A stretch of DNA of 39,960 nt from Clostridia bacterium. GTDB taxonomy: Bacteria; Bacillota; Clostridia; TANB77; UBA1234. How positions within the stretch are numbered: the stretch's first letter is position 1; the number at the start of each line of letters is the position of its first letter. The notes under the pieces were generated by a model. That model did no database searches. It saw only the letters and a program-made list of their open reading frames with translations, and was not told where the DNA came from. A program made the position numbers and the translations under genes. Where the stretch lies: assembly GCA_017469465.1 (NCBI GenBank), contig JAFUGH010000059.1, positions 1 to 39,960 of the forward strand. Reading direction: 5' to 3'. This document shows positions 1 through 39,960 of this stretch, one piece after another.

Positions 1-169
1 AGGTGTTATTGAATTACCTGCTGGAACAGAAATGGTTATGCCAGGAGATAACGTAACAATGGATATCGAATTAATTACTCCAATTGCTATTGAAAAAGGA
101 TTAAGATTCGCTATTCGTGAAGGTGGAAGAACAGTAGGTTCAGGTGTTGTTGCTGATATATTAGAATAA
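1..169 (+). CDS. tuf: Elongation factor Tu, C-terminal end (partial, 5' truncated by window)
   Basis: The reading frame from base 2 gives the beta-barrel domain 3 end of EF-Tu, with the signature stretches [15 protein letters not shown] and [16 protein letters not shown], then VVADILE and tandem stops (TAA TAA). EF-Tu delivers aminoacyl-tRNA to the ribosome in the cytoplasm. The gene is the prophage integration target: a second, different version of the final codons (GSGIVSEIKE) lies at the other end of the prophage. The last eight codons here are therefore probably phage-derived while everything before about base 132 is host. Reading frame and family are certain; the origin of the final codons is inferred from the att comparison. 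Confidence 0.95.
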
Positions 170-173
170 TAAA
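132..173 (+). other. attL: attL: prophage left attachment site in tuf 3' end
   Basis: This 42-nt stretch aligns without gaps to 39820-39861 with 34 matches. The first 10 bases (CAGTAGGTTC) are identical, then GGT after one mismatch, and the last 11 (AGAATAATAAA) are identical. Outside this block the flanks diverge. The 10-13 bp block is the likely crossover core, placed inside the VGSG codons of EF-Tu. The adjacent tyrosine integrase supports the call. The exact crossover point cannot be fixed without an empty site. Confidence 0.8.
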
Positions 174-179
174 CATAGT

Positions 180-222
180 AATAGCAAGGGTTACAGAGAA
201 TTGTAACACCTTGCTATTTTTG
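180..222 (+). terminator. Phage-borne tuf terminator (bidirectional tuf/int)
   Basis: Stem 180-189 (AATAGCAAGG) pairs with 209-218 (CCTTGCTATT), the inner stem 190-195/202-207 (GTTACA/TGTAAC) closes a GAGAAT loop, and a T run follows. It lies on the phage side of attL, so the phage seems to supply tuf with a replacement terminator. It also separates tuf from the convergent integrase gene. Confidence 0.85.
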
Positions 223-226
223 TTAT

Positions 227-250
227 TAGCCACTATTTAGCCAATCAGTT
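227..250 (+). repeat. Direct repeat L, candidate integrase arm-type site
   Basis: A 24-nt block built from TAGCCACT and TAGCCAAT 12 nt apart recurs at 39697-39720 with only two mismatches, in the same orientation. Each copy lies about 95-125 nt inside an att core. That is the geometry expected of arm sites bound by the N-terminal domain of a lambda-type integrase. It overlaps the integrase stop codon. Confidence 0.6.
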
Positions 251-1396
251 TATTATAAAATCCATTTTTTTAATACTATCCGATTTATTTTCAGGGATAG
301 CTTCAAGATATATTTCTGTTATTTTTATACTGCTGTGTCCCATTAGTTCTTTTAATGTAATTAGATCACAGCCATTTGCTAACATTAAGGTTGCAAATGT
401 ATGTCGAAGATCATGGAATTTCCTATAACGAATATTAGCATTTTTTAATTTTCTTTGCCATACTTTTAACAGGTTTTTATTACATATATATGTGTTTTGT
501 TTACTTGGAAATACCATTGTGTTTGTTCGTTCTTTATTTATAAGCATATTGTAAACTGTATCATTCATTGGTATGGTTCTTATTGAATTATGACTCTTTG
601 GAGTTGATATTCTTAAACTATATGTTCTTTTATGTTTCTCATCAAAGTCTGCCGAATTAGTTAAATTGTGCAATACACTTATTGTTCTATTCTTAAAATC
701 TAAATCGCTCCATTGTAATCCTAAAATCTCGCCTTGTCTCATTCCTGTGGCCAAAGCAAAAACAACAATATCCTTATAAGAACTACCTTCAAATTCTTTT
801 AGTATAATTTGTATTTCTTCTTTGGTAAAATAATCAAATTTCATTTTATTTTTCAAAACTTCATCTGCCGAAATTTCTTCTTTTGGTATTGTTACATTAT
901 TACAAGGATTTCTTAAAATATATCCTTCTTTTTCTGCATAAACAAAGAATAAGTGTAATAATTTATGGATTGCTTTTATTCTTTTTGACGACACTTTCTT
1001 TTTTGAATGAACTGCATTTTTCTTTTTTAGTCTTTCATAATATTGCTGTATATGAACTGATTTTAATTCATTTATTGGCCTATTAGATATAATGTCTGTT
1101 TCTATATAATTTCTATACAAGCCTTCATAACTTTCAAAAGTAGATCGCTTAATACTATTCTTTTTATTGTTAAATAACCACTTTGAAAATAATGAAGATA
1201 TAGTTATTACACCTTTGCTTGTTTGCAATCCAAGTTTTAGATCCTGGATGTATTTATCCGCTTTTTCATTTGCTTCATTCATACCTTTTCCATAAAAATT
1301 CTTAAGTATAGGAGAGCCATCTGCAGCGTGGCCAATTACTCTTCTAACTCTATAATATTTATTTCCGTTGATTTCACTATTTGTTTTTACTGCCAT
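245..1396 (-). CDS. int: Tyrosine recombinase / phage integrase
   Basis: A 383-aa site-specific recombinase that would insert and excise the prophage at tuf. The catalytic residues are visible: Arg220 (TGMRQGE), Lys267 candidate, His328 and Arg331 (HDLRHT), His354 (LMGHSS) and Tyr363 (IYLE). An N-terminal arm-binding domain (residues 1-60) and a SAM-like core-binding domain (about 65-165) precede the catalytic domain. The start chosen is ATG at 1394-1396, with GGAGG 8 nt upstream; the same frame stays open further upstream but lacks a ribosome site. The gene ends against attL. It lies downstream of a 10-bp inverted repeat at 1490-1530 and a 15-bp site shared with the Xis-like gene. Confidence 0.95.
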   Translation of the reverse strand: MAVKTNSEINGNKYYRVRRVIGHAADGSPILKNFYGKGMNEANEKADKYIQDLKLGLQTSKGVITISSLFSKWLFNNKKNSIKRSTFESYEGLYRNYIETDIISNRPINELKSVHIQQYYERLKKKNAVHSKKKVSSKRIKAIHKLLHLFFVYAEKEGYILRNPCNNVTIPKEEISADEVLKNKMKFDYFTKEEIQIILKEFEGSSYKDIVVFALATGMRQGEILGLQWSDLDFKNRTISVLHNLTNSADFDEKHKRTYSLRISTPKSHNSIRTIPMNDTVYNMLINKERTNTMVFPSKQNTYICNKNLLKVWQRKLKNANIRYRKFHDLRHTFATLMLANGCDLITLKELMGHSSIKITEIYLEAIPENKSDSIKKMDFIIN

Positions 1397-1489
1397 AAAA
1401 AAACCTCCATTTTTCTTTGAATAACACTTGAAAAATGAAGACATTTTGTATATAATACAAATGTATTCACTTTCGAGTGTGTACGCTTT

Positions 1490-1537
1490 GGATAATGTGT
1501 GTCGTGTCGCAAACTTGAAACACATTATCCTTTTTTT
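1490..1537 (+). promoter_or_regulatory. Inverted repeat upstream of integrase
   Basis: GGATAATGTG (1490-1499) and CACATTATCC (1521-1530) are perfect inverted arms 21 nt apart, followed on the plus strand by a T run. On the minus strand, the direction of cI and int transcription, no U run follows. It is therefore either a terminator for plus-strand transcripts or an operator/attenuator between the lysogeny gene and int. The left arm overlaps the 15-bp site at 1497-1511. Confidence 0.45.
1497..1511 (-). promoter_or_regulatory. 15-bp element shared with the Xis-like gene leader
   Basis: Read on the minus strand (the direction of int) this is TGCGACACGACACAC, identical over 15 nt to 3109-3123 on the plus strand. 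Both lie upstream of a recombination-related gene in the same orientation relative to transcription, and both are followed by ATTAT. It contains two direct GACAC units, the half-site of the repressor operators. Confidence 0.5.
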
Positions 1538-2054
1538 ATCTTTCATTTACAATTACTTCTCCATCAAAAGTCATATAAATAATTTGTAATTGATTATTAT
1601 ATTCTGCATAAAAAGTTGAATTTACAGTTCCACCAAAACTATTTTCTGCAGCAACATTTCCTTGAACTTTATATATTTGATTTTCTTCATCATAAACTGC
1701 TTGTTGATTTGAAAATTTTGCAGTTTGTGGTACTTTTAATCTGTTTTTTACAACTTGTTCTGTGGTAGCATATAAAGTCCATTTTGTATCTTCAATATTC
1801 TTTTGTTTTTCCTTTTCAGCTTTTTCAGCTTCCTTTTGTTCATTGTTAGGCTCTTCTTCCTGGACATTGTTTTCAATAACAATATTTTCTTCTATATTAT
1901 TAATAGAAGAAACTTGTTCTTCTTTTGGTGCAAATACATCTGTTATTAATCCATAAATGATTGCAATAACTATTAACCAAAAATACCATTTTTTAATAAT
2001 ACATTTTGGATTTGATTTTATATCTTGAATTTGTTTTGAAAAATAATCCTTCAT
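1536..2054 (-). CDS. Membrane-anchored lysogeny-module protein
   Basis: 172 aa. A basic N-terminus (about 1-22) is followed by one transmembrane helix (about 24-41, WYFWLIVIAIIYGLITDVF), then a low-complexity acidic/Lys linker (about 45-88). The C-terminal folded domain (about 90-172) contains VKNRLKVPQTAKF, resembling the 'LKxPSTAKF' module found in many small phage and mobile-element proteins. The C-terminal domain is probably extracellular by the positive-inside rule. It shares the leftward operon with cI (12-nt gap) and has GGAG before its ATG. Superinfection exclusion is a reasonable guess from location only; no function is shown by the sequence. Confidence 0.8.
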   Translation of the reverse strand: MKDYFSKQIQDIKSNPKCIIKKWYFWLIVIAIIYGLITDVFAPKEEQVSSINNIEENIVIENNVQEEEPNNEQKEAEKAEKEKQKNIEDTKWTLYATTEQVVKNRLKVPQTAKFSNQQAVYDEENQIYKVQGNVAAENSFGGTVNSTFYAEYNNQLQIIYMTFDGEVIVNER

Positions 2055-2066
2055 AATAACTCCTTT

Positions 2067-2663
2067 CTATTTAAAAGCACTTTTATTTTCTGCTCTTATA
2101 ATTTTTCCATAAAATTTTACTTCGTTTGTTTTTTCAACTGGGTAATATGGATTCATTGCTTGTAATTCATAATAATCTTCTAATTTAATTACTTTTCTGA
2201 TCATAACAATATCATTATTTAAAATCAAACAAGTTTGACCAGATTGAAAATTAAAATTAGTGGCCACGATTGCAATATCATCTATTCCTAACAAAGGGGA
2301 CATAGAATTATCATGTATTTGCAAAGCAAAAGATGAATCAGGTATGTTTTCATTTAATGTAATTGTTTTTAAAAAGTATTTTTTTAATGAATTATCAAAG
2401 CTATTTTCAAAATCTGATAATAAAGGAATTGTAATGGAATAATTTTTTGATTCGCTTTCTGTGTCTTCCATGCACATTAAATAAGAAGGAGAAACTTTAA
2501 AAAGTTTAGAAAGAGTTTCAATAGTGCTTCTCTTCATATTTTTCACTTCATTTTTTTCATATTTCCTAATAGCAGACTTCTGTACACCAATATGCTTTCC
2601 AAGTTCTTCTTGTGTTAATCCATTGGCGAGACGAAGCTGTTTAATTCTTTCACCCATATTCAT
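2067..2663 (-). CDS. CI-like repressor (XRE HTH + S24 peptidase fold)
   Basis: 198 aa. An XRE helix-turn-helix occupies residues 4-65 (LTQEELGKHIGVQKSAIRKYE) and a LexA/S24 domain about 85-198. The Ser120/Lys157 dyad (DNSMSP and IRKV) has the 37-residue spacing of LexA and UmuD. The linker between HTH and Ser120 contains no glycine, so the usual Ala-Gly or Cys-Gly cleavage bond is missing. RecA-driven self-cleavage may therefore not work as in lambda, or it may cut elsewhere. It should hold lysogeny by binding the GTGTC/GACAC sites in 2685-3072. The start has AGGAGGTG upstream. Confidence 0.92.
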   Translation of the reverse strand: MNMGERIKQLRLANGLTQEELGKHIGVQKSAIRKYEKNEVKNMKRSTIETLSKLFKVSPSYLMCMEDTESESKNYSITIPLLSDFENSFDNSLKKYFLKTITLNENIPDSSFALQIHDNSMSPLLGIDDIAIVATNFNFQSGQTCLILNNDIVMIRKVIKLEDYYELQAMNPYYPVEKTNEVKFYGKIIRAENKSAFK

Positions 2664-2684
2664 ATGTGTACACCTCCTAAAATT

Positions 2685-2745
2685 AGTGTCTTAATATTAT
2701 CATATTTTAAACATTTTTACAAGTATTTTTAAAAAAGTGTCTTAA
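2685..2745. promoter_or_regulatory. Operator half-sites AGTGTCTTAA (x2)
   Basis: AGTGTCTTAA occurs at 2685-2694 and at 2736-2745. The same decamer begins the full palindrome at 2805. These two copies lack a good GACAC partner, so they are probably weaker repressor sites between the divergent promoters. Confidence 0.55.
2694..2722 (-). promoter_or_regulatory. Leftward promoter for cI (PRM-like)
   Basis: On the minus strand TTGTAA (2717-2722) and TAATAT (2694-2699) are separated by 17 nt, with a TG extension before the -10. The operator half-site GTGTC (2686-2690) lies directly downstream of the -10, suggesting autoregulation. Confidence 0.6.
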
Positions 2746-2771
2746 AAATTTAAAAATTTTTTAAAAAAACC

Positions 2772-2798
2772 TTGACAATATATTTTTATTGTTATAAT
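2772..2798 (+). promoter_or_regulatory. Early rightward promoter (PR-like)
   Basis: TTGACA (2772-2777) and an extended -10 TGTTATAAT (TATAAT at 2793-2798) with a 15-nt spacer. It is immediately followed by the palindromic operator at 2805-2821, so repressor would block initiation of the early operon. Confidence 0.75.
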
Positions 2799-2804
2799 AT
2801 TTAA

Positions 2805-2821
2805 GTGTCTTAATCAGACAC
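2805..2821. promoter_or_regulatory. Palindromic repressor operator O1
   Basis: GTGTCTTAATCAGACAC: 5-bp inverted arms separated by 7 bp, just downstream of the early -10. The same arms and spacing recur at 3056-3072. Binding by CI or the Cro-like protein is inferred. Confidence 0.7.
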
Positions 2822-2845
2822 CAAAAAAGAAAGGAGGAAAAACAT

Positions 2846-3064
2846 ATGAACATCAATGCTTTAAGGTCAAAAATGGCTTTATACGGAGACAATGGAGGAG
2901 ACTTGGCCAAATATTTAAAAATATCAAGAACAACATTATCTAGCAAAATGAATGAAACAAACGGAGCAGAGTTCACACAAGGAGAAATACAGAAGATAAA
3001 GGAAAGATACAACTTAAACAGCAAGGAAGTAGATGAAATTTTTTTTGATGAAAAAGTGTCCTAA
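2846..3064 (+). CDS. Cro-like small DNA-binding regulator
   Basis: 72 aa, first gene of the rightward operon, ribosome site AAAGGAGG. Residues 17-40 (GGDLAKYLKISRTTLSSKMN) form a helix-turn-helix of the type seen in Cro-like DUF739 regulators. It is predicted to compete with CI for the GTGTC/GACAC operators and commit to lytic growth. Its 3' end overlaps a second copy of the operator (3056-3072). The Cro role is inferred from position and HTH. Confidence 0.82.
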   Translation: MNINALRSKMALYGDNGGDLAKYLKISRTTLSSKMNETNGAEFTQGEIQKIKERYNLNSKEVDEIFFDEKVS

Positions 3065-3072
3065 AAAGACAC
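3056..3072. promoter_or_regulatory. Palindromic operator O2 at end of cro-like gene
   Basis: GTGTCCTAAAAAGACAC has the same 5-7-5 arms and spacing as O1 and overlaps the stop region of the cro-like gene. It may control read-through or a weak promoter for the Xis-like gene, or act as a looping site. Confidence 0.6.
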
Positions 3073-3085
3073 GAAAGGAGAAAAA

Positions 3086-3193
3086 ATGAAAGGTATTAAA
3101 AATAAAAATGCGACACGACACACTATTATAAGGAGGAAATCAAAATGGAAGAATGGGTTTCTTTACAAGAATTTATGCGAAGAAAAAAGGTAG
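3086..3193 (+). CDS. Possible 35-aa leader peptide
   Basis: ATG at 3086 has GAAAGGAG upstream and gives a basic 35-aa frame that runs into the next gene in another phase. It spans the 15-bp element (3109-3123). No family is recognised; it could be a translational coupling leader or chance. Confidence 0.25.
   Translation: MKGIKNKNATRHTIIRRKSKWKNGFLYKNLCEEKR
3109..3123 (+). promoter_or_regulatory. 15-bp element in the leader of the Xis-like gene
   Basis: TGCGACACGACACAC, identical to the minus-strand site at 1497-1511 upstream of int, 22 nt before the ATG of the next gene and just before its ribosome site. Confidence 0.5.
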
Positions 3194-3402
3194 GCAAAGA
3201 AGTAGCTTTTCAGTTATTAGCAACTGGCAAATATGAATATGAAAAAACTGAAGGCGGACATTACAAAATAAAACTTGGCGGAGACACTATCAGCAAAGAA
3301 GCGTACGAAAAAGAAAAAGAAAGAAGAATCCAAGCAGAAACAAAGCTTGAAATGCTAAAGAAAATATTAAATGAAGGAGTGAATACAAATGAAATTTATT
3401 AA
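3145..3402 (+). CDS. Excisionase-like small HTH protein
   Basis: 85 aa, ribosome site AAGGAGGAAATCAAA. The N-terminal half (WVSLQEFMRRKKVGKEVAFQ) resembles the MerR-type winged helix of Xis/HTH_17 proteins; the second half (about 50-78) is a charged coiled coil. As an excisionase it would bend att DNA with Int. It shares a 15-bp upstream element with int, which fits joint control, but a general early regulator is also possible. Confidence 0.6.
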   Translation: MEEWVSLQEFMRRKKVGKEVAFQLLATGKYEYEKTEGGHYKIKLGGDTISKEAYEKEKERRIQAETKLEMLKKILNEGVNTNEIY

Positions 3403-3616
3403 AAATATTATTGAATTTATGTTAGGAACATCAATTATATGGCTTCCAATATTGGCCACTATAATTGCAGAAAAATTATCAGAAATAATAACTATGGATA
3501 TGATTATGACAGTTGTCTATATCTCAATACCAGTACTAATTATTATTTTAATTAGAATGGAAATCCAAGAAGCGAAAGCAGAAAGGAGAAGAAAAAGACA
3601 TGGACAAATTAGATAA
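3389..3616 (+). CDS. Small two-helix membrane protein
   Basis: 75 aa with two hydrophobic segments (about 8-26 and 36-55) and a very basic tail (KAERRRKRHGQ). It overlaps the previous gene by 14 nt and has GAAGGAG upstream. No family is recognised. An early membrane protein could affect superinfection or host physiology; this is inference only. Confidence 0.7.
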   Translation: MKFIKNIIEFMLGTSIIWLPILATIIAEKLSEIITMDMIMTVVYISIPVLIIILIRMEIQEAKAERRRKRHGQIR

Positions 3617-3701
3617 ATGCTACATATGGCACATTATAACATTGGCAACAATGAAATATAAATTAAGAAAATTGAAAGGAGGTAAAAAGTATGTTAGGTA
3701 A
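3600..3701 (+). CDS. Hypothetical 33-aa basic peptide
   Basis: ATG at 3600 overlaps the end of the preceding gene, with AGGAG about 8 nt upstream. It encodes a Lys-rich 33-aa peptide ending just inside the next gene (11-nt overlap). It may serve only for translational coupling. Confidence 0.4.
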   Translation: MDKLDKCYIWHIITLATMKYKLRKLKGGKKYVR

Positions 3702-3990
3702 GCACTCTGAAGAAGGTCAAACTATTAAAAGACTCCAAGAAACAATTGATTTAAAGGACAAAGAAATCACAGACATTAAAAGGGAATGTGCAGATCAATT
3801 CAAAAAGATTAGAGATTTATGTTTTGCAAACGAATATGGCGGAAAAAATGACAAAAGTGCAAAATTAAGAAAAATCTATGAAATTGCAGCAGACAACTTT
3901 TCAGCAATAATTGAAGACCTGGTAATATCTGATAGTACAGATATAGCAAAAATAATAGAACTACCAACCAACCGCAAAGTAAGTAAATAG
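3691..3990 (+). CDS. Hypothetical coiled-coil early protein
   Basis: 99 aa with a perfect ribosome site (AAAGGAGG). Residues 10-45 form a charged coiled coil, followed by a helical C-terminus. No recognisable catalytic motif. Part of the early operon. Confidence 0.75.
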   Translation: MLGKHSEEGQTIKRLQETIDLKDKEITDIKRECADQFKKIRDLCFANEYGGKNDKSAKLRKIYEIAADNFSAIIEDLVISDSTDIAKIIELPTNRKVSK

Positions 3991-4014
3991 TTCTATAAAA
4001 ATATTTATATAAAT

Positions 4015-4044
4015 ACTTTCTATTTGTATTTTAACATAGAAAGT
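4015..4044. promoter_or_regulatory. Inverted repeat in intergenic gap
   Basis: ACTTTCTAT (4015-4023) and ATAGAAAGT (4036-4044) are perfect 9-bp arms around a 12-nt AT-rich loop, in the 70-nt gap before the 67-aa gene. No T run follows, so an RNA hairpin or protein-binding site is likelier than a terminator. Confidence 0.4.
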
Positions 4045-4060
4045 TAGAAAGGACAAGAGG

Positions 4061-4264
4061 ATGGACAGAATTTTTTACAATATGAATGGAAATTCTTATT
4101 ACATTCTATTTGGTGGAAAAGGCAAACGCTCTTTTCTATGTAAAATAAACGACAATGGATGTGCTCAATATGTAATCTGTGCCATATTAGAAGAAAATTC
4201 TTGGTGGCAAGGAAATTATTATGAAAGCTTTGAAGAAGCTTATGAAGATTGGAGGAAAAATTAA
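4061..4264 (+). CDS. Hypothetical small phage protein
   Basis: 67 aa, preceded by AAAGGACAAGAGG. Rich in aromatics (SWWQGNYYESFEEAYEDW), a pattern common in small early phage proteins of unknown role. Its 3' end contains the ribosome site of the Gp157 gene. Confidence 0.7.
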   Translation: MDRIFYNMNGNSYYILFGGKGKRSFLCKINDNGCAQYVICAILEENSWWQGNYYESFEEAYEDWRKN

Positions 4265-4265
4265 A

Positions 4266-4754
4266 ATGAGTAATTTATACGAATTAACAAACAATTATGA
4301 AACAGTTTTAAATATGTTATATGACGAGGATGTAGATGAGCAAATGATCCTTGATACATTAGAATCTATTGAAGGAGAAATTGAAGACAAAGCAGATGGA
4401 TATGCAAAAATTATAAAAGAATTAGAAGCAAAGAAAAATGCTAGAAAAGAAGAAGCAAAAAGATTAACGGAAAGTGCAAAAGTATTTGAAAATAGAGTGA
4501 ATACATTAAAACAAAACTTATTTAATGCAATGAAACAAACAGGAAAAACAAAATTTGCAACAGATTTATTTACATTTAATATAGCAAAAAATGGCGGAAA
4601 ACAAACACTTACTATTGATGGAGAAGTTCCTGAAGAATATACAAAAACTATTATTGAAAATGATAATGACAAAATTAGGGCAGACTTGGAAGCAGGAAAA
4701 GAATTACCTTTTGCTCACCTAGAGCCAAGAGGAGAAAGTTTGAGGATTAAATAA
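4266..4754 (+). CDS. Siphovirus Gp157-like protein
   Basis: 162 aa, start ATG at 4266 with GGAGG upstream (an in-frame upstream ATG lacks one). The N-terminal half is a long charged helix (about 30-95, with KRLTESAKVFENRVNTLKQ), and the C-terminal half is a beta-rich domain ending EPRGESLRIK. This matches the Gp157 family of siphophages, which sits next to recombination/replication genes; older literature links it to phage resistance in Streptococcus. It directly precedes a Sak4-type ATPase. Confidence 0.85.
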   Translation: MSNLYELTNNYETVLNMLYDEDVDEQMILDTLESIEGEIEDKADGYAKIIKELEAKKNARKEEAKRLTESAKVFENRVNTLKQNLFNAMKQTGKTKFATDLFTFNIAKNGGKQTLTIDGEVPEEYTKTIIENDNDKIRADLEAGKELPFAHLEPRGESLRIK

Positions 4755-4921
4755 TGGAACAATATTGTAGTATTTGTGGAAAAGAATTTGAAGGATATGG
4801 CAATAATGCTTATCCAGTAAATAGTGGAAGATGTTGTGATAAATGTAACACATCAGTAGTAGTTCCTAGAAGAATGCAAGATTATGCAAATAAACAAAAA
4901 AAGAAGGAGAGTGAAGAATAA
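4754..4921 (+). CDS. Small zinc-ribbon protein
   Basis: 55 aa. ATG overlaps the previous stop (TAATG) and its own stop overlaps the next ATG in the same way, so the three genes are translationally coupled. CxxC at the N-terminus (YCSIC) and CCxxC (CCDKC) about 20 residues later form a likely Zn site; the C-terminus is basic. Function unknown; small zinc ribbons of this sort commonly accompany phage ATPases. Confidence 0.8.
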   Translation: MEQYCSICGKEFEGYGNNAYPVNSGRCCDKCNTSVVVPRRMQDYANKQKKKESEE

Positions 4922-5568
4922 TGGGAATACCAGTATTAGTTTTAGGAGAAAGTGGATCAGGTAAAAGTTGTTCACTTCGTAATTTCAATAAAGAAGATGT
5001 TGTAATTTATAACATTGCAGGAAAACCATTACCATTTAAAAAACAACTAAACAAAGCTGACAATGTAAATTACACACAAATAAAAAGCAATATGCAAAAA
5101 GGAAATTTCAAAACTTATGTAATAGATGATAGTCAATATTTAATGGCCTTTGAAATGTTCGACAGAGCCAAAGAGTTAGGTTACAACAAATTTACTGATG
5201 TAGCACTTAACTTTAGAGGGTTAGTAGATTTTGTTATAAGAAATACACCTGCAGATGTAATTGTTTATTTCTTACATCATACAGAAACAACAGACACAGG
5301 AAAAATCAAGGCAAAAACAAGCGGAAAAATGCTTGATAACCAACTTACATTAGAAGGATTATTCTCAATAGTATTGCTTTGTAAAACCGACGGCCAAGAG
5401 CATTATTTTGAAACACAAAGTGATGGATATAGCACTTGTAAATCACCAATGGGAATGTTTGATTTGAAAATAGATAATGACTTAAAAATGGTAGATGACA
5501 AGATTAGAGAATATTACGAACTAAACAAGAAGGAGGTAAAACCAAATGAGTCTTCAAAGAAAAATTGA
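4921..5568 (+). CDS. Sak4-like AAA/RecA-type ATPase (single-strand annealing)
   Basis: 215 aa, AAA_24 type. Walker A GESGSGKS at residues 9-16, a Walker B-like VIDDSQ at about 67, then a conserved HHTE motif (about 119-123). It matches phage nucleotide-binding proteins of the Sak4 group, RecA/Rad51-related ATPases that anneal single strands with an SSB partner. A DUF669 SSB lies 0.7 kb downstream and Gp157 just upstream, the usual neighbourhood. Confidence 0.88.
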   Translation: MGIPVLVLGESGSGKSCSLRNFNKEDVVIYNIAGKPLPFKKQLNKADNVNYTQIKSNMQKGNFKTYVIDDSQYLMAFEMFDRAKELGYNKFTDVALNFRGLVDFVIRNTPADVIVYFLHHTETTDTGKIKAKTSGKMLDNQLTLEGLFSIVLLCKTDGQEHYFETQSDGYSTCKSPMGMFDLKIDNDLKMVDDKIREYYELNKKEVKPNESSKKN

Positions 5569-5692
5569 AAGAAATAACCTAAAGAAAGCCTGGAAGAAAC
5601 ATAATGAAGGAGTTGCAAAAAAGTATAGGGCAGACTTCAAAGGATTTTGGCATTGGTACAAAGAGAAGAAAGGAGGTAAATTAAATGGATAA
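5546..5692 (+). CDS. Hypothetical 48-aa basic protein
   Basis: Starts inside the ATPase gene with an excellent ribosome site (AAGGAGG). Highly basic with Trp/Tyr (KGFWHWYKEKK). Overlaps the neighbours at both ends. Possibly nucleic-acid binding by composition; no family recognised. Confidence 0.7.
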   Translation: MSLQRKIERNNLKKAWKKHNEGVAKKYRADFKGFWHWYKEKKGGKLNG

Positions 5693-5825
5693 AGAAGTAT
5701 TATTCGATATATTAAACAATATGAAAGTTGACAATATTAGACATGTAAAAATGGAATGGTACGATGAAGAATATTTAAAAGTATTTGAATATCATCAAAT
5801 AAAAACTAACAAGGAGGATAAATAA
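5685..5825 (+). CDS. Hypothetical 46-aa acidic protein
   Basis: ATG at 5685 with AAAGGAGG upstream, overlapping the previous stop. No motifs recognised. The next gene starts 3 nt after its stop. Confidence 0.65.
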   Translation: MDKEVLFDILNNMKVDNIRHVKMEWYDEEYLKVFEYHQIKTNKEDK

Positions 5826-5827
5826 TT

Positions 5828-6235
5828 ATGGGACTTGATAGGGTATTTTCTACACCAACAATAAATGTAGATCAAGATAAATATGACGAACTAATAAGAA
5901 TACAAACCTTATATAAAGAAAGGATTGATAAAAACATGAAAATAATGATTAGTCAGCCAATGAATGGCAAAACAGAAGAACAAATTAGAAATGAAAGAGC
6001 AAGTTTAGTAAAAGAATTAGAAGAAAAAGGATATGAAGTTATAGATACAATATTTGCTGAAAAAGCACCTGAAGGAGATGCAAGATTATATTATTTAGCA
6101 AAATCAATTGAGGCAATGAGTAAAGTAGATGCAATAATATTTATGCCAGGTTGGGAAAAAGCAAGGGGTTGCAAAATAGAACATGAAATAGCTGTTAAAT
6201 ACAACAAATTTATAAAAGAATTGGAGGAAAAATAA
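5828..6235 (+). CDS. DUF4406 / nucleoside deoxyribosyltransferase-like protein
   Basis: 135 aa. The core starts at about residue 37 with KIMISQPMNGKTEEQI, followed by YYLAKSIEAMSKVDAIIFMPGWEKARGCKIEHEIA. This is the DUF4406 pattern, a Rossmann-like fold related to nucleoside 2-deoxyribosyltransferases, with the conserved GW..ArGC.iE segment. A role in nucleotide metabolism during phage replication is likely from fold only. ATG at 5828 has AAGGAGG; a second ATG at 5936 would start at the conserved core. Confidence 0.85.
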   Translation: MGLDRVFSTPTINVDQDKYDELIRIQTLYKERIDKNMKIMISQPMNGKTEEQIRNERASLVKELEEKGYEVIDTIFAEKAPEGDARLYYLAKSIEAMSKVDAIIFMPGWEKARGCKIEHEIAVKYNKFIKELEEK

Positions 6236-6237
6236 TT

Positions 6238-6789
6238 ATGGAAAAACCACAAGGATATGATGAGGCACAAGCCTTTGGAGAATTTGAAACATTACCTGCA
6301 GGAGGATATAAATGCATAATTAAAAGAGTGGCTTGCGAGAAAACACAAGCAGGAAAAGAATATTTAAAATTAGCAATAGACATTTTAGAGGGAGAATTTA
6401 AAGACTTTTATCAAAGAAGATTTGACAACGATACAAGAGAAGAAAAGAAATGGAGCGGTGTTTGGACAGTATTTACTGAAGGATATGATCCAGGAACAAC
6501 AAATCCAAAATTCAAAGGATTAATAACATCAGTAGAAGCTTCAAACGACAAATTCAAATTTAATTTTGATGAAAAAACACTTGAAGGCAAAAAAGTAGGC
6601 TTAGTATTCAGAGAAGAGGACTTTTTAGGACAAGACGGCCAAGTACATACAGCAGTAAAACCATTCTTCGCAGTTTCTTACGATAAAGCTGAAGATGCAA
6701 AAATACCAAATAAAAAAGAGTTAAGTGATAATCAATATGATCAAGCATTTGATGCTGCAGCAGATAATGGCGACGACTTACCATTTTAG
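6238..6789 (+). CDS. DUF669 single-stranded DNA-binding protein
   Basis: 183 aa, beta-rich OB-like DUF669 family with the typical LPAGGYKCIIKRV start and VVxEx-type strands. The acidic C-terminus ends in GDDLPF, matching the SSB C-terminal tip that recruits partner proteins. It would coat ssDNA in replication and Sak4-mediated annealing. It starts 3 nt after the preceding stop with GGAGG inside that gene. Confidence 0.85.
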   Translation: MEKPQGYDEAQAFGEFETLPAGGYKCIIKRVACEKTQAGKEYLKLAIDILEGEFKDFYQRRFDNDTREEKKWSGVWTVFTEGYDPGTTNPKFKGLITSVEASNDKFKFNFDEKTLEGKKVGLVFREEDFLGQDGQVHTAVKPFFAVSYDKAEDAKIPNKKELSDNQYDQAFDAAADNGDDLPF

Positions 6790-6799
6790 GAGGTAGCAA

Positions 6800-7411
6800 A
6801 TGGATTTTATAAGAGAGGTTAAAGGAAGAGCAGATATAGTAAAAGTAGCGGAACACTATGGAATAAAACTTGATAGATCATACAAATGTGTATGTCCGTT
6901 TCATAAAGAGAAAACAGCAAGCTTTTCTATTTCGCCACGAAAACAAATATGGCATTGCTTTGGATGTGGCAAAGGTGGCGATTCAATTTCTCTTGTATCA
7001 GAATTATTAAATATAAATGCTTTAGAAGCAGCGAAAAACATAAATTACACTTTAGGTTTAGGCTTGGATGCAGAAAGGCCAGCAAGTTATTTAGAAATTA
7101 ATAAATATAAACAAAAAAGAAAAACAGAAGAAATGTTTAAGCAATGGGAAAATAAAACATTTCAATTACTATGTGATTATTTGCATCTACTTTGGAGATG
7201 GGAAGAAGAATATGCACCAAAAAATCCTGAAGAAGATATCAGCGATTTATATGTAGAAGCAATGCACAATAAAGACTATATTGATTCTTTAATAGATGAA
7301 ATATTTATAAATGGATCTAATGAAGATAAAATATGGTTTTGGAAATACGAAAAAAAGGTGGTGAAGAGGATTGAATCAAGAGTTAGAACTTTCAGATCAA
7401 CTAATGGATGA
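6800..7411 (+). CDS. CHC2 zinc-finger primase N-terminal-type protein
   Basis: 203 aa. Residues 1-90 carry the DnaG-type zinc-binding domain: CPFHKEKTASFSI, then WHCFGCGKGGD, giving C-x2-H...C-x2-C ligands. No TOPRIM catalytic domain follows; the rest is helical and charged. It would provide template recognition for priming, with the DUF927 helicase whose gene overlaps by 41 nt. Ribosome site AGGAGG. Confidence 0.88.
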   Translation: MDFIREVKGRADIVKVAEHYGIKLDRSYKCVCPFHKEKTASFSISPRKQIWHCFGCGKGGDSISLVSELLNINALEAAKNINYTLGLGLDAERPASYLEINKYKQKRKTEEMFKQWENKTFQLLCDYLHLLWRWEEEYAPKNPEEDISDLYVEAMHNKDYIDSLIDEIFINGSNEDKIWFWKYEKKVVKRIESRVRTFRSTNG

Positions 7412-9278
7412 AGGATTTACACCTTTTGGGGAAATTAGTGAATTAACCAAAGAGTCTATATTAGACAAAGAAGTATTTGAACATATATTTTCAATGGACA
7501 ATCAAGTAGCAAGAACAACATTAATCATAAAATTACAAGACAAAGCAAGAGAACTTGGAAATATAAGAAGTTTTGACAAGTTATTAAAAGCATACCAAAC
7601 CGAATTTGCACAGAAGTTCAAACAAAGGGGCAGTAATACAATCCAATTCACACAACCACCTATAAAAGACTTAAAGTGTGGAAAATGGGAATGCGAGGAC
7701 ACAGGAGTAACAAAAAGCACTCTTGGAGCAGGTATGATCCCTCAAACAATAGTAGCTTGTTCACATCCTATATTACCAGTAGAAAGATTGATAAATGTTG
7801 ATTCAGAGACAGAAAAAATAAAACTAGCATTTTTCAAAGACAATAAATGGCAGTACATAACAATTGAAAGAAGCGTAGTAGCAAATAAATCAAATATTAT
7901 ACAACTTTCTGACAGAGGAATCGAAGTTAATTCAGAGAATGCAAAAGACCTGGTTTCATATATTGCAGATGTAGTTTCATTAAATGCAAAAGAAATACCA
8001 GTTAGTCGTAGCACTGATAGATTAGGATGGATAGAAAATGAATTTGCACCATATGTTGATGATCTTAAATACGATGGAGACATAGCATTTAAAGATGTTT
8101 ATGCAAGTATAAAGGAGGTTGGAGAATACGAAGAATGGAAAGAAGTATGCAGAAAAGTAAGAAAAGATAGTAAAATTGCACATTTACTTTTAGCATCTTC
8201 GTTTGCTAGTACACTTAATCAAATGTTGGGAGTACTGCCATTTGTCGTACATATATGGGGCGGAACAGGAACAGGAAAAACAGTTGGATTAATGCTTGCA
8301 ATGTCCGTATGGGGTAATCCTGAAGTAGGAAAATTAGTAAGAACATTAAATGCAACACAAGTAGCATTAGCAAGATATGCAGCATTCGTACATGATATTC
8401 CATTTGCAGGAGATGAATTACAAACGATAAAAAATAGATGGGACAGCTTTGACAATCTAGTTATGTATTTAACTGAAGGTGTCGATAGAGGTAGAGGAAA
8501 AGCTTATGGCGGAATAGAACTTTTGAAAGAATGGAATTGTTGCTTCCTATTTACAGGAGAAGAACCAATCACAAAAGCAACATCAGGCGGTGGAGTAAAG
8601 AACAGAGTTATAGAAGTAGAAGCCACAGAAAAAGTAATTGCAGATGGTAATTTTGTTAGTAACTTTGTTAGAAAAAATTATGGTCACGCTGGTAAAGAAT
8701 TTATAAACAATATTCCTAAACAAGAGGAATTACAGAAAAGATATAGAGAGATATTTCAAGAAATATTGGAGAAAACTGATACAACTGATAAACAAGCAAT
8801 GGCAATGGCCACGATCTTATTAGCAGATGAAATATCTACAGAAAATATATTCAAAGATGAAAAATTGACAATAGAAGATGTAAGCAAATGGCTTACAAGT
8901 AGCAAAGAAGTTGATGTTTCTACTAGAGCATATGAATGGACAATGGACTGGATTTCACAAAATATTAAGAAATTTAAAGATACAGACGGCAATATTGGAG
9001 AAGTTTGGGGCAAATATAATGAAGATGAAGATACTTGTCTTGTAAATAAAACAGTATATGCTGAAGCATTAAATAAAGCAGGTTTTGATTTTACAGCAGT
9101 AATAAGAAACTTTGCAGATAGAAATCAAATTGAAAGAAATACACAAGGAAAATTCACACACTCAACGAAAGCATACGGAATAAAAGCAAATTACATTAAA
9201 TTTAGATTAGAACCTGACAAATCAGACATTGCTTATGAAGAAAATTATCAACAAAGTATGGAGGATCTACCTTTTTAG
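7371..9278 (+). CDS. DUF927-family replicative helicase
   Basis: 635 aa. Walker A WGGTGTGKT (about 296-304) and Walker B-like PFAGDELQ (about 344-351) within a DUF927 superfamily-helicase domain (about 120-430). The only start with upstream context is TTG at 7371, preceded by AAGGTGG; the next in-frame ATG (7404) lacks a site. The protein ends MEDLPF, close to the SSB tip of the DUF669 protein. The gene's last bases overlap the first iteron of the candidate origin. Confidence 0.88.
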   Translation: MNQELELSDQLMDEGFTPFGEISELTKESILDKEVFEHIFSMDNQVARTTLIIKLQDKARELGNIRSFDKLLKAYQTEFAQKFKQRGSNTIQFTQPPIKDLKCGKWECEDTGVTKSTLGAGMIPQTIVACSHPILPVERLINVDSETEKIKLAFFKDNKWQYITIERSVVANKSNIIQLSDRGIEVNSENAKDLVSYIADVVSLNAKEIPVSRSTDRLGWIENEFAPYVDDLKYDGDIAFKDVYASIKEVGEYEEWKEVCRKVRKDSKIAHLLLASSFASTLNQMLGVLPFVVHIWGGTGTGKTVGLMLAMSVWGNPEVGKLVRTLNATQVALARYAAFVHDIPFAGDELQTIKNRWDSFDNLVMYLTEGVDRGRGKAYGGIELLKEWNCCFLFTGEEPITKATSGGGVKNRVIEVEATEKVIADGNFVSNFVRKNYGHAGKEFINNIPKQEELQKRYREIFQEILEKTDTTDKQAMAMATILLADEISTENIFKDEKLTIEDVSKWLTSSKEVDVSTRAYEWTMDWISQNIKKFKDTDGNIGEVWGKYNEDEDTCLVNKTVYAEALNKAGFDFTAVIRNFADRNQIERNTQGKFTHSTKAYGIKANYIKFRLEPDKSDIAYEENYQQSMEDLPF

Positions 9279-9538
9279 GTCTAACCTAAAAAGCAACAGG
9301 TTAGACCAAGGTTAGACCACCGCAAAGTTAGAAAACAAGCGACTTATGTAAAATAAAAAATTAAAAGTCTAACCTCTAACAAAATAATATTATCATATGG
9401 CGATTTTTTAATAAAAACCTAAAAAATAAAATTTCTTAAAAAATATAAATATATCCGCTGAAAAAGGTTAGACAGGTTAGACCATTATATAAATTGCATA
9501 TTTGAGATATGTAAAAAATTAAAATTGGAGGTTAGACC
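9278..9538. other. Candidate phage replication origin with GGTTAGACC iterons
   Basis: Seven copies of GGTTAGACC: inverted at 9278-9286 and 9366-9374 (8/9), direct at 9299-9307, 9310-9318, 9466-9474 (8/9), 9475-9483 and 9530-9538. They flank a roughly 90-nt, almost pure A+T stretch (9375-9455), which looks like a DNA unwinding element. It follows the helicase gene directly and is the largest non-coding gap of the early operon. The last copy overlaps the ribosome site of the next gene, so binding could also repress that gene. Confidence 0.72.
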
Positions 9539-9540
9539 AA

Positions 9541-9933
9541 ATGAAAAGTCAAGAAGAAATAATAAATGATTCTATAAAGTGTGAAACACCTCCTGATGAT
9601 TACAATATATTAGAAACTAACTGTTTTTTATCATTAAAACACTTACTTGTAATGTATCACAATAAGCAGATAAGTCCTGAAAAAGCAACAAAACTAAAAC
9701 AAAAAGCATTAGTTGCTTATGAGAAAGATAAAAAGCAGCAGGAATTTTGGAACTCTATTTATCAGGAGCATATCCAACATATAAAAGATACTGAAAATGC
9801 AAGAGTTAAGCTACACAAAATGTTAAATGGAAAAGATGAGTACAACAGGCCAATAACTGAAGAAACTCTTTGTGAAACTATAAATACTTGCATGGAAATT
9901 ATATCAACAATATTTAAGGGGGAATTTATATGA
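9541..9933 (+). CDS. Hypothetical protein downstream of iterons
   Basis: 130 aa, helical and charged, no recognised domain. Its ribosome site (GGAGG, 9528-9532) is embedded in the last iteron, so translation or transcription could respond to iteron binding. It could be an initiator-associated factor; only position supports this. Confidence 0.7.
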   Translation: MKSQEEIINDSIKCETPPDDYNILETNCFLSLKHLLVMYHNKQISPEKATKLKQKALVAYEKDKKQQEFWNSIYQEHIQHIKDTENARVKLHKMLNGKDEYNRPITEETLCETINTCMEIISTIFKGEFI

Positions 9934-10154
9934 TACAAAATTGTAGTAGGAGATATGGAAAATTTGTAAATGGAAATGCAATGGATTATCAGGAAGAAAG
10001 CTATACTTTGATTTGTGATTATTGTGAAAAAGAAATCCCAAGATTTTCAAGTTTTATGGAAGCCGTGAATTATAAAAAAGAAAATGGATGGAAAAGTAAA
10101 AATGTATTAGGAGAATGGACAGATATGTGTCCAAACTGTATTGATAAGGAGTGA
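9930..10154 (+). CDS. Small zinc-ribbon protein
   Basis: 74 aa. CxxC pairs at CDYC (about residue 29) and CPNC (about 68) define a zinc ribbon around a short alpha/beta insert. The start overlaps the previous stop, with AAGGGGG upstream. Unknown function. Confidence 0.75.
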   Translation: MIQNCSRRYGKFVNGNAMDYQEESYTLICDYCEKEIPRFSSFMEAVNYKKENGWKSKNVLGEWTDMCPNCIDKE

Positions 10155-10161
10155 AAGAAAA

Positions 10162-10575
10162 ATGGAAAAACCAACAATATGTAGATATTGTGGAAGTCCA
10201 GTTGTATATACATCAAATGCAGAAATATATGGTCGAGAATATGGAGAAGGAAAATGTTATTTGTGTAGGAATTGTAGAGCGTTTGTAGGAGTGCATCCTG
10301 GAACAGACATACCGCTTGGAACATTAGCAAACGAAGAACTACGAAGATACAGAAAAACAGCACATTTCTATTTTGATCAGATATGGATGCAACCATTAAG
10401 AATTACAACGAGATATAAAGCTTATGACTGGTTATCAAAACAATTAGGAATTTCAAAAGAATATACACATATTGGTATGTTTGAAAAAGAAGAATGTGTA
10501 AAAACAATTGAACTTTCACAAGCAAGAATAGAAAAATACAAAAAGAGAAAGGAGCAGAGAAATGAAACATTTTAA
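10162..10575 (+). CDS. DUF3268-type zinc-finger protein
   Basis: 137 aa. Cys pairs CRYCGSPV and CYLCRNC near the N-terminus, then GTLANEELRRYRKTAH and a helical C-terminus, as in the DUF3268 zinc-finger family of phages. ATG at 10162 with AAGGAG upstream is preferred over TTG at 10141. Probably a DNA- or RNA-binding accessory. Confidence 0.82.
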   Translation: MEKPTICRYCGSPVVYTSNAEIYGREYGEGKCYLCRNCRAFVGVHPGTDIPLGTLANEELRRYRKTAHFYFDQIWMQPLRITTRYKAYDWLSKQLGISKEYTHIGMFEKEECVKTIELSQARIEKYKKRKEQRNETF

Positions 10576-10789
10576 AGATGGTCAAATAGTAGCTTATATA
10601 CCTTTAGGTGCAAATGATATGTTTTATAAGGTAGAAGTAGGAAAAATAAAAAGGATAGATGGAGATTATGCTTTTGTATATTTCCATTCAGGAGATACTG
10701 CAGCGAAAACTTTATTAAGAGACCTTTATCCAATAGAAAATGATTATTACTTAAAAGATGCTTTGCTTGGAGTAGGTGGTTTAGTATGA
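10562..10789 (+). CDS. Hypothetical small beta-rich protein
   Basis: 75 aa with an SH3/KOW-like look (FKDGQIVAYIP...GKIKRIDGDYAFVYF). ATG with AAAGGAG overlaps the DUF3268 stop, and its stop overlaps the helicase start (ATGA). A helicase partner is possible from coupling only. Confidence 0.7.
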   Translation: MKHFKDGQIVAYIPLGANDMFYKVEVGKIKRIDGDYAFVYFHSGDTAAKTLLRDLYPIENDYYLKDALLGVGGLV

Positions 10790-12288
10790 GTTTAGTATTA
10801 AGAGATTATCAACAAGAATGTCACGATCTAATTGAAACTTTAGATCCAGGAGCATACTTAATACAAATGGCCACAGGATTAGGAAAAACAGCAACCTTCA
10901 CAACTCTAAAAAGAAAAGGCCGTGTATTAGTCCTAGCACATAGAGAAGAACTAGTTACACAGCCAATCAAATACTATGACTGCCCTGTTGGAATTGAAAT
11001 GGCGAATCACAAATCCAACGGAGAAGATGTTGTCATAGCATCTGTACAAAGTATAATACATAGATTAGATAAATTCAAGCCTGATGACTTCGATATGATA
11101 ATTACAGATGAAGCACATCATGCTGCAGCAAAATCATACAGAAAAATATATGAATATTTTAGGCCAAGATTACATTTAGGATTTACAGCAACACCAAACA
11201 GGGGTGACAATGTAAGGCTTGACGATATATACCAGGACATTATATTTGAAAGAGATATTAAGTGGGCAATTCAAAATAAATATTTAACTGATATTTATTG
11301 TATGAGAGTAAATATAGGTTATGACATTTCAAAAGTTGCAAGAAGAATGGGAGACTTTGCACCAGGAGAACTTGAAGAAGCAATGAACCAAGATGTATTA
11401 AATAATGCAATAGCAGAGGCTTACAAGAAATATGCAAAAGGTCAAACTTTAATATTTGCGTGTAGTGTAGATCATGCAGAAGCTATTGCAGAGAAAATAC
11501 CAGGAGCGGTTGCAGTAACAGCAAAAACAAAAAATAGGGATGAACTTATTAAGAAGTTTACAAATAGAGAAATACCTGTACTTGTAAATTGTATGATATT
11601 CACAGAAGGAACGGACATGCCACTTGTTGAAACTGTTATGATAGCAAGGCCAACAAGCAATAGTTCTTTATATACGCAAATGGTAGGAAGAGGATTAAGA
11701 CTTTATCCAGGAAAAGAAAAGTTGACATTGATAGATTTAGTTGGAACAACAGGAAGAGCAAATTTGTGTACAGCACCATCCTTACTTGGAATAGATTTGA
11801 ATACTGTTCCTGCAAGCAAGCAAGACGAAATAATAGGAGACTTATTTGAATTACCTGATCTAATTACTAAAAAGTCAGATTGTCCTGCTAGTTGGATAAG
11901 AAATGTCGAAATAGTTAATTTATGGGCAAAAGAACAAGAGTATAACACACACGGAGTTAATTATTTCAAAATGCCAAATGGTGATATGGTTGTTAGTATT
12001 CCAAAGAAAAGAATAAGAATACCTGCACAAGACGAATTAGGTAAAACAACAATAGGTGGTCAAAAAATGAGTATGCAAAGAGCATTAGACAAGGTATTTC
12101 TATATTTACAAGAAGAATATCCTCAATATGAGTATATTTGGAATGTTGAAAATATGAAAAAGTGGGGTAAATATCCTGCAAGTGAAAAGCAAATTGAAAG
12201 TATAAAAAGATTTATGAAAGATTTTGACACAGAGAATTTAAATAAAATGCAAGCCACACAAATATTAAATAGATTATTTTATAGGTAG
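10786..12288 (+). CDS. SF2 DEAH-box helicase
   Basis: 500 aa. Motif I ATGLGKT (29-35), motif II DEAH (108-111), motif III TATP, and motif VI QMVGRGLR are all present across two RecA-like domains (about 1-330), followed by a C-terminal extension of about 170 residues. It resembles the RAD25/UvrB-like helicases of siphophages and ICEs and should unwind or remodel DNA during replication or recombination. Start ATG overlaps the preceding stop. Confidence 0.93.
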   Translation: MSLVLRDYQQECHDLIETLDPGAYLIQMATGLGKTATFTTLKRKGRVLVLAHREELVTQPIKYYDCPVGIEMANHKSNGEDVVIASVQSIIHRLDKFKPDDFDMIITDEAHHAAAKSYRKIYEYFRPRLHLGFTATPNRGDNVRLDDIYQDIIFERDIKWAIQNKYLTDIYCMRVNIGYDISKVARRMGDFAPGELEEAMNQDVLNNAIAEAYKKYAKGQTLIFACSVDHAEAIAEKIPGAVAVTAKTKNRDELIKKFTNREIPVLVNCMIFTEGTDMPLVETVMIARPTSNSSLYTQMVGRGLRLYPGKEKLTLIDLVGTTGRANLCTAPSLLGIDLNTVPASKQDEIIGDLFELPDLITKKSDCPASWIRNVEIVNLWAKEQEYNTHGVNYFKMPNGDMVVSIPKKRIRIPAQDELGKTTIGGQKMSMQRALDKVFLYLQEEYPQYEYIWNVENMKKWGKYPASEKQIESIKRFMKDFDTENLNKMQATQILNRLFYR

Positions 12289-12296
12289 GTGATTAT

Positions 12297-12527
12297 ATGA
12301 ATTTTACATTTGGAGATATAGTTGTTGTAGAGGGATATTTAATAGGAGTAGTTGTAAAAAGTTGGGTTCATTACGATCCAAAATTTATAACACATGAAGT
12401 TTATGTTAGAGAAGATAATTGTATAAAAGAATATAAAGAAAGTGAAATGCAAAGATATATGGTAAGACATAAAGAATTGAGTGAAGAAGAAATGGAATAT
12501 CAAAAAAATGCAATATTAGGTAGGTGA
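12297..12527 (+). CDS. Hypothetical small protein
   Basis: 76 aa, beta-rich N-terminus (FGDIVVVEGYLIGVVVKS) and a charged helical C-terminus, similar in style to the gene before the helicase. Ribosome site TAGGTGATT is moderate. No family recognised. Confidence 0.7.
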   Translation: MNFTFGDIVVVEGYLIGVVVKSWVHYDPKFITHEVYVREDNCIKEYKESEMQRYMVRHKELSEEEMEYQKNAILGR

Positions 12528-12531
12528 TTGT

Positions 12532-12957
12532 ATGCCAAGAAGAGGATATCAATTTGAAAATCAAATAAAAAAAGTATGTGAATATGTAGAAGCAATAGGT
12601 GGACATGCACACAAGAATCACGCAGAAAGATTACAGGATGGAACTTACATAAAAGGAGAGCCTTTTGATTATGAGATATTTCTTCCAAATTATAAAGCTG
12701 TGTTTGATGCAAAAGAATGTAAAACTAGAGAATGGCATATGGTTGAAAAAGATATTCGACAATGTGATGAAATGAAAAAATGTAAAAACGCAGGATTAAA
12801 AGCATATTTTCTTATTTGTTTTGAAGGTTACGATGTAAGAATGATAGATGTTGACACAGCAATAGCAACTTTAAAAAGAGGAAGAAAAACAATTCGAGCA
12901 GAAGGAAATCCTGATTGGGATTTAATTAGAATTTTAGGAGGTAAAACAAATGGATGA
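12532..12957 (+). CDS. RecU-like PD-(D/E)xK nuclease / Holliday junction resolvase
   Basis: 141 aa. GEPFDYEI (Asp at about 45) and FDAKECKT (about 58-65) match the PD...(D/E)xK core with the variant DAK, then helices with VEKDIRQCDEMKKCKNAGLKAYFLICF, as in RecU-like phage resolvases. It would resolve branched intermediates before packaging. The start has TAGGTGATTGT upstream. Confidence 0.82.
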   Translation: MPRRGYQFENQIKKVCEYVEAIGGHAHKNHAERLQDGTYIKGEPFDYEIFLPNYKAVFDAKECKTREWHMVEKDIRQCDEMKKCKNAGLKAYFLICFEGYDVRMIDVDTAIATLKRGRKTIRAEGNPDWDLIRILGGKTNG

Positions 12958-13147
12958 GAAAGATTATATTGAATTACAAAATTTATTAGTAAAATTAAGA
13001 GTTGCAGCACTAAAAGAAATAAGCAATCCAAATCTTGTTCCGCAATTTAGAGATAAAGACATGAAAATAATTAGATATGTAGACTGGTTAAGAAATAATA
13101 CTATATTACGAATTTACGGAGGGGACGAGAATGAACAAAAGGTGTAA
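12950..13147 (+). CDS. Hypothetical 65-aa protein
   Basis: Overlaps the resolvase stop by 8 nt with AGGAGG upstream. Helical and charged. Its 3' end overlaps the next small gene. No family recognised. Confidence 0.65.
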   Translation: MDEKDYIELQNLLVKLRVAALKEISNPNLVPQFRDKDMKIIRYVDWLRNNTILRIYGGDENEQKV

Positions 13148-13283
13148 AAATTGTGGAAAGTTTCCTTTCTGCAAAGATATAAAAGAACCAGGAAAGCCAA
13201 CTGACTGTGAAAAGTGGGTAAAAAGAAATTATATGGAGGTACAAAAAGATGAAGTGTACAGGAAAAGAATGGGATCATTGTAG
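13131..13283 (+). CDS. Small Cys-rich protein (50 aa)
   Basis: ATG at 13131 with GGAGGGG upstream. Cysteines at 5, 8, 14 and 26 (CKNC, FC, DCEKW) suggest a zinc knuckle. Overlaps neighbours on both sides. Unknown role. Confidence 0.7.
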   Translation: MNKRCKNCGKFPFCKDIKEPGKPTDCEKWVKRNYMEVQKDEVYRKRMGSL

Positions 13284-13395
13284 AGTAGAAAAAATGGGAT
13301 GTACTGGATGTTATTATGATGAATATAAATTATGCTATGTTGATGGACACAAAGCTTGGTTTACAAATAATTTTGAAAAGCAATGGCGGAGATGA
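13249..13395 (+). CDS. Small Cys-rich protein (48 aa)
   Basis: ATG at 13249 with GGAGG upstream inside the previous gene. Cysteines at 3, 11, 18, 21 and 29 (CTGC core) suggest a metal-binding fold. One of two consecutive mini zinc proteins. Confidence 0.65.
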   Translation: MKCTGKEWDHCRVEKMGCTGCYYDEYKLCYVDGHKAWFTNNFEKQWRR

Positions 13396-13738
13396 TTGGA
13401 ACGATGCTCCTTATGAACATAATGCAGGATTACCATATGATCATTGGAGTGAATTAATAGAAGATAATGAAGATATATTTAAAAGGAAATGGAAGGAACA
13501 TGAAATAAAACATAAAGTATTATATTTTGAAACTGCAGATTGGGATGAAGTATTGCCATGTGATAATTTTTCAAATAGTCCATATTCAGTAGAGGCAATA
13601 AATAAACAAGCAGTTGCGTGGATACATACAGATAAATATAACATATTAGCAGGGACAACCATTGAAGAATTTATTGACATTATAGAAAAGCATGGTGGTA
13701 GGGTATATCTACCAAGAGAGGAGAAAAACAATGAATAA
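13343..13738 (+). CDS. Hypothetical phage protein
   Basis: 131 aa from ATG 13343; the frame is open from an ATG at 13316. The conserved-looking N-terminus (LGLQIILKSNGGDDWNDAPYEHNAG) argues for the later start. No clear ribosome site; translation may be coupled to the overlapping 48-aa gene. Acidic, function unknown. Confidence 0.65.
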   Translation: MDTKLGLQIILKSNGGDDWNDAPYEHNAGLPYDHWSELIEDNEDIFKRKWKEHEIKHKVLYFETADWDEVLPCDNFSNSPYSVEAINKQAVAWIHTDKYNILAGTTIEEFIDIIEKHGGRVYLPREEKNNE

Positions 13739-14216
13739 AAAAACAATTTTTGTGATATTAGCAAATATTCTTGGAGGATCAATGAATATTACAGGTGGAA
13801 TAGTAGAAAGTAATTTCTATCAATTTATGCTTGGCCTTATGTTTTTAATTATTGCATTATCTATATTTGTATTTGAAAAAGCTCTAAAATGGAGAGATGA
13901 TGTAATAAAAGAACAAAACGATTGTATAAAAAGGCAAGATAAGTTAATAACAAAACTATTTGAAGAACTTGCAAAGCCAACTGTTGTAATAGATTTAAAA
14001 AATATAAAAATACCTAAAAAGTTCACAAAACCAAAAAAAGAAAAGTTGGATCATAGATTTAAATATTATGAGATAAACAAGTGTTTTGAAGTTCCAATTG
14101 TAATTGATAAAAACTATATGCTTGTTGATGGATATACATCATATTTGATTGCTAAAAAGTACAATATGAAATTAGTTCAAGCAAGAGTAAAAATTGGAGG
14201 TAATAAAAATGATTGA
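13731..14216 (+). CDS. Membrane-anchored ParB-like domain protein
   Basis: 161 aa, start ATG 13731 with GAGGAG. Two hydrophobic N-terminal helices (about 4-20 and 25-44), a coiled-coil spacer (about 45-85), then a cytoplasmic domain with VPIVIDKNYMLVDGYTSYLI, the pattern of the ParB/sulfiredoxin fold (vLvDGy.Ry.aa). DNA partition is unlikely given the small size; it may bind nucleotide or tether DNA to the membrane. The fold call is moderate. Confidence 0.65.
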   Translation: MNKKTIFVILANILGGSMNITGGIVESNFYQFMLGLMFLIIALSIFVFEKALKWRDDVIKEQNDCIKRQDKLITKLFEELAKPTVVIDLKNIKIPKKFTKPKKEKLDHRFKYYEINKCFEVPIVIDKNYMLVDGYTSYLIAKKYNMKLVQARVKIGGNKND

Positions 14217-14529
14217 AAAAATGGAAGTATATACAACAGAACAAATAGAAAAAATGAGTGTTGAAGAATTAAGAAAAAAATTCATTCAATTGCAAAATAT
14301 TGCAAAAGATGGTAATGAAGTTATTAGAGGGTTAGATAAAATGAAAGAAAGATATAAGTTGGCATTATATTTAGTCATAAGAAACTCTGTAGTATTAAAA
14401 AAAGGAATAGATTTAAAAAAATCACAAAAAGAAATAAATAAAATGGGATATGAAACTATGTGTGAAGTACTTACAATGATTGATTATGAAAAAGTAAAGC
14501 AAATGTATGAAGAAGGAAAAAATAAATAA
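14209..14529 (+). CDS. Hypothetical helical protein
   Basis: 106 aa from ATG 14209 with GGAGG upstream; overlaps the previous stop by 8 nt. All-helical, Lys/Glu rich. Function unknown. Confidence 0.7.
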   Translation: MIEKMEVYTTEQIEKMSVEELRKKFIQLQNIAKDGNEVIRGLDKMKERYKLALYLVIRNSVVLKKGIDLKKSQKEINKMGYETMCEVLTMIDYEKVKQMYEEGKNK

Positions 14530-14577
14530 GAAATTATGGAAACGAACACGAATATCCAGGAAAGGAGGGATTTAAAA

Positions 14578-14742
14578 GTGGCAATAATTAAAGCAATATT
14601 TATGTTTTTTACAGGTTTGTATGCATTAGCAAAATTGATTGATGGAATGAATAATAAATACATAAATAATAAAGATAAAATAATAAATTTGATAGAAATA
14701 GTTGTTAGTACAATACTAACATTTGTTATATATAAAATTTAG
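14578..14742 (+). CDS. Small two-helix membrane protein (GTG start)
   Basis: 54 aa from GTG 14578, with AAGGAGG correctly spaced. An in-frame ATG at 14536 has no ribosome site. Two hydrophobic helices (about 2-20 and 35-53) around a basic loop. Unknown function. Confidence 0.6.
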   Translation: MAIIKAIFMFFTGLYALAKLIDGMNNKYINNKDKIINLIEIVVSTILTFVIYKI

Positions 14743-14754
14743 GAGGTGCAAAAG

Positions 14755-15180
14755 ATGAAGGTTCAGGAAGTGTTGGAGAATTACAATTCATTGAAAGCAA
14801 GTATAACTATTGTAGAAGGAGAGATACAAGAGTTAGAAAATGAAGTATTAGATGCCAAAAGTGCTAATTTAGATGGTATGCCAAAGCCTAAAGGGTTCGT
14901 AGGTTCAAATATAGAAAGTTATATTGCAGAAAAGCAAGAGAAAATAGATAAAAAGAAAAGATACATAGAAAGAACAAAAACTAAAATAAAAATAGTTGAA
15001 GATTTAGTAAAAACATTGAAAAAATATAACCAGGATATTATTGAAATGAAATATTATCAGATGATGAGTATAGAAGAAATCGCAACAAAAAAGGATAGAA
15101 TGTATGGATCAATACAAAAAACTATTGATAGATCAATAAAAATAATGCAAAGAGAGTACAATAAAAACAAAATGTCTTAA
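14755..15180 (+). CDS. ArpU/RinA-like late gene activator
   Basis: 141 aa, start ATG 14755 with AGGAGGTG. A long coiled coil (about 10-95) precedes a sigma region 4-like HTH (about 100-138: EMKYYQMMSIEEIATKKDRMYGSIQKTIDRSI). This DUF1492/ArpU-type arrangement is typical of the last early gene before the packaging operon, activating late transcription. The gap just downstream has two direct ATTTTGTCC repeats 22 bp apart, its likely targets. Confidence 0.82.
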   Translation: MKVQEVLENYNSLKASITIVEGEIQELENEVLDAKSANLDGMPKPKGFVGSNIESYIAEKQEKIDKKKRYIERTKTKIKIVEDLVKTLKKYNQDIIEMKYYQMMSIEEIATKKDRMYGSIQKTIDRSIKIMQREYNKNKMS

Positions 15181-15246
15181 TTTTGTCCATAAAATTTATA
15201 TATTTTGTCCGTATTTTTGAAAAAACTACTATGTTATAATTATAAT
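15180..15246 (+). promoter_or_regulatory. Candidate late promoter with direct-repeat activator sites
   Basis: ATTTTGTCC at 15180-15188 and 15202-15210, 22 bp (two helical turns) apart. Downstream are TTGAAA (15217-15222) and TATAAT (15241-15246, 18-nt spacer), plus an extended -10 TGTTATAAT (TATAAT at 15235-15240). This arrangement, directly after the ArpU-like gene, suggests an activated late promoter. Confidence 0.6.
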
Positions 15247-15296
15247 CGAGAAAATAATGTAATACCTTTTTTCTCCTTTGTGAAATATATATAGAA

Positions 15297-15327
15297 ATAG
15301 ACACTAGAAGCGGTGTCTATTTTTTTA
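15297..15327 (+). terminator. Terminator/attenuator in late leader
   Basis: ATAGACAC (15297-15304) and GTGTCTAT (15313-15320) form an 8-bp stem with an 8-nt loop, followed by seven Ts. It lies about 55 nt after the candidate late -10 and 3 nt before the tRNA. It ends the early operon or attenuates late transcripts. Confidence 0.8.
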
Positions 15328-15330
15328 TTT

Positions 15331-15402
15331 GGCGGAGAGTTAAGGCAACAGGCCAGGTTCATAACCTGGTATAAGATGGTTCGATTCCATCCTCCGCAAC
15401 CA
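15331..15402 (+). tRNA. tRNA-Met-like (anticodon CAT), shortened D arm
   Basis: 72 nt with encoded CCA. The acceptor GGCGGAG/CTCCGCA has six pairs plus a G1 x A72 mismatch. The anticodon stem is CCAGG/CCTGG with loop TTCATAA (CAT), the variable loop is TATAA, and the T arm is GATGG/CCATC with loop TTCGATT. The D region is only 15 nt (GTT/AAC stem, AAGGC loop with the GG pair), far shorter than normal. The 1x72 mismatch with G2:C71, C3:G70 and G4:C69 and discriminator A73 matches formylation determinants of initiator tRNA, but only two G:C pairs abut the anticodon loop (A29:U41). Elongator Met or Ile-CAU cannot be excluded. Confidence 0.8.
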
Positions 15403-15420
15403 ACGATAAGAGGTACGCCT

Positions 15421-15594
15421 ATGAATTTAAGTAGATGTATGTTAAGAGAATGTAAAACTTGCAGATATGAAACAAGTTGTTTTAAGGAGTGCAATTATGA
15501 ATATTCAAAAAATAAACATAGAAAAATTAAAAGCAGCAGAATACAATCCAAGAAAAGACCTAAAACCAGAGGACGAAGAATATCAGAAAATTAA
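15421..15594 (+). CDS. Small Cys-rich basic protein
   Basis: 57 aa from ATG 15421 with AGAGGT upstream. Cysteines in CMLRECKTCRYETSCFKEC suggest a compact zinc or disulfide cluster, followed by a very basic tail. It overlaps the methyltransferase start by 98 nt, so the tail may be incidental. Confidence 0.5.
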   Translation: MNLSRCMLRECKTCRYETSCFKECNYEYSKNKHRKIKSSRIQSKKRPKTRGRRISEN

Positions 15595-16687
15595 AAGAAG
15601 TATATTAGAGTTTGGATATGTTGCTCCGATAATAGTTAATGCAGATATGACTGTTATAGGCGGACATCAAAGACTAAAGGTATTGAAAGAATTAGGATAT
15701 GAAGAAGTTGAATGCAATATTGTTGACCTGGACAAAACAAAAGAAAAGGCCTTAAATATTGCATTGAATAAGATAACTGGTGAGTGGGACAATTCAAAGT
15801 TAGAAGAATTACTTGCAGAATTAAAAGAAACAGACATTGATATGGATATGACAGGATTTACTTTTGATGAAGTAGATAATATTCTAAAAGATATTGAAGG
15901 TTCAAAAGAAGATGACTTTGACCTGGATCAAGCATTAAATGAAATAGAAGAACCAACAACAAGGCCAGGAGATATTTGGATATTAGGTAAAAATAGATTA
16001 ATGTGTGGAGATAGCACGCAAAAAGAACAAGTTATGCGTCTTATGGATAAACAAGAAGCGGATATGCTTCTTACAGATCCACCATATAATGTTGATTATG
16101 AAGGAAAGACAGTTGATGCTTTAAAAATAGAAAACGACAATATGACATCAACAGAATTTTATAATTTTTTATTAGACTCGTTTAGAAATATGTTTGAAGT
16201 AACAAAATGTGGAAGTAGTGTTTATGTATTCCACGCAGACACAGAAGGGTTAAACTTTAGAAATGCTTTTAATGCAGTAGGTTTTAAATTAGCTCAATGT
16301 TTAGTATGGGTAAAAAATACTTTTGTTATGGGAAGACAAGACTACCAATGGAGACATGAACCTATTTTATACGGATGGAAGGAAGGTGCAGGACATTATT
16401 TTATAAATGATAGAAAACAAAGTACAGTATTAGAATTTGACAAGCCAACGAGAAATGCAGAACATCCAACAATGAAGCCTATTGATTTATTAGTATATCT
16501 TATAAAGAACTCAAGTAAGGAAAATGACTTAATACTTGATTTATTTGGTGGAAGCGGTTCGACATTGATTGCAGCAGAACAAGTAAAAAGAAGATGCTAT
16601 ACAATGGAACTAGATCCAAAGTATTGTGATGTAATAGTAAAACGATGGGAACTACTAACAGGTGAAAAGGCAGTCCTAAAAAAGTAA
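15497..16687 (+). CDS. ParB-like domain + DNA N6-adenine/N4-cytosine methyltransferase
   Basis: 396 aa from ATG 15497 (AAGGAG upstream). A ParB/Srx-like N-terminal domain (1-90; GGHQRL at 55-60) is fused to an N6_N4 methyltransferase: DPPY at 194-197 (motif IV) and DLFGGSGS at 348-355 (motif I). The order IV before I is that of beta-class enzymes. It would methylate adenine or cytosine in phage or host DNA. No restriction gene is adjacent, so it is an orphan, perhaps protecting phage DNA before packaging. Confidence 0.92.
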   Translation: MNIQKINIEKLKAAEYNPRKDLKPEDEEYQKIKRSILEFGYVAPIIVNADMTVIGGHQRLKVLKELGYEEVECNIVDLDKTKEKALNIALNKITGEWDNSKLEELLAELKETDIDMDMTGFTFDEVDNILKDIEGSKEDDFDLDQALNEIEEPTTRPGDIWILGKNRLMCGDSTQKEQVMRLMDKQEADMLLTDPPYNVDYEGKTVDALKIENDNMTSTEFYNFLLDSFRNMFEVTKCGSSVYVFHADTEGLNFRNAFNAVGFKLAQCLVWVKNTFVMGRQDYQWRHEPILYGWKEGAGHYFINDRKQSTVLEFDKPTRNAEHPTMKPIDLLVYLIKNSSKENDLILDLFGGSGSTLIAAEQVKRRCYTMELDPKYCDVIVKRWELLTGEKAVLKK

Positions 16688-16706
16688 CGGAGGTGGGTGA
16701 TATGTA

Positions 16707-17378
16707 TTGACAGAGGCAGATGTTAAGAAAATAAAAAAAGATTATAAACGAGGTATGAAATACAAAGATATTATTGAAAAATATAATATCACTCATTCAG
16801 AGTTGCGAAGTATAATTCGTAAAAACAAATTAACAAGGACAAAGAGTAAAGCACAAATAGGAAACAAAAATGCCGTTGGAAACAAAGGCGGACACGGAAC
16901 AGAAAACAACAAAAACGCTGTAATAACAGGAGAGTATGAAAGCATCTATCAAGATGTTTTAGAAGAGGACGAAATAAATCTTTATAAATCATTGGCCGTA
17001 GATGACAAAGAACAATTACTTATAAATGACTATAAAATATTAACTATTCGTGAAAAAAGAATGCTTATGAGAATACAAAGATTAAAACAGCAAGGCAAGG
17101 ACATGACAATAGATTTTATCAGAAAGAAAAATACTAGAACTGGAAAAATAACTGAAGAAACTGAAACAATAACAGAAGCAGAACCAACAATAAATATGAT
17201 ACAAAGAATAGAAGATGGTTTGACAAGAGTTCAGGAAGCAAAAAGAAAAACATTGGAAAGTCTGGCCAAGCTGAATAACAATGAAGATGACAAAACGCTT
17301 AATGTTAATTTATTAGGTGGAAGCAATCCGTTGTTAGAAAGTATAAATAGGCAGTTAGGTGGTAATAACAATGAATGA
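16707..17378 (+). CDS. terS: Terminase small subunit
   Basis: 223 aa. An N-terminal HTH (about 1-45), then KAQIGNKNAVGNKGG, a signature of PBSX/YqaS-type small terminases, and a helical oligomerisation/C-terminal part. The start is TTG at 16707 (GGAGGTG upstream); a nearby ATG at 16702 is out of frame and hits a stop at once. It recognises phage DNA for packaging. Confidence 0.88.
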   Translation: MTEADVKKIKKDYKRGMKYKDIIEKYNITHSELRSIIRKNKLTRTKSKAQIGNKNAVGNKGGHGTENNKNAVITGEYESIYQDVLEEDEINLYKSLAVDDKEQLLINDYKILTIREKRMLMRIQRLKQQGKDMTIDFIRKKNTRTGKITEETETITEAEPTINMIQRIEDGLTRVQEAKRKTLESLAKLNNNEDDKTLNVNLLGGSNPLLESINRQLGGNNNE

Positions 17379-18795
17379 GGAATTTCCACTATCTGAAAAG
17401 TATATTGATTTTTTGAAACACGAATGTAGTACAGAGTTTTTGGAAGGAACTACATATGCAGGAAAGACAACAGTTGCAGTTCCTAAATTTATGTTTAAAG
17501 TTGCTCAAAGTCCTAAAAAGTTACATATAATTGCAGGACTAGACCTTGGAACAATTGAAAAGAATATAATAAACAAAGATAAAGGCTTAATTGAAATATT
17601 TGGAGAATATGTACAGGGTGGATTGATAGAATATAACGCAAATGGTAAAGGTGTGCATTCATTACCACATATTTTATATCATACGCCAAATGGTGTAAAA
17701 GTAATATACATAGTTGGATATGATAATAAAACAAGATGGAAAAAAGTACTTGGCGGTCAATATGGATGTATTCTTATAGATGAGTTCAATATAGCAGATA
17801 TGGACTTTGTAAGAGAAATTTTTATGCGTTGCGATTATAGAGTATGTACAATGAATCCTGATGATCCAAACAAAGAATGCTACAAACAATATGTAAACAA
17901 AGCAAGGCCAATTGATAAATACAAAGATGATGCACCAACAGAATTATTAAATATGCTTAATGAACCTCAAATGGATGATTGGACTTGGTGGTACTTTTCT
18001 TTTGATCATAATAAAAGTTTAACAGAAGATAAAAAGGAAAGTATTATAAATTCTGTACCAGTAGGTACAAAGTTATGGAAAAATAAAATAAAAGGATTAC
18101 GAGGCAAGTCCACAGGGCTTGTTTTTCTTAATTTTGATAGAAGAAAACATTGTATTAGTAAAGAAGAGGCAAAACAATATTTACAAAAAACAGATAATGA
18201 AACAATACAATTAACAACAAAGCCAATAGCAACAAGACAAACAGACGAACATTTTATAATATTTACTGCAGCACTAGATACAGCATATAGTTCGTTGAGT
18301 CCTGATACAATTGCGATGTCATTTGCAGGAATAACAAACAAAGGCAAATACATCCTATTAGATGAAAGAGTTTATAACAATGCTAATTTAGATCAGCCAC
18401 TTGCACCAAGTGATACAGTTAAGAATTTTGTTGATTTCCTAGAAAGGAACAGAAAAGAGTGGGGATTAGCAAAGAACACATTTATAGATTCAGCAGACCA
18501 GGCAACAATAAAAGAATTTGCAAAATATAAACGCCAAACAGGATGCGTTTATATGTTTAATCCTGCTTGGAAAGCTAAAATGTTAATAATAGACAGAATA
18601 AATACACAATTAGGATGGTTCAAAGATGATTGTTATTACATAGTAGATACTTGTACAAATTATTGTGATGAACTTGATGTGTATAGTTGGAAAGAAGACA
18701 AGGACAACGAACCTGAAGATGGAAATGACCATATGGTTAATAGTTGTCAGTATAGTTGGATTCCATATGTAAGTAAAATAGGAGTGAAAAAATAA
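17371..18795 (+). CDS. terL: Terminase large subunit (packaging ATPase-nuclease)
   Basis: 474 aa from ATG 17371, overlapping the small subunit gene. Walker A-like GTTYAGKTT (26-34), Walker B CILIDEF (133-139), and a C-terminal RNase H-like nuclease with DTAYSS and FIDSAD acidic residues. It drives DNA into the prohead and cuts the concatemer. Confidence 0.93.
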   Translation: MNEEFPLSEKYIDFLKHECSTEFLEGTTYAGKTTVAVPKFMFKVAQSPKKLHIIAGLDLGTIEKNIINKDKGLIEIFGEYVQGGLIEYNANGKGVHSLPHILYHTPNGVKVIYIVGYDNKTRWKKVLGGQYGCILIDEFNIADMDFVREIFMRCDYRVCTMNPDDPNKECYKQYVNKARPIDKYKDDAPTELLNMLNEPQMDDWTWWYFSFDHNKSLTEDKKESIINSVPVGTKLWKNKIKGLRGKSTGLVFLNFDRRKHCISKEEAKQYLQKTDNETIQLTTKPIATRQTDEHFIIFTAALDTAYSSLSPDTIAMSFAGITNKGKYILLDERVYNNANLDQPLAPSDTVKNFVDFLERNRKEWGLAKNTFIDSADQATIKEFAKYKRQTGCVYMFNPAWKAKMLIIDRINTQLGWFKDDCYYIVDTCTNYCDELDVYSWKEDKDNEPEDGNDHMVNSCQYSWIPYVSKIGVKK

Positions 18796-20345
18796 TGAAA
18801 ATTGGAGAAAGAGTGAAGAATATGATTAAATCATGGTTAGATATTAGACCTGCACCAGGTCAAACATTTGTAATAAATGAAAATATGGATTATCAATCAA
18901 ATTGTATAAGAAATAAAATATGGTATAGAGGCGACAGCAGAGAATTATCAGAATTTTATGGCCAATTAATGTTTGCTGAAGATACTTTTTGGGGTTCAGC
19001 ACAAACTGCAGATATCAGAATGAAAAAATCACATTCAGGACTTCCAAAGTTAATAATTAAAACTATTATTAATACAGTTATGACTGATTATTCAGGAGAC
19101 GATGTTGAAGACGAGTATTGGAAAGAAGTCAACAAAGAAAATGAATTTGATACAAAAATGCTAAAAACATTATTAGCAGATTTATTACATATTGGTGATG
19201 GTGCAATAAAAATAAATTATGATGCTGATATTTCTGATAAAGCAATATTAGAATGGGTTGATGGTTCAAAAGTTGATTTAGTTTATAAAAGAGGTAGATT
19301 AACAGAAATTGTATTTAAGTCATTCCACGAACAAAATAACAATACTTATTTATTAGAAGAGCATTATGGATATGGATATATAACTTATAAGTTATATAAA
19401 GATAAACAAGAGGTTTTACTAAAAGAAGTTGAGTCATTGTCAAAACTAAAAGATATAACATTTGATAAGTCCATTATGTGGGCTGTTCCAACAATGTTAA
19501 ATGAATCAGCAAAATATAAAGGAAGAGGAGAGTCTATTTTTGAAGGAAAATATGACTCTTTTGATAGTTTAGATGAAATTATATCTCAATGGCTAGAAGC
19601 GGTTAGAGCAGGTAGAGCAATAAAATATATTCCTGAAAGTATGATTCCAAGAGATCCTGAAACAGGAGAGCTTTTATTATATAGTAATCCATTTGATAAT
19701 AAGTATATTAAATCTGAAAGTGATATGAGTGAAAATGGAAAAAATCAAATGGAAATAAAACAAGCAGAAATACCAACAGAGAACTATTTGCAATCATATA
19801 TTACTTTCTTGGATCTATGCTTACAAGGAATTATAAGTCCATCAACACTTGGAATAGATAATAAAAAATTAGACAATGCAGAAGCACAAAGAGAAAAAGA
19901 AAAAACAACATTATATACTAGAGGCTTAATTATAGATACATTATCAGAGTTTATTCCAAAAGTAATAAACACAGTTTTAAAATCAAGAGCATTGATGGAA
20001 AAGAAACCAATGCCTGAAGATATAGAAGTTAGTTTAAAATTTGGAGAATACAGCAATCCATCTTTTGAGGCACAAGTTGAAACAGTTGGAAAAGGAAAAC
20101 AACAAGGAATAATGAGTATAGAGGCTTGTGTAGAAGAATTATATGGAGATTCTAAAGATGAAGATTGGAAAATAGAAGAAATCGCAAGACTAAAAGCAGA
20201 ACAAGGAATTGTTGATATAGATGAACCTGCAGTAAACTTTGATTTAGAAATGGGAGAGGAAACAGAACCAACAGAACCTACAGAGCCAAAAGTAGATGGT
20301 CAAGAAGAAAACAAAGAAGGCCAGGAGAATAAAGTAAATGAATAA
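18795..20345 (+). CDS. Portal protein
   Basis: 516 aa, starting on the last base of the terminase stop (TAATG). SPP1 gp6-like features: YRGDSRELSEFYGQ near the N-terminus, a central stem/clip region, and an acidic low-complexity C-terminus (EETEPTEPTEPK). It forms the dodecameric DNA entry ring. Confidence 0.88.
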   Translation: MKIGERVKNMIKSWLDIRPAPGQTFVINENMDYQSNCIRNKIWYRGDSRELSEFYGQLMFAEDTFWGSAQTADIRMKKSHSGLPKLIIKTIINTVMTDYSGDDVEDEYWKEVNKENEFDTKMLKTLLADLLHIGDGAIKINYDADISDKAILEWVDGSKVDLVYKRGRLTEIVFKSFHEQNNNTYLLEEHYGYGYITYKLYKDKQEVLLKEVESLSKLKDITFDKSIMWAVPTMLNESAKYKGRGESIFEGKYDSFDSLDEIISQWLEAVRAGRAIKYIPESMIPRDPETGELLLYSNPFDNKYIKSESDMSENGKNQMEIKQAEIPTENYLQSYITFLDLCLQGIISPSTLGIDNKKLDNAEAQREKEKTTLYTRGLIIDTLSEFIPKVINTVLKSRALMEKKPMPEDIEVSLKFGEYSNPSFEAQVETVGKGKQQGIMSIEACVEELYGDSKDEDWKIEEIARLKAEQGIVDIDEPAVNFDLEMGEETEPTEPTEPKVDGQEENKEGQENKVNE

Positions 20346-22008
20346 TGAGTATGATATTGCTAGAGCATTTCAAAGAATAGAAGAAACTCTTATAAAATCA
20401 ATGAAAAGAAATCTTACAAGACATTTAAATGAAGAAAGAGACCTTGGTATGAATTGGAGTGCTTGGCAAACAGAACAATTAAAATCATTAGAGCATTTCA
20501 AAAAAGATAATAAAAAAATATTTAAAAATGACTTTTCTACTATAAACAGTGATGTAGAAGAATTGATAAAACAAAGTTTTGAAAATGGAAAACTAGATCA
20601 AGAAAGAGTAATATTAGAAGCCATAAAAGAAGGTAATTTCAATAGCAATGACAAACAAATAAATAAAATGTGGCACATATATAGAACTAGTAAGAATAAA
20701 AGAATAAAGAAAAAACAACTTACTAGAATATTTGAAAAAACAGAACAAGCAGAATCAAACTTTTTTAGAATAAATGAAAGAAAATTAAACGCATTGATAA
20801 AAGAAACAACAGGAAATTTTCAAAAGGCAGAACTTTCAATATTGCGATACACTAATGATCAATATAGAAAAATAATATATGATGCTCAAGTGTATGCAAA
20901 TACAGGTTCAGGAACAATACAACAAGCAGTTGATATGGCAACAAAGGATTTTCTTTCAAAAGGTATAAATAGTATTGAATATTCTGATGGAAAAATGGTT
21001 AATATTGCATCATATGCAGAAATGGCCATTAGAACAGCAAATAAAAGGGCATATTTACAAGGAGAAGGAACAAAAAGGGCAGAATGGGGCATTCATACAG
21101 TTTTAGTTCCAAATCGTGGTGGAGGATGTCCTTATTGTATAAAGTTTCAAGGAAAAGTATTTATTGATGATGTTTGGAGTGGTGGAACTGCAGCAGAAAG
21201 TAATGAAACTGGTTATCCGCTTCTTAGTGAAGCAGTAAAAGCCAGGTTGTTTCATCCAAATTGCAAAGATACGGCAGTTACATATTTTCCTGGCATAAAT
21301 TCAGAGGTAACACCACCAACTAGACAGCAATTGAAACAAAAAGAAGAAAACTATAAAAATGAACAAAAATTAAATTATATTGATAGAAATATTGATAAAT
21401 ATAGCAGATTAGAATTAGGAAGCATTGACACAGAAAACGCAGAAAAATATCACAATAAAAGGTTACAATGGCAAGAATATAAAGAAAGATTTAAGGGAAA
21501 TAGTCAAGTTTCATTCTATGATGTGAGTGATTATGATATCTTTTCAAAAGTAATAAAAGACAAAAACCTTGATACATTTGATAAATTCTACGAAATGAAG
21601 TATAATAATAGAAGAGAATATGAACTTATGAAAGAATTTTCAAGCGAAGCAAGAGCAAATAAATTTCCAAAAGATATGACATATTCAATATATAAAAATA
21701 ATCTAAATAATGTTAATTGGACAGCAGTTGGATTTAATCCACAGTATATTGAAAGACATAAGAAGCATTTAGAGGAATTTAATAATATTTCATGGAAAGA
21801 ATATGAGAAAAAAGCAAAAACATTGTTAAATAAAGAAAGCAATGACAATATACTAGAATTTATCACAGAAACAGGAACTAGATTTAAATATGATGTAGAA
21901 AATAATGAATTTGCTTGTGCAAGGCCAAACGGAATTACACAAACATACTTTAAACCTACAGATAATGTAAAATACTGGGAAAGAGAGGTAATTGGAAAAT
22001 ATGAATGA
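20338..22008 (+). CDS. Minor capsid/head-morphogenesis protein with C-terminal PBECR-like nuclease domain
   Basis: 556 aa. Residues about 1-330 are a phage_min_cap2/MuF-type head protein (RGGGCPYCIKFQG, LFHPNCKD). A linker (330-450) leads to a 96-aa tail (461-556) with RHKKHLEEF, WKEYEKKAKTLL, then GTRFKYDVENNEF and TQTYFKP. This pattern matches the phage BECR (Barnase-EndoU-ColicinE5/D-RelE) nucleases known as C-terminal toxins on head proteins. Such toxins may be injected with DNA. The head part is sure; the nuclease call is by motif recall. The next gene overlaps its end. Confidence 0.85.
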   Translation: MNNEYDIARAFQRIEETLIKSMKRNLTRHLNEERDLGMNWSAWQTEQLKSLEHFKKDNKKIFKNDFSTINSDVEELIKQSFENGKLDQERVILEAIKEGNFNSNDKQINKMWHIYRTSKNKRIKKKQLTRIFEKTEQAESNFFRINERKLNALIKETTGNFQKAELSILRYTNDQYRKIIYDAQVYANTGSGTIQQAVDMATKDFLSKGINSIEYSDGKMVNIASYAEMAIRTANKRAYLQGEGTKRAEWGIHTVLVPNRGGGCPYCIKFQGKVFIDDVWSGGTAAESNETGYPLLSEAVKARLFHPNCKDTAVTYFPGINSEVTPPTRQQLKQKEENYKNEQKLNYIDRNIDKYSRLELGSIDTENAEKYHNKRLQWQEYKERFKGNSQVSFYDVSDYDIFSKVIKDKNLDTFDKFYEMKYNNRREYELMKEFSSEARANKFPKDMTYSIYKNNLNNVNWTAVGFNPQYIERHKKHLEEFNNISWKEYEKKAKTLLNKESNDNILEFITETGTRFKYDVENNEFACARPNGITQTYFKPTDNVKYWEREVIGKYE

Positions 22009-22204
22009 AGAAAAGATTAAATGTGCTTGTTGTGGCAGTCCTGAAGTTCCACCAGGAGAGGAAGGATTATATTATATTTGTAGTAAATGTGGATGGGAAA
22101 ACGACGAAATCCAAAGAGATAAACCTGATTATAAAGGTGGAGCAAATAAGATGAGTTTAAATGAAGCAAAACAAGCATTTAAAGAAGGTAAAAAAATATA
22201 TTAA
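22001..22204 (+). CDS. CPCC-family zinc-ribbon protein, possible immunity protein
   Basis: 67 aa from ATG 22001 (a TTG at 21992 is in frame). CACCGSPE and CSKCGWENDEIQ, then GGANKMSLNEAKQAF, match the cysteine-rich CPCC family, with the first motif here CACC. It overlaps the toxin-tipped head gene by 8 nt, the position expected of a cognate immunity protein. Function of the family is not established; immunity is inference. Confidence 0.75.
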   Translation: MNEEKIKCACCGSPEVPPGEEGLYYICSKCGWENDEIQRDKPDYKGGANKMSLNEAKQAFKEGKKIY

Positions 22205-22218
22205 TTAAATAGTTATTA

Positions 22219-22241
22219 GTTAAGAGCCGAAAGGCTCTTTT
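22219..22241 (+). terminator. Rho-independent terminator
   Basis: AAGAGCC-GAAA-GGCTCTT hairpin with a GNRA-type tetraloop and a T run. An almost identical copy follows the next gene at 22573. Confidence 0.85.
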
Positions 22242-22273
22242 TTAATATAAAAAATAAGAAGGAGGTAATCGAT

Positions 22274-22561
22274 ATGGCAAAGAAAAAAGCTGAAGAAGTA
22301 AAAGAAGAGGTTGTTGAAGAAGTTGTTGAAGAAACAACAGAAAAGGTTGAAGAACCTAAAGAAGAACCTAAAAAAGAAAGCAAAAAAACATTAGTTGCAA
22401 ACACTTCTTTTAATGATAAATATACTGGTACAACTTATGTTGAAGGTACAGAATTTGTTGTTACAAAAGAAGATGTTAAAACAACAAAAATTGCTGACAA
22501 AAAATATCAAATTTCAGCAAAAAGAGCAGAAGATTTCAAGGCCAAAGGCTTTGTAGATTAA
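22274..22561 (+). CDS. Small structural/head protein
   Basis: 95 aa. Residues 1-38 are a Lys/Glu/Val repeat (low-complexity coiled segment), followed by a beta-rich domain (TTYVEGTEFVVTKEDVKTTKIA) seen in small head-associated phage proteins. It is flanked on both sides by the same terminator, so it forms its own transcription unit or is protein-level tuned by partial read-through. Confidence 0.7.
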   Translation: MAKKKAEEVKEEVVEEVVEETTEKVEEPKEEPKKESKKTLVANTSFNDKYTGTTYVEGTEFVVTKEDVKTTKIADKKYQISAKRAEDFKAKGFVD

Positions 22562-22572
22562 TAAGATTATTA

Positions 22573-22597
22573 AAGAGCCGAAAGGCTCTTTTTTATA
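22573..22597 (+). terminator. Rho-independent terminator (second copy)
   Basis: AAGAGCC-GAAA-GGCTCTT plus T run, same hairpin as 22219-22241. It separates the 95-aa gene from the scaffold gene. The following 80 nt contain no clear promoter. Confidence 0.85.
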
Positions 22598-22677
22598 TGT
22601 GACCAAACACTGAAGTCCTTAAAAGCATGTGCATATATAGTCATTTCAAGACTTTAAAAAGTAGGAGGTAATGAAAT

Positions 22678-23334
22678 ATGGATGGAAATAATGCAAACAA
22701 CAATGCAAATAATGCAGGAAACACAAATAATAGTGCAAATTCTAACCAAAACGCCCAAAACATTACGGGGCAAAACAATAATAATGCAAATCAACCAAAT
22801 AACAACTCTAATGGAATTGATTATAACAAGATCCAAGAAATGATAGATGGAAGAAATGCAAAAACAGAAGATAGTGTATTAAAAAGCTATTTTCAAAAAC
22901 AAGGCTTAAGCGAAGACGAGATGGAAAGTGCAATAAATGCTTTCAAAACTCAAAAAGCTAATCAAGCTAATGCACAAAATAAAGAACTTTCTGATGCACA
23001 AGCATCTTTACAAAAAATACAATTAGAAAATCAAAGATTAAAGGTTGAAAAGAAAGCGTACGATTTCGTTGATGATCTTAATATTGATAATAAAACGATG
23101 CCATATTTATTAAAAATGGCAGATTTAAATAATTGTGTAGATAAAGATGGCAATGTATTAGAAGATACTTTAAAAAATGCACTTCAAAAAGTTATAGATG
23201 ATGTTCCTGGACTAAAAAAACAAGTTCAAGGTTCTGTTGGAATAACTGTTGGTGCAGACACAAATAACGGAACAAACTCTAATAATGGAGCATTTGATTT
23301 CGGATTTACTGGGGTAAGACCTAGAAAACAATAA
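22678..23334 (+). CDS. Capsid scaffolding protein
   Basis: 218 aa. Asn-rich low-complexity N-terminus (1-47), then a long coiled coil (about 50-130) and a Gly/Asn-rich C-terminus ending TGVRPRKQ. This DUF4355-like layout directly before the major capsid gene marks the assembly scaffold. Ribosome site AGGAGGTAATGAAAT. Confidence 0.82.
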   Translation: MDGNNANNNANNAGNTNNSANSNQNAQNITGQNNNNANQPNNNSNGIDYNKIQEMIDGRNAKTEDSVLKSYFQKQGLSEDEMESAINAFKTQKANQANAQNKELSDAQASLQKIQLENQRLKVEKKAYDFVDDLNIDNKTMPYLLKMADLNNCVDKDGNVLEDTLKNALQKVIDDVPGLKKQVQGSVGITVGADTNNGTNSNNGAFDFGFTGVRPRKQ

Positions 23335-23366
23335 AAATAAAAATAAAATATTAGGAGGTAATTAAA

Positions 23367-24404
23367 ATGGCATTTGAAAAAACAGGATTAAATTATGCTA
23401 AAGAATATTCACAAGCTTTAGCTCAAGCATATCCATATGTATTATATTTTGGTGCTTTATGGAATGCAGTAAAACCAGATGTTAAATTTTTAAGAAATGA
23501 TACAGTTATACTACCAAGTTTATCTGTAAAAGGTAGAAAAAATGGAGATAGAGATTCAATTGGTACTTTTGGAAGAAACTTCAATAATGATGAAGAACCA
23601 AAGAAATTGAAAACTCATAGAACATGGGATACACTTATCCATCCTAGAGATATTGACGAGACAAACCATGTTGCAACAATCCAAAACATAACAAAAGTTA
23701 TGAATGAGGAACAAAAATTCCCTGAAATGGATGCTGAAATAATAACAGCATTATATTCATTAAAAAATGCTATTGAAGCAATAACAGAAGGAGATGTTTT
23801 AACATTACAAAATGTTTTAACAAAATTCGATGCTTTAATGGATAAAATGGACGAAGCAAGAGTTCCTGCTTCAGGAAGATTATTATATTGTGATACATAC
23901 ACAAAAACATTAATCGATACCGCAAAAGAAGCAGCTAGAAATTTAAGTGCTACTGATACAGCTGTTGCTAGATCATTAGACAGAATTGGTGAAGTAGAAA
24001 TAATTGGTGTTCCAACAACAGCAATGAAATCTGCTTTCAAATTTACTGACGATGGATTTGAAGTTCAAGGTGACGAATATGAAAAAACAACTGACGAAGC
24101 AGTTGTTACTGGAAAAACTTATTATACAAAGAATGGAGATACATATACAGTAGTTGCTGAACCATCAACAGCAAGTATATCAACTTATTATGAAAAAACT
24201 GCTGAAGCTGCAAAAGATGTGAAAATGATGTTAATTCATCCATCAGTAGTTGTTCCAGTAATTTCATATGACTTTGCACAATTAGGTGCTCCAAGTTCAT
24301 TATCACAAGGAAAATGGACATACTTTGAAGAGTCTTTTGAAGATGTATTCATCTTTAATAAGAAACACGCAGGTATTCAATTCTATATTGAACAAAATGC
24401 TTAA
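23367..24404 (+). CDS. Major capsid protein with inserted domain
   Basis: 345 aa, ribosome site AGGAGG. HK97-like capsid layout: N-arm, RTWDTLIHPRDIDETNHVATI segment, and a conserved C-terminal SYDFAQLGAPSSLSQGKW...HAGIQFYIEQ. Residues about 230-285 hold an extra Thr/Tyr-rich segment (EYEKTTDEAVVTGKTYYT, VVAEPSTASISTYYEK) that looks inserted between two capsid-fold strands and may be surface exposed. Confidence 0.9.
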   Translation: MAFEKTGLNYAKEYSQALAQAYPYVLYFGALWNAVKPDVKFLRNDTVILPSLSVKGRKNGDRDSIGTFGRNFNNDEEPKKLKTHRTWDTLIHPRDIDETNHVATIQNITKVMNEEQKFPEMDAEIITALYSLKNAIEAITEGDVLTLQNVLTKFDALMDKMDEARVPASGRLLYCDTYTKTLIDTAKEAARNLSATDTAVARSLDRIGEVEIIGVPTTAMKSAFKFTDDGFEVQGDEYEKTTDEAVVTGKTYYTKNGDTYTVVAEPSTASISTYYEKTAEAAKDVKMMLIHPSVVVPVISYDFAQLGAPSSLSQGKWTYFEESFEDVFIFNKKHAGIQFYIEQNA

Positions 24405-24418
24405 TTTGGAGGTACGAT

Positions 24419-24799
24419 ATGAGTAATTATGTTGATGTTACTTATTATCAAAATACCTATAAAGGGACAATTCCAGGTGATGAAATTGAAAAAAGATTAA
24501 AAGAGGCAAGTATGCATATTGATACTTTGACATACAATCGTATAGTTGGAAGAGGTTTTGATAATTTAACAGAGTTCCAACAAAACATTGTAAAAGAAGT
24601 TATATGCAGACTTGCTGATTTTGAATATGAAAATGAAGACTTGATACAATCAATATTATCTAGTTATTCAATAAATGGCGTATCAGTAAACTTTGGATCT
24701 AATTGGAACATAGAAGTTCAAAATGGTATTGCTATAAAAAAAGATGATTATAGTCTATTAGGACAAACAGGATTAACTTGTAGAAATTTGAGGTGTTAA
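24419..24799 (+). CDS. Head-tail connector (adaptor)
   Basis: 126 aa, helical N-terminal half (VDVTYYQNTYKGTIPGDEIE, then EFQQNIVKEVICRLADF) of gp6/gp15-like adaptors that sit under the portal. GGAGG upstream. Position directly after capsid supports the role. Confidence 0.82.
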   Translation: MSNYVDVTYYQNTYKGTIPGDEIEKRLKEASMHIDTLTYNRIVGRGFDNLTEFQQNIVKEVICRLADFEYENEDLIQSILSSYSINGVSVNFGSNWNIEVQNGIAIKKDDYSLLGQTGLTCRNLRC

Positions 24800-24800
24800 T

Positions 24801-25139
24801 ATGAATTATCCAAAATTAGTAAGAAAAGAACAATGTAAAACAGATATTCATGTTGTTTTATATGGCGAAGGAACAACAGAGGATGGCGAACCAGTAATTG
24901 CATTAGAAGATGATTTCAAATGTAATTACCAGGACAAAGCTAAAAGGGTATTAAGTGCAGAAAAAGTTGTAATTCAATTAACTGCAAAAGCATACTTTAT
25001 TGGTGATATTGCTCCTGATTTAGCTGTTATTTCTGGTGGGCAAGTTACTGTATTTGGAGAAACAAGATCAATATATCAAGGATCTAAAGCAAGAAATCCT
25101 GACGGAACAGTTAATTTTACAGAGTTGGAGATAATGTAA
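24801..25139 (+). CDS. Head closure/minor capsid protein
   Basis: 112 aa, beta-rich, with a pattern (FKCNYQDKAKRVLSAEK, GDIAPDLAVISGGQVTVFGE) typical of the second gene in Clostridial head-tail connector clusters. Overlaps the next ATG. Stopper role inferred from gene order. Confidence 0.75.
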   Translation: MNYPKLVRKEQCKTDIHVVLYGEGTTEDGEPVIALEDDFKCNYQDKAKRVLSAEKVVIQLTAKAYFIGDIAPDLAVISGGQVTVFGETRSIYQGSKARNPDGTVNFTELEIM

Positions 25140-25519
25140 TGAAAACAGTAACATCCAAGATAAAATTAAATGTTCCTAAAATAAATCAATTAAGTCGAGC
25201 AGCAACAACAGCATTGGAAAAGACAGTTAGTGCTTTACATACTGAAGTTGTAAATGCTCAAGTAATGCCGTTTGATACAGGAAATATGCAGAATGATAGC
25301 ACATATGAAGATTATTCAAATAGCAAAAAGGGTAAAGTAAGTTTAAATACTTCTACACCTTATGCTAGAAGAATGTACTTTCATCCTGAATATAATTTCC
25401 AAACAACTGAAAATCCAAATGCACAAGGTAATTGGTATGAGCCTTGGATAAATGGAAAGAATAAAAACTTTTGCAAGAACGCATTTTCACAATTTTATAA
25501 AAAGGAGGCAGGTTTATAA
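25139..25519 (+). CDS. HK97 gp10-like/minor capsid protein
   Basis: 126 aa. PFDTGNMQNDST and PYARRMYFHPEYNF fit the gp10-like tail-completion/minor capsid family. Coupled start (TAATG) with both neighbours. Confidence 0.8.
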   Translation: MKTVTSKIKLNVPKINQLSRAATTALEKTVSALHTEVVNAQVMPFDTGNMQNDSTYEDYSNSKKGKVSLNTSTPYARRMYFHPEYNFQTTENPNAQGNWYEPWINGKNKNFCKNAFSQFYKKEAGL

Positions 25520-25944
25520 TGAATAAACTGTTAGGATTAGCAGATATAAGAGATTGGATTAAATCTTTAAATTATACTGCTTCACAGAATTGTTATATAG
25601 GAAAATTAGATAATAAGAAAGAAAAGTCTATTGGTGTATATCAATTAAATTCTATTAATAGACCTAATGTTGCAATAGGTGGAATTGATAACACAAAAAC
25701 CTTGGAAAAGTCTGTTAGTATTTTAATTCATTGGAATAAAAATGCTAAAGAAACAGAGCAAAAAGCATATGAAATTTATAACAAACTTATGGAATCAACA
25801 GAATTTGTTGTAAATGATATAAAAATAAATTATATAGAACTGCTTACAAACGAACCTGTAGATGTTGGAACTGATAATAACAACATTTACGAGAGAGTTA
25901 TACAGGCAGTTTTTTATTATGAAAAAATTGAAGAGGAGGAATAA
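25519..25944 (+). CDS. Tail terminator/minor capsid protein
   Basis: 141 aa, alpha/beta fold with a central IHWNKNAKETEQKAYEIYNKL helix, as in phage minor capsid C/tail terminator proteins that precede the tail tube gene. Start overlaps the previous stop, with AAGGAGG. Confidence 0.78.
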   Translation: MNKLLGLADIRDWIKSLNYTASQNCYIGKLDNKKEKSIGVYQLNSINRPNVAIGGIDNTKTLEKSVSILIHWNKNAKETEQKAYEIYNKLMESTEFVVNDIKINYIELLTNEPVDVGTDNNNIYERVIQAVFYYEKIEEEE

Positions 25945-25947
25945 GCA

Positions 25948-26397
25948 ATGGCAACTGTAACAAGTGGAGTTTATCCAGTATTTAATAATGTATTTAAAAT
26001 TGGTACAGCAGGAAGATCATCTGCAGCAGCAGATATGAAAACTATTGCAGACTGCGAAACATTTTCTTTGTCAATGGACAACAATGTTGAAGAATGGACA
26101 CCAATGACAACAGAAGGATGGATCAGAAGAATGCAAACTGGTAAAGGATTCTCAATAAGCATTTCAGGAAAAAGAAATGTTGGAGATGACGGAAATGATT
26201 ATGTTGCAAGTAAGTTGTTCGCAACTGGCCAAGATGTTGAAACTGTATTCGAGTGGGAATTTGCAGACGGAACAAAAGTAAGTTTCAATTGTATTATATC
26301 TGTATCAAATGCAGGTACAGGTGATAGTACAAATGTTGCACCACTAGAATTTGAGGTTATGTCAGATGGAGCACCAACTATAACACCAGCAGCCTAA
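25948..26397 (+). CDS. Major tail tube protein
   Basis: 149 aa, beta-sandwich pattern with NVEEWTPMTTEGWIRRMQTGKGFSI-type segment found in siphophage tail tube proteins. It precedes a strong terminator and the chaperone genes, as usual. Confidence 0.85.
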   Translation: MATVTSGVYPVFNNVFKIGTAGRSSAAADMKTIADCETFSLSMDNNVEEWTPMTTEGWIRRMQTGKGFSISISGKRNVGDDGNDYVASKLFATGQDVETVFEWEFADGTKVSFNCIISVSNAGTGDSTNVAPLEFEVMSDGAPTITPAA

Positions 26398-26404
26398 AAT
26401 TTGG

Positions 26405-26437
26405 CCTCAGTAGATAACTACTGAGGTTCTTTTTTTA
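26405..26437 (+). terminator. Rho-independent terminator after tail tube gene
   Basis: CCTCAGTAG (26405-26413) and CTACTGAGG (26418-26426) form a 9-bp stem with an ATAA loop, followed by a long T run. Partial termination here would keep chaperone and tape measure levels below the tube protein. Confidence 0.9.
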
Positions 26438-26465
26438 TATTAAAAATAATTGGAGGTAATTAGAA

Positions 26466-26771
26466 ATGGCAGAAATTGATATTAGTTCAAAATTAGGGAA
26501 AGAACAACCTAAATTAAGATTGTCAAAAGACAAAGTTTATGAAGTAGATACAAGTGCTGATAATTATTTATTAGTACAAGAAAAATTGAAAAATGAAGAT
26601 TTTTCAATAGATACAATGTATCAAATGATTGAAATGTTAGTTGGAAAAGAAGCATTAAAAGATATAAAGGATATGAAACCAACAATATCAGATTTAAAAG
26701 CAATTATAACAGCTTTATCTGCAATAGTAAGTGAAGTTTCATACGAGGAAATGGAGAAACGATTTCAATAA
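26466..26771 (+). CDS. Tail assembly chaperone gpG-like
   Basis: 101 aa, helical, ribosome site GGAGG. Its position between tube and tape measure, and overlap with the next frame, fit the gpG role. A probable +1 slip at TTT-C (26763-26766), just before its stop, would append the next frame to give a fusion of about 217 aa (gpGT). Confidence 0.8.
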   Translation: MAEIDISSKLGKEQPKLRLSKDKVYEVDTSADNYLLVQEKLKNEDFSIDTMYQMIEMLVGKEALKDIKDMKPTISDLKAIITALSAIVSEVSYEEMEKRFQ

Positions 26772-27120
26772 TCAATCAAGTTATGATCCTTATTATGATT
26801 TATTTGACGATTGGGACTTAATTGAAAGTTCATTCGCTCAACAATATGGGATTCGATTAAGAAAAAATATCAGTGAAATGGAATGGGGAGAATTTTCAAG
26901 CCTTTTGTCAGGGGTTAATAGTGAGACACCTTTAGGAAACATAGTTAGAATTAGAAGCGAAAAAGATCCTGAAGCATTAAAGAAATTTAGTCCTGAAGAA
27001 AAAAGAATTAGAAATGAATGGCTTAAAAAATCCGCTTCCAAAATTACTGAAGAAGATTATGAACAAGCAATGGAGAATTTCAAAGCTATGTTTAAAAATA
27101 TGGCAGAAAAAGGTAGGTGA
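26731..27120 (+). CDS. gpT/Gp15-like tail chaperone segment (probably made by +1 frameshift)
   Basis: Open frame of 129 codons. The Gp15-like part is YDPYYDLFDDWDLIESSFAQQ and GEFSSLLSGVNSETPLG. The only upstream starter is GTG 26731 with no ribosome site, inside gpG; the first in-frame ATG (26879) is inside the conserved domain. Translation through a +1 shift from gpG at 26763-26766 is the simplest explanation. It would help load tail tube protein on the tape measure. Confidence 0.75.
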   Translation: MKFHTRKWRNDFNNQSSYDPYYDLFDDWDLIESSFAQQYGIRLRKNISEMEWGEFSSLLSGVNSETPLGNIVRIRSEKDPEALKKFSPEEKRIRNEWLKKSASKITEEDYEQAMENFKAMFKNMAEKGR

Positions 27121-27125
27121 GATAT

Positions 27126-30100
27126 ATGAGCACAAATGTTGGAGAAATCGACTTGAGTTTAATTTTAAATAGTGGAAAGTTTGATTCACAACTAAAAAAT
27201 ATTGATTCTCAAGCATCAAAAGCCTCTTCTAAAATCTCATCATCATTATCTAAAATCGGTAAAGCTGCCCTTGCTGCCTTTTCGGTTGCAGCAGTTGTTA
27301 AATTTGGAAAAGAATGTTTAAGAGTAGCAACAGAAACATCAAATGCATGGATAGGTTTAAATTCAATATTAACTGGACAAGGAAGGAGCTTTGATAACGC
27401 AAAGAAATTTATTCAAGAATATGTTTCTGATGGTTTAGTTCCTTTGAATAATGCCGTAGCAGCATATAAAAATCTTGCATTAAGAGGTTATAGTTCAGAT
27501 CAAATTGAAAAAACGATGACCGCATTGAAAAACAGTGCAACCTTTGCTAGACAAAGCACATATTCTTTAGGTGATGCAGTTCAGACAGCGACAGAAGGTT
27601 TGAAAAACGAAAATTCAGTTGTTGTTGATAATGCAGGTGTTACCAAGAATGTGGCAAAAATGTGGGAAGACTATGCAAAATCAATTGGAAAAACAACAAA
27701 TCAATTAACACAAGCAGAAAAAATCCAAGCAGAAGTAAATGGAATATTAGAAGAAACAAAATTCCAAAGTAATGATGCTGCGATTTATGCAAGTACTTAT
27801 TCAGGAAAACTTGCACAATTAAATACAGCATTCACAAATTTAAAAACTGCAGTTGGAAATGTAATACAGCCTATTGCAAAACTATTTATACCAATAATAA
27901 CAACAGCAGTAAATGCAGTAACAAGATTATTTACTGCACTTTCAGGTTTGTTGTCTTTATTTGGATTGAAAGCTGATAGTGTAGAAACTGTATCAAGCGG
28001 ATTAGGAGATTTAGCAAACCAAGCAGGCACAGCCTCAGATGCCGTATCAGGTGTTGGAGACAGTGCGAAAAAAGCAGGAAAAGAAGCGAAGAAAGCATCA
28101 AATAATTTAGCATCATTTGATAATTTAAATGTATTACCAAAAGATACAGATAGTTCAAGTGGATCAGGAGGCGGAAGCTCTGGCGGTGGTGCTAGTGCAG
28201 GTTTAACTGACTCTTTGGATGTAACAAGCACTATTAAAGAAGATACATCAATGTTTGATGGTTTAATAGATAGAGTAAAACAACTTGCAGGAATATTTAA
28301 AAAAGGATTTGAAATAAGTTTTGGAAATACAAATTTTGACGGAATAAAGAAACATCTTGAAAATATAAAAGATACTATAATTGATATTTGGACAGATCCT
28401 AAAGTTGTTAATTCAGCAAGTAATTGGGTAAAAACAGTTTGCTATGCATTAGGCCAAGCAGTTGGTGCAGTTGCAAGAATAGGCACAAATCTAATTGAAG
28501 GCTTTGTTGGTAGTATAGATAAGTATTTGTCACAAAATAAAGAAAGAATTAAAAACTTTATTATATCTATGTTTAATATTTCAAGCAAAGAGTTTTCATT
28601 AATGGGAAATTTTTATCAAGCATTAGGAGAAATATCAGATATATTTAAAAGTGATACAGCTAAACAAATTGGTGCAAATTTAATCGCTATATTTGCTAAT
28701 CCTTTAATGAGTGCATATCAATTAATTGCAAAATTTGTTGTAGATCTAAAATCAATATTTATGCAACCAATAATTGATAATGTTGATAAAATAAAAGAAG
28801 CAATAGAAAATACATTAAAGCCAATAGAAACAGTATTACATACAATAGGGGATGCATTTACATATATAGGTGATAAATGGAACGAAGTATATGATACTCA
28901 TATACATCCTTTAATGGAAAGCATAAAAACAGGTTTAAGTGATACATTTAGCAAGTTTTTAGATGTATATAATCAATATGTTGCACCTGCATTACAAAGA
29001 ATTGCAAATAAAATAAGAGAATTATGGGAGCAACATTTAAGGCCATTAGTTGATAAAGTGGCAGAATTTTGTGGAAGCATATTTGATTTATTAAAAGCAT
29101 TATGGGATAACATTTTAAAACCAGTTATTGATTGGATCGTTCAAAATGTTCTTCCTGTTTTAGTTCCAATATTTGAAGGAATATGGAATACATTATCAAC
29201 TGTGTTTGGATATATAGCAGATGCAATTGGCGGAATTATAGATGTATTTAGAGGACTAATAGATTTTATTACTGGTATATTTACAGGAGATTGGAACAAG
29301 GCCTGGGAAGGTATAAAAACATTCTTCAATGGAATATGGGAAGCAATAAAAGGTATAGTTCAAGCAGTTTGGAGTGCTATTAAGGGAATAATAGAAAGTG
29401 TTATAAATGTTATAAAAGGAATTATAACAACTGTATTTAACGCAATAAAAACTATTATAACTAATATTTTTAATGGTATAAAAACATTTATTACAAATAT
29501 TTGGAATGGAATTAAAACAATAATTTCAAATGTAATAAATGGAATAAAAAATACTATATCAAATGTATTTAATAGCATAAAAACTAATATTACAAATGTA
29601 TTTAACAACATAAAAAATACCGCTTCTAATATATGGAATAATATTAAAAATAGTATTAGCAATGCAGTTAATAATATCAAAAACGGAATAGTAAATACTT
29701 TCCAAAATGCTTACAATGGAATAAAAAATATATTTAGCAATATAGCAAGTTTCTTTACAGGAATATGGGACAGAGTAAAAAATACATTCTCTAATTTAGG
29801 AACTAGAATTGGAGAATCAATTAGTGGAGCAGTAAAGAGTGGTATTAACGGTGTCCTTGGAATGATAGAGGGTGTTGTTAATAAGTTTGTAAATATGATC
29901 AATGGTGCTATTGATTTAATTAATAATATTCCTGGTGTAAACATAGGAAAATTGAGTCAATTAAACCTTCCAAGACTTGCAGAAGGTGGTTATGTAAAAG
30001 CAAACACACCTCAATTAGCAGTAATTGGTGATAATAAAAATCAAGGCGAGGTTGTTGCACCTGAAGACAAAATGCTAGATATGATTTTGACAGCTTTAAG

Positions 30101-30266
30101 AATGTTCAATGAACAAAATGTTGGCCAAAATAATAATTCTCAAGCACAAAATATTACACTTAAATTTGATGGAAGCATGGCACAATTGATTAGAGTATTG
30201 AAACCTGAACTAGACAAAGAAAGCAAGAGAAAAGGAAGTAAATTGATATTAGGAGGTGCAACATAA
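27126..30266 (+). CDS. Tape measure protein
   Basis: 1046 aa from ATG 27126 (AGGTAGGTG upstream; GTG 27117 also in frame). N-terminal assembly helices, a Gly/Ser linker (about 344-358), membrane-active hydrophobic stretches, and a run of about 11-residue repeats with N-I-K/W-N-G-I (about 740-870). It sets tail length: at about 0.15 nm per residue a tail near 150-160 nm is expected. Strand bias to Asn/Ile codons makes the repeats locally AT-rich. Confidence 0.95.
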   Translation: MSTNVGEIDLSLILNSGKFDSQLKNIDSQASKASSKISSSLSKIGKAALAAFSVAAVVKFGKECLRVATETSNAWIGLNSILTGQGRSFDNAKKFIQEYVSDGLVPLNNAVAAYKNLALRGYSSDQIEKTMTALKNSATFARQSTYSLGDAVQTATEGLKNENSVVVDNAGVTKNVAKMWEDYAKSIGKTTNQLTQAEKIQAEVNGILEETKFQSNDAAIYASTYSGKLAQLNTAFTNLKTAVGNVIQPIAKLFIPIITTAVNAVTRLFTALSGLLSLFGLKADSVETVSSGLGDLANQAGTASDAVSGVGDSAKKAGKEAKKASNNLASFDNLNVLPKDTDSSSGSGGGSSGGGASAGLTDSLDVTSTIKEDTSMFDGLIDRVKQLAGIFKKGFEISFGNTNFDGIKKHLENIKDTIIDIWTDPKVVNSASNWVKTVCYALGQAVGAVARIGTNLIEGFVGSIDKYLSQNKERIKNFIISMFNISSKEFSLMGNFYQALGEISDIFKSDTAKQIGANLIAIFANPLMSAYQLIAKFVVDLKSIFMQPIIDNVDKIKEAIENTLKPIETVLHTIGDAFTYIGDKWNEVYDTHIHPLMESIKTGLSDTFSKFLDVYNQYVAPALQRIANKIRELWEQHLRPLVDKVAEFCGSIFDLLKALWDNILKPVIDWIVQNVLPVLVPIFEGIWNTLSTVFGYIADAIGGIIDVFRGLIDFITGIFTGDWNKAWEGIKTFFNGIWEAIKGIVQAVWSAIKGIIESVINVIKGIITTVFNAIKTIITNIFNGIKTFITNIWNGIKTIISNVINGIKNTISNVFNSIKTNITNVFNNIKNTASNIWNNIKNSISNAVNNIKNGIVNTFQNAYNGIKNIFSNIASFFTGIWDRVKNTFSNLGTRIGESISGAVKSGINGVLGMIEGVVNKFVNMINGAIDLINNIPGVNIGKLSQLNLPRLAEGGYVKANTPQLAVIGDNKNQGEVVAPEDKMLDMILTALRMFNEQNVGQNNNSQAQNITLKFDGSMAQLIRVLKPELDKESKRKGSKLILGGAT

Positions 30267-30652
30267 TGGCAGAAAGATACGATTTTATAATAATTGATGG
30301 AAACCAATATAATATTGGTGTTTATGCAGGAATAAAGGAAACAGCTGACTTTTTAGATAACTATGCAAATAGAACTGAAGATGGAGATCTAAAAAGGGAT
30401 TTAATTGGTGTTTACTTTAATTTTACTGACATTAAATTTGAACCTCAAACAGAAAGCAATTATGATGAGTTTGAAAGACTATGGAATAAGTTAACTGAAC
30501 CAGAGGAATTTCACACAGTCCAAATTGCTAATTTTCAATTTAGAGCCTATTTCAATAATGTATCAAGAGTAATAAACGATTTTAGAGGTGGAAAAGCATA
30601 TAAAAAAGACATGACTGTAAACTTTACGGCTAAAAAGCCAGCAAGGAGCTGA
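30266..30652 (+). CDS. Distal tail-type protein
   Basis: 128 aa, start overlaps the tape measure stop. Beta-rich with a phage tail-hub pattern (DIKFEPQTESNYDEFERLWNKL). Likely part of the hub between tape measure and tail tip; no enzyme motif. Confidence 0.7.
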   Translation: MAERYDFIIIDGNQYNIGVYAGIKETADFLDNYANRTEDGDLKRDLIGVYFNFTDIKFEPQTESNYDEFERLWNKLTEPEEFHTVQIANFQFRAYFNNVSRVINDFRGGKAYKKDMTVNFTAKKPARS

Positions 30653-30657
30653 TGATT

Positions 30658-32439
30658 ATGAGAGCAAAAACACAAATAAAATTTGGATTTGTTGATGTTA
30701 CTGCAAAATCAGACAGTCAATTAAGTATTTCAGATAAACAATCATTTGTTGATTTGGAAGATTTAAAACAAGATGACATAGAAGAAATAAAATATGCAAC
30801 ACTAGAAAAAAATCAATTTGCATTAGATGGTAGTTTTGAATTAATGCCTGATGTATTAGATGATATGTGCTTATGGTCAAGCAGTATGAGTAATTCATCA
30901 GGCTTATTTGAAAGGCCTCCTGTATTAACAATAAATTTTACTGAACCACATAGTAGTTTAGGTTTAACATTTTTATTTAGTAAAGCAGGAGACTATTGCA
31001 ATCACTTAAATATAACTTATTATAATTCAAGTAATGAACTGATAAATGAAGCGGATTTTTATCCTGACAATTATCAGTATGTTTGCAATAATATAGTAGA
31101 AAATTATCAAAAAATAGTAATAATTTTCTATGGTACAAATAATCCTTATAGGTATTTGAAATTATATCAGATATTATATGGTGCAAATAAAATCTTTGAA
31201 AATAAAGATTTAATGGGTGCGGACTTACTCGAAGAATTGGATTTATTAAGTTCAGAGGTAAGTATAAATACTTTAGGATTTAAAGTATATTCAGAGGAAG
31301 ATGAGTTCAATATCATAAATCCAACAGGCTTTTATAGTTTATTACAACAAAGGCAGGCTTTTGAAGTAATAGAAACATTACCAAAATTAAATAAAGAAAT
31401 TTATATGGGTAAATTTTATCTTGATACTTGGAAAAATGCCGATAATAAGATTATGGAATTTGAAGCAATTGATCTAATAGGATTAATAGATAAAACAACC
31501 TTTTATGGCGGTATGTATAACAATATAACTGTTGAAGATTTATGCGAAGAAATATTTACATCTGCAGGATTAGAAAGTGATGAATATGAAATACAAGAAG
31601 ATTTAAAAAACATCCAATTAACAGGATATATTCCTATTTGCACACATAGAGAAGCATTGCAACAAGTTGTATTTGCAATTGGTGCAATTGCTGACGATAG
31701 TAGAAGTGCAAAAATAAAAATTTATACAATTGTGGATGAAGAGGATAACAACACAATAGAACAAACTAATATATTCCAAAATACAAGAAAAGTAGAACAA
31801 AATGAAATTGTAACAGAAGTTGCAGCAACAGCACACAATTATGTACAAGGTGGAGAGTCTGAAGAAGTGTTTAAGGGAATATTAAGTGTTGGCAGAAATA
31901 GAGTTCTATTTGATGAACCTGTTTATAATCTATCATGCACAGGTGGAACAATAATTGAATCTAACTGTAATTACGCAATAATAAATTGTACTACAGAAAG
32001 AGAAGTTATTGTTACAGGATATAAATATGTAGATAATACACAGGAAATATCAGTTGAAGTTGAAGATTTAAGTTCTACAAGCAAATTGAATACTTTAAAA
32101 ATAGAATCAGCATATTTTATAAACAAAAGCAATGCTCAAACAATTGCTCAAAAAGTATTAGACTATTACCAAAAAACATATAAAACAGAATTTGAATTTA
32201 TTGTTGAAGAGGAAAGTCTAACACAAGATGTTGCTATTGAAAGTAATAGCTTTAGTAGGCAATTAGTAGGGCATATTAAAAAGCTAGACATTAATTTGAC
32301 TGGCGGATTTACAGCAAATGCAGAAATAAATGCAAGAGTAAGATTGTTGACAGTATTAAGGCAAGTAGATTTGAATGAAAATTATGCATCTATGTTGGTA
32401 AGAAATGTCTATATTAAAGAGGAGGTAAGCAATGGATGA
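30658..32439 (+). CDS. Tail tip/baseplate protein
   Basis: 593 aa from ATG 30658 (AAGGAG 9 nt upstream; ATG 30652 also possible). The N-terminal part (1-190) looks like a carbohydrate-binding beta-sandwich (LFERPPVLTINFTEPHSSLGLTF), the rest like a gp27/Siphovirus tail hub (DLIGLIDKTTFYGG, TVEDLCEEIF). It should link the hub to the fibres. Confidence 0.78.
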   Translation: MRAKTQIKFGFVDVTAKSDSQLSISDKQSFVDLEDLKQDDIEEIKYATLEKNQFALDGSFELMPDVLDDMCLWSSSMSNSSGLFERPPVLTINFTEPHSSLGLTFLFSKAGDYCNHLNITYYNSSNELINEADFYPDNYQYVCNNIVENYQKIVIIFYGTNNPYRYLKLYQILYGANKIFENKDLMGADLLEELDLLSSEVSINTLGFKVYSEEDEFNIINPTGFYSLLQQRQAFEVIETLPKLNKEIYMGKFYLDTWKNADNKIMEFEAIDLIGLIDKTTFYGGMYNNITVEDLCEEIFTSAGLESDEYEIQEDLKNIQLTGYIPICTHREALQQVVFAIGAIADDSRSAKIKIYTIVDEEDNNTIEQTNIFQNTRKVEQNEIVTEVAATAHNYVQGGESEEVFKGILSVGRNRVLFDEPVYNLSCTGGTIIESNCNYAIINCTTEREVIVTGYKYVDNTQEISVEVEDLSSTSKLNTLKIESAYFINKSNAQTIAQKVLDYYQKTYKTEFEFIVEEESLTQDVAIESNSFSRQLVGHIKKLDINLTGGFTANAEINARVRLLTVLRQVDLNENYASMLVRNVYIKEEVSNG

Positions 32440-32980
32440 TTTAATATATGATAGAACAGCAAGTGATGTGGAAACAGCGTTAAATAATCCAGGAAGTAAC
32501 ATACATTTAAAAGGAAGCTATAATTATACTGATTTAAATAGAGTAGAGTCCTGGTGTGAATACTTGGAAAATATTTTGAAAAAATATGGCTTCTCTGAAA
32601 CTTTAGTGATAAAAACTGATTGGAATATGAGGGATTATCCAACAAGAACACATATAGATAGAATAAGAAGCAATATAGATACATTAAAAGATTTCTGTTA
32701 CGCATTAACTACTGAAACAATAATTTATGATAATACAATGAATTATGAACAGGCCAATGTATTAGAAAAGATTTTATATGATATAGATCATTATATAGAA
32801 GAAATTTCAATAATGTTGGATCTACCATATAATTTTGGGATGATGCTGATTCGTGATTCATATATAAAATTACCTGTGAACACAGATGTAATAATAGATG
32901 AAAATGAAGTCCCTATGAATTATAACATAGGGATTTTACCTGTTCACAGAAAATATATTCATTTAGTAGAGGAGGAATAA
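32432..32980 (+). CDS. Tail structural protein
   Basis: 182 aa, AGGAGG start overlapping the previous gene. Contains TDWNMRDYPTRTHIDRIRSNIDTLKDF, a helical motif common in Clostridial phage tail proteins located before the collar fibre. Function: tail-tip assembly, inferred from context. Confidence 0.72.
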   Translation: MDDLIYDRTASDVETALNNPGSNIHLKGSYNYTDLNRVESWCEYLENILKKYGFSETLVIKTDWNMRDYPTRTHIDRIRSNIDTLKDFCYALTTETIIYDNTMNYEQANVLEKILYDIDHYIEEISIMLDLPYNFGMMLIRDSYIKLPVNTDVIIDENEVPMNYNIGILPVHRKYIHLVEEE

Positions 32981-32983
32981 AAA

Positions 32984-34258
32984 ATGGCATATGGAGTTAC
33001 TTATATAACTACACAAGGAGCTATCTTGGCAGCCAAAACCTTACAATCTAAAACATTAGAGTTTTCAAGATTTAAAATAGGAAGTGGTTCATTACAAGAA
33101 GGAAGTGTAGCTGAAATAAAAGCCTTGACTGACTTGGTAGATGAGGAAATGGAATTTGCTATTACTAAAATTTCAAGAGAGTCTGCAACACAAGTTACTG
33201 TTAGAGGTTTATTTAGAAATACTGATGCTGAAAATGGATTCTGGTTAAGAGAATTAGGTTTATATGCAATAGATCCTGATACTGAAGACGAGATTTTATT
33301 TGCATATATAAACTATGACTCTGAAGCGGAATATATAAACAATTCAATATCAGAGAAAAAAGAGCATTACTACGATATGATAATTACTGTAGATAATGCA
33401 AACAATGTAACAATAACTGTAGATCCAAGTACAGTATATGTTACTGAAGAAGATTTGCTTGAAAAAGCAGACGAATTACAAGATGATTATGATGCAAAAT
33501 TTGCAGACTTAAAATCAATAGTTGTCGCATCAAATGCAGGAGGACATAACGCAATATATAGAGGAAAAGACATTACTGATTACTATTATGGAAACGAAAC
33601 ATATAATGGTAAAACATTTAGTGAAGCTGTTGCTGATGGATCTTTCGATAATATATTCCCTGGTGATTATATTATAGGCCAGAATAGTAATAGAAAATAT
33701 TTAGTTGCTGACTTAAATTATAGATTAAATTGTGGAGATACTGAATGCACAACGCCTCATGTTTTAATGATACCTGAAAAAATAATGGGTACAGCAAAAA
33801 TGAATGATTCAAATATAACAACTGGGGGCTATAAAGGAAGCAAAATGTACACAGATTATTTAACACCATTTAAGACTGTAATAAATAATGACTTTGGAGC
33901 AGGACATATTTTAAGTCATAAAAACTTGCTAACAAATGCCGTCTCAAATAATGCATCTAGTGGTTGGGAATGGCTTACATCAACAATAGAACTTATGAAT
34001 GAGTGTATGGTTTATGGGCACAATGCTTGGGGAAGTCATCACGGATATGAAACTGGAATTGATAAAAGACAATTATCATTATTCAAATTAGATCAAAGCA
34101 AAATAGTAGCAAGAAATGATAATAATGAGAGATATTGGTACTGGTTGAGAGATGTGGTTTCTTCTACGCACTTCGCTCTTGTGCTCAACGGCGGTCATGC
34201 GAACGGCAGCGGCGCTTCGAACTCTTATGGCGTGCGTCCTGCTTTCCTAATCAAATAA
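32984..34258 (+). CDS. Tail fibre with DGR-diversified C-type-lectin-like tip
   Basis: 424 aa. Residues 1-160 are a phage tail-collar (DUF3751-type) domain (KTLEFSRFKIGSGSL, GLFRNTDAENGFWLRELGLYA). A short coiled linker follows, then a DUF6273-like C-type lectin fold domain (about 200-424), with YWYWLRDVV and a terminal GVRPAFLIK. Residues 390-421 are encoded by the variable repeat (34152-34246); 396, 399, 401-403, 405, 407-410, 413 and 415 are AAY-derived positions. It is the receptor-binding protein whose tip is re-edited by the downstream retroelement. Confidence 0.93.
   Translation: MAYGVTYITTQGAILAAKTLQSKTLEFSRFKIGSGSLQEGSVAEIKALTDLVDEEMEFAITKISRESATQVTVRGLFRNTDAENGFWLRELGLYAIDPDTEDEILFAYINYDSEAEYINNSISEKKEHYYDMIITVDNANNVTITVDPSTVYVTEEDLLEKADELQDDYDAKFADLKSIVVASNAGGHNAIYRGKDITDYYYGNETYNGKTFSEAVADGSFDNIFPGDYIIGQNSNRKYLVADLNYRLNCGDTECTTPHVLMIPEKIMGTAKMNDSNITTGGYKGSKMYTDYLTPFKTVINNDFGAGHILSHKNLLTNAVSNNASSGWEWLTSTIELMNECMVYGHNAWGSHHGYETGIDKRQLSLFKLDQSKIVARNDNNERYWYWLRDVVSSTHFALVLNGGHANGSGASNSYGVRPAFLIK
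34152..34246 (+). repeat. DGR variable repeat (VR)
   Basis: 95 nt, aligned without gaps to the template repeat at 34921-35015. All 68 non-adenine template positions are identical; 15 of 27 template adenines differ (to C, G or T). The GC-rich 3' part (GGCGTGCGTCCTG) is the probable initiation of mutagenic homology. It is much richer in GC than the surrounding gene. Confidence 0.97.
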
Positions 34259-34268
34259 TCAGGCATCT

Positions 34269-34289
34269 GACAGGGCTTTATGCCCTGTC
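34269..34289 (+). other. DGR hairpin/cruciform downstream of VR
   Basis: GACAGGGC (34269-34276) and GCCCTGTC (34282-34289) form an 8-bp GC-rich stem with a TTTAT loop, 22 nt after the VR and 10 nt after the fibre stop. No T run follows, so it is not a typical terminator. Hairpins at this position promote mutagenic homing in known DGRs. Confidence 0.8.
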
Positions 34290-34336
34290 TTATAACATAG
34301 TGATTGTTTGGTAGAGTTAAATTGATATAAAAAAAG

Positions 34337-34345
34337 TGATATAAT
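34337..34345 (+). promoter_or_regulatory. Candidate DGR cassette promoter (extended -10)
   Basis: TGATATAAT (TG at 34337-34338, TATAAT at 34340-34345) in an AT-rich gap after the fibre gene. No good -35 is seen at 17 nt. It could give avd, template RNA and RT their own transcript. Confidence 0.45.
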
Positions 34346-34389
34346 CTTTTGCGAATAATTAAGCAAAGGAGAAATAGTATTATTAGGTT

Positions 34390-34902
34390 ATGTCGGATAT
34401 AAAAAAGAGTGAAAGAAAAGAGTCAAAATTAGAGGTAATACATAATGCATATGCCATAAGAAAAGCAGTAACAAAAATAGCAGAAAACAATTTTTATATA
34501 AGTGAAAGCAAGATTGAAAAAATGATTACAGAAAAAATAAAAATGTTTCCTGAAGATGATCAAGAGAGAGTAAAAGAAAGAACAAGACAATATTTTAGAC
34601 ATCAATTAAATAGAGTAACAAATAGAACTCTTGATTTTGCGTGCGGTATTAGTGAGCATTTAAGGATAGCAAACACAATATTTCCAACATATATGTCAGA
34701 ATTTGAAGAGCGAAGGTTGGAAATGGACAGAGCTATGGCCTGTTGTAATGCTTTGCAAGATGAATTACAATATGCAGGTGAGTGCTTATATGCAGACCTT
34801 AACAAATATATGAGTATTGTGTTAGATATTCAAAAAGAATTTAACATGATAAAATCACTCCGACAAACTGACAATAGGTTTTTGAAAAATATAAAAAAAT
34901 AA
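34390..34902 (+). CDS. avd: DGR accessory protein, Avd-like helical bundle
   Basis: 170 aa, all-alpha and basic, between the fibre and the template repeat, the standard place of avd. Avd forms a pentameric four-helix bundle that binds RT and template RNA. At 170 aa it is longer than Bordetella Avd (about 125). In-frame stops at 34375 and 34384 force a start at ATG 34390. The good AAAGGAG lies about 20 nt upstream, too far, so translation initiation looks inefficient. Identification rests on context and fold type. Confidence 0.75.
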   Translation: MSDIKKSERKESKLEVIHNAYAIRKAVTKIAENNFYISESKIEKMITEKIKMFPEDDQERVKERTRQYFRHQLNRVTNRTLDFACGISEHLRIANTIFPTYMSEFEERRLEMDRAMACCNALQDELQYAGECLYADLNKYMSIVLDIQKEFNMIKSLRQTDNRFLKNIKK

Positions 34903-34920
34903 TTAGTGGGTAATCTTTGT

Positions 34921-35015
34921 ATGTGGTTTCTTCTACGAACTTCGCTAATGTGAACAACAACGGTAATGCGAACAACAACAACGCTTCGAACTCTAATGGC
35001 GTGCGTCCTGATTTC
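34921..35015 (+). repeat. DGR template repeat (TR)
   Basis: Non-coding 95-nt template in the avd-RT gap. It would encode 12 AAY codons, allowing all diversified sites to sample many residues without stops. Identical to the VR at every non-A position. It is transcribed to the RNA that the RT copies with adenine errors. Confidence 0.97.
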
Positions 35016-35020
35016 ACATC

Positions 35021-35086
35021 CTATACACTTTTTTATGGACTAGATTCCATCGTATAGTATTGGGAAAGGAAAGGAAAGGTTATCCC
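35021..35086 (+). ncRNA. Structured 3' part of DGR template RNA
   Basis: Just after the TR, CTATAC (35021-35026) pairs with GTATAG (35052-35057), and inside it ATGGA (35035-35039) pairs with TCCAT (35046-35050). A purine tract follows (GGGAAAGG..., 35062-35079) and ends against TTATCCC (35080-35086), which can close on its GGG. DGR RT uses the spacer between TR and RT as the structured RNA core, so a function is expected. Confidence 0.55.
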
Positions 35087-35162
35087 TTCTGTTTGTAAAA
35101 ACTGATAAATGCTAATCATTATGTATTTGGTCACGACCAGTAATACTATAAAAGTGATTTTT

Positions 35163-36287
35163 ATGAATATTTTTTATGATGCAAATGCTATTTATGAAGC
35201 AGGAACAAAAGCAATACAAGGTGCACCTTTTAAATATGCATCACAATTGTATGAAATGAACCAATTATTAAATACAGCATTGCTTCAAAAAGAATTAAAA
35301 GAATGGAAATATAAACCATCAAAAGGAAGAAAATTTACAATAAATGAAAGAGGAAAAATAAGACATATTACAACAGACAATATGATTGATAAAACTATTA
35401 ATCATTTGCTCTGTGATAATGTTTTGAGTCCTGCTATTTCTCCTTATCTTATTTATGATAATGGTGCAAGTCAAAAAAATAAAGGTGTACACTTTCATAG
35501 AAAAAGACTAGAAATTCATTTACATCAATATTATAGGAAACACAAAACAAATGAGGGATATATTTTATTAATAGACTTTAGTGGATATTATGCAAGCATC
35601 CCTCATAATTTGTGTTTAAAAAATATAGAAACATTTTTAAATAAAATAGATGAAAATGAAAAGAAAGTTGCAATGTGGATATTAAAAAATTTATTTCAAA
35701 TATTTGATATAGACAATAAAAATGGAAAGGGTGTTGATATAGGATCACAACCAAGTCAAAATATTGGCATTGCATATCCTTCAAAATTTGATAATTATAT
35801 AAAAATAGTAAAAGGATGCAAATACTATGGAAGATACACAGATGATAGTTATGTCATTCATAAAGATAAAGAGTTTTTGAAACAACTACTAAAGGAAGTC
35901 AAAGCTATATCAAATGAATTAGGATTAGTAATAAATGATAAAAAAACAAGAATTGCAAAGTTATCTCAACCATTTAGAATTTTGCAAATAAGTTATCAAT
36001 TAACAGAAACAGGAAGAATCGCCAGGAGGATAAGTCCAAAAGCAATAACAAGGGAACGCAGAAAATTAAAGGCTTATAAAAGATTACTTAATAATGATAA
36101 ACTAAAATATGAAGAAATTGAAAACATATTTAAAAGTTGGATGTCAGGAAATTATAAAAATATGTCAATGCAACAAATAACAAATATGTATCAATTATAT
36201 TATGATTTATTTGGGAGGAAAGTTACATGGAAAAATCATGGAAAATTACGCTATCTGATGGAACGCAACTTAAAAACCTTGGATTAA
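35163..36287 (+). CDS. DGR reverse transcriptase
   Basis: 374 aa from ATG 35163; an in-frame ATG at 35109 is less likely. RT motifs: IDFSGYYASIPH (137-148), IGSQPSQNIGI (193-203; the SQ form is a DGR hallmark in motif 4), and YTDD (225-228, catalytic aspartates). There is no maturase or RNase H domain. It copies the TR RNA with adenine-specific errors into cDNA that replaces the VR. Same operon as avd and TR; the next gene overlaps its end. Confidence 0.96.
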   Translation: MNIFYDANAIYEAGTKAIQGAPFKYASQLYEMNQLLNTALLQKELKEWKYKPSKGRKFTINERGKIRHITTDNMIDKTINHLLCDNVLSPAISPYLIYDNGASQKNKGVHFHRKRLEIHLHQYYRKHKTNEGYILLIDFSGYYASIPHNLCLKNIETFLNKIDENEKKVAMWILKNLFQIFDIDNKNGKGVDIGSQPSQNIGIAYPSKFDNYIKIVKGCKYYGRYTDDSYVIHKDKEFLKQLLKEVKAISNELGLVINDKKTRIAKLSQPFRILQISYQLTETGRIARRISPKAITRERRKLKAYKRLLNNDKLKYEEIENIFKSWMSGNYKNMSMQQITNMYQLYYDLFGRKVTWKNHGKLRYLMERNLKTLD

Positions 36288-36553
36288 GCGGAAACAATTT
36301 TATATCAGAAACAGAAGTTACTGAAGATATGTTTACAGGCAAATTATCAAGAGTTATAGTTGAAGGTCAAGAAGATGGCCAAGATGTAAGAAATGAATAT
36401 GAACATATGGAATTAGTCCAAATAGTTCATTACGAAGATGGTTACTATTTTGTTTTAAGAGAACTATCACAACAAGAATTGAAAGAAATAAAAATGCAGG
36501 GCGATATAGAATATTTGGCAATGATGTCAGACATTGACCTAGAGGAGGTGTAA
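36227..36553 (+). CDS. Tail accessory protein
   Basis: 108 aa, GGGAGG start inside the RT gene end. Recurrent phage pattern: KITLSDGTQLKNLGLSGNNFIS...DIEYLAMMSDIDLEEV. It is a common neighbour of XkdX in Clostridial prophages; structural or assembly role inferred. Confidence 0.75.
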   Translation: MEKSWKITLSDGTQLKNLGLSGNNFISETEVTEDMFTGKLSRVIVEGQEDGQDVRNEYEHMELVQIVHYEDGYYFVLRELSQQELKEIKMQGDIEYLAMMSDIDLEEV

Positions 36554-36557
36554 TCAT

Positions 36558-36701
36558 ATGGCAGAACACAGCAAAAACTTTGAAAAAGTAAAAAGATATT
36601 ATGATGAAGGAATATGGAATAAAGCAAGAGTCCATAACGCTGTTGGCAAATGGATTACAAAAGAAGAATACAAAGAAATAACTGGAGAAGATTACGAATA
36701 A
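36558..36701 (+). CDS. xkdX: XkdX family protein
   Basis: 47 aa. FEKVKRYYDEGIWNKARVHNAVGKWITKEEYKEITGEDY is the XkdX signature (Y-W-----V--AV-K-WIT-EEYKEITG-DY). Small tail-associated protein of unknown role, as in B. subtilis PBSX. Ribosome site GGAGG. Confidence 0.9.
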   Translation: MAEHSKNFEKVKRYYDEGIWNKARVHNAVGKWITKEEYKEITGEDYE

Positions 36702-36726
36702 ACGCTTAAGGGCGTTATTTTTTTGT
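36698..36726 (+). terminator. Terminator after xkdX
   Basis: AACGC/GCGTT short stem with a T run just after the XkdX stop; imperfect extension with flanking A/T. Confidence 0.6.
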
Positions 36727-36755
36727 ATTAAAATACAAGAAAGGAGGCCAAAGTT

Positions 36756-37001
36756 ATGGAACATAGTTTTGAAAATGAAGTACTTACAAGGCTTACAAAA
36801 ATTGAAACAAAGCTTGATGACTATTCCAAAAATAAAGAAAAAACAGATGACGCATACAATTTATCCAAAGAAAACGAAAAAGACATTGCAGATATAAATG
36901 AAAAAATAAAATGGATCACCAGGACAATAGCAGGTGCAGTTATAGCAGGAATTATTGGAATTGCTATTTCACTTGTAAAAACTGGTGCAGGTATGCCCTA
37001 G
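36756..37001 (+). CDS. XhlA-like membrane protein
   Basis: 81 aa with an N-terminal coiled coil (1-48, LTRLTKIETKLDD) and one C-terminal membrane helix (about 55-76, TRTIAGAVIAGIIGIAISLV), matching the haemolysin XhlA family. It would help the holin in lysis. AAAGGAGG upstream. Confidence 0.82.
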   Translation: MEHSFENEVLTRLTKIETKLDDYSKNKEKTDDAYNLSKENEKDIADINEKIKWITRTIAGAVIAGIIGIAISLVKTGAGMP

Positions 37002-37013
37002 AAAGGAGTCGTT

Positions 37014-37244
37014 ATGAAACAAGCATGGAGTGATTTAAAAAGTTTTGTAACAATAGCATTTACACTTACGATCATAGCTTTAGTTTTAATTGTTGCAATA
37101 AAAGGCAACTGGGATATTTTTCAAATAGTATTTACATTGTTTTCTAATATAGCAACAGCAGTTTTCACTTATTTCTTTACTAGAAAAGTAAATGTTGAAA
37201 ATACTACGGAAATTGAGACAACAAATGATACTAACCAAGAATAA
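37014..37244 (+). CDS. Putative holin
   Basis: 76 aa with two transmembrane helices (about 11-29 and 35-53) and a polar, acidic C-terminus (ENTTEIETTNDTNQE). Position between XhlA-like and amidase genes supports a holin, which times lysis by making membrane holes for the amidase. Confidence 0.8.
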   Translation: MKQAWSDLKSFVTIAFTLTIIALVLIVAIKGNWDIFQIVFTLFSNIATAVFTYFFTRKVNVENTTEIETTNDTNQE

Positions 37245-37282
37245 AAAACGGCTTAAAATCGATTGTCGCAAGCCGTTTTTTT
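37245..37282 (+). terminator. Terminator after holin
   Basis: AAAAACGGCTT (37245-37255) and AAGCCGTTTTT (37270-37280) pair, followed by more T's. Confidence 0.8.
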
Positions 37283-37314
37283 ATAATGCCGTAAAAAAAT
37301 TACGGTTTCCATTA

Positions 37315-37357
37315 AATACAGGAAGAAAATTTAAAAATCTTCCTGTATTAATTTTTT
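37315..37357 (+). terminator. Strong terminator before lysin genes
   Basis: AATACAGGAAGA (37315-37326) and TCTTCCTGTATT (37338-37349) make a 12-bp stem with an AT loop, then ATTTTTT. It lies only 18 nt before the next gene's ATG, so the amidase may depend on read-through or antitermination. Confidence 0.75.
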
Positions 37358-37374
37358 ATAAGGAGGTATTCGAT

Positions 37375-37455
37375 ATGGATGAAGAAAAAATCGAATTAAC
37401 AGAAGAAATGGAAAAAGAATTATCAAATGGAAGGGAGGAAAACGAAGATGAGTAG
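37375..37455 (+). CDS. Hypothetical 26-aa acidic peptide
   Basis: ATG 37375 with AAGGAGG. Very acidic (11 of 26 Glu). It overlaps the amidase start by 8 nt, so it may serve translational coupling. Confidence 0.45.
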   Translation: MDEEKIELTEEMEKELSNGREENEDE

Positions 37456-38452
37456 ATCAAGTTTAGCAAGTATTTATGTTCCTGCAAGTACAAATAACTA
37501 TACTCAAGGAAGAAGAGGTTATAAAGTTTGTAAAATAACACCTCATCATATGGCAGGTAAATTAACAGCAAGACAATGCGGAAATATATTCGCAAATCCA
37601 AGCAGACAGGCAAGCTCAAATTACGGAATAGGTTATGATGGAGAAATTGCTTGTTATGTAGATGAAGAAAATAGAGCATGGACTTCTTCTAATAGAGCAA
37701 ATGATTGTCAAGCTATTACAATTGAAGTTGCTAATAGTGCTAATGGAGAACCATGGCCAATAAGTGATGCAGCTTGGAATAGTTTAGTAAAATTGTGTGT
37801 TGATATTTGTAGAAGATATGGATTCAGACTTACATATGATGGAACACCAAATGGAAGCTTAACAAGACACGATATGTTTGCAAATACAAATTGTCCAGGC
37901 AAAACATTAGGTGGAAGATTTAAAGAATTAGCTGATACAGTTAACGCTCAACTTGATGGAAAAGTCGAGCCTACACCATCAACACCAAGTGGAAGTAAAT
38001 CAAACGAAGAACTTGCAGATGAGGTAATTGCAGGTAAATGGGGAAATGGTGACGATCGTAAAAATAGATTAACTGCAGCAGGATATAATTATTCTGCAAT
38101 ACAAAGCATAGTTAATCAAAAATTAAGCGGTGGATCATCTGCTCCAAAAGCATCAACAAAATCAAATGAAACAATTGCTCAAGAAGTAATAAATGGTGCT
38201 TGGGGAAACGGACAAGAAAGAAAAGACAGATTGACCGCAGCAGGATATGATTACAGTGCAATTCAATCTATTGTTAATCAAAAACTTGGTGCAGGATCAA
38301 GTTCTAATTCAAATAAAAAGTCAAATGAGACAATTGCAAATGAAGTTATAAGAGGCGACTGGGGTAATGGCCAAGATAGAAAAAATAGACTTCAAGCTGC
38401 AGGATATGACTATAATGCTATACAAGCAATAGTTAATAGAAAATTAAGCTAA
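37448..38452 (+). CDS. Endolysin: N-acetylmuramoyl-L-alanine amidase with three Cpl-7 repeats
   Basis: 334 aa, start ATG 37448 with GGGAGG. The amidase_2 domain (about 1-165) shows zinc ligands His33/34 (PHHMAG), His141 and Cys149 (TRHDMF, NCPGK). Three CW_7 (Cpl-7) repeats at about 184-226, 238-280 and 291-334 share the W-GNG-RK-RL-AAGYDY-AIQ core and bind peptidoglycan. It cuts the stem peptide amide bond at lysis. The third repeat differs most (RGDWGNG). Confidence 0.95.
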   Translation: MSRSSLASIYVPASTNNYTQGRRGYKVCKITPHHMAGKLTARQCGNIFANPSRQASSNYGIGYDGEIACYVDEENRAWTSSNRANDCQAITIEVANSANGEPWPISDAAWNSLVKLCVDICRRYGFRLTYDGTPNGSLTRHDMFANTNCPGKTLGGRFKELADTVNAQLDGKVEPTPSTPSGSKSNEELADEVIAGKWGNGDDRKNRLTAAGYNYSAIQSIVNQKLSGGSSAPKASTKSNETIAQEVINGAWGNGQERKDRLTAAGYDYSAIQSIVNQKLGAGSSSNSNKKSNETIANEVIRGDWGNGQDRKNRLQAAGYDYNAIQAIVNRKLS

Positions 38453-38483
38453 AAATTGGGGAGAATAAATCTCCCCTTTTTAT
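38452..38483. terminator. Bidirectional terminator after amidase
   Basis: GGGGAG (38458-38463) and CTCCCC (38471-38476) with flanking A's and T's form a hairpin with U runs on both strands, between the convergent amidase and MutS-I-like genes. Confidence 0.85.
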
Positions 38484-38863
38484 TGTATATTTTTTAGATT
38501 TTGTTGTATCATATATAATATATCAAAAGCTTCTTTGCAGGTTGTATTATCTAAATCAATATTTAATATTTTTTTGACAATCTGCTCATATGAAGTATTT
38601 TGATAAGAAGGTGTTTGACTAGATACAACTTCAAATTTAATATTGTGTTCTGCTAATAAATTAGTGTATTTCTCTAGTGTGGCGACAGGAAATCCACATT
38701 TTATTATTTCAGGACTTAAGTCGGTTAGCTTTAGGCCGATTTCTTTTGAAACTAGTCTTGCATCTTCGTTTAATATATTATAAAAAATTCCGACTTTGAA
38801 AATATAGATTTTTTCAGGATCTTTTTTCTTAAGTTCTTCATACTGCTTTAGAAGTTTGCTCAT
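38480..38863 (-). CDS. Stand-alone MutS domain I-like (MSL) protein, candidate DGR accessory
   Basis: 127 aa from ATG 38863 (AGAAGG upstream; a longer frame starts at 38920). Residues 15-80 align with MutS mismatch-recognition domain I: DPEKIYIFKVGIFYNILNED, a KEIGLKLT helix, then CGFPVATLEKYTNLLAE. The MutS Phe-Tyr-Glu becomes Phe27-Tyr28-Asn29, keeping the wedge Phe but losing the Glu. No ATPase domain. MutS-like small proteins are reported as DGR accessory genes; here it sits with an XRE regulator 2.2 kb from the RT. Direct involvement is inference. Confidence 0.72.
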   Translation of the reverse strand: MSKLLKQYEELKKKDPEKIYIFKVGIFYNILNEDARLVSKEIGLKLTDLSPEIIKCGFPVATLEKYTNLLAEHNIKFEVVSSQTPSYQNTSYEQIVKKILNIDLDNTTCKEAFDILYMIQQNLKNIQ

Positions 38864-39086
38864 CTTTTTTAACCTTCTTTCTAATAGATTTTTTTCTAAC
38901 AATAATATCTCCTGGCTCACATTCTAAAATCTTACACATTTTTTCTAATGTTTCAAATTTAATTCCAGTAGTAGTATTGTCCATTAAATGAGATAATGAT
39001 TGGTAACCACCTTCCATATTTTTGATAAACCAATACTTCGTTTTCTTTTTCTCTTTTAGTATTTCATTAACTCGTACATATATCAT
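38838..39086 (-). CDS. XRE-family transcriptional regulator
   Basis: 82 aa, N-terminal HTH (about 5-68) with MIYVRVNEILKEKKKTKYWFIK and FETLEKMCKILECEPGDII, typical of short Cro/CI-type regulators, and a basic tail. GAGGTGAGG ribosome site. It overlaps the MutS-I-like gene by 26 nt, forming a leftward two-gene operon with a TATAAT at 39104-39109 on the minus strand. Confidence 0.85.
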   Translation of the reverse strand: MIYVRVNEILKEKKKTKYWFIKNMEGGYQSLSHLMDNTTTGIKFETLEKMCKILECEPGDIIVRKKSIRKKVKKDEQTSKAV

Positions 39087-39176
39087 TTCCTCACCTCACT
39101 TTCATTATAGATATTGTAAAACAAAGTATTATTTATTTTAACTATGCCACATTTCACTCAAATACATAATAACTAA

Positions 39177-39205
39177 TTTACAAAGTAGGTATAAAATGGT
39201 ATAAT
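39177..39205 (+). promoter_or_regulatory. Promoter of the right-end small gene
   Basis: TTTACA (39177-39182), 17-nt spacer, extended TGGTATAAT (TATAAT 39200-39205), 34 nt before the ATG. Near-consensus, so constitutive expression in the lysogen is plausible. Confidence 0.75.
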
Positions 39206-39238
39206 AGCATCAGAAATTAACGAAAGAGGTGTTGTTAT

Positions 39239-39400
39239 ATGTCTGTAAATTTTATTGATTCATTAGATAATATAAGTAAGCTTATTGAAGAAGAGAAATA
39301 CCAACAGGCCAAAGACTACATAAGAAAAACAAAAGCAGAAATTGAAACAAAAAAAGATACATCCGACTATATAGATGATTTAGTTGATAATTTACAATAG
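39239..39400 (+). CDS. Hypothetical 53-aa acidic helical protein
   Basis: ATG 39239 with AGAGGTG. Acidic, fully helical (LDNISKLIEEEKYQQAKDYIRK). It has a strong own promoter divergent from the XRE/MSL operon, so it may be expressed from the prophage. Function unknown; an antitoxin-like or immunity role cannot be judged. Confidence 0.6.
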   Translation: MSVNFIDSLDNISKLIEEEKYQQAKDYIRKTKAEIETKKDTSDYIDDLVDNLQ

Positions 39401-39405
39401 GAAAA

Positions 39406-39460
39406 TATGAGAATTTATAGGAAAAATGTAGAATTTTGTAGAAAAATGTCGAACTTTGAA
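39406..39460. repeat. 10-bp-periodic repeat array near attR
   Basis: TGTAGAA (39427-39433), TGTAGAA (39437-39443) and TGTCGAA (39447-39453) are spaced exactly 10 bp, with more degenerate copies on both sides. The same-face helical spacing suggests a protein-binding array, perhaps Xis/Int accessory or a regulator of the next gene. Confidence 0.5.
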
Positions 39461-39581
39461 ACCTACATATATCAAGGGATTTATTTGTCAATACCTATCG
39501 TACAACATAGTTAATTTATTTTACATAATATGGTATAATAGAATAAGAGATATCTCCAATAGGATATAAGGAGGTTTGAAA

Positions 39582-39686
39582 GTGGAATTAAACATAATAG
39601 ATCGAATATTGTTACATACATTCAAAAGGTATTCGTACAAGATTTATAGAATGGGTGTAAAAGATGGCTTTAATTGGAGGCTATAA
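39582..39686 (+). CDS. Small basic protein next to attR (34 aa)
   Basis: GTG 39582 with AAGGAGG and an extended -10 TGGTATAAT (TATAAT about 39531-39536) upstream. Basic, aromatic peptide (FKRYSYKIYRMGVKDGFNW). Its own signals argue it is real despite its size. It might aid recombination at attR, by location only. Confidence 0.55.
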   Translation: MELNIIDRILLHTFKRYSYKIYRMGVKDGFNWRL

Positions 39687-39696
39687 AAAACCAATT

Positions 39697-39720
39697 TAGC
39701 CACTTTTTAGCCAATTAGTT
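39697..39720 (+). repeat. Direct repeat R, candidate integrase arm-type site
   Basis: Matches 227-250 with two mismatches, same orientation, about 100 nt inside attR. Further GAAACAAAC-like direct repeats follow (39737-39790), including CGAAACAAAC and GGAAACAAAC, which could be additional Int/Xis sites. Confidence 0.6.
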
Positions 39721-39819
39721 CAGTATAGTTCAAATCGAAACAAACGGAAACAAACAAAAAAGTGGCGAAAAACAAACAAATAAACCGAAACAACTTGATA
39801 TATATTGATAAAATTCGTT

Positions 39820-39861
39820 CAGTAGGTTCTGGTATCGTTTCAGAAATAAAAGAATAATAAA
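39820..39861 (+). other. attR: attR with displaced native tuf 3' end
   Basis: Core CAGTAGGTTC matches attL. In frame it encodes SVGSGIVSEIKE and tandem stops, the usual EF-Tu C-terminus. It is the host's original tuf 3' end cut off from its gene. Confidence 0.8.
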
Positions 39862-39870
39862 TAAATAAAA

Positions 39871-39895
39871 AAGAGTGGATTTCCACTCTTTTTTA
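39871..39895 (+). terminator. Original host tuf terminator
   Basis: AAGAGTGGA (39871-39879) and TCCACTCTT (39882-39890) form a perfect 9-bp stem followed by a T run, directly after the displaced tuf end. The remaining 65 nt of the window show no gene. Confidence 0.85.
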
Positions 39896-39960
39896 TTGCT
39901 TTAAAATTTTACTGTACTGGTAAATATCAAATGATGAAATTATTATTATAATTAAAAAAC

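What the first reader, a model, noticed from the sequence alone, without database searches (positions are those of the whole stretch)
34152..36287. Complete diversity-generating retroelement in a prophage tail fibre
Seen: a 95-nt variable repeat in the fibre gene (34152-34246), a hairpin, an Avd-like gene, a 95-nt template repeat (34921-35015) and an RT with DGR-type SQ motif and YTDD. VR and TR differ at 15 sites, all template adenines (A to C, G or T); all 68 non-A positions match. Known: this is the signature of adenine-specific mutagenic retrohoming (Bordetella phage BPP-1). Inference: the phage is actively retargeting its receptor-binding tip.
Basis: partly seen in the sequence, partly recalled or inferred. 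Interest (0 to 1): 0.95.

Follow-up and report, generated by a model that had tools for sequence, protein, structure and literature searches.

The report
Complete self-editing cassette, phage tail fibre
A bacterial virus carries a complete template-and-copy cassette, and pairs of related viruses with nearly identical surrounding DNA differ almost only at template-adenine positions in the tip of a predicted tail-fibre gene, so the cassette likely keeps reshaping the part that would grip bacteria; this kind of system is already known.

Summary
VR and TR (95 nt) differ at 15 sites, all template adenines. In 47 distinct TR/VR pairs, 691 of 1204 template adenines but 13 of 3443 other bases are changed. 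Sibling phages with up to 4000 identical flanking bases differ at 9-20 VR sites, nearly all template adenines, so the family is active; this phage's own activity is inferred.

Corrections: 14, not 15, mismatches look like mutagenesis. The last (TR 35011 A, VR 34242 C) is fixed: of 46 pairs with A in TR, VR has C in 43, T in 3. The RT likely starts at 35163. The contig holds no host DNA, so 'prophage' is not shown.

Added: the TR-RT spacer is a covarying RNA without an Rfam match; the TR 3' end is complementary to a spacer purine loop in 34 of 37 distinct loci, a likely cDNA-priming duplex; the post-VR hairpin has a 5-nt YTYRY loop in 33 of 37 regions, GRNA in none. A new member of a known kind, with variant cis-elements.

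The parts
32984..34258 (+). Target gene: predicted tail-fibre protein, 424 aa; N-terminal Phage_tail_fib (PF12571), C-terminal DUF6273 with predicted C-type-lectin-like fold
34152..34246 (+). Variable repeat (VR), last codons of the fibre gene
34229..34246 (+). Candidate IMH: invariant VR 3' end (VR positions 78-95); base 34242 is C where TR has A
   Evidence: of 47 distinct pairs, 46 have A in TR; VR has C in 43 and T in 3 of these; L103 has C in both
34269..34289 (+). Target hairpin: stem 34269-34276 / 34282-34289, 5-nt loop TTTAT 34277-34281, beginning at the 23rd base after VR
34390..34902 (+). Avd-like protein, 170 aa, predicted helical bundle
34921..35015 (+). Template repeat (TR): 27 adenines, 24 of them in 12 AAY codons in register with the VR frame
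34998..35015 (+). Candidate IMH*: TR 3' end; A at 35011 (TR position 91), C or T in VRs; UCC-UGA-UUUC is complementary to the spacer GAAAGGA
35016..35162 (+). Spacer RNA (Sp): P1 35021-35026/35052-35057, P2 35036-35039/35046-35049, P3 35062-35064/35084-35086, P4 35088-35092/35101-35105, P5a 35114-35120/35153-35159, P5b 35123-35127/35142-35146, P5c 35128-35131/35136-35139
   Evidence: covariation in 15 loci and 13 held-out loci; no Rfam match at gathering score; coordinates
35064..35079 (+). Purine loop of P3 with three GAAAGG copies (from 35064, 35069, 35074): predicted primer strand that pairs with the TR 3' end
35163..36287 (+). Reverse transcriptase, 374 aa, IGSQPSQ and YTDD motifs (the listed ORF opens at 35109)
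   Evidence: PF00078 E 1.8e-12; PHROG 1423 E 3.4e-53; best solved relative 8ub7 E 1.3e-10; tree

Best explanation
This is a complete diversity-generating retroelement whose TR and VR differ only at template adenines, and it is predicted to overwrite the tip of a predicted tail-fibre gene with error-prone copies of the template. Shown by sequence: gene order, adenine-restricted TR/VR differences, the same pattern in relatives, VR turnover between sibling phages with near-identical flanking DNA, a covarying spacer RNA, and a conserved hairpin after VR. Inferred: avd-TR-spacer RNA is transcribed; RT with Avd binds the folded spacer; the TR 3' end (UCC-UGA-UUUC) pairs with the purine loop of spacer hairpin P3 (GAAAGGA), so that a nearby spacer adenosine would prime cDNA synthesis at about TR position 85; the RT misincorporates opposite the 24 adenines of 12 AAY codons; the cDNA replaces VR at a target marked by the 3' VR sequence and the hairpin. 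Because copying would start upstream of TR position 91, the A there is not transferred, which likely keeps template and target distinct. AAY codons cannot become stops by changes at their first two positions, so about 15^12 tip sequences are reachable.
For: TR/VR. Relatives: TR/VR pairs found in 57 of 63 loci scanned, 49 distinct; in 47 (L099 and L101 dropped, see noticed) A 691/1204, C 5/1229, G 2/1069, T 6/1145 changed. Siblings: L021/L022 15 VR differences, all at A, 0 of 4000 flanking bases differ; L030/L037 19 (18 at A), 0 of 4000; L100/L102 18, all at A, 0 of 4000; L027/L028 14, all at A, 1 of 4000; L076/L077 12, all at A, 0 of 2728; L108/L109 16, all at A, 2 of 3782; L107/L109 20 (19 at A), 0 of 2107; L107/L108 16 (15 at A), 2 of 2107; L006/L008 9, all at A, 0 of 2000. 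RT. Avd fold. Spacer RNA: 94.4% of cells paired (90.0 shuffled), covariation 0.188 against 0.103, 0/500; held-out loci 86.9% against 59.7%, 34 of 39 pairs with changes on both sides. TR-spacer complementarity: 34 of 37 distinct loci, shuffled mean 1.7, maximum 6; double changes UUUU/AAAA (L016, L082, L095) and UUCU/AGAA (L018). Boundary: in the 95-nt family (19 pairs) adenines 18-76 vary, A89 is unchanged in 3 of 3, A91 is C in 19 of 19.
Against: No expression, cDNA or VR switching was measured. The priming duplex was not testable in 7 loci without the typical TR end (L021, L022, L096, L097, L103, L110, L034); L021 and L103 showed no match of 5 or more pairs and L096 one of 5. L013, L020, L099 fit only with a G-U pair or a mismatch. 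Specificity is incomplete: 7 of 30 UUUC spacers also hold AAAAGG, and of 4 UUUU spacers 1 holds GAAAGG and 2 hold AGAAGG. A second predicted helix, TR 34998-35002 with spacer 35109-35113, would compete and is only 74.5% paired in held-out loci. One covariation measure, further pair types, is not above shuffles on the 15 loci (22 against 20.5; 132/500). The RNA model gave no match in BPP-1 and none below E 0.3 in the L013-L016, L082, L084-L095 loci apart from L083 (E 0.009). The held-out alignment was fitted to the model, which favours it, and held-out loci include close relatives of each other. Avd identity rests on position and fold; no sequence match was found.
Confidence: 0.93

Rival explanations
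1. The cassette is a decayed or silent DGR: the VR differences date from past activity and the element no longer works in this phage.
For: No second genome of this exact phage was found (one pattern, 0 matches), so no present-day variation was seen; its nearest relative L025 differs by 18 VR sites but also by 3 of 95 TR bases and 31 of 673 bases between VR and TR.
Against: RT (374 aa), Avd-like and fibre ORFs are open; the spacer RNA keeps its pairs apart from one T-T mismatch in P4 (its 180 bits are by construction, as it was in the training set); upstream of VR, window and L025 differ by only 2 of 500 bases against 18 of 95 in VR.
Confidence: 0.06
2. The A-to-C difference at TR position 91 is ordinary hypermutation plus selection for alanine in the conserved VRPAF motif of the lectin domain, not a template/target discriminator.
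For: C or T there gives Ala or Val, in keeping with the GVRPAF/VRPVF ending of most relatives, and A would give Asp.
Against: In L021/L022 the change is synonymous (CGA/CGC in the reading frame) and still present in both; selection on the protein does not explain why TRs keep the A in 46 of 47 distinct pairs; A89 in the same stretch is unchanged in 3 of 3 (one lineage).
Confidence: 0.2
3. The repeats are a duplicated gene end that drifted apart or recombines, without reverse transcription.
For: TR is a near copy of the gene end.
Against: 13 of 3443 non-A sites against 691 of 1204 A sites changed; in the sibling pairs TR is identical while VR varies.
Confidence: 0.01

Closest known systems
Bordetella phage BPP-1 DGR (mtd, avd, TR, brt)
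   Same: Same gene order; adenine-restricted TR/VR; its RT is the best solved relative; Avd-like fold; spacer between TR and RT; hairpin after VR. From the BPP-1 record I read TR CC-AUC-ACCU against spacer AGGU-GG just before spacer A56, the same shape as TR CC-NGA-UUUC against GAAA-GG here; that A56 and G117 are the priming pair is recalled (Handa et al. papers, not held).
   Different: Spacer RNA does not match model R1; hairpin loop 5-nt YTYRY instead of 4-nt GAAA; one TR/VR difference in the 3' end here, against 5 mismatches in a 21-bp IMH element there (PMC3240598, passages read); target domain is DUF6273, not Mtd.
DGRs of Faecalibacterium prophages and gut 'tentaclin' phages
   Same: Gut phages with RT relatives and DUF6273 targets, with VR at the DUF6273 C-terminus (PMC11792537, passages; PMC10743442, passages).
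   Different: RT identity about 30-33% for the Faecalibacterium phages listed; avd, hairpin and stem-loop have 0 occurrences in the main text of PMC11792537.
Acutalibacter phage Fontainebleau (ON453893)
   Same: Same cassette with fibre, Avd-like (46%), TR, VR and hairpin; R1 hit of 110 bits though held out; listed among 13 induced prophages, host A. muris (PMC10197239, passages).
   Different: RT 47.5% identical and, in this record, its match to relatives is split into two pieces and reaches beyond the annotated gene; DGR and reverse transcriptase have 0 occurrences in that paper's main text.

Membership tests
Diversity-generating retroelement | TR/VR pair with mismatches at template adenines (75% or more in PMC8144416, passages read) | tested here: met
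   15 of 15 at A
Diversity-generating retroelement | RT of the DGR clade, with an xGxxxSQ motif (recalled) where group II RTs here have QGGNxSP | tested here: met
   IGSQPSQ; grouped with RTs with adenine-biased TR/VR apart from group II introns 99/99; 5 unlabelled rows in the same 42-row side (L045, L057, L061, L062, L065) also carry such repeats. Limits: 20 other unlabelled rows there are unproven, BPP-1 is on a long branch, and among NCBIfam models the best is group II (61 bits, cut-off 300)
Diversity-generating retroelement | Accessory protein Avd between VR and TR | tested here: met
Diversity-generating retroelement | VR at the C-terminus of a C-type-lectin-like domain | tested here: met
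   DUF6273 331-424; VIA rows shown are mostly C-type lectins, spanning model residues 40-245; Foldseek alone gives E above 0.1 for all but 9qa6
Diversity-generating retroelement | IMH and IMH*: matching 3' ends with fixed differences | tested here: met
   one fixed difference, 46 of 47 distinct pairs; function not tested
Diversity-generating retroelement | GC-rich inverted repeat just after VR | tested here: met
   8-bp stem; 32 of 37 distinct regions have a stem of 7 or more with 4 or more GC in the arm, against 112 of 1480 control stretches
BPP-1-type target hairpin (phage set of PMC3240598, section 10 read) | 4-nt loop GRNA | tested here: not met
   loop TTTAT here; GRNA in 0 of 37, YTYRY in 33 of 37
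Diversity-generating retroelement | RT- and Avd-dependent mutagenic retrohoming | not testable with these tools
   needs an experiment; sibling comparisons are indirect evidence

The most novel reading that the evidence does not exclude
This phage clade has its own DGR RNA architecture. The template's 3' end docks across a 3-nt bulge onto the purine loop of a spacer hairpin and primes cDNA there; the bulge holds the one adenine that is never copied, and that base is the template/target discriminator. The target is marked by a pentaloop hairpin (YTYRY) instead of the GRNA tetraloop, and the 3' spacer stem (P5a, ending 3 nt before the RT start codon, which lacks a Shine-Dalgarno core in 15 of 17 distinct loci against 13 of 29 Avd-like starts) throttles RT translation so that the same RNA serves either as template or as message.
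Probability: 0.4. Interest if true: 0.62.

Novelty: new member of a known kind. Interest (0 to 1): 0.42.

Why it matters
DGR biochemistry rests mostly on one phage, BPP-1 (recalled). A second, sequence-divergent family with 47 distinct natural TR/VR pairs, sibling phages that differ almost only in VR over the DNA compared, and a covarying template RNA lets the priming site, the template/target rule and the target hairpin be tested by comparison. An inducible relative exists in a cultured mouse-gut strain, Acutalibacter muris KB18 (PMC10197239, passages).

Tried and rejected
Drifted duplication without reverse transcription: rejected. More VRs in the assembly that holds the window: none. Near copies of this phage in viral contigs: none by one 30-base pattern. 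DGR in plasmids at blastn sensitivity: none. RNA model against 391 genomes of the class: only this one, but in the rows shown only 7 first-look candidates per genome were scored, so the miss says little; the Avd-like protein rang in 3 of 391. Avd by sequence against the PDB: only chance-level hits. BPP-1 spacer: no match to R1. Helix TR 34998-35002: 35109-35113, proposed by RNAalifold, was kept only as an uncertain alternative; so was TR GUCC with the 5' strand of P2. Exact terminal repeats of the contig: none over 10 bases. No held paper combines 'diversity-generating retroelement', 'template repeat' and 'covariation' (0 papers); the most relevant ones (Handa 2018 and 2025, Wu 2018) are not held, so I cannot say that the RNA fold or the loop class is unpublished. 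Not every comparison shows turnover: L109/L111 and L002/L003 have identical VRs and flanks, perhaps the same strain; L084/L088 differ at 14 VR sites, all at A, but their flanks lose register; L016/L095 differ at non-A sites too, with 11 TR differences, so they are not siblings.
Full report
WHAT IS THERE. The repeat pair is exactly as described: 95 nt, 15 mismatches, all at the 27 template adenines, 68 of 68 other positions identical. In the VR frame, 24 of the 27 adenines sit in 12 AAY codons; the other three are TR positions 1, 15 and 91. Fourteen of the 24 AAY adenines are changed, positions 1 and 15 are not, and position 91 is A in TR and C in VR. The order on the + strand is fibre gene with VR, hairpin 34269-34289, Avd-like gene, TR, 147-nt spacer, RT. 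The contig is the window itself, 39,960 bases, with an integrase, a repressor-like gene, terminase, portal, major head and tail proteins, XhlA-like holin and amidase: a temperate phage gene set, but no host flank.

RELATIVES. RT searches gave 23 viral and 13 bacterial-bin loci, widened with two distant RTs, the Avd-like protein and the fibre (used for fibre comparison only). A scan for adenine-tolerant repeats found TR/VR pairs in 57 of 63 loci (L007, L017, L034, L089, L093, L106 gave none). Of 49 distinct pairs I dropped L099 and L101, whose TR is itself altered. In the other 47, A is changed in 691 of 1204, C in 5 of 1229, G in 2 of 1069, T in 6 of 1145. The changes at A are G 311, C 200, T 180.

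ACTIVITY. Sibling phages give a natural experiment: L021/L022, L030/L037 and L100/L102 are identical over 4000 flanking bases but differ at 15, 19 and 18 VR sites; 51 of these 52 are template adenines. L027/L028, L076/L077, L108/L109 and L006/L008 repeat this with 14, 12, 16 and 9 differences, all at template adenines; L107 differs from L108 and L109 at 16 and 20 sites, 15 and 19 of them template adenines. TR is identical in every one of these pairs that one search compared (L107/L108 was compared only). Two pairs, L109/L111 and L002/L003, are identical in VR as well. The window's nearest relative, L025, has 2 of 500 upstream differences but 18 of 95 in VR, 16 of them at the window's template adenines; their TRs differ at 3 of 95. 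So the family is active; for this phage it is inferred.

THE FIXED BASE. TR position 91 (35011) is the last adenine. Of 47 distinct pairs, 46 have A there in TR, and VR has C in 43 and T in 3 of them, A or G in none; L103 has C in both (43 pairs were placed by an anchor that does not ask for the A, four read by eye from the same call). Other adenines are changed in 649 of 1162. In the 95-nt family (19 pairs) adenines at 18-76 vary, A89 is unchanged in 3 of 3 (L011, L076, L077, one lineage), and A91 is C in 19 of 19. In L021/L022 the corresponding change is synonymous in the fibre frame (CGA/CGC). The simplest reading is that copying starts 5' of A91, so this A is not transferred, and that the A/C pair is the local counterpart of IMH*/IMH, which in BPP-1 sets direction (PMC3240598, passages read). 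Selection for Ala/Val in the VRPAF ending remains a partial rival.

THE SPACER RNA. The 147 nt between TR and RT align well in close relatives. A nested structure was written from the alignment and counted on 15 loci: 94.4% of cells paired (90.0% shuffled), 12 pairs with changes on both sides (5.8), covariation 0.188 (0.103); 0 of 500 shuffles reach these three. The number of further pair types is not above shuffles (22 against 20.5, 132 of 500). Slid versions pair 35-61%. A model built from it finds loci not used to build it at the same place between TR end and RT start: L079 at 110 bits (E 4e-23), L107 and L109 58, L021 52, L017 49, L098 46, L106 35, L096 34, L020 28, L034 27, L100 26, L083 and L018 23 bits. 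It does not reach the rest of the L013/L014/L016/L082 group (E 0.3 or more, or no match) nor BPP-1. On 13 held-out loci 86.9% of cells pair (59.7% shuffled) and 34 of 39 pairs show changes on both sides; that alignment was fitted to the model. P5b-P5c is the strongest part (98.3% paired), the TR-spacer helix 34998-35002: 35109-35113 the weakest (74.5%). Rfam has no match there at gathering score. P5a ends 3 nt before the RT start codon at 35163.

A PRIMING DUPLEX. The TR end UCC-UGA-UUUC is complementary to GAAA-GG-A in the purine loop of P3, with UGA (holding A91) bulged. Of 59 loci looked at, 52 have the typical TR end, 37 of them distinct; 34 of these 37 have the exact cognate complement in the spacer; shuffled spacers give 1.7 on average, 6 at most. 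The pairing follows changes: UUUU with AAAAGG (L016, L082, L095), UUCU with AGAAGG (L018), and G-U or one-mismatch forms in L020, L013, L099. Of the 30 UUUC spacers none has AGAAGG, but 7 also have AAAAGG; of the 4 UUUU spacers 1 has GAAAGG and 2 have AGAAGG, so specificity is partial. In the BPP-1 record the same shape can be read, CC-AUC-ACCU with AGGU-GG, just before spacer base 56, an A, and TR base 117 is a G; that these two are the priming pair is recalled. PMC12875486 (passages) says that an internal spacer adenine primes cDNA within IMH*. By analogy cDNA would start near TR position 85.

THE TARGET HAIRPIN. Of 37 distinct 75-nt stretches after VR, 33 have as best hairpin one with a 5-nt YTYRY loop (TTTAT 13, CTTGT 12, CTCGT 7, CTTGC 1) on stems of varied sequence; none has GRNA; the other four are L020, L082, L096 (other 4-nt loops) and L103 (CGCGT). 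Of 1480 control stretches 112 have a comparable stem, 8 of them with a YTYRY loop. PMC3240598 (section 10 read) reports 4-nt GRNA loops in its eight phage DGRs and shows in BPP-1 that the loop's sequence and size matter. This clade therefore seems to use a different loop.

VERDICT. A genuine, complete DGR of the BPP-1 kind in a temperate phage. Of the 13 bacterial bins with RT relatives, nine are titled Clostridia or Clostridium and three name deer caecum or abomasum. As a finding it is a new member of a known kind. The new content is the cis-RNA anatomy, which is well supported as structure and untested as function.

Noticed in passing
L099 3295-3378 and L101 3295-3378 (TR), compared with L100: In two relatives of a distant phage group the template repeat itself is altered: 12 of 12 and 3 of 3 TR differences lie at adenines of the L100 template. 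Possible self-targeting or erosion of the template; assembly mixing is not excluded.
   Followed up: partly
L098, L107-L111, between VR and TR: No ATG-started ORF of 70 aa or more lies between VR and TR, so these DGRs may lack Avd there or use another start; L107-L109 VRs still vary almost only at adenines.
   Followed up: no
35153-35163: The RT start codon lies 3 nt after the P5a stem and lacks a Shine-Dalgarno core, as in 15 of 17 distinct loci; 16 of 29 Avd-like starts have one.
   Followed up: partly
L079 4001-5186: The annotated RT of Acutalibacter phage Fontainebleau covers only part of the match to relatives, which comes in two pieces and runs past the annotated gene; sequence error or decay.
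   Followed up: no
15331-15399: A weak Rfam tRNA match (31.7 bits, cut-off 29) that ARAGORN does not call.
   Followed up: partly
37997-38458: Three tandem 141-nt repeats at the end of the amidase gene, which has three CW_7 matches.
   Followed up: no
L045, L051, L057, L061, L062, L065: Genomes of the same order, picked up with the window RT, carry adenine-biased repeat pairs in the stretches around their RTs, so other, distantly related DGRs occur in the order.
   Followed up: no
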